Origin: Lagopus muta
Taxonomy: Eukaryota; Chordata; Aves; Galliformes; Phasianidae
NCBI RefSeq assembly: GCF_023343835.1
Contig: NC_064439.1
Coordinates: 40,789,508-40,853,507, forward strand
Reading direction: 5' to 3'
DNA length: 64,000 nt
Shown here: positions 1-64,000 of the stretch, piece after piece
Position numbering within the stretch: position 1 is the first letter of the stretch
How the letters are laid out: every line of letters begins with the position of its first letter
Translations under genes and position numbers: made by a program
The notes under the pieces: model-generated
Seen by the model: the letters and a program-made list of their open reading frames with translations, nothing else
Told to the model about the DNA's origin: nothing
Databases searched by the model: none

Positions 1-247
1 TGTTTGAGGCAGTTGCGCTGCGCATGGCCTGTGCTCAGGTACAATAGGGGAAGGAAATGGGGAGCTGGGTGCTCCTGAGCTCAGTACAGAGGCTGTGGGG
101 TAGGGTGTGGTGTTTTGTGCCATCAGCCATGGCTGCAGTGGGGTGACAGCTCAGCAGGGCCTGCCAGGGGGGCACACCGTGAACTGCATGCTGTGTGTCT
201 GTGTTGTTTGTAGTGAAAGCACCTCTAACGTCTGTCTTTCTTGTTAG
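1..247 (+). other. SH3BP5 intron (3' part)
   Basis: This is the intron before exon A. I see no coding segment in it; the preceding exon of the family is not in the window. The stretch before 248 is T-rich and ends in the acceptor. Confidence 0.8.
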
Positions 248-467
248 CAACTGAAGAAAACAGTGGACGACCTGCAGGCAAAACTCTCCCTGGCGAAGGG
301 AGAGTATAAGACTGCCTTGAAAAACCTGGAGATGATCTCAGATGAGATTCATGAGAGGAGACGATCCACTGCCATGGGGCCCCGGGGATGCGGTGTGGGT
401 GCTGAAGGGAGCAACACCTCTGTGGAAGACCTGTCTGCCAGCAAACCAGAGTTGGACACTGTCTCAA
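248..467 (+). CDS. SH3BP5: SH3BP5 exon A (end of coiled coil)
   Basis: The acceptor is a T-rich tract ending TTAG at 244-247 and the donor is CAA|GTGAGT after 467. It enters in phase 0 and leaves in phase 1. It encodes the end of the predicted coiled coil followed by the RRRS / MGPRGCGVGAEGS segment typical of SH3BP5. Confidence 0.95.
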
Positions 468-3295
468 GTGAGTGCAGAGCTTTCCTTTGCCTGAGAGTAT
501 CCTGTGGGCTGCGGACTAGAGAGGAAATACTGAGATGAAGATAATCCATGTATTGTGCGGCTTGAAGTTCAGTGGCTGTTGTGGGACTGGTTAGCTTGTT
601 ATGTTTCTGGTGATTGCAGGAGTTTATTATATCCATCAATATATCCTCAAGGGGAGGGGATATGGGTTAAAATGCATCAGCTGTTACCTCCTGTTCTTTG
701 TATAGTGCTATATGGTGGGGGGGGGGAGGGGAAAAGTGTTGCAATGTGGGGAGCTTGCACCGAGGCCCTTTTCAGTCTTTGGAGTTTGATAAAACACCAT
801 CAGCCTGGAGTGTTATGTCCCCAGACATGATGCTGCTGTGGTATGGAAGCCCAGATGGCAATAAATAAGCTGTAGTTAAAGCTATGCTGGCTGTAGCTTC
901 ACTGCTGTCAGTGCTGCTTGCCAAGGAGAGGAATCCTTTAATGGGAATCATCTCTGTTGCCTAGCTCTACTTGCTTTTACGCTCTGCAGTTACCTGTTTC
1001 AGTTCCTATGTACTGACAAAACACAGCAGGTCGAAAGAAAGGCCCACTTTGCAGTCTCAGATTTGACCTCAAAAAGCAAACCAACAAAATCCAAACCAAC
1101 ACAAACTCTGAGCATGAAGCGCCCTGGAGGGGGTTTTAAAACTTAGGTAACTGTTATCAATTTTGAGCTTTTGAATTTTTTTTCTAACTGAATGAATACA
1201 GACCTGTGATCTGAAAATGCTGCAGAAGGAAGCTGAACATCTCTGAAATAACCACGCTGACAGCTGCCTCCATTCGCACCCTTCATGTCCGAGTGGTGCA
1301 TTGGAGCCCCTGGCTGCTGGGCTGGCAGCAGAACCACTTTGAAGCCTTTCCTTTGAGTCATTTTGTTAGTGCTGCTGCTTTGCCCCTGCTGCTCTTTCAT
1401 GTTGATTCTGAGCCACTCTGACAGCAGCAGGAATGGTGAGGAGGCAGAACTGCAAATGACCTCAGATCTTTGTAAATGTTTTGCTGTTCAGGGGGCTTCT
1501 TTGAACTGTTGTGATGCTGGCCCACAAGAAACCTTCTGAGCCCTGTGGGACTTGAGTGCAGAAGGTATTTGGGACACAGGTCCCATCCTGTAAATGCGTT
1601 CATTTTTAGCCAGATCTACTCTCTGTGTTTAGCACAAAATTGAACTGCCATTAATGAAAAGCTGTTGGCAACAGCTTAATCTGGAGTTGGTTTGCTGAGT
1701 TAGAATTCAGGCAGGAGCAACCATGAGCAGGGAGAGCAGTGTGTGTGAGTAAAATGTCAGTGATCCATGCAGAGAGAAGTCTTGGGAGTTCTGCTGGACT
1801 GTAACCGCATTAATGGGAAGAGAATGCGGAGGCAGTCTGCCCCTAAAACTGTCTGCTGTCTAATTAGTATCTTAAGTATTCACAAGTCTGTGTGGGTGGC
1901 AGGATGCTGCTGGCCAAGACAGGTGCAGTGGAGCAGGCCCTGCCCTAAGCTATGTGCAGAAGACCCAAAGCAGACAAGGTCAGCAGAGAATGGTAAAAAT
2001 CCATAAGGAGCAGGGCGTTGCTGGCAGGTGTGCTGCTTCTCAGAGGTTTTCTCTGGAAACTGGGCTGATCCTTGTGTGAAATGCTGGGTAAAGTTTTGCA
2101 GAGGGGGGCAGATGATGAAAAACCACAGCCTGTGGGTTAGCAGTGTGTGTATGGACAAGAGGTGCAAAACTGAGAAACTGCAGTTGCCCGGAAAGGCGAT
2201 GATGAGGTAGGTTTGCTAATGAGAACGTATCTTTAAACACTGTAGTGGCTTCTGAAGCGTTCGAGGATGACAACGGCAGCAGCTTCGTGTCCGAGGAAGA
2301 CTCAGAAACTCAGTCAGTGTCCAGCTTCAGCTCTGGGCCTACAAGCCCCAGCGAGGTGCCCGCTCCATTTCCCCCTGCGACGCGCCCTGGCACCCTGGAT
2401 CTGCCCAGCCCTGTGTCCCTCTCTGAGTTTGGAGCCATCTTCCCCATCCTTGGCCCCCGAAGTGAATGCAGCGGGGCTTCGTCTCCTGAATGTGAAGCTG
2501 AAAGAGGTGTGTGCAGCTGGATACACCCTGGGCCAATGCTGTTAAGTTTTATAAAAGGGAGCAGGAAAACCCTCTCAGCTCCCCTAGGTGTGTCACAGGC
2601 TCGCTGAGCTGCTGCTGCTTTCTTGGGGAAGGCAGTCTGTGAAGGGCCCACAGCCACCTATGACATCTTACGTGCTTTCACTGCTCTGCTGGCTGTGCAG
2701 CTTGACTGCTTTGGTCTCGGTGCAGCAGTGGGGTTCGAGGTTCCTCAGCAGTTGGTGGGATTCTGATATTACACTTAATTTAAGGAAAATCTGAGTTTAT
2801 TTTTTAGTTGCTGTCCTGCTTTCCAGGAAAAAAAGATGTGCCAAAAGAAATCTCTGCCAGCCCTTGCTGACAAATTCAGACAGGAGAATTACCACTGTTC
2901 TTGTGTGCTGCAGCCTAAATCTGTTATGCTGTAAGATACTGATGCAGCACACAAGATGAGAACAGCTGGGAAGGCCAACTTTAGTTAAAGCATCTTGCTC
3001 CTGCTTGTGTATTTTGTGTGCTTTGGCAGAGGAAGTTTCAGAGGCATTCACTTGAACCATAAGCTACATAATGATTTCTGGGTTTAACATCGAGTTTTGT
3101 CTTTTCTTTGCAGGGGATAGGGCAGAAGGGGCTGAGAACAAGGCAAGTGACAGAGTGAACAAGAACAGGAGCAGCAACAGGAGCGGCTCCAGCGAGGGGC
3201 TGGCTTTGGATAACCGGATGAAGCAGCTCTCCCTTCAGTGCATGAAAATCAAAGAGGGAATATGTGCGGGCAGAAAGGCTGCCCAGATTGGCTGA
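248..3295 (+). CDS. SH3BP5: SH3BP5 (SH3 domain-binding protein 5 / Sab), C-terminal half, three last coding exons
   Basis: Exons 248-467, 2246-2506 and 3114-3295 join in phase (1, 1) to 220 codons plus TGA at 3293-3295. The translation starts QLKKTVDDLQAKL, contains the IHERRRS stretch, the acidic FEDDNGSSFVSEEDSETQ segment and a C-terminus NRMKQLSLQC...AAQIG. I recognise these as SH3BP5. The family protein is about 455 aa, so the N-terminal coiled-coil half lies upstream of the window. Known of the family: Sab sits on the mitochondrial outer membrane, is a JNK scaffold and substrate, binds the BTK SH3 domain, and the coiled-coil half is a Rab11 exchange factor. RPGTLDL (codons at 2383-2403) fits the R/K-x3-L-x-L JNK-docking consensus. 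The Ser-rich linker before the C-terminus looks shorter than in mammals (from memory). The gene converges on CAPN7. Confidence 0.96.
468..2245 (+). other. SH3BP5 intron between exons A and B
   Basis: Non-coding. It contains a G10-A-G4 run at about 717-731. I see no repeat family or additional exon. Confidence 0.8.
2246..2506 (+). CDS. SH3BP5: SH3BP5 exon B (acidic/Ser-rich region and JNK-docking motif)
   Basis: The acceptor is CTGTAG at 2240-2245 and the donor AGAG|GTGTGT after 2506. It is 261 nt and phase 1 at both ends. It carries the acidic ETQSVSSFSSGPTSPSE region, the RPGTLDL docking-type motif and GPRSECSGASSPECE. An open frame continues past the donor to 2607, but the splice join to the next exon restores the family sequence, so that extension is intronic. 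Confidence 0.95.
2507..3113 (+). other. SH3BP5 intron between exons B and C
   Basis: Non-coding, about 0.6 kb, bounded by GT at 2507 and AG at 3112-3113. Nothing else is recognised in it. Confidence 0.8.
3114..3295 (+). CDS. SH3BP5: SH3BP5 last coding exon
   Basis: The acceptor is TTTCTTTGCAG at 3103-3113. It encodes GDRAEGAENKA, a Ser/Asn-rich linker, and the conserved NRMKQLSLQC tail ending QIG and TGA at 3293-3295. Confidence 0.95.
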
Positions 3296-5112
3296 GTCCT
3301 CCCTGTGCCCGTCCTGATTAATAGGAATATAAATATTTATACATGAACTTCTAAGTGTTTGAAGAACATTGTGCCAATAATATATGCCAAATCTTATGCG
3401 TTTACTCTGAGAATTTAAAACTGCACTAAGAAGTCTAATTGTTGTCGAGGGCTGAAGTTTTTATTCAGTAAACCCTTTGTAGGTCAGACAAGTTATCAGC
3501 TGGTAAGCTGTGCTCCCGTGTCACAGACTTTGTAAATCGTTTTGTAGCAGCCTGGCTGAAGCAATAACCAGTAATGTTCCTGTGCAAATTCATGGCAGTG
3601 GCGGGGGGTCTGAAATGCAAGCCAGACATTTGCAGAGTGCAGTTTGGCTTTGGTTTTGTAGAATGAAATGCTCTTTAGATACATTGGATCTCCTGAGTAT
3701 AAACGGCATATTCTTTAAACATCTGTATTTGTCTGTATTATACTGAAACTGTAGAAATATTTTGTATACAGGAAAGCTGCATGTGGGGCCCTAAAAGCCT
3801 TCACTCTTCCCTTGGTGCTCACAGAAAGGATGGAGATGAGTTGTGCCTCTAAGAACCGGCCTGAGGCAGACGGGAGTGGGATGGTCCCGTTCAGCAGCCA
3901 CGGGCCCTTTTTTGCCCCCTTCCTGAGCCTGGCTGGAACTCTAAGGGTGATTCCAGTGACCAAAAAGAGTTGATTGGCCCTCGCCCTCCCCCTCCCCTGA
4001 GAAGTGAAGTATTATTTTCAGCACTTTAAAGTGTTATTGCTCAAAAATGGGAGTGATAGATGTTTTCAGGAGTTACAATTAGGGGATCGCCCTTAAAATA
4101 TGCATGAAGAAAAGGAACTGCCAGTGTAGATTGACAATGTGTTCTTAAATTTCTCCGTAGGTTGTACTGTGTGGGATTTCATAACTGTAAAAGGGATTGA
4201 GGTTTAGGATGCCCTAGAGAAGTGTTTGATAAAACTAGAAAGGGCACGGGCATGTTTGCTGGCCGCTGTTAGGCAGTAGTAGTGTCTGGTCATTATAAGT
4301 GGTAGTAGAAATCCTAGGACTCTTCAGTTTTGGTGGCTAAGCATTTCTGAAAGCACCATTTTATCTAAAATGTCGGTTTATATTGTTAATTTCATGGGAA
4401 TTTTAGTATTGCCCGAAGTATTTTCTATTATATGTTTTTGCAGTCCTGTTGTATTTCGTCCTTGCCACAGCTTGTGTATCTATTCTCAAAGTTAATGTAA
4501 AATTCTTCACACTACAGTAAACCTTTTTGTTTTCCACATTCTGGGTCTGTTTGAGCTCAGCGTGTCTCGAGTACTGAGAACCAGAGGCAAGGCGAGGCTT
4601 TAAATATCCACTTTCACTGAAGACCACAGCCTGGAGTCTCTCACCTTGGTGTTTAGAAACCTTTGCAGCGTGCACAACTGCAGTCTCCTGCCAGCTTTCT
4701 GATTCCTCCTGTCTGTGATTAACTTCTTACTCTGCACTACGTGAGAATGGAGATGTAGTTAAATCTTCTGAAGTCTCTTGGTATGCAAAGGAAGGAGGAA
4801 GGTACTCAACGTTATACAACAAACACCTCTGTACTTAATGCTGCTGAAATTTGCTTGAAGGTCACATGCAACCGGAGGTCAAGAAAACTGTTTCCAGACA
4901 AATTACTTTCAACACAGTGCAGCTGTTCACCTGCAGTGCTGTTGAATACCTGCATTTATGTGTTCTGAAGGCCAAGCTTTACTATTTGCAGAATTTTCCC
5001 ACCCAGTGCATGCTTTGGAAAAAAGAGGTCTGTGCTTCCAGCTTCTGCTGCAGCCATAACTAAGGGAAAAGCTGGCACTGTCAGTATTAAATACGAAAAG
5101 TGGTGCCACCAT
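3296..5112 (+). other. SH3BP5: SH3BP5 3' UTR (right end inferred)
   Basis: It follows the TGA at 3295 with no further family exon. The first convincing + strand poly(A) hexamer is ATTAAA at 5086-5091. A second ATTAAA at 5590-5595 could give a longer form. The stretch is AT-rich with no repeat recognised. The start is certain; the end is inferred. Confidence 0.6.
5086..5091 (+). terminator. SH3BP5: Candidate SH3BP5 poly(A) signal (ATTAAA)
   Basis: ATTAAA lies about 1.8 kb after the stop codon and is followed within 40-60 nt by a T/GT-rich stretch (5128-5148) suited to a downstream element. I found no AATAAA or ATTAAA earlier in the presumed UTR. Confidence 0.5.
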
Positions 5113-5594
5113 GTCACGTTATATTAAGTGTTTTACTTTTGCTTTTGTAATTGAGCTACTGTCTGTTGCCTTAGAGAGAGCAACAGAGGAGCTTCAGGCC
5201 GAGTATCCATTTTTGTCAGTCAGTATCTATTGCTCTTTTCTGGTTGTTGTTGTTGCTTTTTAAACATTTTGCTATCAGCTTTCCTCTCCCAGTGCTGGTT
5301 GTGACCAGAGACTTGCGCAGCTGTGTACGAATAATGCTATGTTCAGCAGGATCAGAGAAAGCTGCGTGCGCTGCCTTGCGCTTGCTGGCATTGTTGGATT
5401 CAGCTCCCAGCAGCTTGAAGCCGTTGCTGTGGAGGCGTGGGAGGGTGCAGAAGCCGCGTGCCCACACAGCTGCAGCGCAGCTCCAGGTCAGCACGAGGAG
5501 CTCACTGCAGCAACTCCTCTTTGGTGACACCGATGCTCAGCAGGTAAACCACACTTCAGATGTACAAGCAAACAGGCACAAACGGGTCTATTAA

Positions 5595-8500
5595 ACTCAT
5601 GGAAAACTCATTTTATTTTAAACTCTGTAAAAGCTGTAATTATAAATATGACAGACTTAAATGAACAGACATCACGGGGGAGCACAGGCAAATTGACAAG
5701 CTTCTTCCAGTTACTTTTCTGTTGGAATCTTTACGTATCCTGATATGTAACGTGACAGTAGCTGCCCTCATGGGTATAAAAATAAGCTTCTGGTGTATCG
5801 TAGTACTTGTGAGCAGTAAGAATGTATAAAGCAAGTTAATGTAGGAATTCTTTTACTCTTTGGCATTATCACATGATTTAATATGTTCTTGTTTGACTAA
5901 GTGACAAAAACTTCTATGGTTCTGTACATAGATTTAATTCTAAGCAGCTGGTTGTTCCAACACCTCATAGCTCACATGGTCAACTGTGTAATTACTGTAG
6001 AAAACAGTTCAGTGAAATTTGCATCAGGAAAGTTGGACTGAAACTAAGACTCATGAGGCAGATGCTATAGGAAGTGTTGTTACCATTCATCCATGTACTG
6101 AATTGCAGAAAGCCTCGGAAAATTGATGGGATGAGTCCTTCAGAATCAGACCATGCATTCCCAACACAACAATCACAGAGATGCCTGTGCTGGAAGGGGG
6201 GTGGCTCACCCTGAGGTATCAACAGCAGCACGTAGGGTCTTGGATGGAGCTCTAAGGTAAGATTTGAAACAAAAACCCCAAACCAAAATACTGAAAAGCC
6301 TTCTCAGTGTATAAGCATGGAAAATGTTAAAACTTCTGAAGAGGGTTCTCCAATTGTCCCTTAGCACCAGTGACAGAGAATTTAAAATCATCTATTTACT
6401 GTAATCTTCCCTCAGTGAATCAAAGAAAGTGCAAATCCTCTTAGCGATCCTCACAACAACCAGCTTTCATTGGTATTTGGCTGCCTTGTTTTGCAGCTTG
6501 GACAGTTTTCAGTTGTCACACAATGTACATTGATAGAGTGAAGTATGCTTGTTGGTGAATTTAATGAGGTTCTGTATTTTCATGTTTAAAAAGCAGAGAA
6601 GAGGGTCATAAATGTCAAGCTGAAAGTGATGTGGGAATGTACCCTTGCCCACTTACCCACAACATAAGCTGTGGCTGTGCAGCTCTTTCAGTTCCCCTCC
6701 CTACAGCCCATGCTCCTTTCTGGAAGTCTTGCTGCACAACCTTTCCAAGCCGAACTCAGTATCTAATATTCTGTCATTAGAGATAAAAAATGCTGCGGTG
6801 TAATCACAGCAGTGAGGTGAGGGAAAGAATAGCATAACCTATGTCTTCAGCTTAGGTCTGAAGGTTGGCAGTTCTGGCCTCTGCCTTTTGTAATTTTGGA
6901 AGTTTAGCTGTCGCAGGAGCACAGCTCTGGTTTAACCTGAGCTAAACAAATAGCACGCTTTTACAGGGAACAAGCAGGGTAAGCAAACAAAGCTTAAATT
7001 TTGCAGGGAGGAAGAGTCCTTGGCACAACTGGCTGCACCCAGAAGCCCAGCATAGCCACAAAGAACCCAATGGGTTTTTGCTCAGCTTATGCCCATGCTG
7101 TTCCCTGTGTTGATATGCTGCAAAAGAAGGTAAGTCACAAGTGACAGGTCAGCACAAGGCTCAGATGGTCTCTGAGGAACTGCAGTCCAAAAAGGCAGGT
7201 GAACTCACTGTCCTTTGAAAGCCAGACGTTTGTTAAGCAGCTGCTTCACCATAGAGATGAAGTAAGAAGGAGCTCAGACTTTCTAGGGAGGGCAAAGACA
7301 CTTCTGAGGGAGTAATTTTACCCCCAGGTATTTCTGGTTCTCCTGTAGCACATGCTCAGTTTCCTAACAAACAAGTGGCACCTGTGTTCTGAAAATACCA
7401 CCTTTCTGTTTCAAAACTTGCCAAAGTGGAAGGGCTAAGAGCTTCCTGTGGTAGCTTTAGAAGCACCCTTTTCCACAACCATCACATGCAGTTCTGTCTG
7501 TCATTCAAGGAAAAAACAACCCACATAATTAAGATCATTTACTATTTGATTTAAGAAGGAGAATTCAGCTACCTTTAATCCTCTTTCATATTGTATGTGT
7601 GTATATCTGATAGGCTAAAGGAAGAATGCAGGCAGTAGCCTTCTACATTTTTTTTTTCCTGGAGTAATCCCAATTCCACTGCTTTCTTAAGAATTTTAAC
7701 CCTGTTTCTGCTGCCACTGGCCAACTGTACAGTGTTTTAAATCAGTTTCAATTTAGAAGCAAAAGCTACCTTCTGGAAGAGAGCTCTTCTATAATAGGAG
7801 CAGCAAGCCCCCGCCTAGCAGATATAGCTCAGGAAGGGAGGAGGTTTAAACAGTCCTTCTCCTGTGAGCCACATACTTGTAACAAGGATAAAACATCTCC
7901 TTGCTACTGTGCTGATGGTGGGTAGTTCACGCTCCAGCAGCACCAGCAAATGAGGCTGCTTCAGTAGGTGCACAGAATCTCACAGCATACCTCTGGCTGA
8001 AACCCTTTCCCCCTTTGCCATGTGAAGGGCGTGCTCTGCTCACTGCTGTTGGTTACCTCGCCCCTCTCAATGCTGATCCCCAGCAGGCAGGGTCTGGCAG
8101 CTTGCAGTAAGAAAGCCATATCTACCTTGTGCTATGATGTGCACTAAAGTAATTCAAAATAACAGGTAATAAGGGTGAATCCTTTGCTTTTTTAGAAGTA
8201 GCTAAAGCTGGGGTCTTCCTTCTCTTTTACTCCTATGTACATACTTGAGATGAGCTGAACATGATAGTGGCAGGCTGGAATATGTGCTCAGCAGTAGTGA
8301 ACTCAAATTTAAATGTGAGAAGTGCTTCAATGCTGTAAACATTCAAGGCAGCAATATAAATGGCATTTACTACATATTTGGGCCTGAGAATGAATAAGCA
8401 GAATACACAAGAATATTTTTCTTACATTTTTACATTTCAGAATAAAATCTTCAACCCATAGACCCTGTACTTCAGGAGAAGAGAATTTCAGTGGTAGTTT

Positions 8501-8809
8501 TTCTTTGAACTCACTAGATTTTGACTTGAATTGTAGAAAAACTGCAACAAATTACATTCTTACGTTCTTCCAGTTTGTCTGGAAGTAACACTTTAGCTTG
8601 TTCACAAGCCTGCTGAACAGTGCTTACACCGATACTATAGCAGCAAAAACCACAGCTAATTTTCTGTCACAATCAACTGCCAAATTGGTGACTGTGTTCT
8701 TGGCTATAACTTAGGATGCAATTCTATTTTATGCATATCTGCAGTAAGTTATCCACCTGTAGGCCAGTTCAAAAATAGTCCTTAAGCAGCTATGTCTGGG
8801 TCTGTCTCC
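5595..8809 (-). other. CAPN7: CAPN7 3' UTR (left end inferred)
   Basis: This is about 3.2 kb of non-coding sequence between the CAPN7 stop codon and the AATAAA at 5612-5617. I see no repeat family and no further exon. The true end could lie further right if an internal signal is used. Confidence 0.5.
5612..5617 (-). terminator. CAPN7: Candidate CAPN7 poly(A) signal (AATAAA on - strand)
   Basis: TTTATT on the + strand reads AATAAA on the CAPN7 strand. The - strand sequence just downstream (about 5555-5590) is GT-rich (GTTTGTG, GTTTGCTTGT), as expected for a downstream element. Weaker ATTAAA hexamers on this strand near 5877 and 5934 could end shorter forms. Confidence 0.5.
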
Positions 8810-8954
8810 TCACTGAAGCTGCGATACCCTAAGAGGAGAAGTGCTATTAAAATCCAAGAAAAAAGGACCCTCTTGTTGAGGCAGGAATGTGGTGGGGATA
8901 ATGTTGTAGACTCCAGCAAGGATGTTTTCCACTTCCAGGTAGCAAAATCCACAC
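8810..8954 (-). CDS. CAPN7: CAPN7 exon 21, last coding exon (residues 766-813)
   Basis: Acceptor TTATCGTAG. It encodes [20 protein letters not shown], then [14 protein letters not shown], and ends SQLQ with TGA at 8810-8812. Other open frames over this segment on either strand are shadows. Confidence 0.97.
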
Positions 8955-11900
8955 CTACGATAAAAGAGCGATTTCTTACAACCAAGGTATGAAGTGTTTC
9001 AAGCAGTGAAGATTTCATTAATCAACTATTTATTACCTGTAGTCCCCGCTGCTCTTCTTCTGAAAGCCATAGGAACCAGGATCTCCTACTGTTGACACAG
9101 TGACAATTTCAAACCCAACGCTGTACTGCCTGCAACCAAGTGACAGACCATTACTTCAATTATTTGGGGAATCAGGGCTAGCAGGAGAGTAAGTTTTTGA
9201 AGACTGTATAGCTGGAATACATTTAAGTTTTGTCACACTGGTGACAGAAATATGAGTGAAGCTTACCATGACATCAATGTACAACTTGGAGGAAGATGCA
9301 CTTTTGGTTTCAGAACTCTATCTGAAAAAATCTGTTAGCTTTTTGCCTCTACACCAAAGCAGAGCCCATGTGGTTACACTTGCAGTGACATGCGTACAGG
9401 TTTTGGGCTGCAATCTGATCACCATCACAGGAACGTGAACGTTGGTGATCTCAGCACAATTCTCATGTTTCACTGCAACCTGGGACAATTTGTCTACTAC
9501 GTCTTCATAAATGTGACAGGCACTGCTGGCCCTGTCAGTCAAACTACTCAAGTATGATCTACAGATGCAGAAAACGCAAGCAGAAAAAGAAATGCTTAAT
9601 TAGTGGAGTGGGAGAGCCACACCTCCAAGGAAACTCGCTCATGTGCATTTCATGAGAGAGTTTCATCAAAGAGAAGGTGGACAGAAACATACTACTATTC
9701 TATGGTGTCACTGTGCAGCTTTGTGAAAAAACTGATCATGTGATGACTGCATGGCAGGAGCTGCTGCTATTTAGAAGCACTGTACACTGATACCTTGAGG
9801 GAGATAAATTTTGCTGAAGGAATCTGACCTCCATAACTTTAATATAGGACTACCAGAAGTGAGAAAGTGCTTCCCCTTCCCCTTTATTAGGTATCATTAG
9901 GCATACTGACAAGTATTGCAAAGGGGTTGAGAGGATCCTACCACTTGAGCCACATTCTGAGTAAGACCTATTTTATATTCTACTTTCTTGAATATCCCCT
10001 CCAAAACCTGGCCCTCCTGAACCCTCTTCCAGAGCTGAGATGCAGTAATTTAATAAAGGTCCACTCTACCACAGTAACAGTTGAGAGCCTGTAAGTATTA
10101 CTTGCAACTCTGGGAAGAAGCTTTCACTATGAAAGACTCTTCATAGGGCACTGACATCCAGTTCTTCCTCCTGATCTGCCAGTCACAGAGTAGATGCACT
10201 GACAGAGCTGAAGCTACCGCACAGGCTGTTATTTAAGAACCTGTGTTTAGCATTTAGCATTGATGGCAAGGTTAGAAACAAACAGTGCTGTACCTGCTTA
10301 ATAAAAAGCTTAATATAACTGCTTCCCATATATTATCTCTGGCTTTTCCAGGATCTTCTCATCCACCCCTTGGAGGACTCTGATAACTTATCCTTAGTGC
10401 ACGATACTCTCACTGTGTAGAGAAGCATGTATGACAAACCTTGGTCCACGCAGCTCAATTAGTAACGGCCCACTCTTGTCCAGCTGGAATTGATAGATAG
10501 GGTTATTTTTGTAGCTGTCTCTGAAGTTTCCACATCCTCCAGCACTGTGACCTTTCCACTGTCCATTAACCTAAAAAGTCAAAAGTACAGAAAATGTTTT
10601 ACATCCTGAGAATTTGTGTATAGATAAGTGATGCAAGACTTGAAGTGCCTCTCACTTCATTCGTCCCTGACTACAGCAATCTTGGAATCTTTAAAGAGGA
10701 AGTGAAAGTCAGAATTTGATCAGATTCAGAAAGCTTAACTACCTGACTCAAAGCCTTGGATCTCTTATAAGGTAATATTATTCAGCTCTAAAGACCAGGT
10801 TTTGTAGCCTTTGCTTTGAAAATCTCTCCCTCCAGCGCTGCCCATTGGCCACCATGCACTCTGAGAAGCAGCGCTACTGAGACAAAGATGTCCATAAGGA
10901 CAGACTCCAAAAGGACAAAGAAATACAAGGGACAGAATGTTGCTCAGATTTTAAGAAACGGGCCATCTGTTTGCAAGTTCCTCCAGCTAGTCATTAAATG
11001 AAAGTTCTAAGACATGCCAGGCATTCGCACAGTTATAGCTGAGCTGCGGTCCCTGTATGTTACTTCCCTCCCCTTTCTGTCAAACCATCAGAGATCAACA
11101 ATTTTTCCTCTGATTTAGTTTCTCTACTCAGTGTCCAAAACCCTCGAAGGTGACACAACAGGAAGGCAAGGGGGATTTCTTCCCCCACCACACAACCTGA
11201 GGCTGCTGTGAATTTCCACGCATTTTCTACCTCAGTTGTAGAATCCCACCACAACTGTGCTAGCACAACAGATGACCACCCAACTTTGGTACAAGCCATC
11301 TCAACGGTGCTTTCTTTGACTGGTAAATTGTGAATTCATTATCTGCTTGTCTTTAAATGCAATGACTGCAATACAGTTACCAAATAAGCATTAAACAGGC
11401 AACTAGCCTTCTGTATTTAATCATTTAGACAGAGCCAGTCACAGCCAGATAAAACATGCCTTTCATTTGAATGGCAGACAGCTATCTCCAGATAGTTAAC
11501 AGGAGGCTTCCATGTACTTAATTCTCTTTTGAAACTAACACAGCATAAAACAGATGACACGTCTTATGCAGGCACATCATCTTTGGTGCATTTTTCTCAT
11601 CTTAAACCATTCTTCCAAAGAAAGCTCAGCTTTTTAGAGCTACAAGTGACAGTGGTTTCTTAAGCAACTGACAATTGGTCACATTGCTCCCAGGAATCTC
11701 TCTAGCTACCTACTGTGCTCCTGAGCTGGTGAGATTCAAGGACAATAATAACAGCAGCATGCGGCCTCCAGACCACCTGGGCTCCTCACTTATTCTAGCC
11801 AAGTATTTGCTCTTGCCACTACTGCTGATCTACTCTCAGGGAGCATTTCTATATGAAATACACCATCTGTATGTATGCTGTCTCATTCCTATTTGACAGT

Positions 11901-14900
11901 GTGAGTGCTTATCCTAGTGATTACAGACCTTTGAGATAGCAAAATTTAAGGCCTGTAAGGTCTTGTGACAAATGGACTTACTTAGGATGGTCACATCTCA
12001 GCAGTGGTGCCTTTGCTTTGCCTCTGCTGCTCATGCCCTGTTGTGCCAGGAAGTTTGGAAGAAAATTGCTCACTTTCTTTTGATAAAGTGCACAACTCTC
12101 TGCACACTCATTACATATTAGGACACGGGTTATTACTCCAAAGGTCAGTCTGTTCTACAAAGGATTGATTTGTATCTGCACCAGTACAGCTCTAACACGC
12201 TCTGATGAAGATAAAGCTTATATACTGGATAGGAGTCTCTTGCTGATAAAATTTAAGCTGCTATCCTCCCTAGTATAAAGAGTCAGCCAGCTACCAAAGG
12301 CTTTTTTGTTGTTATGAACAATGCTTAAAGCAGCTAATTGTTTGGCAAGTTATATGAAACCTAAGTACAGGGTTGGTCTTGCACCAGATATGCTTACATT
12401 AAGCTCTAGTTGATGTTCTTAATTAAGAAGTTTGGTTTTTGAGAACGCAGCCTAAGCTGGCATTTCTGGACATTAGTGGAAAATTGTATTTAGGAGCCCT
12501 GTACATCTCAAACATGGAAAACCTAACCCAGAATCATTACTTAGTAACTAAAGAAAAATTCCTTACCCGTTTGGAAGTGGTGTAAGGTGTAGGAATCTTG
12601 GAAAAGGTAAACTTGCACAAGGAATACACCTGTGTGGTAAAAGCAGGAGGTGGTCACCCGTCAGGCATTTCTCATGACATTAAAAGAAAAAAAACAGAAC
12701 TGCCTACAAAGATGTTTTAGATACTTGCTCTATTTAGAAACAACCACAAAGGAAATGCAGCTTTAGTACTTGGGCTCCAGTGACCTCTTTCTGTCTTACC
12801 TATCTCTTATCAGAAGGCATTTCAGAGGAAAAGGAGAGGTCGTGGCTGATGGCAAAAGAAGAGGAGTTCCCCACCACCATTGTATTGTATTGGCACCCTA
12901 TATTGCCTCAGCTACAATGGAGAACATTACCAAACACATCATCCAGTGATTCCACTCCAACATTCGTAGCCTCCCTCCTCCAAGTAACAACATAGACCCA
13001 GAAGTGCACTCACTCATCACATTTACAAATAGAGGACACTTTACAGCATAATTATTCACATTTATTATGAAACCAGCAGTACGTACCCTGATGGTGTAAT
13101 GGATGGTGTTTTGTTTCTCATACTGAGACACCACTAACGTAAATGTATGGGTCCCTGGAGAGGTCAGCTTTATCTTGGTCAGATAATGAGGACTGTTGAT
13201 CCGAATGCCATCAATATATGGAAGAGGATCAGCTGAAAAAGAAAAGAATGAACACTTCTCCCAGTCAAAGAAACCCCTCAGCCATTTATAATCAATGAAT
13301 TCTGCCCAGAAAGTCAGACTGTTGGTACTGTGTTTAGACTACAAGCAGACTTGAGTGCTTTCAGAAGAAAGGAGCTTCAGGATTTGCTCACAGAAAGCAA
13401 GGACACATAAGAGCAACTGTCATTTTCTGAAGATGTACATCACACATGACAGGACAAATTCTGCACTTGAAAATACAGCTTCAATGACTTGAGAGAACTA
13501 CTTGTCCAGCTGTCACCAACGTCTCTGTTCAAAGGAGTTCTACTGTGATTATGTTGAAATGTAAAGAAAAAGATAAGGAATCTTTAAGCACTCTACAAAA
13601 ACCGATGAGGAGTCTGCTAGAGAGGCTCCCTTCTCTGTTGACAGGGCAGCTGCAGTTGGTAGACAAGACTTTGCAATATGTTCACGCCTTTGAGAAACAA
13701 AACCACATCTCCATTCTCCTAGGATCACTACACAACACAAACAGTATTTATTATAAGCATCCCAAACATTTTTCTTTCACAATTACACAATGCAATTTGT
13801 TATCTGGGCTCTAATTGGTTATTTCCAGAATTCTTTCAATTTTAGTCAAGCAGAGACAAGTCTAGCCAATTACTTGAATAGACCCAGGATCAGTTCCTTT
13901 GTTTTCTTCCACAAAGCAACATGGGAGAAGGATTAAAATAAAACAACAAGCAGCTTAGAAATGGGGAATCCCTGTCTCTGTGCCAAAGGATTAACCTGTT
14001 TAGTTCTGATCTCATTTTAACAGATGGTAAAAATAATACTGCAGCTTGACAAATCTATTTCCATGGAAAAAGATTTCAAATGAGTTTGAGCTCGTGAGCT
14101 TAAAAGTTTATGAAAGAGTTTGGTTATCAAGAAAAAACAGACAAGTCATCCAGCTCTCCTTACTGGTCCTGCTGGAAAACTGTCTTTTTCAAGCACAGCA
14201 GAATAGTTTTCCCTCCAGTGTACAGAAGTGCATTGGTTGCTGACCTGAATGTTTTCAGTCTAACACATGTAAAATAAGCAGTGTTACAACTAACAGCACC
14301 ACAAGCATGTCTTGGGCAGTAAGGACAAGCAAATTCTTTAACAAGATCAGCTCGTGCAAAACCTGATGTTTTGGGAAGGTCTCAGTGGACGTTTTCTACA
14401 GAAAGCTGGCTTGGATTCTAGGCAAACTGCTTGGCAGAGTACACTGAGCAAGACCAGAGATGAACCCCACAACCATTATCAGCTATTCCAGTAGAAAAAC
14501 AAACCAACCAATCAACCCAAGTTCCACTCTTTGTTCAGAAGAACTGTAAAAGCTCCTATTACCTGTTACACGAGCATTAGCTTTACTTCTGTGTCTCAGA
14601 TCTACTGTCTTTCTTGGAATAAAACATACACGGCCTTTTTGCAGCTGCAATAAAGCTCCAAAACCCAAGTAGGGTTAAGATCTTAAGCGCATACAGCTTG
14701 GTTTATTCCTTCCATCAGTCTGTCAAGGTGGTCAAAGGGCTGAATGACTACATCAGAAGACTGACCTCACAGAATGAACTTTGCAGCAGGAAAACAAACT
14801 GTGCCTCTCTTTCCCAGAGAACTCTCTGCAAGTGTTCATTTATTCTTAAGCATCATCTTTTCTGACAGCTGAGGTATACTAACCTGGATAGTAAACTTTT

Positions 14901-17900
14901 TTGCCATCAGTCTTGTATACGACCATAGTAATAAATTCCCTGTTATGTGCAAAGTCATCCTATAAAAAAACACAAATGGAGTTACAAGCTTCTGTGGAAC
15001 GTAACCAACATTAAATGTAAATCAAACACACGTCCTCCCATCCCTTTGATCACCACACACTATGGTCCAGTATTTGCGTTCATCTTTTTAAAATGTCTGA
15101 ATTAAACCAGCTACCACTAATTAACTGAAAAACATTCAGGCCCTTGGGAGTCAGAATTCCTTTGGTAATCACCTCACTCAATTTTTACACTGAGTCTGAG
15201 TCTATCTCAACCATCTTGAAAGCAGGTATCCATACAGCAGAATTTAAAGTTTATACATATAGCCATACCTGGAACATGTAAATGTGAGCAGTAATATCAC
15301 AGCAGGTACTACAGAGCTCAGAATGTGGAAAGCAAGAGAACTCCCACCTTATCCGTGATGTGTCTGCTCAGCAGCACCCAGACCACAGCTCCACCCTGTG
15401 GGCACTGCACCTCCAGCTTGTACTGCGGGTTGTTGGCCAGGCTGTAAGCATCCTTCACTGGGCCTTGCTTTGCATCCCAAGTACTAGGAGCAATGCAGAC
15501 ATTGCATCAGATCAGTTTTGAAAACAAAGAGATTTAGACTTCTCTAACTGCACGATGCTTCTTATGAGCTTTTATGTCCGAACGCTTGCTTTTTCTTTTT
15601 CCCCCTCCCCTACAGATTTCTATATTCAGGTAAATTTCTGAATAACAATCTGCTTAATGTTTGGAAAGGTGCCTGGTACCTCGAGGTACCCTATTACAAA
15701 ACCTGCCTCAGGAACTGTCTAGACAAGGAAAACAGGGGAAAAAACAAAGTGCTGATGACAACACTGAGTGTGACACACTGGGAACAGAAATGGATAAAGC
15801 TATTTGTGTCATCGACCCTTCTCAGCCCTTTGAACCAAACAGTGTTTGTGAATGGCTGCATTATTAACTAAGCTTCAGTTTATCTCTGTTGTTGTGCCAC
15901 TATTTATGGCAGATGTCACTGTGCTAGGCACTGCCCTATGCAGAGGTATGACAATCATTAATAATACAAGGAAATACAGAGTAGAAGACGATTAAGTGTG
16001 AATATTCATCTCATCTTGCTCCAAGACAGCGCTTCTTGGAATTAGTCTGAACACAAAGGTGGAAGAAGCCTTTACAGAGAAGTTGAGAAGTTGTGCTATT
16101 GATGATGGAGCTCGTGCAGAGCTAACACATACAGAAGCCATGGGGAAGCAGGGGTGAAGCGTGGTATACTGCAGCAGAGAAACAAATAAACCCTCACTTC
16201 CAGAAACAGAGGCACTTGTCTTCTAACTGGGATAGAAAAAGACTGAATGAAACGAATACCAGAGGGAGAACAAGTATCATGTTCAAGTAAATTGATGGCT
16301 AAAGAAGGCAACACAAAACTACAACTGGTGAGAAATGGACTTTGACTCCTACGACATGAGCAAATACACCTCGTATATACACTTATAAAAGACAACACGC
16401 ACTGCACAAACGGCTTGGAACTGCCCAGTAAAATGAATTCCAAATAAAAGTTAGGTCACTGAAGCACTGCCTAGTGACTAAGTAAACTAACACTGTGCAC
16501 AAATCTAATTTCTGTTCTAATATAGAGATGTGGTACTGAGGTCAGCATCCACTTATACAACCTTAGGTCTACAGTATCGTCACAAAGATCACAGGAGTTT
16601 CAACAGTGTTATGGAAAACCTCAAAACAAAAGCCTGAGCTCAGAATTTATAGTAGTAAAGCTGGACTCTAACCATGATCTTGAGCCCAACCTCTGCAGCA
16701 GTGAGAAAAAAAAATGGAAGAAAGGAAACACCTCATCAAGACATTCAGCATTATATTCAGCATTATATTGACACGGAAGTTTTTCTCTTGGACCAACCTG
16801 TGAATACATGTAGATTCTTTAAAAAGACCAGGGTTCCAACTCAAATAAATAACATCGTAGTACTGGCACAAGTCCTCCCAGGCAATCCAGAAAATCCCTA
16901 AAAAGAAATTGCTGTTTTTGTTTGCTTACCAGAAATGTTGAATTTAGTCATTTTTCAGAAGTCTCTTTTCAGGCAAAAAGTACAGCTGATATAAACCCCA
17001 CATTTCTATGAAACAGAGTAGTAACATCTGCACTGCCTGCATTCCTAAAGTTAAACTTAACTCACAAAGCAAACAGGTTAAACCAAGATAGACAAGTTAG
17101 TTAGAATCTCTGCTTATCTTTAACACTGGGTTCTTTCTGAAGCTGACAAGACATTTTCATTCTCAAGCATTAATCAGAGGGCATGAGAGAACCTCTGTGC
17201 TATCCAATAAAGACATCACTAATTGATACTGAGCTGCCTTATTCTTTCCTAAGTTTCTGGAAAAAAAAAACAACAGGTTATCCCAGTTCAACAAATCAGT
17301 TTAGCAACACAGTGAACAACTCAATTAATGTGAATACCCTGAATTGTATTTCTAAGGTACTTCTTTATGGGACTTGCTTTAGCACCCCGCATCTGCTTCA
17401 TCTTTACAATTCTTGTGTAATTTTAACGCTCTACAGCTCATTTAATTGCAACTCCAACCAGCACCACCACCTCCATACTGACAGATTCCTGATGAAATGA
17501 ACTCTCAAATAGGTCTCTGATACTGGCACTCACAGGTCTTGCAGCACTAGAAAGATATACAGTCAGAACAGCTACATATTTAGACTTCAGACTTTTAGAA
17601 AATCAGCAGGAAAATCCAGTCAGAAAAATAACTTCCTTAAAATTGTTAATGTAACTTCATATAAATTTTAACTATTAGATTCTACAGATGCACCATTTCC
17701 TTACTGAATGGATCTGTAATGAGCTAATCTCTCCTAACTACCAAAAGCCAGGACTGCTATTCTTACACACTGCATGAAGTTCATAATGAAATGCTAAACT
17801 CCAATGGACTTGGATGCATACTGCTGTCAAAATGAAGTGGCATTAAACAAAAGGGTTTCCTCAGTTACTCCACCTGTTTCTTGTGCTTAAGTGTTTCTTT

Positions 17901-20900
17901 CCACCTTTCTGCAGGGATAAACCACCAAGGTCTGCATTATTTGAACATACAGTGATTTTTTATGCCTTATTACCATTGTCTATTTTCTGTGCTGTTCTTG
18001 GATCAAAGTTCAAGTATTTTTGTAGATCTGGGGTCCAACTTCTTGTGTCATTTTCACTGTATCGTCCCTTCCAACGTAAGTGGCTCCATGGATTTTTCAG
18101 CTGGAGGAATCTAAGTCCCTGAGGAAATACAAAGTAAAACTGCTGGATTCACCTTATCAAGGTTATGTTTTCATTTATCTGAACGTGGAATAGGGACCAG
18201 CATCTTAAGGAAATAGCATCATTGAGCTTTATTGGGAAATCCTGGAAAGCTTAAGACAAAATGAACTAAAAATCAGTAGCAATCCATCTTGGACAAAGGT
18301 TTCAAGCTGGTATCTGAAAAAATCATTCAGTTTTACTTGGTACCTTATGTTCTCTTATATCCAAGACTGCATAGGCATGGGTTGGAACTAAACCCCATTT
18401 TTCTCCTTCCTCTTCAGACATCACACCTGTTGCTGTTGTGATCAGGACATCTCCTTTATGAAACCTATTAAAAAAAAAGAGAGAACGTTTTAATTAAGCT
18501 ATTTTTAACAGCTGCAAACTAACATTTGACAGATACTGTAATGGCATGTTTGCACACTGTTAGTAGGATCCTACTTCATAGGAATACAGGTTGTTTATTG
18601 TAAGCAGAAATCACACTTGAAGATGCTTCAGAAAACAGCGCTATTTTCTTCCAATATTTAAGTGCAGGCTGCATGTGAAATAAATAGCTATTGTCATTGT
18701 AACATAAAAATAAGCATTTGTCATTCTAAAATTCAATCTGTGTCATCTATTAAAAATACAGATCTTCACCTGAACACAGAAATGGCTTCATCAACACTTA
18801 CTCAAATCACTGCATACAGTGAGTTAACTCTATTGACCCCAGGGTTTTGATGGGGCTTCACAAACTTGGAAAGTAAATCAATCAATCAATAAATCATAGA
18901 TTCCTGCACGTGCCCACATTCCAGCTTTGTGTCACTCAGTGTCATTCCTACAGGGTTTGAACTGTCAAACAGCAGCTGAGTTCTGCAATTATTCTGAATT
19001 GCAGTTGTTCACAGTGATCACTGTTAGGAAGATCTGCTATGGTACACATGGTACATATGGTATACATGGTACATATGGTATACATGGTACACATGGTACA
19101 CATGGTACACATGGTACACATGGTACACATGGTACACATGGTACAATGCAAGTATGCTCTCAAGGTACTGTATAACCCTGCACAGTTCACAGGGTCAGTG
19201 GACTACAGATTGTCAGTGTAGCACAGATTAACAACAACAGTGAAGCTATGATGACTAGATCTCACTAATTGCAGCCACACCTACAAACTGCAATGTCAGA
19301 ACATCTATCTGAAAAGCTGACCATCAAGTGCGAGTTCCTAAACTACTGAAAAAGCACTATGGAAATAATTCCACTCTCCCATCATGAATGGGGCTCTTTC
19401 AGTCAACAGAATATCCTCCATCTACTGCCTTGAGATACAAGAGGAACTGGTTGCACAGAACAGTTGAGAAATAAATTTAAGTACTTGCTAGCTGACATTT
19501 ACTTTACACTGAATCTTTCACCCTAAGTAGAATTGTGTTACAACAGGTGTGAAGATGAGGATCACAGTTTCAACACAGGTTTTCTGCCACTCCTCCAGAT
19601 TTACAACTGGAGCATAATAATCAAGATTTTGTGATATGATTAAGAATACCATACTGATCTGCTTGCTAGGGAGAGCAAGTCAAGTTCCGGGGGATACTCC
19701 TCCTATATTTCCTTCTGCTTTTTAAAGACTTCAGTTGTACAATGGTTCTCATCTGCTGTTCTCTGACTCTACAGTTTATTTTCTTCATCAAGAAATTGGC
19801 TGTTTTTTTCTTTTTTCTTCCCTATCAAATAGGAAGGAAAAATATTCCATAGTATCTTACTCTTCTATTAAAGTCACCAATACATCACTTTTTCTTCTTC
19901 CAGAAAGCATGTGGAAGTTATACAAACCACAACTTGTAGTACCAAGATTCTGCTGAGGGATCTGTGATGACTGTAAGTTGGTAATCCAACTACTGCAGAG
20001 CAAGCATTTTAATTAGTTAAGAAAGAACAAACTTCTACCTCTGATAGAGCATTCTGAAAGTGCTGTCTCTATCAAAAGCCTGATTGTCAGAGTGCATAGC
20101 AATTCTTTCAGGTATCCAACCAGTCAGCGCATGGAGATCGATGTTCTGAAATACAAGCGTTCAGAGAAAACAACAGGTAACCATCAAAGCACCTTGAAAG
20201 AAACCAAAGACACTTATTACAATAGCTCTACATATGAAGACTCAAGAGTAAGACAGTATGAAATCTGATAAAACTGAGCTGATGAAGAACTGAAACTTGA
20301 GTTATGAAAGCATTAGAAGAGTTCCATCAGTTTTATGATGCGTTCTATTTATTTCTTTGATTCACAGAATTTTAAATTACAGCCTCAGAAGAACTACTTG
20401 CAATCTTGCTATTATATATGCATTTTAAATTATTTATGTTTTACTTCTAAGGCTCAGGGTTTCAGAGGTTTTTAATATATACATATATTTTTTGTAAGGC
20501 TGACACTGTCATGCTTTTCAGTAAAAAAAGGCTTTAATCTCCTTATTTTATCTCCTTGAAACATTGCTTCCTCTCCTCCTGCTTTGAGCTCCTCAAAGGA
20601 AAAGCAAAGACTGTAAAGGCTTGAAGAGTCCATGAACAGCACTGGTGGGTGGGAACTTTGCAAACTGCAAATACAGCAGACAATAGACTGATTAGACAAC
20701 GAAGCTGTGATGTAGTGGAGAACAGGGGGTGGAGATTAGATGTCAAATGTCAAGCTGTTTTTCCAGACAGCAAGTTAGAGGAGGACAATGCAAGTAGAAC
20801 AGTGTCATGGTTCTATGTTGTGGTTCTATTCTGTTTCTTCAGCACTGTTCCACAGAACAAAGCACCCTCCACTGACATAAACATACCTAAAAATGTATGC

Positions 20901-23900
20901 CACATTCTGCCCTTGTGCAAGGCCACATTTGCCTCAATAATCACATTTCTGAAGGTGATAACTGCCTATCACATCCACAAAGAATACAATTATCAAGACA
21001 TCGACTAGAACGGAATAAAGATACACTTAAATTTAGTAAGTCTGAATGAAAAATCAGAAATCCTTTCTAGGTAATGAATAAAGATTATTTGGGCTGGAAT
21101 AGTCCAGACTCTCTGAAAGAATAGTTTCCCCATCAACAACGTGGCTGCAGCATTATGACAGCCTATTAAGTAACCACACTATAGGCACCTGATACATATT
21201 CATATAAATGAGTGGAACAATCCGATAAGCTTTCTTATATCAAAGTACTTGTTCCCTCCATAAACATGGAGTATTTCAGCCTGCTTCTTTCTTAGCTGGC
21301 TGCTCAACTGAACAAGGGAGAATCATGCTGTCTATAGAATGACAGTTAGAAACAAAAAATCTGCATTACTGGTACAGGTAGAAGCAAAAAAATGTATGAG
21401 TTTGCTCCAAACTTTCATCTAGTGTCAATATAAAGCATAACTTTCTAACCCTAAGTCTCAGTCCTACAGTTAGTACAACAAGTTTAACTCTGCCCTTCAA
21501 GTCTGACATACTTGAGCACAGTTAAGCACGTCTGTAATAGGAAGAAAAATTAGAACAAAACAGAAGAAATCCAATGCTTACTTCCCAAGCATTCCATTCT
21601 GATTTCACTACAAGAAATGAGGAAACTTGACAGAGATTATCTATTCTTTTTCTTATTAGAAATTATCTAGTACTTACAGAATTTGATCCAGGAAAATCAT
21701 ATCCTCCCATGACCTTCATGTAAGCTTTTTCTATTAGAGATACCCACAGTTCATTCTTATTGTTAGAATAAGAGCAGAGAAGTTCCCCATTATGATCAAC
21801 AGGTAACTGGTCATCTATGATCACCTGTGCAAAATAAATAAGTTATCTTACAGCTAATGAAGTACCCTGCAAGTATTTAAAAAAAAATGACAAAACTTAA
21901 CTCTTAGGAATACACAGGCACATACTTAGGCTTCCAAGGCACAGATCTGACCACTTTTTCAGATGAGGACACCTGTACCAATCAGAGGCTTGCCCTATAG
22001 TGAACAACTTGTTCTGTTGCTAGCTGTCTCACACACCATCACTGGGTGACCTGTGAGCATCTGCCTTGGTTTGCACTTTAGGAAGTGGAGGTTAAGACAC
22101 AACTTGCTCATCAAGTATTTAACACCAGCTGGAAAGCTCAGTGTGACTGTCAATATTAGGAAAAGTAGAGAAAGGCCTAACAACATCCCTCTCCTAACTA
22201 GGAGAAAGAACATAGATTGTGCTCAGTGTGCAGTGGAGGAATTGCAGTCATTGATCTATAAAGGACCAAAATGCATGTCACATCACTTCCATAGTCCCCA
22301 GTTCCTAATTTATGTTTCTTTTCTCTAGAAAGGAAGAAGTATTAAAGGAGCAGTTGCAAAAACATCTACATTTCTTGTTTAAATTATGTGGACTATCCTT
22401 CCCATTAGGATAGATTATTACTGCAGTACTCATCGTGGTCTGAAACAATTTCCCAGCACAGATATTTCACACTGCCATCAGTCTATTACCAATACACTAC
22501 TGAGAAAAAGCACATTTTCATGTCAAATCCTATTTGTGCAAGAATGGATAATCCTTCTTGTAGAGCACAGCCACTCATCCTACCAAAAAGCAGCCATGGG
22601 GAGATATACTGGAGAGCATGGAGAGCAGGGGGAAACACTGAGGTGATCCTTCCCTCTAACAGTCATTTAGATTCCAGGATTTTGCTACTAACAGGCCTCC
22701 TAAGCTAGAGGTTGTATCTTAGCATCTGATAATATTTGAGGACTTGTCCCAAACCCCTCAGCCATGAACACAACCACTGGATTTTTGAACTCCCACAAAC
22801 AGTGATCATTCAAAATGAACTGCAATACAGACTGCTACAGTATTTTATTTTATACCACTATTTACTGCACAAAGAAAACGATGTTTGTGAGTTTATAAAG
22901 CTCTACCATTTATCTTCAGGCATCTCCTCTCTTCACAAAAAATCTTTGGTTGTCAGCTTTTAAAATACACGATTTAACAGTAAGAGTATTAAGTTCCCCC
23001 CCAAAAATTTACCTTTCTAGGTACACCATTGATATGAAGTTTCACCATGTATTTGCCACATGGATTATACTCTGGTTCTCCTTTCTTATTCTGAGGGTAA
23101 ATGATACTGTTAAAAAAAAAAAAACACATAAATTGTGACATAAATGACTCTGCTGTCAACAGAGTGATAACATAAAAAGTGGGATTTCTAGAATCTATAC
23201 TAAGAGATAAATATGGAATTTTACATGACAAAGCCACTCAAATTTAATAAAAGTGGCAATGATGTTTAAATAGATTTTATATTTCAGACCTTATTCCTGA
23301 TGCAGTTCTCTCCTAATCGGAGTAAGAAAACCCATGAGTTAAAAAGTCATTTCTCTAACTGAAACACAAGCAGATGTCTTACTTTTAAATGTATCAATAT
23401 CAATAAAATACAGTATTAGCCTGAATGACAGTCAAAGGTTTCAAGACTACAGTGATACAGAACTCTCTGCTCACAAAGGTTACACGTTCCCTTCTAGCAA
23501 GTTTAGATTAAAACAAAGTTCTAGAAATAACATTCACACACTTGTCTGGCAATGGGCTCCTGGCAGACAGCCTGCCAAATGCATGCTAAATTTATCACTG
23601 AATGCTTGTTAAGTTGGATTGAGACAGTGTTGTTACCATTCTGCAGCAAGATTTAATAGCAACTATTTGTTGTACAGCAGTTGACATAACAAAGAAACAA
23701 ACCTACAAGGCATTCTAAGTAAAACTGCTATTAAAAACAAAGCCTTCCAGACTATTTGCTCTTCTCAAAGCACATTTAAAGTAGTTTCACTTTCAGAAGA
23801 GGTAAAGCCACAAGATTCCAAGGGAGATAAAGGTGAAACAAACACTAGCTTTTACTGTACCCAAATGTACGATAGAGAGCCTCAATTAAAACTGATGAAA

Positions 23901-26900
23901 GTAGAGCATACTAATCTAAATATTTTTTACATATTACTCATGAATAAGCTCAACAGACAGCAATTTAAACAGAACATACTGCTTAGCTGTGTTAAACCTG
24001 ATGATCTTAGAAAATAGCAGCTATTTACCTTGTAATCAACTTTTTGTTGTATCTTCTTTCATACGCAGCACTGATAGCAAGGGATGCCACAAAGGAACAA
24101 TCTGACACTATTGTCTGTAAAGAAAAGATGACAACGAGGATATTTACTAACATTTAGATACTAAAGAAAAAGGGCTTGAGCGGGAAAGAAGGGAAAATTG
24201 TCAGTTAGTGATTCCCCTCCATAGTGAAAGGATTTAAATGGAAAGAAGCCAAGTTACTAATAAAAAAAAAAAAAAGAAAGCAGGAAACATTGCTTGCTCT
24301 GTAAGTTAAAAGATTTATTGAAGGCAATGAGAGGTAAATGCAGCTATCTTGTCATTCACTCACACTTAACCTCTTTCTTCCCAAAACACACAGTGTTTCC
24401 ACTGTTAATGCACTTGTTCATTCTCGTGGCTAAAAAAACACATGGAATTTGAGGTGGTGCTGTCATTAAATTAACATCAAGAGAGCCATGAGAAGCTCTC
24501 TCACATTTAGGGGTTTCTTTTTGAAAAAGTAATCTTTTTTGGGAAGTCTCGTAGCAGCTAACATTCCTCTTTGGGACCAACTTACCTGCTTTATGCTGAA
24601 ACTTGATACGGTGTAAATCATGGTAGGGTTATTTGTTATGTCATCTGGCCGCACCCACCTGGCAAACATTGCTTTCTGTTTGGGGGATAATGGCAACTTC
24701 CCACATTTATCACTAGATTTAGGAGAGAAAGGCAGAAATAACAGGTTAGATAGAAAAGCTTTTAACGACAACCCAAGTCATGCATACATCTGACAGATGG
24801 TGCAAAATGTGCATAGAACAATTACACAGCTGGAAAAGAAATTCAGAGAACAAAGTTGACAATTTGGTGGGGAAAAACAGAAAATATTAAAAACGTGAAA
24901 TAAAACCCAAGAGTCTCCTTCATAGGACTGAACAGAAGAAAGGAATTCCAGATGCCAACTGCCCTAGCAGAAACCCAAATTCTTGCCTTTAATTCAACAT
25001 GATGATCTAATAAAAGGCTTCTTCAGTTTAGAAAATATTGAGGTATATCTGATTGTCGTGCCTTTGGCAGAAAACTGAAGAAAAAACACCAAGCAGATGA
25101 CTTGCCTGTTATGGCTATATGTAAGGTGAGCCTGTATCACTGCTCACACATAAACATCTAACAGTTTTTTGTCACTCTTTTTCTGAATAGCCCTTTGCAA
25201 GGAGACAGCTACCACCTTCATTTTGCAGGTGGGACAACTGAGACAGAGAGTACTAAAAACAGTAGACTCCATTTCCTGACTGTTGCCAAGTTGCCAGCAT
25301 AGCCCAATACTTCAAAAAACCCAATTGGAATTCTTCAAGGCTTGCAGGGACAACTGCAAAGGCACTGCAGAGCAGGATCAGCTTACGTTAAACAGTTCCA
25401 AGACCAGACTGGAGAAATGAGGTTGCAGTATCTAAGTACCTCAGCCAAAATTATGCTTAAAAATCTGCTTAAACAATTTCAAGAGAAAACACAACAATAC
25501 TGATGATTGGAAAGAATTCAAAATAACAGCAAAGAAACATCAGTAATTGAACAGCACTTACGAAAATGGCATAGGGAAGGCAAAACGTTCTCTCAGATCA
25601 ACACTCATGAAAGGGACATATTCAATGCCATTAATTTTTGAAGTCTTTCTGCAAGTTGCAAGAGAAAGACACAGTTACAAACTTATCTATCATCCTTCAA
25701 AGGTTGAGTCTGAAAAGTCTCCAGCTTTTCAAACTCACTCACATTTCTATCTTCAGGACCATACCTTTAGTCCGTTTGAGTGCCTATAGTAAATAAACAG
25801 ATTAAGCGGAAGAAGATCAAATCCTGGACAGCATTGAACATCACCTCTGTCACAATCCTATTTACTGCGGAGTGAGAAGGAAGAAGGTTGTAGTCCTTAT
25901 CAGACAATGCCTTTTTTTTTTTGCATATACCTCATAGTTTTCAAAATTACAACCTTACCTGAAGGTTTTATGGATTTGTTAAAATACAAAAGGAACTGAA
26001 TATAACAGAAGGCATAATCCTGAAGCATACCGTGCTTCCTCGGTTTCCTGTGAAACAGAAGTTGTATCATACGTAAAACCATTCCTATACCTGGGCACCT
26101 GTGAGTGAGATCTTTCATGAACTCCATCAGGTACAAACATACAAAAATATGGCTGTGAAAAATACTCCTGGCAGCCAACTACCAGTTGTCTTCTAAACAT
26201 GCTCTGTGGATAAAAACCACTGATTACATTACTGGAGAGAATAACAGTGTGGGTAATGGCAACAAATGTGTTTGTAAGTGGTGGTTTTCCAAGCCTCTGC
26301 TGATATACCTCAAGCTTAGGTGTATAACAATTTGCTGTCCAAGATGCACAAAGGATGTGTGCACAAATGATAAATGATAAAACTTTGTAAAAACTTGGCC
26401 TCTGCTCACCTGAGTACTTCAATCTCCTCTGCAGTGTACCTCTGACCTTGAGACTCACTAGCTTGTACTGCTCTGATTGTCTGTGGTTTATCATTCAAAG
26501 AAAAATCAGGACCCAGTGGAAAGAATGTTCTGACGGGCTGGTTTGGTTTAGCAGCAGTTGACTTCTCCTTCTGAGATGACTTTGACATCGATACTTTCAG
26601 TGCTTCTGCTCTAAAGGAAAGAAAAATGCATTCTGTGTACAATCATAATGAAAATATGGCTATGGTTCAGTCATTTATTGCCTTGTTCATGCTTTCACAT
26701 TTGTTAGATGGGATGAACGATGCTAAAGCTGAGCAATATCATTTTTCCTATGAAAAAATTCATAAACGATATCAATAGAAGATAAGCATCAGAAATCATT
26801 CAGTACTGACGCCACTATTTCTTTATTTTCCTGTTCTACAATCAATTAAAATATAGCACTTGCAATTCAATTCAAAGATATTGTCAGCAGAATTCATTAG

Positions 26901-29900
26901 GTTTTTGTCACCTTTAAGACTACAGTAATAGCAGCATTTACGTAAGCATTCATTATCTGAAACCTCAGAAAAAGACCACAAACCCAGAGAGAGAAAATCC
27001 CTTTTAGAGTGATTCACTGACAGGACATAATTTCCTAACTGCTTTCCCCACGAGGCAGGATCTCAGTGGTAACTCATCAATGTTGGTTTCAGCATCACCT
27101 ACCACCTTGCTTTCTCTTAGACTTTAGGATTTGGCTAGCAATTATTACAGCAGGAAAAAACCAACTGCTCTTAAAATCCAGCATTTCAGCTGCTTAAAGG
27201 CTACATTCAGGAGCCATCTTTTTTTTGTTGTTGCTGCATTAAACTGTGAGATAGTCACACGTGCAAATCAGGGTGGGATTTTCTTAACGCAGACTGAAAA
27301 GCACTGGAAATCTGCTAATACTAAAGCAGCCCAACACAGTTCATTATTCTCTCATTATTTGCTGACTCAAAAAGGACTTACATTGGACTTGCACTCATGC
27401 AACTTGTTTTAGATACAGATTCTGATCCACTGGATTTACCCACATGATTAAATTGCTGCCTCAATCCAAGTACTTCCCAGTTTTTAAGCTGTCTTCATAG
27501 TGAAGAGATGCTGACACCCAGGCTTAGCACTCAACTCAATTCAGTGTTTTTATAAAAGCCAGAACAGGAGTAGAGCACTCTGATTTATCTCTCTGAATAC
27601 TGAAACAGTGCATGGTACTAACAAATACACAAATACAGCAGCTATTACCTGTACTAACAGTGGCAATACTCACCTATCTAATGCTTGCCGAGCCAGTTGT
27701 TTCAGTTTTGCCTGCAGGCCTGCTTCTGAAGTTTCTGTAGCCTTCAATTCAAAACACATAAACAACACAAAAGCTACACACCCAAAGAAAGTCCAGATGT
27801 TAAGCTGTTTAATTACAGTTCCCACCTATTTTTTTTCCCCCCAATCCTCCCTTGAAATGAGCAGATATGTATGCGGTGGATTTTGTTTTTAAATCTCCAT
27901 ATAAAAAGGATACTAAGTGAATATTATTTTGATATTTTAGTAAACATTCATAGAATGAAAGTATTATTCAGCATTTTTCAGCATGGGAAATACTGAAATG
28001 CATGCACACAAAAAAACACTTAGAAAACCATTAAAATTGTGGACAGAAAAAACCAACAAATGTTATGTACACTATTGAAATAAAATGCATGCCAATTATT
28101 TTTTCCACAAAACGTCAAAAATAATCATGGTAACTTAGGAAAAGATACATTTGAATGTTCACTTTCATTGATGAAGCCTGCATGCAAGTTAAAACTCTTG
28201 TTTTTCCCCATGTGAAGCATAAAAAAGCACCAAAACCATTATCAGGACTGCTAACTTCTATTTCCAGTTGGAAAGTACGTTGTGACAGCTCACTCATATA
28301 ACTAGTTTATATTTCCTTCCTTACAGGTGAACAGGTAATCTGGAGGAAGCACAACATGAGCTGTGGCTTCTCTTGTCACAACCAATAGCAGGTTTCAGGT
28401 TTGAGCTTTGTATGTTGGCTGATTCTCCTGGGTTATCTATGTAAATGGAGGAAACAAAAGGCAAGCTACTTTCAGCCTAAGAAAGCAGAAATACCCTAAC
28501 AATTTTTAGTAAGTTACACTTAGGAGTTCCTTGTTGGAAAAGACTTTGAAAGATGCATGAAGGGAAGCAGTGGATATGATGCACCAGAATCAGACCTATC
28601 TGATGAGACACTGAGGAATAGACACACCTGCTCTCTTACTGCTTCAAAGGTAAGAAAGAAGCTGATCTCCCCATCTAATATAGAAAGCAGAAAGCAAGGC
28701 AGAAGTAGTGATTCAAGACAGAGTTCATTCCATCTTTCATCCTGGGGAGAAGAATTTCTGATCCCCTTGAGGGATAAAGCCTACAGTCATTTTAACAAAA
28801 CAATGTGTTGCCAATATTAAAAGAAACATTAGCTGTATCTGCACCTAACAAAAGATCAGGTAACAGCAACTGTTAATGAGAAATGGAAATTACTCTGGAA
28901 TTACATGTAAGCAGTACGTGCATGTACTAACACAACAGAAGGAGAAACAGCAGAGTCAAAAGCAGTGTGCTGATGCAGTGGTTTATGTAATAGACAAAAG
29001 CAGTTTTGATTAAACAGCTGAAGCAGAAAAACTAGAGCAGTTCTACTAGCTCTTGATCTGGTTACCTTGTATCACTAGGGTTTTTAAGTCTACCTAAAAC
29101 CGTTTAGAAGAATTCTGAGCAAAGGTTTTACTTTAGTATGTAGCAATATTACTATTTCCCTCCCAACAACCCATATATATATATACACTACAAAAAGGAA
29201 AGAGGAGAAAAAAGAAAAACAGACTTGGTGGAGTTACATTATGATGGTGAACTCTTCCTATAATGAGTTAGTTATGACAACTGGACTTCAGAGAAAAAAG
29301 CAGTACCTGTAATTATGTTTGTCATCATTCACATAAGGGCCAATTTTACTCTACCATTAACTGCAGCGTGAATTGGATTCACTCATATCTTTAATGTTAG
29401 CTACCAAGTAATCAAACAGTATTTTTACCAGTTCTGGCAGCAGGAGACTGTTTTGCTTTCAGAAAACACTACACAAAAAACTGCCAACAATTATTTCCTT
29501 TAATGTAGTCAGAAAATAAAATAGCTGACACATTAGAAAGCCATCTTCAATTCTAACAGTTTTTGATTTCTCTTTTAATATTGCATTCATTCTAGCGTAA
29601 AAGTTAACAGGACAAAATATTCAGCATATTTGTATCTCTTAGTATAATCTGGCTCAGTGAAAACACACAGATGACCAGCCCCCATGAATTTACAGCATTA
29701 AATAATGTAACAACTGGAAGAAACATTACAGAAACAACTAATGGAAAAAAAACATTCAAGAACAGCTTTTAGAGATACAGGTACTCCATTTTTAAGCCAG
29801 CCTTCAGGAGTCAATTGTTTGTGTAAGTGGAAGAATTCCTTACCATCACGTAATTCCACCAAGTTAACTTGTAGCTTAACATACTGTTTTCAAACAGAGC

Positions 29901-31579
29901 TCCACTGCTTCCGTGTACAACTCTATAGCTTCTTCTGCATTGCCTTTGTCATCTTCATCAAAAGCCTGTGTAACTAGGAAGTGAGCACGCTCCAAGTCCA
30001 GCTGCTGTTTTGACTTCAGAGGGTCTGTGTTCTGAGACTGAACTAAAAGAAAAATGAAAGCGTTCAGCTTTCTACAGCAGCAGACATGCAAAAGCATCCT
30101 CCCCATAGCACTGAAACACTAGTAGTTCTATCAGATGAGAAATGTCTACTCTATGGCTGCAAGCAGAAAGTTGGCAAACTTTGCTGAAGACGTCTTTACA
30201 AGGAAAAAGAAACAAACACTCCTCCCCCAAGGCTGAGACATGCCCTCAGGTTATGTCACATGTCAAGTAACGTACATAAGATCTCTTGCATATTATGCAG
30301 GTGTGGTTCCTAACAATATTTAAAGTGGAAGAATATGCACACCCAAGTCCTTAGGAAATAAGTCTTCTGCACTGCGCTACATTTCTGATTCACTAAGGAG
30401 TTCTAAACAGACTCACAAAATATAAGAAACATGAGAAGCAGAGCAAACATCACAGATACATATTTCACGGCACTGTTCTACTGAATTTATGCAGAGGTTT
30501 GATTAGAAAGCTCCTCACCCACCTGCTGAATGGAGAGCTTGAACTCTTTCCAAATACTCATTTATTTTTTCTTGAATATTTTCCAAGCTTGACCCTGCCA
30601 TGCCAGCATAAATCAAGGCTTGCGCGGCTTCCTGCAGGGAAAGGAATTTGAAACAAAAGTTAATGGTTGGTGACTGGAAAATTACTTTCCATGAACAGAA
30701 AGCTACAGCAACGAGTCTGCACGAAAGCTGGCTCCTACACCCACATCAAGGTTCAGTGGTACAGGGAGAATCTGCCAGAGAGAAGAAGTCACAAATGAAA
30801 TCCAATTTCCTAAGTTCAATTTCACACAGAACAACCTACAAAACTGCAGAACCTCAGAAGATTTATAATCACAGAACGGCCAGGGTTGGAAGGGACCTCG
30901 AGGATCATGAAGCTCCAACCCTCCCCACCACAGGCAGGGCCACCAACCTCCGCATTTTGTACTAGACAAAGCTGCCCATGGCCCCATCCAACCTGGTCTT
31001 GAACACCTCCAGGGTAGAGGCATAAGGCCGCATCTTAGGTCAGTGTGTGCAGTCACACACACAACAACAGAAATTTTAAATGACCTTATTCAGTCATGCA
31101 CTGAAATCAGCTAAGTAAAACTCTGGACAAACTTTTATTTTTAAAGGTACAAATTTGTGGTTGAGGAAGAAAATAAAAACCTTTTAAAAAAAAAATAATC
31201 AACAGATCACTCACAAATTATTTGCACTCAATCTGATAATAATGAGAAGAAAACCAGCATAAAAAACCTTTAAAAAACAAATTCATAGAATTACGGAGTT
31301 TTGTATGAATAACAGGGATAGAAAAAGTGATCAGATCTTGAATTCTACAGCATTAAGATTTCCCAGCTCCTCAGATTTTTGTCTTTAAATGTTTCTATGT
31401 GCAGAAAACACTGGATATTGATTGAAGTCCATTTCCAGGAGGGAGCATAAGAAGGTCTCCAGCTCAGAAGCACAGTGTGTTACCCACATGAAGACTTTTT
31501 CTATAATGCACAAATCTATTAGGAAAAAAAATGCCCTCAGTTGCAATCAGCTGTCTATCCACTCACTAAATTTATTTAA

Positions 31580-31610
<31 letters not shown>

Positions 31611-34426
31611 CACATTAGGATTTGGCAGGATTGAAATCAACAGCCAGAGCTGACACAGTCTCAGAAGTATACGGAAAAAAAAAACAAAAACGAGTTTTAT
31701 CACTCTTAAAAACAAAGATAAAAACCTTACACTGACCTCATTGGCACAGGGGAAAAAACCCGACAACCCACATTCGTGCAGCAGTGCTCTCCTTCCCAGC
31801 AGCAGTGGGTGAGGGAAGGAGGCAGTCACGTAGCAGGCATGTATGTAGCAGAACAACAACTGTCAGTGCTGCTCCCCAGCGATGGTCTTCAGGAAGACGG
31901 CTCTGTGCAGAGCAAACACAGAGCTGGGGCCAGAGGGGCTCTCGCTTGCTTTGTGGCTATGATTTTGCCACAGCTGTCAGTTTACTCCCACATGCACTCA
32001 CCTTGTCTGCACAAGCTTAGAACCAATCCTAACGCAATCTTTATTTATCAGGGTAAATATTTTACTGCCGAGCATCACAGAAGCAAGCACTGCATACAAC
32101 CTGTCAACATCTATCGCCATATTCACAGGATCACAGAATGATTTGGGTTGAAAGGGAACTCAAAGCCCACCCAGCCCCAAACCCCAGCCATGGGTAGGGC
32201 TGCCACCCACCAGATCATGCTGCCCAGGGCCCCATCCAGCCTGGCCTTGAATGCCTCCAGGGATGGGGCACCACAGCTTCTCTGGGCAGCTTTGCCAGGG
32301 CCTCACTGCCCTCTGAGTGAAGACTTTCTTCCTAGCATCTAACCTAAACCTCCCCTCTTTCAGCTTAAACCCACTCCCCCTTGTCCTACCACTATGAACC
32401 TGCACGACGTCAGCTCCCCTCCTGCTTGTAAGCTCCTTTCAGGTATTACACCACATGAAGTGCTCACAGCGACAGAAAGGCAAAGGTGGGTCAGATTTAA
32501 TTTATATGTAGCAATTAAGTACCGTTAAGGTCTAGCATACAACTAGTTTTGAGAAAAACACATTACAGACATCTGCTCCAGGAGCGCACACACATCCGTG
32601 GTACATCAGAAGTAGAGATGCTGTATTACAATTGTGAGCGTGATGTAAAAAAACAAACAAATCTTCAAACCAGTGCCTCCAAATCCATGCATAACTGGTA
32701 GTTCCCTGATTCGGACCACAACTGTTCTACCTGGTTTCAAGGTGCAAACAGACTCTTATGCAGTAAGCTGCAGCTATGCCAGCATGCCAGCTGTCACAGG
32801 ATGTAGGTGTGGTTCAGAGCTGGTATTTCTGATCCATCACAAATGAATAGACACAGCAAACCCATTCAGACATTCGGTTTGTTGTCTATCAGCAACAAGA
32901 AGTGACATTTCCCTTGCTTCATGCTCAGGTCAAGTTCTCACAGAATCCAATTTATCACCCACGTGCTTACTAAACGCACAAATAGATAATAAGAAAGCTG
33001 GTAAACAAGATACCTTCACACAGAGCCTGACACAATAATCAATACCTGACCTTGTGTTGCGAGGAACCTCCTGTCTGAGCACCAAGACTGTACCTGCAGA
33101 GCTGTGATCTGAAGCTTTCCTGGTGCAGAGCAGTGCCTACACTCATGTTGCCCTGTGCCTTCACAGTGCAAAGCACAAGGCATTTTCTGCCTTACTCTCC
33201 TTGGTGCATTTAGCCTGAGGTGCGAGGGGTGCCTTTCTGCTATTAGAAGTATCACCTAAATGCAGCACAGGAAAAGAATTTTCTGTGTGCTGTATGGAAA
33301 AGCAGAAGAGTGATTATTTGCACCAAAAAAAAAAACCAAAACTTTTCTCCTGAGGAGCAGCTGACAAGTTCTTGCAGATGTGTCAGAAATGTGCTGTCAC
33401 AAAGCAGTGTGTGCACAGCCAACAGATACCATGCACATGCTGCAGAGAGGCACAGAGCTTATCAACATCATTACCAATGATTATAACTTTTGTACATACC
33501 CACACTTCCCATAGTAAACTTAGCTCTAAGCTACCAGTGTAGGCTAAATGCAGGCATTTCTCTTCCTATGTAGGAATCTCTCCCAAAGGAGGGGAAATTT
33601 GGATTACATGTCAGGAGGAGATTTTTCCACAGAGAGGGCAGCGAGGCCCTGGCACAGCTGCCCAGAGAAGCTGTGGTGCCCCATCCCTGGAGGTGCTCAA
33701 GGCCAGATTGGATGGGCCCTGGGCAGCCGATCTGGTGGGTGGCAGCCGATCTGGTGGGTGGCAGCCCTACCCAGGGCAGGGGGTTGGAAATGGATCATCT
33801 TTGGGGTCCCTTTCAATTCAAGCCGTTCTATGATTCTATTCCTTCACACAGAATCCCAAGAAAATTATGGTCTTTTTACACAGGTCACTCCAAAAGCAAT
33901 GCCTCCTGTTTATCTCCATGAAAATGACAACTGATACGAAGAGCACAACAGCGCTGCTCGACAGAACGAATTCTCAGCTACAAAACACAGTTGTTCAGCG
34001 CTGTCAGCACCGTTAGCCGCTCATTTTCGCCGGTCGTGAACAGCAGCCCGCACGCTGCCCTCACACCAACCTGCACCGGCACAGCCGACCCGCCGCCACC
34101 GCCATGAGACGCGCCGCCCAGCGCCTCACTGCACTCACGGCCACCGCCTGCTCCGCAGAAACACTCAGCAAACGCCGACGAACGCCAACGACGGCCACAC
34201 AGCCCGGCTCCACCCTCACAGCGCCGGGCTACGCCGCTCTCTCCGGGGACGGACAAACTTTCCGCGCGGCCTTCCGCCTTCCCCACCGTATACGCCCGCC
34301 CCCGGGCCTTCCCCCGCCGCACACCTTGTAATAGAAGACGGCCTCCTGGTAGCGCCCGTTCTGGTCCCGCTGCACCGCCAACTGCGCGAACTTCACCGCA
34401 TCCAACTCCAGCGCGCTGGCATCCAT
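8810..34426 (-). CDS. CAPN7: CAPN7 (calpain-7), complete, 21 coding exons
   Basis: Non-classical calpain cysteine protease. Exon lengths in order are 102,109,158,68,201,87,127,86,94,147,107,121,145,100,136,76,146,63,131,93,145 nt, totalling 2442 nt or 813 aa, the length of human CAPN7. Every junction is GT-AG and every phase joins. Two N-terminal MIT domains (about residues 1-75 and 80-155) are followed by the calpain protease core (about 215-530) and two C2-like domains to the C-terminus. The triad is Cys290 (DCSFVASL), His458 (THAYAV) and Asn478 (KNPWSHLRW). There is no EF-hand domain, as usual for this branch. Known of the family: MIT domains bind ESCRT-III proteins (IST1, CHMP1), linking it to endosomal sorting, receptor turnover and cytokinesis. 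The start is ATG at 34424-34426 with G at -3 and +4, in a CpG island. No disabling change was seen. Confidence 0.98.
9037..9129 (-). CDS. CAPN7: CAPN7 exon 20 (residues 735-766)
   Basis: Acceptor GGTTGCAG, donor TACAG|GTAATA. It encodes [20 protein letters not shown] and ends KKSSGDY. Confidence 0.96.
10440..10570 (-). CDS. CAPN7: CAPN7 exon 19 (residues 692-735)
   Basis: Acceptor CTTTTTAG, donor CCAAG|GTTTGT. It encodes [20 protein letters not shown] and ends LLIELRGP, in the second C2-like domain. Confidence 0.97.
12567..12629 (-). CDS. CAPN7: CAPN7 exon 18 (residues 671-691)
   Basis: A 63-nt in-phase exon with acceptor CCACACAG and donor ACGG|GTAAGG. It encodes [20 protein letters not shown] plus R. 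Confidence 0.96.
13087..13232 (-). CDS. CAPN7: CAPN7 exon 17 (residues 622-670)
   Basis: Acceptor TTTTTCAG, donor CAGG|GTACGT. It encodes [19 protein letters not shown] and [16 protein letters not shown] in the first C2-like domain. Confidence 0.97.
14884..14959 (-). CDS. CAPN7: CAPN7 exon 16 (residues 597-622)
   Basis: A 76-nt exon with acceptor TTTTATAG and donor TCCAG|GTTAGT. It encodes [20 protein letters not shown] and KVYYP. Confidence 0.96.
15348..15483 (-). CDS. CAPN7: CAPN7 exon 15 (residues 551-596)
   Basis: Acceptor GCTCCTAG, donor TAAG|GTGGGA. It encodes [20 protein letters not shown] and ends LLSRHITDK, at the start of the first C2-like domain. Confidence 0.97.
16798..16897 (-). 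CDS. CAPN7: CAPN7 exon 14 (residues 518-551)
   Basis: Acceptor TTTTTAG, donor CACAG|GTTGGT. It encodes [20 protein letters not shown] and KESTCIH, the end of the protease core. Confidence 0.97.
17974..18118 (-). CDS. CAPN7: CAPN7 exon 13 (residues 470-518, catalytic Asn478)
   Basis: Acceptor TTTCCTCAG, donor CAATG|GTAATA. It encodes [18 protein letters not shown]; the asparagine of KNPW is residue 478. Confidence 0.97.
18344..18464 (-). CDS. CAPN7: CAPN7 exon 12 (residues 429-469, catalytic His458)
   Basis: The acceptor is a T-run ending AATAG and the donor ATAAG|GTACCA. It encodes [13 protein letters not shown], then [17 protein letters not shown]; the histidine of THAYAV is residue 458. 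Confidence 0.97.
19039..19145. repeat. 9-bp minisatellite (ACATGGTAC unit), about 12 copies
   Basis: The left copies alternate acatggtac-type and atatggtat-type variants; the right seven or so are near-identical. It lies in CAPN7 intron 11. Because 9 is divisible by 3, several frames on both strands stay open and give short repetitive products (GTH, MVH, MCT), none of which is a real protein. Confidence 0.95.
20039..20145 (-). CDS. CAPN7: CAPN7 exon 11 (residues 394-429)
   Basis: Acceptor TATTTCAG, donor AGAG|GTAGAA. It encodes [20 protein letters not shown] and ends FRMLYQ. Confidence 0.97.
21678..21824 (-). CDS. CAPN7: CAPN7 exon 10 (residues 345-393)
   Basis: Acceptor TTTTGCACAG, donor TTCT|GTAAGT. 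It encodes [10 protein letters not shown], then [20 protein letters not shown], a conserved calpain core segment. Confidence 0.97.
23013..23106 (-). CDS. CAPN7: CAPN7 exon 9 (residues 313-344)
   Basis: The acceptor is a T-run ending TTAACAG and the donor AAAG|GTAAAT. It encodes [20 protein letters not shown] and ends NGVPRK. Confidence 0.97.
24029..24114 (-). CDS. CAPN7: CAPN7 exon 8 (residues 285-313, catalytic Cys290)
   Basis: Acceptor TTTACAG, donor ACAAG|GTAAAT. It encodes [20 protein letters not shown]; the cysteine of DCSF is residue 290, the papain-like nucleophile. Confidence 0.97.
24586..24712 (-). CDS. CAPN7: CAPN7 exon 7 (residues 242-284)
   Basis: Acceptor AAATCTAG, donor AAGCAG|GTAAGT. 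It encodes [11 protein letters not shown] and [16 protein letters not shown], just before the catalytic cysteine. Confidence 0.97.
25562..25648 (-). CDS. CAPN7: CAPN7 exon 6 (residues 213-242)
   Basis: Acceptor ACTTGCAG, donor TTTTC|GTAAGT. It encodes [20 protein letters not shown] at the start of the protease region. It leaves in phase 2. Confidence 0.96.
26410..26610 (-). CDS. CAPN7: CAPN7 exon 5 (residues 146-213)
   Basis: Acceptor CCTTTAG, donor TCAG|GTGAGC. It encodes the variable linker between the MIT domains and the protease core, ending in the conserved [13 protein letters not shown]. Confidence 0.97.
27674..27741 (-). CDS. CAPN7: CAPN7 exon 4 (residues 124-146)
   Basis: A 68-nt exon with acceptor TTGAAG and donor ATAG|GTGAGT. 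It encodes [20 protein letters not shown], the last helix of MIT domain 2. It is recognised from family sequence and phase. Confidence 0.95.
29885..30042 (-). CDS. CAPN7: CAPN7 exon 3 (residues 71-123)
   Basis: Acceptor TTCTTTTAG, donor ACA|GTATGT. It encodes most of MIT domain 2 ([18 protein letters not shown] ... ELCLKT). Confidence 0.97.
30523..30631 (-). CDS. CAPN7: CAPN7 exon 2 (residues 35-71)
   Basis: Acceptor CCCTGCAG, donor CAG|GTGGGT. It reads [15 protein letters not shown] and ends RVQALHSA, completing MIT domain 1. It leaves in phase 1. Confidence 0.96.
30866..31022 (-). mobile_element. CR1 fragment (3' end)
   Basis: Antisense CR1 3' end: ATCACAGAACGG..GGTTGGAAGGGACCTCG, the GGCAGGGCCACCAACC segment, and ACCTCCAGGGTAGAGGCA. 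Heavily 5'-truncated; in CAPN7 intron 1. Confidence 0.92.
31581..31608. repeat. A28 homopolymer run
   Basis: A28 on the + strand, directly preceded by TTTAAT. It lies in CAPN7 intron 1, so it is a T run in the pre-mRNA. It could be a retroposon tail, but I recognise no body upstream. Confidence 0.9.
32122..32446 (-). mobile_element. CR1 fragment (3' end)
   Basis: Antisense CR1 with GGATCACAGAATGATTTGGG, TGCCTCCAGGGATGGGGCAC, and the TCTAACCTAAACCTCCCC segment, about 325 bp. It lies in CAPN7 intron 1, opposite in orientation to the copy at 33588-33840. Confidence 0.95.
33588..33840 (+). mobile_element. CR1 fragment (3' end) with internal 19-bp duplication
   Basis: Sense CR1 ending TTCTATGATTCTATT. 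The canonical AGGCCCTGGCACAGCTGCCC and ATCCCTGGAGGTGCTCAAGG segments are present. A 19-bp unit beginning gcagccgat is repeated in tandem at 33723-33741 and 33742-33760. Confidence 0.95.
34325..34426 (-). CDS. CAPN7: CAPN7 exon 1 (residues 1-34)
   Basis: Start codon to FYYK, then donor AAG|GTGTG. It encodes the first helices of MIT domain 1 and ends in phase 0. Confidence 0.97.
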
Positions 34427-34562
34427 GACGGATCCCCTCCTGCCACCCCCCCGTCACCAGCAGCGCGCCACCAGCCCGCCTGCCGTCTCGGTCCCGCCCG
34501 ACTCCACCCCATCCTCGAGGGCCCCGCCCACCGGCACCCCACCCGCAGCCATGGGGGCGGGC

Positions 34563-34573
34563 TGCGCATGCGC
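34563..34573. promoter_or_regulatory. NRF1-like site (TGCGCATGCGC)
   Basis: An exact palindromic NRF1 consensus core (GCGCATGCGC), 137 bp upstream of the CAPN7 ATG. The motif match is seen directly; binding is inferred. Confidence 0.6.
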
Positions 34574-34700
34574 GACGAGGGGGGGGAGCGCGCTCACTTT
34601 GCTTTATAGAGGAAGGGCACCGCGCGTGCTTGGAGGGGCTGAGTTTCGGGCTGTGCGGAGGCGGGACTAGACTGGATTGCACTGGACTGCACTGCCTATG

Positions 34701-34714
34701 GCGCCAGGGGGCGC
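34701..34714 (+). promoter_or_regulatory. CTCF-like motif (GCGCCAGGGGGCGC)
   Basis: It matches the CTCF core CCACCAGGGGGCGC at 12 of 14 positions, including the whole CCAGGGGGCGC part. It lies at the outer edge of the CpG island, between CAPN7 and the repeat-rich gap. Occupancy is inferred, not shown. Confidence 0.5.
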
Positions 34715-34741
34715 GCGCAGGGCGGGGAGTGCTCCGCTGGT

Positions 34742-34748
34742 GATTGGT
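34742..34748 (-). promoter_or_regulatory. CCAAT box on the CAPN7 strand
   Basis: ATTGG on the + strand within GATTGGTTGG reads CCAACCAATC toward CAPN7, a good NF-Y-type site about 320 bp upstream of the ATG. Confidence 0.5.
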
Positions 34749-34874
34749 TGGGCCGTCAGACTGCGCTGAGGAGAGCTGTGCCTCGAGAGCGTTGTTACTT
34801 TTAAGGCAGTGGCGTGGTTTTGTTTGTCTTGTTTTTATTTAAGAGAAGCTCTCAAAGTAGCGGTGACTTTCCGC

Positions 34875-34913
34875 CACAGAATCACAGAATGATTAAGGTT
34901 GGAAAAGCCCTCT
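34875..34913 (-). mobile_element. CR1 3' end, left part of an interrupted copy
   Basis: CACAGAATCACAGAATGATT followed by GGTTGGAAAAGCCCTCT, the antisense CR1 3' end. The continuation AAGATCACCTAGTCC appears only at 35238, so the element is split by an insertion. Confidence 0.9.
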
Positions 34914-35237
34914 GTGTGGGATCTGTTGAGTCAGGGCCTGAAGCACTGATTGATCACCTGAGGTGAGCACTGAGTCAGCCATGGAGCACAGGTGAAGGCG
35001 ATTCAGCTGTGTGATGGAAGGGCTGGAGCCTGGCTGCACCTCTCCTAGACCCATTTAAGGGCTGACTGCCCTAGAGATTGCTCCCTTTGGAGTTTTCCTA
35101 TGAGCCTGGGACAGAGGTGAGCATTTTTCATTTATTTTTGGTTATTTCTTCCTGCTATGATAATCTTTCTAATTATACAATTTGTAAATACCAGTCTAAT
35201 CACATCACTATGTATATTTATTAATTGTATGTTCTCT
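34914..35237 (+). repeat. LTR-like interspersed repeat inserted in a CR1
   Basis: About 320 bp beginning gtgtgggatc interrupts a CR1 exactly between ..CCCTCT and AAGATC... CTCT at both edges may be a 4-bp target duplication. A second copy lies at about 60571-60830; both share the GAAGCACTGAT, ACTGAGTCAGCCATGGAGCA and TTTAAGGGCTGACTGCC blocks. The size, TTTAAG box and T-rich right half suggest a solo LTR, but the ends are not a clean TG...CA. Strand is arbitrary and the family is not identified. Confidence 0.7.
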
Positions 35238-35645
35238 AAGATCACCTAGTCCCAGCTCTCACCCCACCATGCCCACTGACCACATCCCTCAGTGCCACAT
35301 CTGTGTGGTTCTTGGACATCTCCAGGGGCAATGACTGCCCTCCCTCCCTGGGCAGCCTATGCCGCTACCTCACTGCTCTTCCTGAGAATAAATTTTCTTA
35401 ATATCCAACCTGAACCTTCCGTGGAGCACTTGAGGCTATTCCTTTGTTGTTATCTGGGAGAAGAAGCTAACCCGCACCTCACCACAGCACCCTTTCAGGC
35501 AGCTGTAGAGAGTGATCAGGTCTCCCCTGAGCTCCTCCTTCTTCAGTCTGAACAATCTCAGACTTGTGCTCCAGACCCCTCACAGCTTCATTACCATTTT
35601 CTGGACACACTCCCAGGCCTTAGTGCCTTTCTTGCAGCAGTCACT
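35238..35645 (-). mobile_element. CR1 fragment, right part of the interrupted copy
   Basis: It continues the copy at 34875-34913: ATCACCTAGTCCCAGC, ATCTCCAGGGGCAATGACTG, AATATCCAACCTGAACCT, CTTCAGTCTGAACAATCTCA, TTCTGGACACACTCCCAGGC. Confidence 0.93.
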
Positions 35646-35654
35646 GTTGTATCA

Positions 35655-36440
35655 GTTGACCATATGCAAGTCCATGGGGCCTGATGGGATTCACCTCAGA
35701 GAACTGAGGGAGTCTGTGGATGTTATGACTGAGTCCTTCTCAACAATTTGTCAAATGCCATGGCAGTCTGGCAGATTCCCGCTGACTGGAAGCTGGCCTG
35801 TGTTATACTCATCTACAAAAAGGGCATAAGAGAAGGCATGTGGGGCTATAGACCTGCAAGTCTAAGCTACAGCCCTCGAAACATTGTGGTGAAAATTATC
35901 CTGGAGAGTAGCAGAAGGTAGTAAAAGAACAAAGCTGTTGTCAGATGTAGTCAACACGAGATCATGAAGGGAAAGCCCTGCTTTCATCACCTTCTATGAT
36001 AAAGTCACCCACTTAGAGGGTAGACAGTAGATATAATCTTTTTGAATAGTGGTGAGATCTTTGATATTATTCCTCACAGAATATTTCTGAACAAAATGTA
36101 TAGAAACTCTGAGACAAACACTTTCATATTATGGATATACTAGCTTAATGGTAGAGCTCAAAGGATTGGAGCAAGTGGGGCTACATTTAGTTGGTTGCAT
36201 TACTAGCAGTGTTCTCCAGAGCTCAGTTGTAGGGCCAGTCCTGTTGAATACTTTTATCAGTGATCTGGATGTAGGAGTGGGTTTGCATCCTCAGCAAATT
36301 TGCCAATCATACTAATCTGGGAGGTGCTGCTGGCACCCTGAAAGGATGAGGAGCCGTGCAGAGGGACCTAGATACACTGAAGTACTGAGCAATCATCAAC
36401 TGCACAAAGTTCAACCCTCTGAAGAAGGAAAGCCTGATAA
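35655..36440 (+). mobile_element. CR1 ORF2 fragment (reverse transcriptase region), decayed
   Basis: Sense CR1 with reverse-transcriptase-type segments: MGPDGIHLRELRE..VDVMTE, then WQSGRFPLTG, then a GP-LLN-F-SDLD block at about 36235-36270. It is broken by stops and frameshifts. It abuts a CR1 in opposite orientation at 35645. Its 3' continuation is at 37815-38095. Confidence 0.88.
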
Positions 36441-37329
36441 TTGCCAGTGATGCTTACTGCTCTCCTTTACTTCAGGCGTTCAGTTACCCAATAAGGTTTA
36501 CTGTGCAAGTAGTGGGGAGCACTGTGTTTCATTGAGTTTGTATGCATTTAAACTTGCTAGTTCTTCTCAAAATTGCATTTCTGCAGTATAGTGTCTACAA
36601 CTGCCATTTATTCCATTTCCCTGTTGTTACAATTGCTGCTCTAACACCTTTGTAGGCCTCCTGGCACCTTTCTTGCTGTATCCTTTTTGATGCTTTATCT
36701 CTGCTTACTGTCTTTTCCCCCCTCCCCCCTACCCTATTTATGTGCACTGAGAAGATCATACCTGTATGTATTTTCTTGATCTTATTCCCTCTGGCTCTTG
36801 TCCTTTTGCAGAGGCAACATCACATGAAGGAATTAAGATGTCACTTTTTCTTTCATCCTCCTTTGCTGCTAGTTAGACAGAATCAGATAATTCTCATATG
36901 TCCTTGCTGCATGAGATGCTTTCATCCCTATTTTCTTTCATCTTCATAATGCTATGATTTGCTGTCCCCCAGCTCTTCTTCTGACCTCCTGATTTAAATT
37001 CTTGTCTCTCTGCCTCTTCCTCTTCTTCCATGCATACACTGAAGGGACAGACATTTGCATGTTGGTGATGGCTCTTACCCAACTTGGCATTCTTTGATAT
37101 TTCTACATACATTTAATCTCTGCTTGAACAGAATTCTCTTAATATCTTTGACTTATCTTTGTGGACTTGATTTTGTATTTCTCCCATGTTTTCCTTGAGA
37201 TGGTGTGAGCAGAGCGGTGTGCAATATTGAAGTAGTAAATGCAGCTCTGATTTTTGTATCCTGATATAGTGCTGTTTTCTGTACTATTCTCTGTTTCTTC
37301 CATAATCACAGCAAATCCTGTACTTGCCT
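36441..37329. other. Unassigned stretch inside the split CR1
   Basis: About 0.9 kb of AT- and pyrimidine-rich sequence. I see no gene and no repeat family I can name. Confidence 0.5.
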
Positions 37330-37585
37330 TTTTAAACAACTGCTGAGCATTGACTGAAACTTGAAGAACTCTCCAAATGACTCATCTTTCCTGATTCTGC
37401 CATTGTGTATTTAGTGTGGTGTTTCTCCCTGATGTTTCACACACATTGAATTTCACATGCACAGTGATATGAAATCCTTGTACATCTTTCTGTAGTGGGC
37501 TTTGACAAATCAGAATATTTTTGTATCAGTAGTGTACTTCAACATCTTATTTCTTGTCATTTCCAGATAATTTTGGGGGGGTTAT
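37330..37585 (-). mobile_element. Old CR1/L3-like fragment (antisense), diverged
   Basis: The order of words AACAACTGCTGAGCATTGA, ACATTGAATTTCACATGC, TTGTACATCTTTCTGTAGT, ATTTTTGTATCAGTAGTG and TTCCAGATAATTT matches the antisense reverse-transcriptase 3' region of ancient amniote CR1-like elements (recognised from memory, strongly diverged). Confidence 0.55.
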
Positions 37586-37814
37586 TTTACCACTTTGTTC
37601 AGAAACAGAAGTTGGATATGCTATGTCCAAGTTCCCTACAGACCTACCCCCTATTACCACTGTGAGAAACAGCATCCCATATGTCTTGCTGATGATTTTT
37701 CTCCATCTTTTTTTTTTTAAGAAAGGCTCTGTGTGGGAACTTTCAAGTGTCCTTGTACTGAGCTGCCTTCTAATTTCTCTCTGTTTTGAGAGAGAGGAGA
37801 GACTATACAAGGTG

Positions 37815-38095
37815 CTTTCAAAATCTTCAAGATCTTCAGTGTGCTCGAAAGGCCAAAAAGGCCCCTGGTATCCTAGGGTGCATTAGAAACCTTTCTAATC
37901 TGCCCTGGTGAGGCCATATCTGGTGTACTGTGTCCAGTTCTGGGCTCCTCAGTTGAAGAAAGACAGAACTTTTAGAGAGGGTCCAGTGGAGGCCCATGGA
38001 GATGACTGAGGGCCGGGATGTCTCCTGTACAAGGAGAGGCTGAGACACCTAGAACTGTTCAGCCTGGAGAAGAGAAGACCTAGACAGACAGCTGC
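37815..38095 (+). mobile_element. CR1 fragment (3' part of ORF2), decayed
   Basis: Contains GTGAGGCCATATCTGGTGTA, CTGTGTCCAGTTCTGGGCTC, GAGGCCCATGGAGATGACTG and TTCAGCCTGGAGAAGAGAAG, the sense CR1 3' ORF2 region. It is co-oriented and collinear with 35655-36440, with about 150 bp of CR1 missing between them. Probably the same element. Confidence 0.9.
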
Positions 38096-39534
38096 CTGCT
38101 TTTTTTTTTGTTTGTTTGTTTTGTTTGTTCAGAACACTGTTTAATGATGAATACCTGTTTCAACAGTAAGGTGTTGAACCTGTGTAATCAATGGCTAAAT
38201 GGATTTGGCAATAATTTTCATCAGCTATGTAGCAACAACTCGTTTTATCTTTATTTTTGGGCTTGCTTTTGTTGGGCTGGTTGGAGTTTATGTTTCTCGT
38301 ATGTATAAATTGTCATCCTAAGTAGATTATCTGTTGACTTATTTTTATTGTGAGTAACCACCAAATTACTGGAACATAGGCCTGAGTACTGTATTGTAAG
38401 GGCTGAAGCCTTACCTGTTCCACCAAACTCTTTTCACTTTAAAAGGAAATTTTTTCTTGATTGGAAGCTTCAGAATCAGAACCTAAACTCTCTGTTTTTA
38501 CTTACTGGTACCCTTATGAAATTAAGAAGCCAAGTAAAACATAATTGAACACAAATTCTTTATGTGAGTATATGATATTATAATTATTAGTATGCTAGAA
38601 AGCACTGCTAGGGATCATTAGTATTGATAGAGCTTTGAATATATAAAACTACTTGATGAAAGAAATCAGCTACATTGCACCACTAGGTGTCCACCTACTA
38701 TTAGATTGGAGTTAGATGTTCTTGCATGGTTAAAAAAGCAGCCAAAAAACCCTTTAAGACACATCTGTAACAGATTTTACAAATACAGATGTGTTATTTT
38801 GGCTCATTTTGATATTTTTGTTAGGCTTAAAGAGATTTAGACTTGGTTTCCATGATCAAACATCCAGTATCCAGACTGACTGGAAGTTTTAGTGTTTGCC
38901 CTGTCCCTGCCCTCCACCCTTCGAAGAACAGAGAAATAGCAATACAAATTATAAAGTCACATTGCCCTTGTTCTGTAGGTAACTTTTGATTAAATAGCAC
39001 TGTTTCACCAGAAATTATCAGCATCCTCCAAAATTTTTAAAATTAGTTTATTAGGAAAAAAGTATGCTCAAAGTAAAGAATTCCTCTTTATACAGTTAAA
39101 GCACCTTCTTGGCTTTATTAGAGACTGTAATTTGTGGCATCTGTTTGGAAGCAAATGGTTGTGATGAGAGGGATTGTGGTCTTAACAGTAGAATAAGGGA
39201 AGAAAATAGAAAAATATGTTTTGTTAGAAACAGTGTTGGTCACCTTTGTAAGAGCACTTCTTTTGAGTGTAGACTATTCCTTTGATCTGTAGGCTTTTCC
39301 TACTGACTGTGTTGACTAGGAAGATGACCTAACAGTGAAAGGAAGTTTTACAAAATAAAACTTGACATGAGATTAATATTAGAGTGGAAGGCACAAATGA
39401 ATTGCATTAAGATCTACGTGTGATGTTTCTGCATGTATATAAATCAATCACCTGCATCAGTCCTTTGTAATTTTCTTTAAAGAATAAGGGACGCTTGTGC
39501 TGTAGTAGTTGTTTGTACTGGTTTAGTTGCTCTT
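38096..39534. other. Intergenic, nothing recognised
   Basis: AT-rich non-coding sequence with short T runs. No gene, RNA or named repeat seen. Confidence 0.6.
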
Positions 39535-39910
39535 TGAATCGTAGAATAAAGGTTGGAAAAGACCTCTAAGATTATCTAGTCCAACCATGCACCTACCACC
39601 AAGACTGCCCACTAACCATGTCCTTAAGTACTATATCCACCCTTTCCTTAAACACCTTTCAGGGGCAGTGGCTCCACCACCTCTCTGAACAGCTTTTTCC
39701 AGTGCCTCACCACTCTTTCAGAGGAGAAATGTTTTCTAATACCCAACCTCCCTTGGTGCTACTTGAGGCCATTTCCTCTCACCCTATTGCTCTTATGTGG
39801 GAGAAGAAGTTGACCTCTGCCTCGCTACAGCCTCCATTCAGGTAGATGTAGAGAGAGATAAGATCCCCCCCGAGCCTCCTTTTCTCCAAACTAAGCAATC
39901 TCAGAATTTT
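39535..39910 (-). mobile_element. CR1 fragment (3' end)
   Basis: Antisense CR1: AATCGTAGAATAAAGGTTGG, CTAGTCCAACCATGCACC, ACACCTTTCAGGGGCAGTGG, TAATACCCAACCTCCCTTGG, TTTCTCCAAACTAAGCAATC. Confidence 0.94.
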
Positions 39911-42030
39911 GTATCCCAGAATATCTTATGCACTTACGGCATGACTGAAGATGAGCTACTCCTTGGAGGGTAACCGTGGTACGTGGACATCAGGTTCCTA
40001 GCCTGGGGTTATCTTGTGCTATTATCAACAGCCACACCTCAAAGTGAAGTCTGTAGATTAAACTAAATAAATAAATCCATAGCTGAAGAAAGAATTTACA
40101 CAGCAGAATCTGCACAACCTGATGTTGCTGAATCGCATATAGATGGCCCTTGTAGAAGACCCAATTGAAACCTGTTGTTTATCAAGAGGGCATATGTTAG
40201 AACCACTGGATCCCTCCAGTAGAGGTGGTGTGCTCCTGTTCTTCTGTGAAGGTTTTGATATTGCAGGTGTTGACTTCTGCTGTTGGGAGGGTGTTTCTGT
40301 TCGAACGCGTTTTCTCCAGCAAAGCTGTGATGTGAGTAATGAGTATCTTATCTTAATGAGTATAACTTAATGAGTATCTGCTGCTCTGTTCCAAGTACCA
40401 TGTAAATGCTTTTGCTCTACAGTACTAAATAGTGAGATAAGTGAGAAAGAAAAATAGTTTCGTGTATACTGTCTTCGGGAATGTAATGTGGTTGAGGCAG
40501 CTGCTAACTGAGTTTGCACTAGACCTTCCCAAACAGCGATTTTGTTTGCATATCATACTGTTAACTGGAAGTCCTTCAGATGTATGGCAGATCTTTCTGA
40601 CCCCTTTTTCTTCTGGCACATGTCTTGCTGTTTGCTAGGTTCATCAGAGTTGATCTCAGTTTACCATTTCCAAACTTCTAGAGTGTCTTGGCAAAAGTAG
40701 TCTTTCCTGTAGAATATGACATCTGAGGCTTCTCCTTTATGTAGGAGATCAGAGTGCAGCATACTGTAACATCTGGCATAGATAGTTTCAGAATTTCTGC
40801 CTTCTGTAAGCACTGTGGTCCAAAGAAATTCTGTCGAGCATCCATTTCTGAACTGCATCTTTAGTTGATCATAGAAAAGCACTTACATCCCAGGTAAGTG
40901 TTGGTTACTGCTCAGTGCTTCCTAATGTTGCAGCTAAATCTGGGCAGGTGGAATACAGTGTTGTGCATATATACATCCAGTGGCAAGACTAGTATTGTGC
41001 CCCCTTAGTAAAAGACCCAATCTCACTTTGTGCTTGAGCTTTGATTAGCGTGATTTGGTAGCATCATTAGTGCTTCTAATCAATTACAAATGTATCAAAA
41101 TGGGCTAAACTTCATCTGTCATTTAAGCATGGAAATGCCCTATGGTGTGGAATGCCTGAAGAAATTTCATTTTGGATTTAATGAAAAGATTGCCTCAATA
41201 GACTGAAGAAACTGGTTTTTTGCATGTTCCTTGGTATTGCACAATTAAGCTAGCCTGACAATTGAATTGGGTAATTTATCCTCCTGTCACTACTGATTAT
41301 CCATAAGCTTTCCCTTGTAAACAGTCTGATTGGTGTTTGGTATGTTTCTCATTAACAGGCACATGTCTATTTAATTAAAAGAGTGCTTCTTCAATAATGT
41401 CTATTTTTGTAGGATCCCATCAAACATCTGTATTCTTTATTACTGTATTTGGGACCATTAAGACTTTGTGTAGTCAGAGATCTTTTTCACATTGGGCTTT
41501 GATTATTCATTTAGGAGATACCTTTTGGGTAAAAATGCTTTCACTTCTTTATGCTATAAGATCTGAGTGGGAAGAACAAATGTATGTGAGGGAATGAGGA
41601 AAGAAACTGCTCAGAATACCTGTAGTGGAAACACACTGAGTAACTGTCCAAGACAATTTTATTGATCTTGGTAAATGTCACTCTACTGAGAAAGTTTGCC
41701 TTCAAAATCAACACAGAAAACTCATTTCATAGTATTCTAAGTGAGCATTTAGCTTCATCTTCAAGTTCCCCTGTCATTACTGTTGTGTACAAAACACTTG
41801 TGCTTGATCTAACCACTTTCTGATACTGAAAAGCAGATTATCTATACAAAAAGTGACATGATTATTTTTTTGTAATTATTATGAGGCCAAATGCCTATCT
41901 ACTTGCTAACAAAAATGCAGCAAATGGACCTAAAAAGCCACTTGCACTGTGTAAGGTTGCAGCAGAGAAGATAAGGACAGTCAGCTGCTTGTGGTGCAGA
42001 TGTTTATTGCGTATACTACGTTTTTGCTTA
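39911..42030. other. Intergenic, nothing recognised
   Basis: AT-rich single-copy-looking sequence; short open frames on both strands lack family resemblance. Confidence 0.6.
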
Positions 42031-42325
42031 ATCATAGATCATAGATGATCATAGAATCATAGAATCCCCAAGGTTGGAAAAGATCTCCCAGATGGCCAGT
42101 GCAACCACCCACCTGTTACCAATATTTCACACTGAGCTGCGTCCCTCGGTACAACATCTAAACGTTTCTTGACAGCCTCCAGGGACAGTGACTCCATCAC
42201 CTCCGTGGGCAGCCCATTCCAGCACCTGACCGCTCTTTCGAAGAAGTTTTTCCTAACATCCAACCTGAATCTCCTCTGGCACAGCTTGAGGCCATTCCCT
42301 CTAGTCCTATCACTGATGTTTCCAA
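42031..42325 (-). mobile_element. CR1 fragment (3' end)
   Basis: Antisense CR1 starting in repeats of ATCATAGA at its 3' microsatellite end, then CCCAAGGTTGGAAAAGATCT, AGCCTCCAGGGACAGTGACT, TAACATCCAACCTGAATCTC. One of the less diverged copies in the window. Confidence 0.96.
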
Positions 42326-45089
42326 GGATAAAGTTGTTCATGTGCATAACTGTTTACACAGCTGGAACAAAAGAAATTATTTGTGCGCTATGTTTGAGTC
42401 CCTTAATTTTCCAGCTATTACTAAAACAAGCATGGAAAAAACCCACCCAACACCCTCCTTACTTCAAATGAAAAGCTTGCTATTATTCTTCTCAGAAGTA
42501 AGCAACCAGAATCTCCCTTTAGTCCTGTGGGACCATTGTGCAGTATTTAGCTGTGTGATAAAGTAACACTAGGTAGAATTTAGTATGGAGCGGGTTTTAT
42601 CTTGTCATTACAAGTTATCTGCTATGACTTACCAAAAAAAATTTTCATAGTGACTCTTGAGTTATGGATATTTTGTTTCTTTAATGTGAAATGGACAAAT
42701 ACTGTCTGAAGGAGCCAGTGACAGAAAAATATTTCCCAGAAATGCTATTTCCAATCAGGCTGTCATCACCCTACAAGCTTTCTACCTGGAAGCAGCTTTG
42801 CAAATGACGGTCTCATCCTTTATGCATCGAGTGTTTTGAAGTTTGAACCCATCAGGACATCTGCTTCATTTTCAGAGAAATAAGTCTCCCTTGGAAGACT
42901 GAATGAACAAAACAGTGATCTGAAAATGTCCTTCTAAGTTAAGACAATTCTTGAACTTTGGGTTTTTTTGCACAGCGGGCAAGAGGGTGAAACTGACTGA
43001 AAACCAGAACTGGAATCTCCAGCAGTATTGGTAGATGAACATGAACATTTCTTTGCCTGTTCCTTCTGCTTAGAAACAAAGGATCAATTTAGAGCTGGAA
43101 CCATAGTTGTAACTGTTTAGGACAAAATCCCCCATTCTCTCTGCTCTTCTTGTAAGTGATTTGTGTGCATGTGCTTTTCTAAAGTGGATCCTACTGCTGG
43201 AGAGAGCTTAACTTCAGTCTCTTTGTAACAATCTTCTTTAGCCTGAGTTTTAGGAGGACTCCGTCTGTTCTGTATGATGATAAATTTGTCAGACCCTTGG
43301 CTGAGCAAAAACTTTTAAAAATTATTTTTCCCTATCCCTGGAAGTCTGTGTGGGATAAAAGCTGCTAGAAGAGCTCTTGTCCTTAGGCAAGTATAACCAC
43401 TGTTTGGTTAAAAGTTAGAGTTGCTCTTTAATGTGCACAATTTCATCTGTAGAGCTGGATGGCTTGCTTTTATTTATACGGCACTTTACTTTCAGCATTT
43501 GGTTAGCTAGCCACTGAAGTCTGAATGGCGACAGTTGATCAGACCAATGTCCCTCTGAGCTACTGTGTTGCCTGATAATGCACAAATGCAGCTGTATAAA
43601 TAGTACGAGGACAAAGGAGAAGTGTAGCAAAACCCTTCCAGATTTTTCCCATCTTCCAACAGCTCAAGAACCAGGGACTCCTAGAGCTAAAAGGTGGCAT
43701 CTTTATATTTAATGGCCTCTGATACATTCTACTTTTTTTTCTTCCTTTGTGGCAGTTTGAACTTTTAGCATTCACAACATCATGGTGCAAAGTATTCTGT
43801 AACTTAAGTACCTGGTACTGATCCATTCTGGTTGCTGCCAATCTGCAGCATCTGGTTTTACTGAATTCCTATTCTTTTTTGGACAGTGCGTTGTCTGTAA
43901 GTTGTTCACAGCCTTATGAGCTTTTCACCAGTGAGTTCAACAGTCACTTTGAATCTTTTCTTCCTTTTGGTTAGCCTTGATCTGTGCTTGAATGAATGAA
44001 TGAATGAATGAATCTGCTGAATTATTGCTGTACTCCTGAATGACTTATTTTACCTCACTGGAGATGTGGGGATTTGATCACATGGAATAGTTATAAATAA
44101 ATCAATAAATGGGATTGAGATGGGTTATGAAACACTAACAGAAATAAAAAATAGAAGGATATGCAATTCTGAATGTTATATTAACTTGGTCTAATCTCAT
44201 CATTATATGGCAATCAAGTGGGACGTATTCTATTTATGTAAGAAAGCTCAGTAAATCCTCTGTTCTTTGGAATGTTACGAAGGTCATTCTTCCAGATGTT
44301 CTAATTTCCTTTCTTTTGTACTAAAACTAGTGACAAAGGAGGAAAATTTATTTCTATGAAAGATGGGGGTATCTCTAAGGATTTTTTTTTTGTCTCTTCC
44401 GGTTAAAATCCCAACCACTTGCTGCATATCCTACTCCCTCTTCTGTCTGTACCTTTTTCCTATTCAGACCACAAGCTCCTGTCTCTTTTTTTCCCTCATA
44501 CTGGTTCTAGCCTTTGTCAGAAGCTTGTTTGCTATTTTACTCAATAAAATAGTGGAAAGCTACTTTTTCTCTTCCTTCCATCCTTCAGACCTTTCCTTTT
44601 CCTTCCTTTCTTTTTCTTATTTTCTTTTATTTTTTTTTACCCTCCAGGGTCTGTGCATTATTAGCATCATGTATTTTCTCTTTATCCTGTTTGAAGCAGC
44701 CTCTTTCCACCAAGCCTGATTGCTTTTGACAGTCTGCTTTTGTTTTGCAGGTTGTCCCTATCAGATACAAATACATTTTTCAGCCCAGTGATGAACTGTC
44801 TTAAAGAAAAAATCAAGCTGAGAATACTTGCTCAAGAAAAGAAACCAGGTGACTTTTGATTGCAAGACTACTATGATACTGCTCTGCACTCCCACCCTTT
44901 CAAGTCAAAGTTGATGAGTGTAAGGTCAGGCAGTACTGTGGAGCACTGGAAAGCTTGCTCTTTTTAGTTAGCTGAAACGAGAGCATCACTGAAGTCAGAG
45001 GCCAGGGAAATCTGATATTCTTGAAACGATGCTTCCCTGAATGCATGATTTCATTGATAATCTTGTACAATTTGTAATCCTCTGGAATG
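42326..45089. other. Intergenic with a (GAAT)n microsatellite
   Basis: Non-coding. It contains (GAAT)6 at about 43990-44013 and pyrimidine-rich stretches at about 44560-44640. No gene recognised. Confidence 0.6.
43990..44013. repeat. (GAAT)n microsatellite
   Basis: Six perfect tandem GAAT units. Confidence 0.9.
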
Positions 45090-45240
45090 TCACAGGCCAC
45101 CCAGAGAGGTTGTAGAGTCTCCTCTGGATACCTGAAACCTGTCTGGATGCTTTCCTTTGTAACATGCTCTAGGAAACCTGCTTTAGCACAGAGGTTGATG
45201 TCCCTTCTAATCCCTATGATTCTGTTAGTCTGTGAATCTT
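45090..45240 (+). mobile_element. CR1 fragment (3' end)
   Basis: Sense CR1: CCACCCAGAGAGGTTGTAGA, GTCTGGATGCTTTCCTTTGT, GGAAACCTGCTTTAGCACAG, ending TATGATTCTGTTAGTCTGTG. The GGGTTGGACTAGATGATC block of the family is missing. Confidence 0.9.
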
Positions 45241-48200
45241 TCAAGAGAGCTGAAAGTTAAAGCTGTCCCTAGTTCTTGCTGATCTTCATAGGTACCAGGG
45301 AGAACACAAGGGTGAACTGCACTGAAAAAATATATGGAAAGTCTTGGTTGTCTTAGCATTGCATGTTTGTTATCTTCACTGTATTTTGAAGACAATTTAT
45401 TTTACAAGTAAATAGTGTGAATATTTGCATACTGTATTATAATATCACTGTGTCATAGTGGAATAGAAAATGCATTCCATTCATAAAAATCTACTAGATC
45501 ATTATATGTGACAGTGTTAGATTAAACTTTTTTTTTTTTTTTTTTACAGCTTATGAAATGCAGATTTGAGGCTGAAAGTTCACTCCTGAATCATTCCAGC
45601 ATTGCAGTTTCCAATACTGAGCCTGAACCTGGGTTCCAGTGGATACTGACGTGGTGGTCTGAGACTCAGGGCAGTGAGTGAACACAAATCTTTGTGTAAC
45701 TTTGGCCCTGATAATCAGGCTTATGATTAATCTTGGGTTAGTAGAATCTTAAATGCTCAGGAAAGTTACGAGCAATAGCGTAGCTACAACAATTGGATTG
45801 TTCCTTAGCTGTGCAAAGTGTTCTTTGTGTTCTTGGAACTGTAAAGTGTAGAAAAGGAGTTTCAGAGAACATTCCCTTTGCAAGAGTTTTCTTCAGCTAA
45901 TATGAAAGCTATGAACTTGTATTTCTAGGTTTTATGGTACAGAGCAGTCTGGGAGTATGAAAGAAAGGACTGCAATGAGATTTAGCTGTTCTTTGCTTTC
46001 AGTAAGTACTTTCAAAAGTACTGTGTATGTTTATGAATGGGAGATGGTATAGAGACAGTTTCTCTGTTGCTGCCTTTGCAGTACTGCTTCCTCTTAACCC
46101 AGGAGCAAAAGGAACAGATTTTCCCCAGATTGTTCCTTAGAATGAATGCTTCAAGCCAGGGTTTCTTTGACTCTGGAAAAAGCATGCTCATGGTGGTGCT
46201 GAAAGTTTAAGAGATCTTATTAGTAAATAAACAAAGGCAAATGGTAAATCTAAACCGAAATATTTACCAGAAAATCTTAATAGTGCTCAGGGGAAAAATA
46301 GTAATGCTGAATTTATTGTCCTCTTTTGTGTGGTCCTAAGGAAAAAAAAGTTTCTTCTTTACTAGGTGCTGTGGAGGCCAAATTCCCTGACTAACTCCCT
46401 GTGCATATGCAGTATGAATTGCAAATGCAGTGTTTAATTGTGCACTATGTCAAAGTATTTTTCATACATAGGTATTTCACTGTGCATGAACATTTTTCTT
46501 TGTGGATTTAGAGAAAAATGTAGTAAAAAGGGGTTATGTGCCCATTCTTGCTGCATTTATTTTCTCATAGAGACAGGGCTGCAAAACAGAGTTCAGCATC
46601 TTGGATGCTAATTTAGAGACTAAAGCAATATTATTGTCTGCTAAGTTATTTCTGTGAAAGACTGACAAATCATATGACAGATTTCACAGGTAGTCATTAA
46701 TTGTGTTCAAGGTGTCTCTTTTTGTTTTTTCCTCTTTGCATACTTAATTTCTTATGTTGGAGTCTGACCTCTTGTAACTGAGATCAGTAAGAGCTGTGCT
46801 TTGGAGGTTAGGTGTTCTGAAATGTCACATCTGAAACTGGATGCATCATATCATCAAGTATTGCTGGTTACAGCAACTTAATTCCTTGGCTTCTATCTGT
46901 AAAATGAAGCAAAAACCAGCCATTCTGCAAGTGAGGTAGAATGATGGCAATGAATTGCCATTATAAAGCATTTCTATGGGAAAGCGTGTGGGAGTGTAAA
47001 TAATGTAGTATTCTGGGCAGTGTTTAATTATTATTTGATGAAAAAGGCCTAAAGCCACTCACTGATTGGAGAATGAAGGTAAAATTTTGAAAAACTTCTG
47101 AAAAATTTGGCTTTGCCTTTTGTAAGTACACAGTGAGATAAGGATCTTGCAAAATTAGTGAAGTCATTAAAGAGATTATCTCAAATTAACTTCACAAGTT
47201 CAGGCAGAGGTCCATGCACAGCAAACTAGGAGAGGCTTCTCCACTCCATCTCCACTGTTTTCGCCATCATGGCAGCATGTATTTTCCATGAGAGAACTAG
47301 TGCGTGTCAAAACTGTGGTGCTGGAAAGCATGGGTACCAAGTAGTCAATATAGTGCAGAACTAATGAAGTCTTGACATCATAGGCTGTGATTTTTGACAT
47401 AAACGTTTCTACCTCCAGTAGATGTCATTTTCCTGTATCACATTAAGGTAGTGACCTCCCGAACATGCTGCAGAGGAGATGAGTCAGTGTTTACATAACT
47501 TTAGCAACCAGTTTCTGTGCATTACAGGAGAGTTTTGCTGATATGGAACAGCTGACATGACCTTCATTTAGTCCATTTCCTCTCATCTTCCTTAAAGTAT
47601 TCATTAGATTCTGTCTGATCCAATTTAAAAGTTACAACTCTCCTGTTCCTTTGTTACCTTCTCAACTTAACTAATTATTTTGCTTTGCTCAGCAGTAACC
47701 ATTACTTTGATTAGACCATTCTCTTTTCCTTTTTCATTGTCTAGAAATATGTCTTGCTCTCATTAAAACCTTTAGTAGATTCTTTGGCATGTAATCATTA
47801 ATATAAAAGCATCAGGGAAAGGTTTGGCAAAGATGAAGGGAAATTTTCAGTGAAGAGATGCTGAGAGTCAAAAGAAGCAAATAGGGTGGGAGACAATGAA
47901 AGATCTAGAAACTAAGCTGTCTGAGGAAGGTAAGTAGTGATAATGGAAATTACTGCCCTGTAGCAGTGATATAGCAGCACATTCTGTTAAGTTCAGAAAC
48001 GGGGAACTTAAAATTTATTGACAAGAAATTGTCACCAATTGATGTCATAATTGAATTAAGGTATTTCTGAAGGACTGTATTGAAACCCAAAACTTCAGAA
48101 GATACTAAAATTATGAATGTTGCTAATGCAGTAACTAACAATGGTAGGAGAGGTACTTGGCAAGTTTATCAGCCAAGCTTTTATCCAATTGGCACTTCAA

Positions 48201-50621
48201 AGATGTTGGTGAGAGTAAATGAGAGAAGGAGAGAGCACAAGAGATTAATCTATTTAATTCTTTCTAGATATGCATTTGAAACTGGCTGCAGATGTGATCA
48301 CCTCCAGGTACCTTCTATACTGCCATGAATTTGTAATTAAAACTATTGGATTAAAAATGTGCTCATGTTGAGTAGTTTTGTTACTGACACTAATGACTAA
48401 AAGCAAGAAGACATGCAGATAAAACACCATCATTGTTGACTATTGAATACTGCAGAATGCAAATCCCTTCCTCCCCCTTATTCCCTACAATGCAAACACA
48501 TACATGTATGTAATATTAATTCTAGCCAAATCAACCTCTTTGGAGATATGAGACACCACTGTGTGATGTAGCTGCAGTTCTGATTGCGTTAACATAGTTT
48601 GTTGTTCTTCCGCCAGCCTTCCTCCATTAAAAAGGATATCACTTCCTACAGATAATCCTACTGGAAATTGATGTGTTGCTGTGGTAGGTGTGATCCCTTA
48701 TACTTAGTACAGTTTTAAAGAAAAACACTTGGAAGCACTGTACAGGAAAGGTTCAAATCTGGAAAGGTTCAAATAGATGGAAATGATACATAAATGTAAA
48801 TTTCTTGCTGGACAATTCTGCATAAGCTCTGCGACTTTCTTGAGTTAAATAAGTGCTGTGAAGAGATAAAGAAATGCTTCTTTATGAGCATTATTCTATA
48901 ACAAATGCTAGTTAATAACTTTTCTCTCCACAGTCAACTGAAGTAACCTCATCTGATCATTTTGTTTAAGTAGACACAACTTTGCTCAAATTTTTGAAAA
49001 CCTCAAGGCTCTTTTTGAACATGAAGATACATACACATATAAAGATTTTTGAATAGGCTTTCATCTGCTCTCACACACAGGGCTTCTGTACCCATGGTCC
49101 TTCTCTATCCTACATGTAAGTATTCTCTAACCTAAACTGTGAAGAGTTCTTAGAGCAGAAGTGAATACCCTTACAGCAGCTCCATTGTACCCGACTGAAG
49201 GTTGAAATTATGTAATTGCCTCCTGTTACAAATTAATGATTCAAGAAGGCACTTATACCTGCATTATTTGCAGAATGAATCTTTGAAACTATATACTACA
49301 GATAGCTGGTTAAATTAAAAAAAGAAAAAAAGCCTGTGTTATCCAAGAGAAGGACTGTAAGGACCATGAAGTTGTAGGCTTTGAGTTGTGTTTATTTGCT
49401 ACTTTTCAAACTGGATAATTTCACAGTCTTAGCATTGCACACTTTGTCTTTCCTTGGAAAAAATAAATATAATGTTTCACAGCTATTGCTTACGTCTTGG
49501 GACAAATTTCCAGGAATTTAATCTCCAGAGTAAATGTAAATACTGCCTTTGAGAGGCACTGCTGCAGGTTCTTTCCATTCCTAGAAAATACACGTTAAAT
49601 TACACTTTATGTTCACACCAATGGCAAAATGCTATTGAAAAAAATGAATTTTTTTTTTTTTGCAATTGAAATAAAATGGGGCTGACACAAAGAAAATGTT
49701 TATTCCTTGGCAAATGTTTGGGACTTTGCTATGTTCAGTTGTTGTCAGCATAAGATGATGCAGTCTTTGGTTAGTAGTTCGAATGTGTATTGTAAATTAC
49801 TTGCAAGGAAAGATTTTGCATCTGTCCTTCCATATTATTGCCTTCCAACTAGGAGACATCCTGTATAGGCCTCTGTGTAATAACCTCTACAAAAAGTATT
49901 ACACAGTCCAGCAAATGCTGTGTACATGTTGCATTTTAGAGTATGATTAATGCTCTAGCCATGCAGAAGAATCCTTCGTGAGCATGGCAAGAACAAAAGT
50001 ATCTAGACATATGGTTTGGAGTTAGCAGAACTCTGTGACAGTCTTGCAATTGCGTGTCCGAAGGCTTTGACCTTAGAGGAGTCTGCATCTGAACTACATT
50101 GCAAGGAAAACTGTGTTCAAGGTTCTGGAATGTAGTTTGAAACATGCAAATGAGGAGATCTATTGCATGTGAGCTGTTTAGGTGGTCCAGAGTAATGAAG
50201 AGCTCTGTCAAATGGAAGCATAAATATTATAATGAAAATGTTTAGTGCAGGGTCATTGGATTATAAACAAAATAGTGGAGAGATACTGAATTAAGTTTTC
50301 AACGTTAAGTAACCAGGCACTGTGAAGCTACAACAGATTAGAACGGCACATAAATTACCCTATCAGGCCACATAATGTGTTTCTTCAAGTAAGCTTCCTT
50401 ATGTAGTGTTCAGTCATTAGAATAATTTTACAATTTGCTATTCAAACCCTTACATTTATGACAGCCAGTGGGAATTTCCAACCATGGCAAAGCTCACATT
50501 AGTGCTGTATTATTTATTTGCATTTATAGCAAGCCTATAGCAAGAGTGTTGTTTAACTAATCCCCAATTAAGCGCATATCATTAACTGAGTACTGCATCA
50601 TCAAGGAAATGCTGTCATGGA
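45241..50621. other. Intergenic, nothing recognised
   Basis: About 5.4 kb, AT-rich, with T runs (45530-45546) and A runs (about 49321-49330). No exon with convincing splice sites and no repeat family recognised. Confidence 0.55.
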
Positions 50622-50900
50622 AATCACAGAATCATAGAGTTGCTCAGGTTGAAAAAGGCCTTGAAGATCATCAAGTCCAACCACAACCTAACCATACTAC
50701 CCTACCTCTAACAACCCTCGGCTCAGTCATGTCCCTGAGCACCACATCCAAATGGTTTTTAGTCACATCCAGGGATGGTGACTCAACCACCTCCCCGTGG
50801 AGCCTATTCCAGTGCTTAACCACCTTTTCTATAAAGTTGTTTTTCCTGGTGTTTGTTCTCAACCTCCCCTGGCACAACATGAGGCCATTTCCCAAATCAG
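50622..50900 (-). mobile_element. CR1 fragment (3' end)
   Basis: Antisense CR1: ATCACAGAATCATAGAGTTG, AAGATCATCAAGTCCAACCA, CATCCAGGGATGGTGACTCA, TTCTCAACCTCCCCTGGCAC, ATGAGGCCATTTCCC. Confidence 0.95.
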
Positions 50901-53900
50901 TCTCATATCGCAGCAGACTAGGGCCAGAAGGCCTGAGTTTGCCTGAGCACTGAAAAGGCCTTTTCCTGCTTCCTGGAAGCCAGTTTTAAAACTCTGATGA
51001 ACTTTGAAAGGAAGGCAGAGGGAGTTCCAGGGAATCCAAATGTGGTGTGCATCTTTGCTGTAAGTTGCACTCTGGCTTCTACTGACTCTGACCTTCTCCT
51101 GAGGCCTACCAGCAGCTTCTTGGCTTTGACTTACTCTACTTTTCCTCCTTGTTTACAAGCTTTTGGGGTCAGATCTTATGGTACAGAGTCTGCCAAGCAT
51201 ATGTCGATGGAACAAACTTGAACAGAGCATGTCTTTACTCATAAAGTGTGTGGCAGGATCTGTTCTTTCTTTGATTTTCTAACTTTGACATCTGTGAGTC
51301 TGTGTGAGGTCATGCAGAGAGAAGCACCGAGGTTGGTTGTATCTCAAGAAGAAAATGGAGTATTCTCTTTCCTAAGGATTTTCACTTCTAGGCAAAATGG
51401 CTCATCCCTTTTACATCTTTGACAGCATTGAGCTTTCTTGGATTCCCTGACTTGCCGTATTATTTTTAAGAAAGAATGGTCTAATACTGTGTTGTCTTTG
51501 TTATATTACTCCTAGAGATGAGCCTGCACACATCAGAGGTATCTATCTAGTACTGAGATAGTGTAAATAGACCTGAGTGGAGAAAGCTGGGCAGAACTTT
51601 ATTTCCTTTGAAATAAGAATACTTCAAGAAATTATGTTCATTTCTTTTACTTTAAATTTACAAGATTTTTTAGGGAGAAGGTTGAAATGTTCTATTTTTA
51701 TCACTTTAAAATTAGATTTTTTTTAGCTCATATCAGTGCAGTAAGTTAAATCATTGTATTACAGTGTGTGTGTATATATATATCAGTGGAGAGTGTTTTT
51801 TTTTTTTTTTTTTAAAGTGCACCCAATTATTTTCAAATGAATCTTACCATTCTTATTCTGGTTCAGTTTGAAGCTGCATGTTAAAGCTCCTTAGCTCCTT
51901 GCTCCTGTTTTGTAACACCTCTAATATAGGTAGTGACACTGTTTCTGAGAACGACTTGTGAACGTTTATGTCTGCGTTACCTTATGTTCTATTGCATGAT
52001 ATGGTAATTGTCATAAAAAGCATTTCTTTAATTACCTGCAAAAGTTCTCTAGACACCTGAGAAAGTGTCAGGTTTTCACACTTCATGCATTTACTTTTTT
52101 TCTTACTCAAGATGTTGCATTATATACATCATGCTACCTAATTTTCATTGCTTTCATGACCAGTGCAGCTGTAAAAATGATGGCCACAAAACTTGTTCAG
52201 CTCTGATTTGCCTGCATACAATCACGATCTTCTAGGTGTTCAAATTCAAATATTATCAGTCAGTCAAACAGTTCAGTAAAACTGCATGATTTCCAGCATT
52301 AGAAATCAAAGAATAATTAAGTTATTTTAGCCAAGCAACATGGCAGAAGTTTTACATGTGTGAGTATTACAAGGTCACAATTTTCTTGCTTTAAATTTTT
52401 AATGAATGAAAATGAAAACCTTCATCTTGCCACCACTAGGAAGTTCTGATTGCTAGAGCCCTACTTCAAAGGTAGGAATGCCAGCAGATAATATACTAGG
52501 GGTTCAAAGTCTTCTGTACTGTTAGTTGCAAACCGAGTTAGTGAACTTCCCACTTTGTGATAGCTCAGTGTGAGGTGACTTGCACTGCTGCTGTTCTGAA
52601 GAAAGATATTTTTAAAACAGTAGATTTGTTGTTTGATTTCAACTGATTTGAATCCTTAGTTCTGTGTACAAGATGCTTTCCCACTCAGTATTCCTAGGAA
52701 CAGGAGAATCACATCTGCTAGTTCTCTTCAGCGCTCTTGGCATTGAAAAGCTGCTTTCATGAATGAAATGTTTGTGCTTAGTTTGCTTAACATCCTTTAC
52801 TAAATGAGTCAGCGAAGCATGTGCTGGTTTAAAAAAAAAAAAAAAAAGTTGATATTTTCAGTATTTATGCTGTTCACTTTTGTCTGATTTCCACTAAAAG
52901 GAACTGGTGAGGATATTACAAATTATTTGTATCATCCTCAGTTAGCTGCTCCATCTTGCGATACCTGTCAAATGGGTTTTGTTTTCTGCTTTACTGCTTT
53001 TTTATCAGTCACCTTTATATTATTCCTGTCAATAAAGTTTGACTCTTGGTATTACCATGCTACTGTGTATCTTATGAAAAGTAGGTCTGAAGCCAGGATA
53101 AGGTGAGAAGAAAAATGAAACACGGTAACAAATGTGTTCCCTGATCCCTCAGGTCTTTCCAAAATAAGTGAGAAGTGCTCCTCATGATAAGGAGTTCTTC
53201 AGACCTCCTATACTCCCTTTTAACAAATCCCTTGATAGAATGCAAATCCTTACTGTGAAATACATACGATGTATCTCAAAAGCAAAACAGTGGGAGCTGG
53301 AGGACAGTGGAATAATTTCAAAATTCTTAAAATATAAATCTTATGTAATTTTTAATTCCTCATATCTGGCATGCAGCGATAATGAAACAGCTCTGCTTCT
53401 CTACCTGCTTCATCTCTTCCTCGAAGAGGAGAGGCTGCAATTGCACTGTGGGAAGTGCAGGCAGGCCATGCTGGGCCAGTGGGTGGTAGGGAGGTACAAC
53501 CTGGTCATGAGAGAATTAGTGCAATTAATACATTCAAAACATTGATTTCAGAAAGGACTGTATGAATGTGATTGCATCAGATATGGGGATATTGTAATAA
53601 CTAGCTGGACTTTCTGATAGATGCTTTGGCTTGGCTCAAGATCCTCTTGATTGAAGAGCCAAACTGTAATTTAGTTTTTCTTTTCATGGTATGTTAAAAC
53701 AGTTTGAGCTGCTAGGATACAAAGGTTCATAGCTTTAATTATATACAATTGGTGCTGTTGAAACCAGCAGGAGGCATATAGATATCAATGATAATGAATG
53801 TTTAATACTTAATAATAACTTACTAATTATCAAGCTCTGTTCTGAAACAGAAAAATGGACAATAAGCTTACAGGAGGTACATCAAATACTGACATGGAAA

Positions 53901-53984
53901 ATCATGACCCTCTCCATTTCTTGGAATCGGGTCAGCAGGTAAACATTCATTCCACTAGCTGACAGACAGGCAGACAAAAGTTCT
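50901..53984. other. Intergenic, nothing recognised
   Basis: Non-coding, with TG/TA dinucleotide runs near 51766-51784 and T and A homopolymers near 51797-51813 and 52829-52846. A 125-codon open frame at 53168-53545 (+) shows no family resemblance or splice support. Confidence 0.55.
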
Positions 53985-54004
53985 GACAATAAATGAACAT
54001 TACT

Positions 54005-54010
54005 TTTAAT
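54005..54010 (-). terminator. Candidate poly(A) signal (ATTAAA) after the orphan exon
   Basis: TTTAAT on + reads ATTAAA on -, about 112 nt after the TAA at 54122-54124, followed by TTTATTGTC and TTTTGTCTGCCTGTC. Confidence 0.3.
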
Positions 54011-54121
54011 TTCAGTCAGTTTTTCAGTGAAGACTGTGTGTAGACACCTAATATGGTGGTGTGTGTGCGTACGTGGGAGGTGTTCCTATCCTTTTAGCCA
54101 TGCTCTTTGCAGATGAGGCTT

Positions 54122-54297
54122 TTAAGTCCCATTCCATTCTGGAATGAAGGCACCCTTTGGAACATCTGGAATATAATGCTCATCATAGTGACCTCCAAAG
54201 TCAGGTAAGTCACCAAGGGTGTCCTTGCTTGATTCAGTGTCTAGCCGTGTGATTATACCTGCAGTCACCTGAAGAAGGTGAAGCTGCAGCTTTCTTC
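54122..54297 (-). CDS. Candidate 3'-terminal coding exon of an unidentified gene (or a pseudogene piece)
   Basis: On the - strand an acceptor-like TGTCTCAG (54298-54305) opens a 58-codon frame with ordinary codon use: KLQLHLLQVTAGIITRLDTE, then DTLGDLPDFGGHYDEHYIPD, ending GAFIPEWNGT and TAA at 54122-54124. About 110 nt after the stop is ATTAAA (54005-54010 on this strand), followed by GT-rich sequence. This is the layout of a last exon. The charged, aromatic composition does not look like translated junk or CR1. I do not recognise the protein and found no convincing upstream exon, so it may be a real gene's last exon or an orphaned or retroposed piece. Confidence 0.4.
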
Positions 54298-54305
54298 CTG
54301 AGACA

Positions 54306-56308
54306 TTTCAGTGATAACCAAAAGACAGTGTGCTAATTGAAGGGAAAAATAAAAAGTCTGTAGAGAGGAGATGATTGATAGGACTTCTATGTTTTCCAAA
54401 TGTCAGCTCACTGTAAATATTTTGCATAACTTCTACAGCCACATTTATCCTTTTTTTGGCACTGCTGTCTCAGTGGTGAAAGTTCAGTGTCTGAACATAT
54501 GAGGATGGTAGTTTTGTGCGGGGGCGGAATGGGTTTATTCTAGTTTTACTGTTTGGTGAAACTGGGAACCTGCACAGATGGAATCTAGGCTTTAAATTCT
54601 CCTTAGAGAGAGAAAAGGAATGGGGAGGAAAGAGTAACTAACTAGGGCATGTGAGGCGAGCATTTCCGTTTGCTATACTCCAGGACTCAGTTTTGTGGGC
54701 TTTTTCTATTTTTTCTTTTATTTTTTCTCAAAAGACTTCAGAAGAAATGAAATCAGGATGTAAAAGCTGAAGAAATCTAACTGAGTACTTCATTAGGTAA
54801 GAAAAAGCTACATGATCACATACTTTGCACTGTTAGAGATGGGATTTGAAGCTGCCACAAAAAAGATTATGTTCCTTCTCTTAATATATGGACAAAGAAG
54901 CAGGATAATGTTTCCACCCCAAGGTGTGAAGGGAAATTCTGCATGCCTCACGGTTATGAAAGATAAGTGCAAAACAGGCGTTGTGTCAAAATACCTATGC
55001 TTTTTATAATGCACTTCAGAAGCATTGACTTTTAACTTTGGATTTCTCTCTGGCAGCAAGCATCTACTGAATGGCTTTCCTTTAGTACATAAAACATTAA
55101 AGTACATAAAACTGGGACAGTAGCTCATTAAAATGAAAGCCAAAATATAATTGCAAGTAATCTCTATGAAGAACTTAAAGAATTCAGGAGTGCTATTGAT
55201 CTGCTTCTTCGTTTGAGATTTCTTTTATATATAATGGTGGGTCTCTGGGAACAAACAAGAAAAAAAAAATACTGACAGTGAGATGTGCTGCAAAGTATGT
55301 GTATTTTTTATAGTGGTTTCTAAGAACTTTAATATTTTTCAATTTATTTTCATAGAACCTCATAAAATAAAATTAAAAGTTAAAAGTGTTTTTCTTTCTT
55401 TGGAATTGCTGTTTTAGCGTTCAGATAGATTTTATCTATGTATATATGTTTATGTACTTAATTACTGATATGTGTATTAGGTATCTTGTAAGGACTTCAT
55501 ATATGCACTGTTATATTAATTAAATTTCCATATTAACATTGCTAGCTTAATATGCAGAACTGATAATGCTCCATGACACTGTATCTGAGTAACCTAGGAT
55601 CTGTAGTATCTGAGCTTTAATACTACTTTACTTGATTAGCAAATGTTGAAGAATGCTTATAGGAGGCATAAAGTGCTTCTGTTAATACTGTAAGCAGTGT
55701 ATGACTGGAAGTTCATGTGGTTTCATGGAAATTAAGAAAAATAAATGGTGCAAGTAGGGAAATTAATCTGTATGTGTTTCAAAATTGCAGTGTCTCTGCA
55801 TTTCAAAAATCCACCCAAAGTGTAATGTTACTATGGGCTAATGGAGGGGAAAATAAAGAGCAAGTGGGAAGTTGGTTCCCTCCTGCTGTCAGTGTTCTGG
55901 TAGAGTGGAAGAAGTTTTTTAGGCATGGGATATCTGACCCTATGAACAGAGAACATCATGAACCCTTAGACTGGGAGAAGATGAAGGGAGAAAATAGATC
56001 CCACAGCCATTAGGAAGCATGGAAATAGTTACGTAGCTCAACAGCCACTGGCTATTGTATATCTTACAGTGCAACAGTAGGACAGAGACCGTGGTACAAA
56101 ACTGAAATGGTTGCTCCACAGAGGAAAATCAAGTTCCTTGCTAACACAGTGACTGTGTGTAGTATTATAGGCAGTCCCAGAAGCACACTGCTTCTCAAGG
56201 GAAGTAGTGATCTCACAAGATCATCCTGTTCAAGATGCTTACTGTTCCTCTGACACTGGTATTACACATCATACACTAATGAAAGTTATATTTTTATTTT
56301 GGATGTTG

Positions 56309-56309
<1 letters not shown>
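54306..56309. other. Intergenic, nothing recognised
   Basis: AT-rich sequence. I searched it for an upstream exon of the orphan - strand exon and found none with good splice sites. Confidence 0.5.
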
Positions 56310-56352
<43 letters not shown>

Positions 56353-56472
56353 TATATTATATATATATTATATATATTATTATTATATATATATATTATA
56401 TATTATTATTATATATATATTATATATATAATAATATATATATAAATATATATATTATTATATATATATTAT

Positions 56473-56503
<31 letters not shown>

Positions 56504-56506
56504 GAT
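56310..56506. repeat. (TA)n / TAT-rich low-complexity tract, about 200 bp
   Basis: Begins with about 17 perfect TA dinucleotides, then imperfect TATTA/ATAATA variants to about 56506. It is self-complementary, so cruciforms are possible, and length variation between individuals is likely. Short open frames in it are artefacts. Confidence 0.95.
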
Positions 56507-57687
56507 AATATTTAACTGTATCACAGAGTAAGCTTCTTGCTGATTGAAGCCTAAAAAGAGGCTGTAATGAGACATAGTAGTGAGAATTGGTAATTATCAA
56601 AGGAATCAGAATGCTGAAGAGATTCATTAGCTATCAGGGCTATATACAGAAAATTTAATGGTCAATACAATTGAAATATGAAGATGTCATTTAAGATGTT
56701 GGAAAACTTTTTATTTTGTATGGCTTCATATATGACATATCAAGCTTTTGCTTGTGTTAGAACTGCTTTCTAAGGGGAACTGAAAAACGCAGAAGAATTG
56801 AAGAAGGTTTCCACAAAGCAACCCAGTGTTTCTTGCCCCTTTTCCTTTTTAACCACCATAATGTACCTGGAATTCCTTCTGGTGCACAGGGACATTAGGT
56901 ACTTCTGGCATCTCTGTGTCACTGCAGCATTCTTAATAGGTAGTGTCTCTAAGTATAGGTTTCTTGAAATAGAGCAGATGTGTTGGTTTTTTTCCTCCCC
57001 AAAGACATTCCAAAGAACCCTTCAGGAGCTAGAACAGAGCTTGCTGTAGTGATGCCTGGAAATGATATTTCGTTGTTGCTTGAGGGTAGAATGTGATATA
57101 GAATGGATGATTTTTATTCATTGCTTTTTGTTATTTGCAAGACCTAGGATAATATTAAATGTCATTACTATAGGACGTTGGAACTTAACCCTGTGCTGTG
57201 ATGTTAGACCAGCTGCAGCCTTTCCACTAAGTGGTATTTGCAGATCCAAGATAGAATTTAAAACTCGGTATAACATAGTGCTAACAGCAGCATTTGGTCA
57301 TTAACTTTGTTTTCACAGATAATTGGCTTGCTTTTCTGGTAGAACATGAATGATGTTTAGAATGTGATAAACAATCTGTTTGGCTTGTGATCTTGTTATA
57401 AATCTACAGCTGGTTTCAAAAGAGGTTAGAAACCTTTAAAGCAGCCTATGAGGAAGGTAGAGCATTCCTACGTTTCTTAACTTTCTTTTTATGTTCTTTC
57501 CTTAATGTAAGAGCTATTGACAAAGGCAAGGGATTGGGCAAGGTGAATCTCTGTTCTGATCACTGGGACTTTTTTGTCCACTGGTGGCACAGGTGTTCAT
57601 CAAACAAAAGTGATAGAAATAAAGAGAATATGCATGTATGTGAATATATCCTGCCTTCAGCACGTACTCTGAAGATACTGAAAAGTC
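56507..57687. other. Intergenic, nothing recognised
   Basis: Non-coding sequence between the TA tract and a long CR1. No feature supported. Confidence 0.55.
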
Positions 57688-59075
57688 TAATCATAGAGTC
57701 CTTAGAGTTGGAAGGGACCTCTGAAAGCCATCTAGTCCAACTCCCCTGCAATGAACAGAGACATCCACGGGCAGATCAGGTTGCCCAGGGCCTTATTCAT
57801 CCTCGCCTTGAATGTCTCCAGGGACGGGACATCCACCACATCACTGGGCAACCTGTTCCAGTGCCTTACCACCCTCACTGTAACTTACTTATGTGTAACC
57901 TAAAGCTACCCTCTTTGAGCTTGAAGCCGTTTCCCCTTGTTCTATTACCATGGACCTTGCTGTCCCCTTATTTTCCGTAGCTCTCCTTTAGGTACTGAAA
58001 GGCCACTCTCAGGTCACCTCACAGCCTTCTGTTTTCCAGGGTGAACAGCCCTAGCCCTCTCAGCCTGTCCTCATAAGAAATGTGTTCTGTTTAATGGATC
58101 ATTTTTGTGGCCCTCCTCTGGATGTGCTCCAGCAGGTCCATATCTCTCCTGTACTGAGGACTCCACATCTGGACGCAGTACTCCAGGTGAGGTCTCACCA
58201 GCACAGAGCAGAGGGGCAGGATCACTTCCCTCGCCCTGCAGGCCTCACTTCTTTTGATGCAGCCCAGGATACAGTTGGCTTTCTAGGCTGCAAGGGGACA
58301 TTGCTGGCTTATATCCAGCTTCCCATCCACCAGTACCCCCATGTCATTTTGGCATGGTTGCACTCAATCCCTTCATCCCCCAGCTTGTATTGGTAAGGGG
58401 AGTTGCCGCAACGCAGGTGCAAGTTCTTGCATTTGGATTTGTTGAACCTCATGAGGTTCACCTGGGTCCACTGCTCATGCCTGTCTAGGTTCCTCTGAAT
58501 GGCTGCACCCCACAGCTTTGTGTCATCAAAATGCCATTGTCATTGATGAAGATGTTGAAGAGTACTGGCCCCAGCACCAACCCCTGGGGGACACCACTCG
58601 TCACCAGTCTCCATCCAGACATTGAGCCACTGACCACCAATCTCTGTACTCGATCCTGCAACTAGTTCTTCATCTGTTGAACAGCCCACCATCAAATCCA
58701 TATCTTTCTAATTTGGAGAGAAGGATGGTGTGGGGTACTGTGTCAAAGGCCTTACTGAAGTCAAGATAGATGGCATCAGTGGCTCATCCCTTGTCCATTG
58801 ATGCAGTGACACCATCATAGAAGGCCACTTATGTTGGTCAAGCAGGATTTGCCCTTGCTGAAGCCACGCTGGTTCTCCCATATGATATCCCTGCCTTCCA
58901 TGTGCCTTAGCATAGCTTCCAGAAGGATCTGTTCCATGATCTTCCCCAGTACAAAGGTAGAACTGACTGGTTGGTAATTCCTGGGGTCATCCTTTTTACC
59001 CTTTTAAAAAATGAATATGATGTTACCTTTTTTGCAGTCACCAGGGACTTCACCTGATTGCCAGAGTGGCTTGAA
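57688..59075 (-). mobile_element. CR1 element, longest copy in the window (about 1.4 kb)
   Basis: Antisense, 5'-truncated. The 3' end is at the left (ATCATAGAGTCCTTAGAGTT). It runs through TGTCTCCAGGGACGGGACAT, CATGAGGTTCACCTGGGTCC and CCCCTGGGGGACACCACTCG to the reverse-transcriptase region. Read on the - strand, the right end gives RT-type segments ([39 protein letters not shown]). Stops and frameshifts show it is inactive. Confidence 0.95.
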
Positions 59076-60362
59076 TTTTGAATTTCAGTGAACTGGGAGG
59101 GTGAAGTGCTTGTTTTCTCTTGCTGTCTGTTTGCTTTTACATCCCTTCACATACATTTCCCTTTCTGCTACTAATAAGTCTAGGCCATATTCAAGCCAGC
59201 ATAATATTAGGCATTAAGCAGTGTCAGAGGCACAGATGCTTGGGAAATTTCTGTGCAAGTCTCAGCTCCAAAACTGAATTCTAAATAAATTATGCTCATC
59301 AGAATTCCAGAAGCCCTGAAATAATATTTTATTTATTTGTTTATTTAAAAAGTATCAGTGTAGATTCTACTGAAATTGTACTCTGTTTTGAACCCAAGCC
59401 TGGAATATAAGTGGGCTAACCTACCTCTTTGTTTTGATCTGAGTGTCTGCCAGGATGAACACGTTCAAACAATTAACTGATACAGAGCAACATTTGGCTC
59501 TTTCCACACTTCTGGTAGTTTAACAATGCTTTGTATAAAATTTTGGCTGTACGGAGCTGGTAGAAGATAAAGTTCAATAGCCATACATCTTCCAGACCAA
59601 TACACCTCCATCAATAGCTGTGTATTAAGTACGAAATTCTCAGGGTAACCGCAATGGAATTTTTTCAGTTACTCTGTGTTGAGCATATCTGAGTTATGTC
59701 AGTTGGCAGGCAGAATGTAATGCCTCTTCCCAGAAAGAAAATCTGGGGATTAGGTTGGGTATTATATGAACTTGTCAGCTCAGTAGCATTCAAAAAATAT
59801 AAGCAATTGCTAGCTATCATTAAAAAAGGAGTAGGGAATGAAGCAAAGACAATGATTATGACCTGGCTTACCACTTATTCTTAAAACTATTTACTGTATT
59901 TGTGTTCTATAAAATATTTAGTGTATTTATGTTCTACAACTGAAAGTTTTTCAAAACTGTATCGTTCTTCACTGTTTAGTGTGCTCAAGCTTGATGTAGC
60001 TTAATTTTGTACTTTGTTGTTGAGATTATCATTCCCATTTCCCCTAGCATTGAGTTGTAGCTCTTTCGTATGGTATCTTCATTACTGACTAACTAGCGTA
60101 TTTAACTTGTAAATAATTGCTTGTTCTTATCCATGTCTATTTTATGTAGAGACACGCACCAGAAGTCAGGCATTAACAGTTCTATGTTCAAAATGTGTAT
60201 GTTAAGCATAAGGAAAGAAACTTGGAATTTAAAATGCTACTTTAAACTGTATAGAACTAGAAAGCCTCTGTGATGTTAATAAAATGCACACAAAGCCGCT
60301 TCACTCACAGCTATCAAACTCCTGAGAAATTATGCTCTGTATTTCTTACTTTGTTTTTCTAG
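59076..60362. other. Upstream region of the collagen VI gene
   Basis: No CpG island and no exon recognised. The coding exon at 60363 starts behind a strong acceptor (TTTGTTTTTCTAG), so a non-coding first exon and promoter should lie somewhere upstream; I cannot place them. Confidence 0.5.
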
Positions 60363-60375
60363 GGAGATTTTCAAA

Positions 60376-60448
60376 ATGGATGATTGGAAATCACTTCTTG
60401 TACTTCTTTTTGTATCCACCTTTGGCACTCTAGATGCACAACAGACTG
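60376..60448 (+). CDS. COL6A4: Collagen VI long chain exon with signal peptide
   Basis: The exon begins at 60363 after TTTTTCTAG; ATG is at 60376. It ends CAGACTG|GTAATA at 60448. The same CTGGTAATA is repeated, giving a second in-phase donor 9 nt on (60457). Leaves in phase 1. Confidence 0.85.
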
Positions 60449-62857
60449 GTAATACTGGTAATACATTAAAGAAATATCTCATTTTCAAACTAATAGTTTT
60501 TCTTTTCCTACATGTATTCAGTGCTGGTGAGAGACAATGAATTTGTGACAGTTTAATTTTTGTTTAAGTAGTGTATGGGATCCGTTGAGTCAGGGCTTGA
60601 AGCACTGATGGATCACCTGAGGCAAGCACTGAGTCAGCCATGGAGCACAGGTGAAGGCGATTCAGCTGTGGGACCAGAAGGGTTGAAGCCTGGCTGCACC
60701 TCTCTTAGACCCCATTTAAGGGCTGACTGCCACATGGGAAGGATCTCTTTCTGGAGATCCCTCCTCTGTGGAGTCTTTCCTGCAAACTTAGATCTTTGGG
60801 AACAGGTTTTCCTAAAGATAGTAAAATGAAGTGCAACAGTTTATTACAATTCATTTTTGATTGTGTGTGATGAGGTTATGTATTTTCAGAAGTAAGGAAG
60901 AAGTTTTATGGTGGAGATTGCGTTGTGTCCTAGCTAGAAACCTTGCAGCCCAGATACGTATTTGCATTCGTGCAATTAGCAAAATTATTATTAGCATTAT
61001 TATCTTAAATCTTCCAGAATAACTGACTACTGCTTGAGGAAGCATACCATTCAGTTGCTGAACATCTTCCTAGTGTATCTTGGTTTAAAGAAATTGTTAC
61101 AACTTCATTCGTGCTCTGAAAAGCATGGAAATACATGAGTTCCGTATTTCCTACAAGTAGATCTGTTTAGTCCTCTTTAAGTCAGTGTGACTTGTTAGTA
61201 ATGCATGCTTGCAGTCTGGAGTTCAAAGTGTATAAGTAATTTTTCCTTGTAGCTCACTTGACAGCAAGTCTGTGCATTCTTGTTATTGTGGTTCATACGC
61301 AGAAAAGAGTACAGCAATTACCATATGCATTCTCTGCTTATGACTTCATGTGTGCAAGCTGTGTATGGAAGTCGTGTTGGTGTGAATTTCAGCATCTCTT
61401 CTTTGCTTAACAATGGTATGGAAATACGTGGCATCAAACCCCCAGTGTGAAGAACAAGGGGAAAAAAAGAAGCTTAATATACCATGCACTTGGTATATTA
61501 AGCTTCATTCTTGCTCAGCCTCTACTATAACAAGGATGGTATCTCACAGAAGATAGAGAAATTGCATTACATGGGAGGAGGCACCAAAACTGGATGTATC
61601 CTTTAGTTTATGTTAGAGAATCACTTCATTGAAAGTGCTAGCAGCAAAATAAAGAAATAAATAAAGAGGTTCTTCAAACTGCTGCTCTAAAATGGGCAAG
61701 CTGAAGATAATACTCAAAACTCAGCCACAGCAGCCAAGGATGCAGGCATTGTGCTATATGCTATAGGCATTAAAGATTTTGCTCTGCCTGAACTTCAAGA
61801 AATAGTGAGTGAGCCATCAGATAGGCATGTCTATAAAGTAAAAGATTTTGTTGCTTGGTAGTGATGCTCTCACAATTTTCTATAAAAGTTTTGTGGAAGA
61901 GGTAACTGGACTGGTTGCACAGTTTGCCCATGATATGTCCTGAAAGAGCTATTTCTCCTCAGCTTTGATGCTTTTTCTGTTTGTAGATAAATTATATAAT
62001 TGCAGTGTGTTGCCAAAGTATAGCTTTCTTCCTCTTTCATATGTTGTCAATAATATTAACTCTTAAGTGTTGCCAATTTTGAGTAGAAATCTACATTTAT
62101 AATATTCAAAATAATGGGAGTGGGAGAAGGTGAGAGGAGACAAGGCAGAAACATACAACAATTATGATTTTTCATGATGAATAAAATGTACTTTCTGTTA
62201 TCCCTTATTCATGAACGATTTTAGAAAAGAGATGATAGTTTGTTTTTCTATGTCATCTTTCTCGAGCAGCTTGCATTAATGCCACGATGGCAGATGTTGT
62301 CTTTATAGTGGATACTTCAACAAGTATTACCCAGGAGAACTTTCAGAAAGTGAAGAACTTCCTTTCCTCCTTGGTCTCAAGTTTTGACATTGGCCTTGAT
62401 GCGGTCCGAGTTGGACTGGTCCAATACAGTGACAAAGCTTACCAAGTATTCTTACTGAATCAGTATTTATTGAAAAATGATGTTTTGGAGCAGATTGGGA
62501 ATTTGCCGTACAGAGGTGGAGAAACATACACAGGGAGAGCTCTGGATTTCGTCAGCACAAAGTATTTCATGGAATCTGCTGGTAGTAGAGCAAAGGGTTA
62601 TGTCCCTCAGTTAGCCATTCTTATCACCAGTGGAGAATCCAGGGATGAAGTAGAACAGCCTGCCAAGAAACTGAGATACAGAGGCATTTCCATTTACGTT
62701 GTTGGAATTGGTATCCAGAATACAACTGAGCTTCAGCAAATAGCCAGCAAACCCTTCCATAAATACCTGTATAGCATTGGTAGTTTCGATGACCTTCCAG
62801 ATCTCTCCACAAGAGTTTTGCAAAACTTCTGCACTGCAATTGAAAACCAGATACAAG
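60376..62857 (+). CDS. COL6A4: Collagen VI long chain (alpha4/5/6 type, probably COL6A4), 5' two coding exons; continues past the window
   Basis: Exon 60376-60448 (ATG) and exon 62270-62857 join in phase 1 to about 220 residues. Residues 1-21 form a signal peptide (MDDWKSLLVLLFVSTFGTLDA). Residues 33-215 are a von Willebrand A domain: ADVVFIVDTSTS with the DxSxS MIDAS motif at 39-43, FDIGLDAVRVGLVQYSD, GGETYTGRALDFV, and IASKPFHKYLYSI near the end. The third MIDAS position is Ser145 (ITSGES) instead of the usual Asp. Sequons are NAT at 28 and NTT near 180. A signal peptide exon followed by one-exon A domains is the pattern of long collagen VI chains, which carry seven or more N-terminal A domains before a short triple helix. 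The symbol rests on adjacency to CAPN7 (human COL6A4P1 is beside CAPN7); alpha5 or alpha6 cannot be excluded. Confidence 0.85.
60571..60830 (+). repeat. LTR-like interspersed repeat, second copy
   Basis: Same family as 34914-35237, in the same orientation. The first 150 bp are closely similar (GTTGAGTCAGGGCTTGAAGC, CAGCCATGGAGCACAGGTGA, TTAAGGGCTGACTGCCACA); the right part is diverged and its end is uncertain. Confidence 0.7.
61469..61506. repeat. Perfect inverted repeat (16-bp arms, 6-nt loop)
   Basis: GAAGCTTAATATACCA at 61469-61484 and its exact reverse complement at 61491-61506, loop tgcact. The right arm runs directly into the dead A-domain exon. No T run follows, so it is not a terminator; it looks like a fold-back junction. 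Confidence 0.95.
61502..61935 (+). pseudogene. Dead von Willebrand A-domain exon (second half) inside the collagen VI intron
   Basis: One frame reads, in A-domain order, FLLSLYYNKDGISQKIEKL, YMGGGTKTG, FMLENHFIESASSKIKK, NGQAEDNTQ, AAKDAGIVLYAIGIKDFAL, PELQEIVSEPSDRHVYKVKD. These correspond to the GG-T-TG loop, the ..LLITDGQ-D.. strand and the AIGI..ELQEI..HVY.V.DF end of the fold. In-frame stops at 61604-61606, 61658-61660, 61688-61690 and 61859-61861, and no acceptor or MIDAS first half, show it is dead. The start abuts the hairpin, so the first half was probably lost by rearrangement. It is not a close copy of the living A domain at 62270-62857. Confidence 0.8.
62270..62857 (+). CDS. COL6A4: Collagen VI long chain exon, first von Willebrand A domain
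   Basis: Acceptor CTCGAGCAG at 62261-62269, donor ACAAG|GTAAGA after 62857. It is 588 nt and encodes one whole A domain, as usual for these genes. The open frame continuing past 62857 is intronic. Confidence 0.92.
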
Positions 62858-64000
62858 GTAAGAAATTGTCCTTATTGTGCCATTTCAGTTTCACAATTCC
62901 ATGTAATTGTGAAAACAGAATGTAGAAATGTGGTCTTGATTTTGATGCTATTTTATACAACTGTTGCTGTAATGTAGCTCCATTGAAAATAATGGGGCTA
63001 AATCTGAGTTAAGTCATAGTTTCAGGGTGATGTTCCTGTTCTTTTAAGCACATTTCAGTGTCTATGTTGAATTCAATGAGGTTTAATTGTTAAAAATGAA
63101 GATAAGTTTATGCACAGTACTCTCTGTAAGGAGAACCTTAATGGACTGTGAAGAAAATCAGGTTCGAATTTGCTGATTTAATGAAATACATTCAATTCAA
63201 CCTCATCGGTACTGGCAGAGCCATTAATAGAATATTTTTTGTCATTGAACAGCTTCACAGAATTATTTATCGATTATTTATCAATTATTTATCAATTATT
63301 TATCAATCATTTTACTCCTAAAAACTCAGTTCAGAGTGAACATTCTAGGAGTGAGGAAAATGAAGAGAAGCCATATTTTCCAATCCTTTCAATATATTTT
63401 CTGAACAACAAAATTCACAGAAAGTTTTCTGTTTTGTAAAAAAAAAAATTTTGTCTTTGTTGAACCATGAAAGAGGATGGGATGAAAAAAAAAAAAAAAA
63501 GCAATGGTAGGCAAAACTAATATCAAAATGAAGAATATGGCATTTAAATCAGTAACAAATATTAAAAATATTAGTTGTAAATTTTAACTATATTATGCTG
63601 TTTTGTAGAGGTCAGTAAGGATAACGTTATTACTTGTTGAGAAAAAGTTAGGGATTAGACACTAATGTTGGTACTTAGGCAACTGTCTCTAACCTCCTTT
63701 TCCATCATAAACTGTTAACTGAAAGACACACTTAAGTCTTCATTTGTTTCATTTTTCTTGCATCTGCCTTCCCCTCCTGGAATGTGCATCTCTTTCCATT
63801 AACTTTAAGTGGAGTTAGGATAACTTTATTTATGTTCTGGGGCTTCCTCTGATATTTGAAGCACTTTCTGCCTTTAGGAGCAAGTCCTCATGGGATTGTT
63901 ATTAAGATGAGTTTATTCTGAAGTGTTCAGATGGGTCCAGTTCTTAAATGCAACCTAGATTATAGCAGGGATGTAGAAGACCTTTATAAGTGGAATATTA
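62858..64000 (+). other. Collagen VI gene intron (continues out of the window)
   Basis: Non-coding. It contains an 11-bp tandem repeat at 63262-63305 and A runs near 63440-63448 and 63486-63500. No further A-domain exon is seen before the window ends. Confidence 0.75.
63262..63305. repeat. 11-bp tandem repeat (ATTATTTATCA), 4 copies
   Basis: Four adjacent units, the first ending in G instead of A. Within the collagen VI intron. Confidence 0.9.

Follow-up and report, generated by a model that had tools for sequence, protein, structure and literature searches.

The long chains of collagen VI are built as a series of A domains, ten of which are described for alpha-3 and seven for alpha-4 to alpha-6 in the available text of PMC3919171. 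An alpha-3 isoform lacking N7-N10 (Dziadek 2002) and the restoration of assembly by alpha-3 lacking N10-N7 (Lamande 1998) are both cited in the accessible part of PMC10049728, which speaks for the distal beads being dispensable. At the alpha-4 locus, the accessible text of PMC6934817 describes that human COL6A4 was broken as a whole gene by a chromosome inversion. In a stretch of 64,000 nucleotides of Lagopus muta DNA (hereafter the window, 40789508-40853507 of contig C10), a decayed A-domain stretch is located in the intron of about 1.8 kb that follows the signal-peptide exon and precedes the first live A-domain exon (exon B) of a COL6A4-type gene, on the same strand. This relic is quite probably the original first A-domain exon of the alpha-4(VI) chain, dead in place.

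The relic carries its disabling lesions in a host gene that is otherwise open. Seven live A exons, all of them open, produce matches at 40851800, 40853890, 40854883, 40856539, 40857882, 40858834 and 40860766 of C10, and they are accompanied by two C-terminal A exons (C1 and C2) on the same strand and by a divergent N1 domain with an open frame from about 40863876, which was located with provisional N1 sequences. Fifteen Gly-X-Y segments of at least four triplets were also found, 13 of them preceded by AG and 13 followed by GT. The gene thus looks otherwise alive in the sense of being open and spliceable, and the possibility of a whole-gene pseudogene was rejected, given that the A exons are open and have splice sites, that N1 lies in an open frame and that most Gly-X-Y segments are flanked by AG and GT. 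In the alpha-3 and alpha-4 arrays 16 live A exons were examined, and in every one the best-scoring acceptor and donor have phase 1-1; as the signal-peptide exon also ends in phase 1, dropping one A exon keeps the reading frame. Regarding the number of domains, this alpha-4 chain seems to carry eight N-terminal A domains that are live, seven from the exons above and one from N1 (C10:40851800-40866300; loci L009 and L029), one more than the printed count of seven for alpha-4 to alpha-6. The original prediction had adopted that printed count, which does not appear to hold for this alpha-4, where the relic would be the ninth.

Two coding segments were observed near the left end of the window, one matching SH3BP5 (248-535, + strand, E 1.7e-10) and another one encoding an MIT domain (29879-30118, - strand, E 4.9e-10), which we take to be CAPN7-like, CAPN7 being an MIT protein. 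Human COL6A4P1 is situated near SH3BP5 and CAPN7, which fits the COL6A4 identity of the host gene. At the genome level, at least 93 VWA places were listed, and among these 93 just one further long array has each of its A domains in a single exon; it is alpha-3-like and lies on C11. An array of A exons resembling alpha-5 or alpha-6 does not appear among the 93 places listed, an absence that is only suggested.

Table 1. Window coordinates of the relic, its lesions and the exons that flank it.
Feature	Position	Strand	Basis
Relic of A-domain exon covering roughly the final two-thirds of the domain (may include 61491-61501)	61502..61941	+	VWA profiles and alignments
In-frame stops at 61499, 61604, 61658 and 61688	61499..61690	+	Main-frame reading
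One-base frameshift; the old frame enters TAG at 61859	61855..61861	+	Frame reading
GAAAGAG at the expected donor of a phase-1 exon; putative former donor	61942..61948	+	Position and phase
Inverted repeat, arms 61463-61484 and 61491-61512, 20/22 complementary, perfect core of 16, loop of 6	61463..61512		Sequence
Signal-peptide exon, ATG at 60376, MDDWKSLLVLLFVSTFGTLDAQQT..., phase-1 end before GTAATAC	60363..60448	+	Open frame; start at 60363 proposed from the preceding AG
Exon B, the first live one for an A domain, of phase 1-1; its acceptor may instead lie three bases upstream, at 62267	62270..62857	+	Open frame, splice sites

The decayed A-domain stretch is real. When its translation was run against Pfam with X at the stops and the frames joined across the frameshift, the relic matched VWA (PF00092) over positions 60-167 of the 174 in the profile with 64.7 bits (E 1.6e-17), above the gathering score of 23.8 bits, the first third of the domain being absent. 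It was also recovered unaided when the whole genome (1.03 Gb, 165 contigs) was searched for VWA in six frames, at C10:40851015-40851359, with 66.6 bits over profile positions 53-166 and three stops inside. A profile built from 16 alpha-3 and alpha-4 N domains of the same genome gave 73.9 bits (i-E 3.5e-22, window 61505-61855) and, across a six-frame reading of the window, it matches only the live exon besides the relic. The relic therefore agrees with a profile of the collagen VI N type (73.9 bits), other extracellular-matrix A exons scoring nearly as high. The relic was shuffled 200 times and compared with 51 A-domain sequences; no shuffle scored above 65 with any of them, while the real sequence reached 204 with a provisional mouse domain sequence and 188 with bird alpha-3 N10. 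These shuffle scores, together with the N-domain profile match, rule out a chance reading frame as the origin of the relic.

At the edges, A-domain alignments of the relic start at 61502-61508 and profile matches end at 61852-61855, that is, before the frameshift; the last helix, past the frameshift, is supported by pairwise alignments that cross it, for instance to exon B up to relic residue 130. A first-third profile, used to look for the part of the domain that is missing, gave nothing above 1 bit in 60301-62268 or in the whole window on both strands, with the exception of the live exon. The original prediction had read the second half of an A domain at 61502..61935 and had considered the lack of an A-domain profile match as evidence against it; both Pfam VWA and the collagen VI profile recognize the stretch, which amounts to about the last two-thirds of a domain, and the left edge of 61502 is right, whereas the right edge may reach 61941. 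The four in-frame stops counted there within 61502-61935 correspond to those at 61604, 61658, 61688 and 61859, and the frameshift near 61858 was found as well.

The codons at 61508 and 61860 are 352 nt apart and thus one base out of register, which reveals this frameshift; beyond it the second frame is open to 61940. An exon ending at 61941 would be phase 1, like the live A exons, its 5' end having been lost. Live alpha-4 donors are GTAAGAA, GTAAGAG and the like, whereas the putative donor of the relic has GA in place of GT. On the 5' side, seven AG sites at 61380-61512 show no more than 10 pyrimidines in 17 positions each; among the live A exons, the top acceptor candidate has 14-16 pyrimidines in 13 of 16 and 10-12 in the other three. 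The A-domain alignment of the relic begins inside the right arm of the inverted repeat, which is unique in the window (arms of at least 14, loop of at most 20) outside the TA microsatellite at 56309-56499, a long TA-rich tract with many nested inverted repeats. Polymerase template switching leaves reverse-complement copies, and the most suitable reading of the left arm is that exon sequence was copied in this way. The inverted repeat may mark the event that killed the exon or may postdate it. Between the signal-peptide exon and the relic, a G+C-richer segment at 60570-60800 resembles by eye an inserted repeat.

As to which A domain the relic derives from, the best match among 35 A domains of the same genome is N10 of alpha-3 (76.3 bits, 31% identity), likewise the first A domain of its chain, followed in a near-tie by an exon with 73.9 bits that we take to be collagen XXII-like, and then by exon B with 70.5 bits. 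At the DNA level the loci of all 93 listed VWA places were compared with the relic, and N10 again came first (32 bp, 87.5%, E 4.6e-5); no close copy of the relic was found among these places. When the 35 domains were joined by 16 provisional sequences from mouse and human, the best of the 51 was the first A domain of mouse alpha-4 (score 204, 38% over 112 residues, with N10 at 188), a sequence that was set down after the relic had been read. The provisional sequences have some control: that of human N10 is 72% identical to bird N10, those of N1 match stretches not previously read, and those of mouse domains B-F have live exons 1-5 as their best matches in that order. Four of the six provisional alpha-6 domains (2, 3, 4 and 6) find the predicted exon as best match; domains 1 and 5 do not.

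Phylogenetic trees do not settle the relic among collagen VI domains. In the tree built without the provisional rows its neighbours are A exons from outside collagen VI, in a group of seven rows (92/93) that includes L024, and with the provisional rows it falls in a six-row group (90/77) with exons that are presumably collagen XXI/XXII-like and matrilin-like. Constraining the relic to provisional mouse domain A, alpha-3 N10 or exon B was neither rejected nor favoured (p-AU 0.218, 0.184 and 0.139, respectively). Part of a domain, decayed and on a long branch, is ill suited to tree building, so the argument rests on place and phase. Relatives of exon B were looked for in the scanned genome-contig and viral-contig collections, which hold no other vertebrate genomes, and none was found.

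The extent of decay was estimated by mutating 13 live exon halves in silico and scoring them with leave-one-out profiles. Exons 2, 5 and 6 of alpha-4 were excluded from this set, their own halves scoring low (60.8, 74.5 and 59.9 bits, respectively), and the simulation, in which the start sequences stand in for the ancestor, consists of substitutions only. The joint chance of exactly three stops and 66-84 bits is highest at 0.12-0.18 substitutions per site: of 1950 runs, 77 matched at 0.12, 79 at 0.15 and 73 at 0.18, with 3 at 0.04 and 4 at 0.30. With all sixteen exon halves, going from 0.1 to 0.2 substitutions per site raised the share of runs with at least three stops from 8% to 27% and lowered the share that kept at least 74 bits from 54% to 6%. 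The neutral rate of birds is near 2e-9 per site per year, at which a decay of about 0.15 substitutions per site would correspond to some 75 million years, with an approximate range of 30-125 million. Since a decay of 0.12-0.18 is small in comparison with an identity of about one-third to any living exon, the relic would have been under constraint for most of its history, and its sequence was very likely once used by an ancestor.

Other origins have to be weighed against the death of an exon in its original place. A truncated copy of an A exon, from this gene or from alpha-3, might have landed in the first intron without ever becoming functional, so that the chain never had the domain; a partial copy would explain why the relic has neither the first third nor an acceptor. 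However, at the estimated level of decay such a copy is expected to be still nearly 85% identical to its source, while the best resemblance in DNA within the loci of all 93 listed VWA places is that of 32 bp and proteins aligned at length reach an identity of only about one-third. Together with the 3' end, which retains the position and phase of a donor, these observations make a failed duplicate unlikely, and a recent duplicate of a living exon was rejected on the confrontation of the 0.12-0.18 decay with the lack of a close source among the 93 places. An insertion from an unrelated A-domain gene of the collagen XXI/XXII or matrilin type, either as a retrocopy or as a translocated piece, would account for the trees, in which the relic joins non-collagen-VI exons, and for the near-tie of the collagen XXII-like exon with N10. 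Nevertheless, the relic shares orientation and phase with the exons of the host gene, and the signs of a processed copy to which the original prediction had pointed as contrary evidence were not seen: no poly(A) follows the relic, no direct repeat of at least 12 nt brackets it and no close source exists among the 93 listed VWA places. The retrocopy was rejected on these grounds, and a foreign origin in general is very improbable.

It could also be considered that the relic is still used, as a non-coding or regulatory remnant or as a rarely spliced exon, but beyond the fact that it stays recognizable nothing was found in favour of this idea. The poor acceptors on its 5' side, with at most 10 of 17 pyrimidines at the seven AG sites, the GA of the putative donor, and the stops and frameshift all oppose it, so that continued use is extremely unlikely. 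The interpretation that an ancestral chain had an additional N-terminal A domain that was lost by exon death, as put forward in the original prediction, is thus probably right. Its identification of the relic as a former A-domain exon is sustained by a place, orientation and splice phase that suit the gene and by stops and a frameshift in an otherwise open gene, and it is in the count of domains that it has to be amended.

Death of the first A exon in place could have occurred through a simple series of steps. A deletion at the 5' end, accompanied by fold-back copying from which the inverted repeat arose, may have made the exon unspliceable, either by itself or together with the loss of the donor, or the loss of the donor may have sufficed. 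The signal-peptide exon would then have been spliced directly to exon B with the frame kept, the chain minus its outermost bead would still have assembled, and the unspliced exon would have been free to drift. A half-decayed exon in the slot of the first bead would represent a step of chain shortening whose lesions are still legible and open to comparison, a small and readable case of a modular matrix protein shortened by the death of one module. No mention of a dead A exon in COL6A4 was found in the available portions of the collagen VI literature, including PMC6934817, PMC4777857, PMC3919171, PMC4121998 and PMC10049728, although it may nevertheless have been published.

A broader reading, to which slightly less than an even chance is given, is that nine A domains, A-H and N1, stood at the N-terminal side in the ancestor of alpha-4, alpha-5 and alpha-6 and that the present counts reflect different survivors. 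With the same tentative standing, and with its mouse and human parts taken from provisional sequences, alpha-4 in this bird would have kept eight of them, B-H and N1, domain A persisting as the relic, whereas mouse alpha-4 would have kept seven (A-F and N1) and human alpha-6 another seven (C-H and N1). In the tree, provisional alpha-6 domain 1 joins exon C and mouse C (99/98), and domain 5 corresponds to exon G by order alone. If this were true, the "seven" of alpha-4 and the "seven" of alpha-6 would be different sets, the same domain count in two chains would mask different histories, and beads would have been shed repeatedly, every A exon being frame-neutral.

Among known systems, the first A domain of mouse alpha-4 (N7) occupies the same slot, between the signal peptide and domain B, and its provisional sequence is the one that the relic most resembles among the 51 compared. 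In comparison with mouse N7 the relic is dead and truncated, and their orthology rests on place and on that provisional sequence. N10 of alpha-3(VI), the best living match in the genome, is also first in its chain and is encoded by a phase 1-1 exon, but it is alive, belongs to another gene and shares 31% identity with the relic. Symmetric A exons can likewise be skipped in alpha-3, according to the accessible part of PMC10049728; those alternatively spliced exons are intact and optional, whereas the relic is dead. Human COL6A4 pseudogenes, in the available text of PMC6934817, likewise represent a loss at the alpha-4 locus, with the difference that in Lagopus muta a single exon died and the gene continues.
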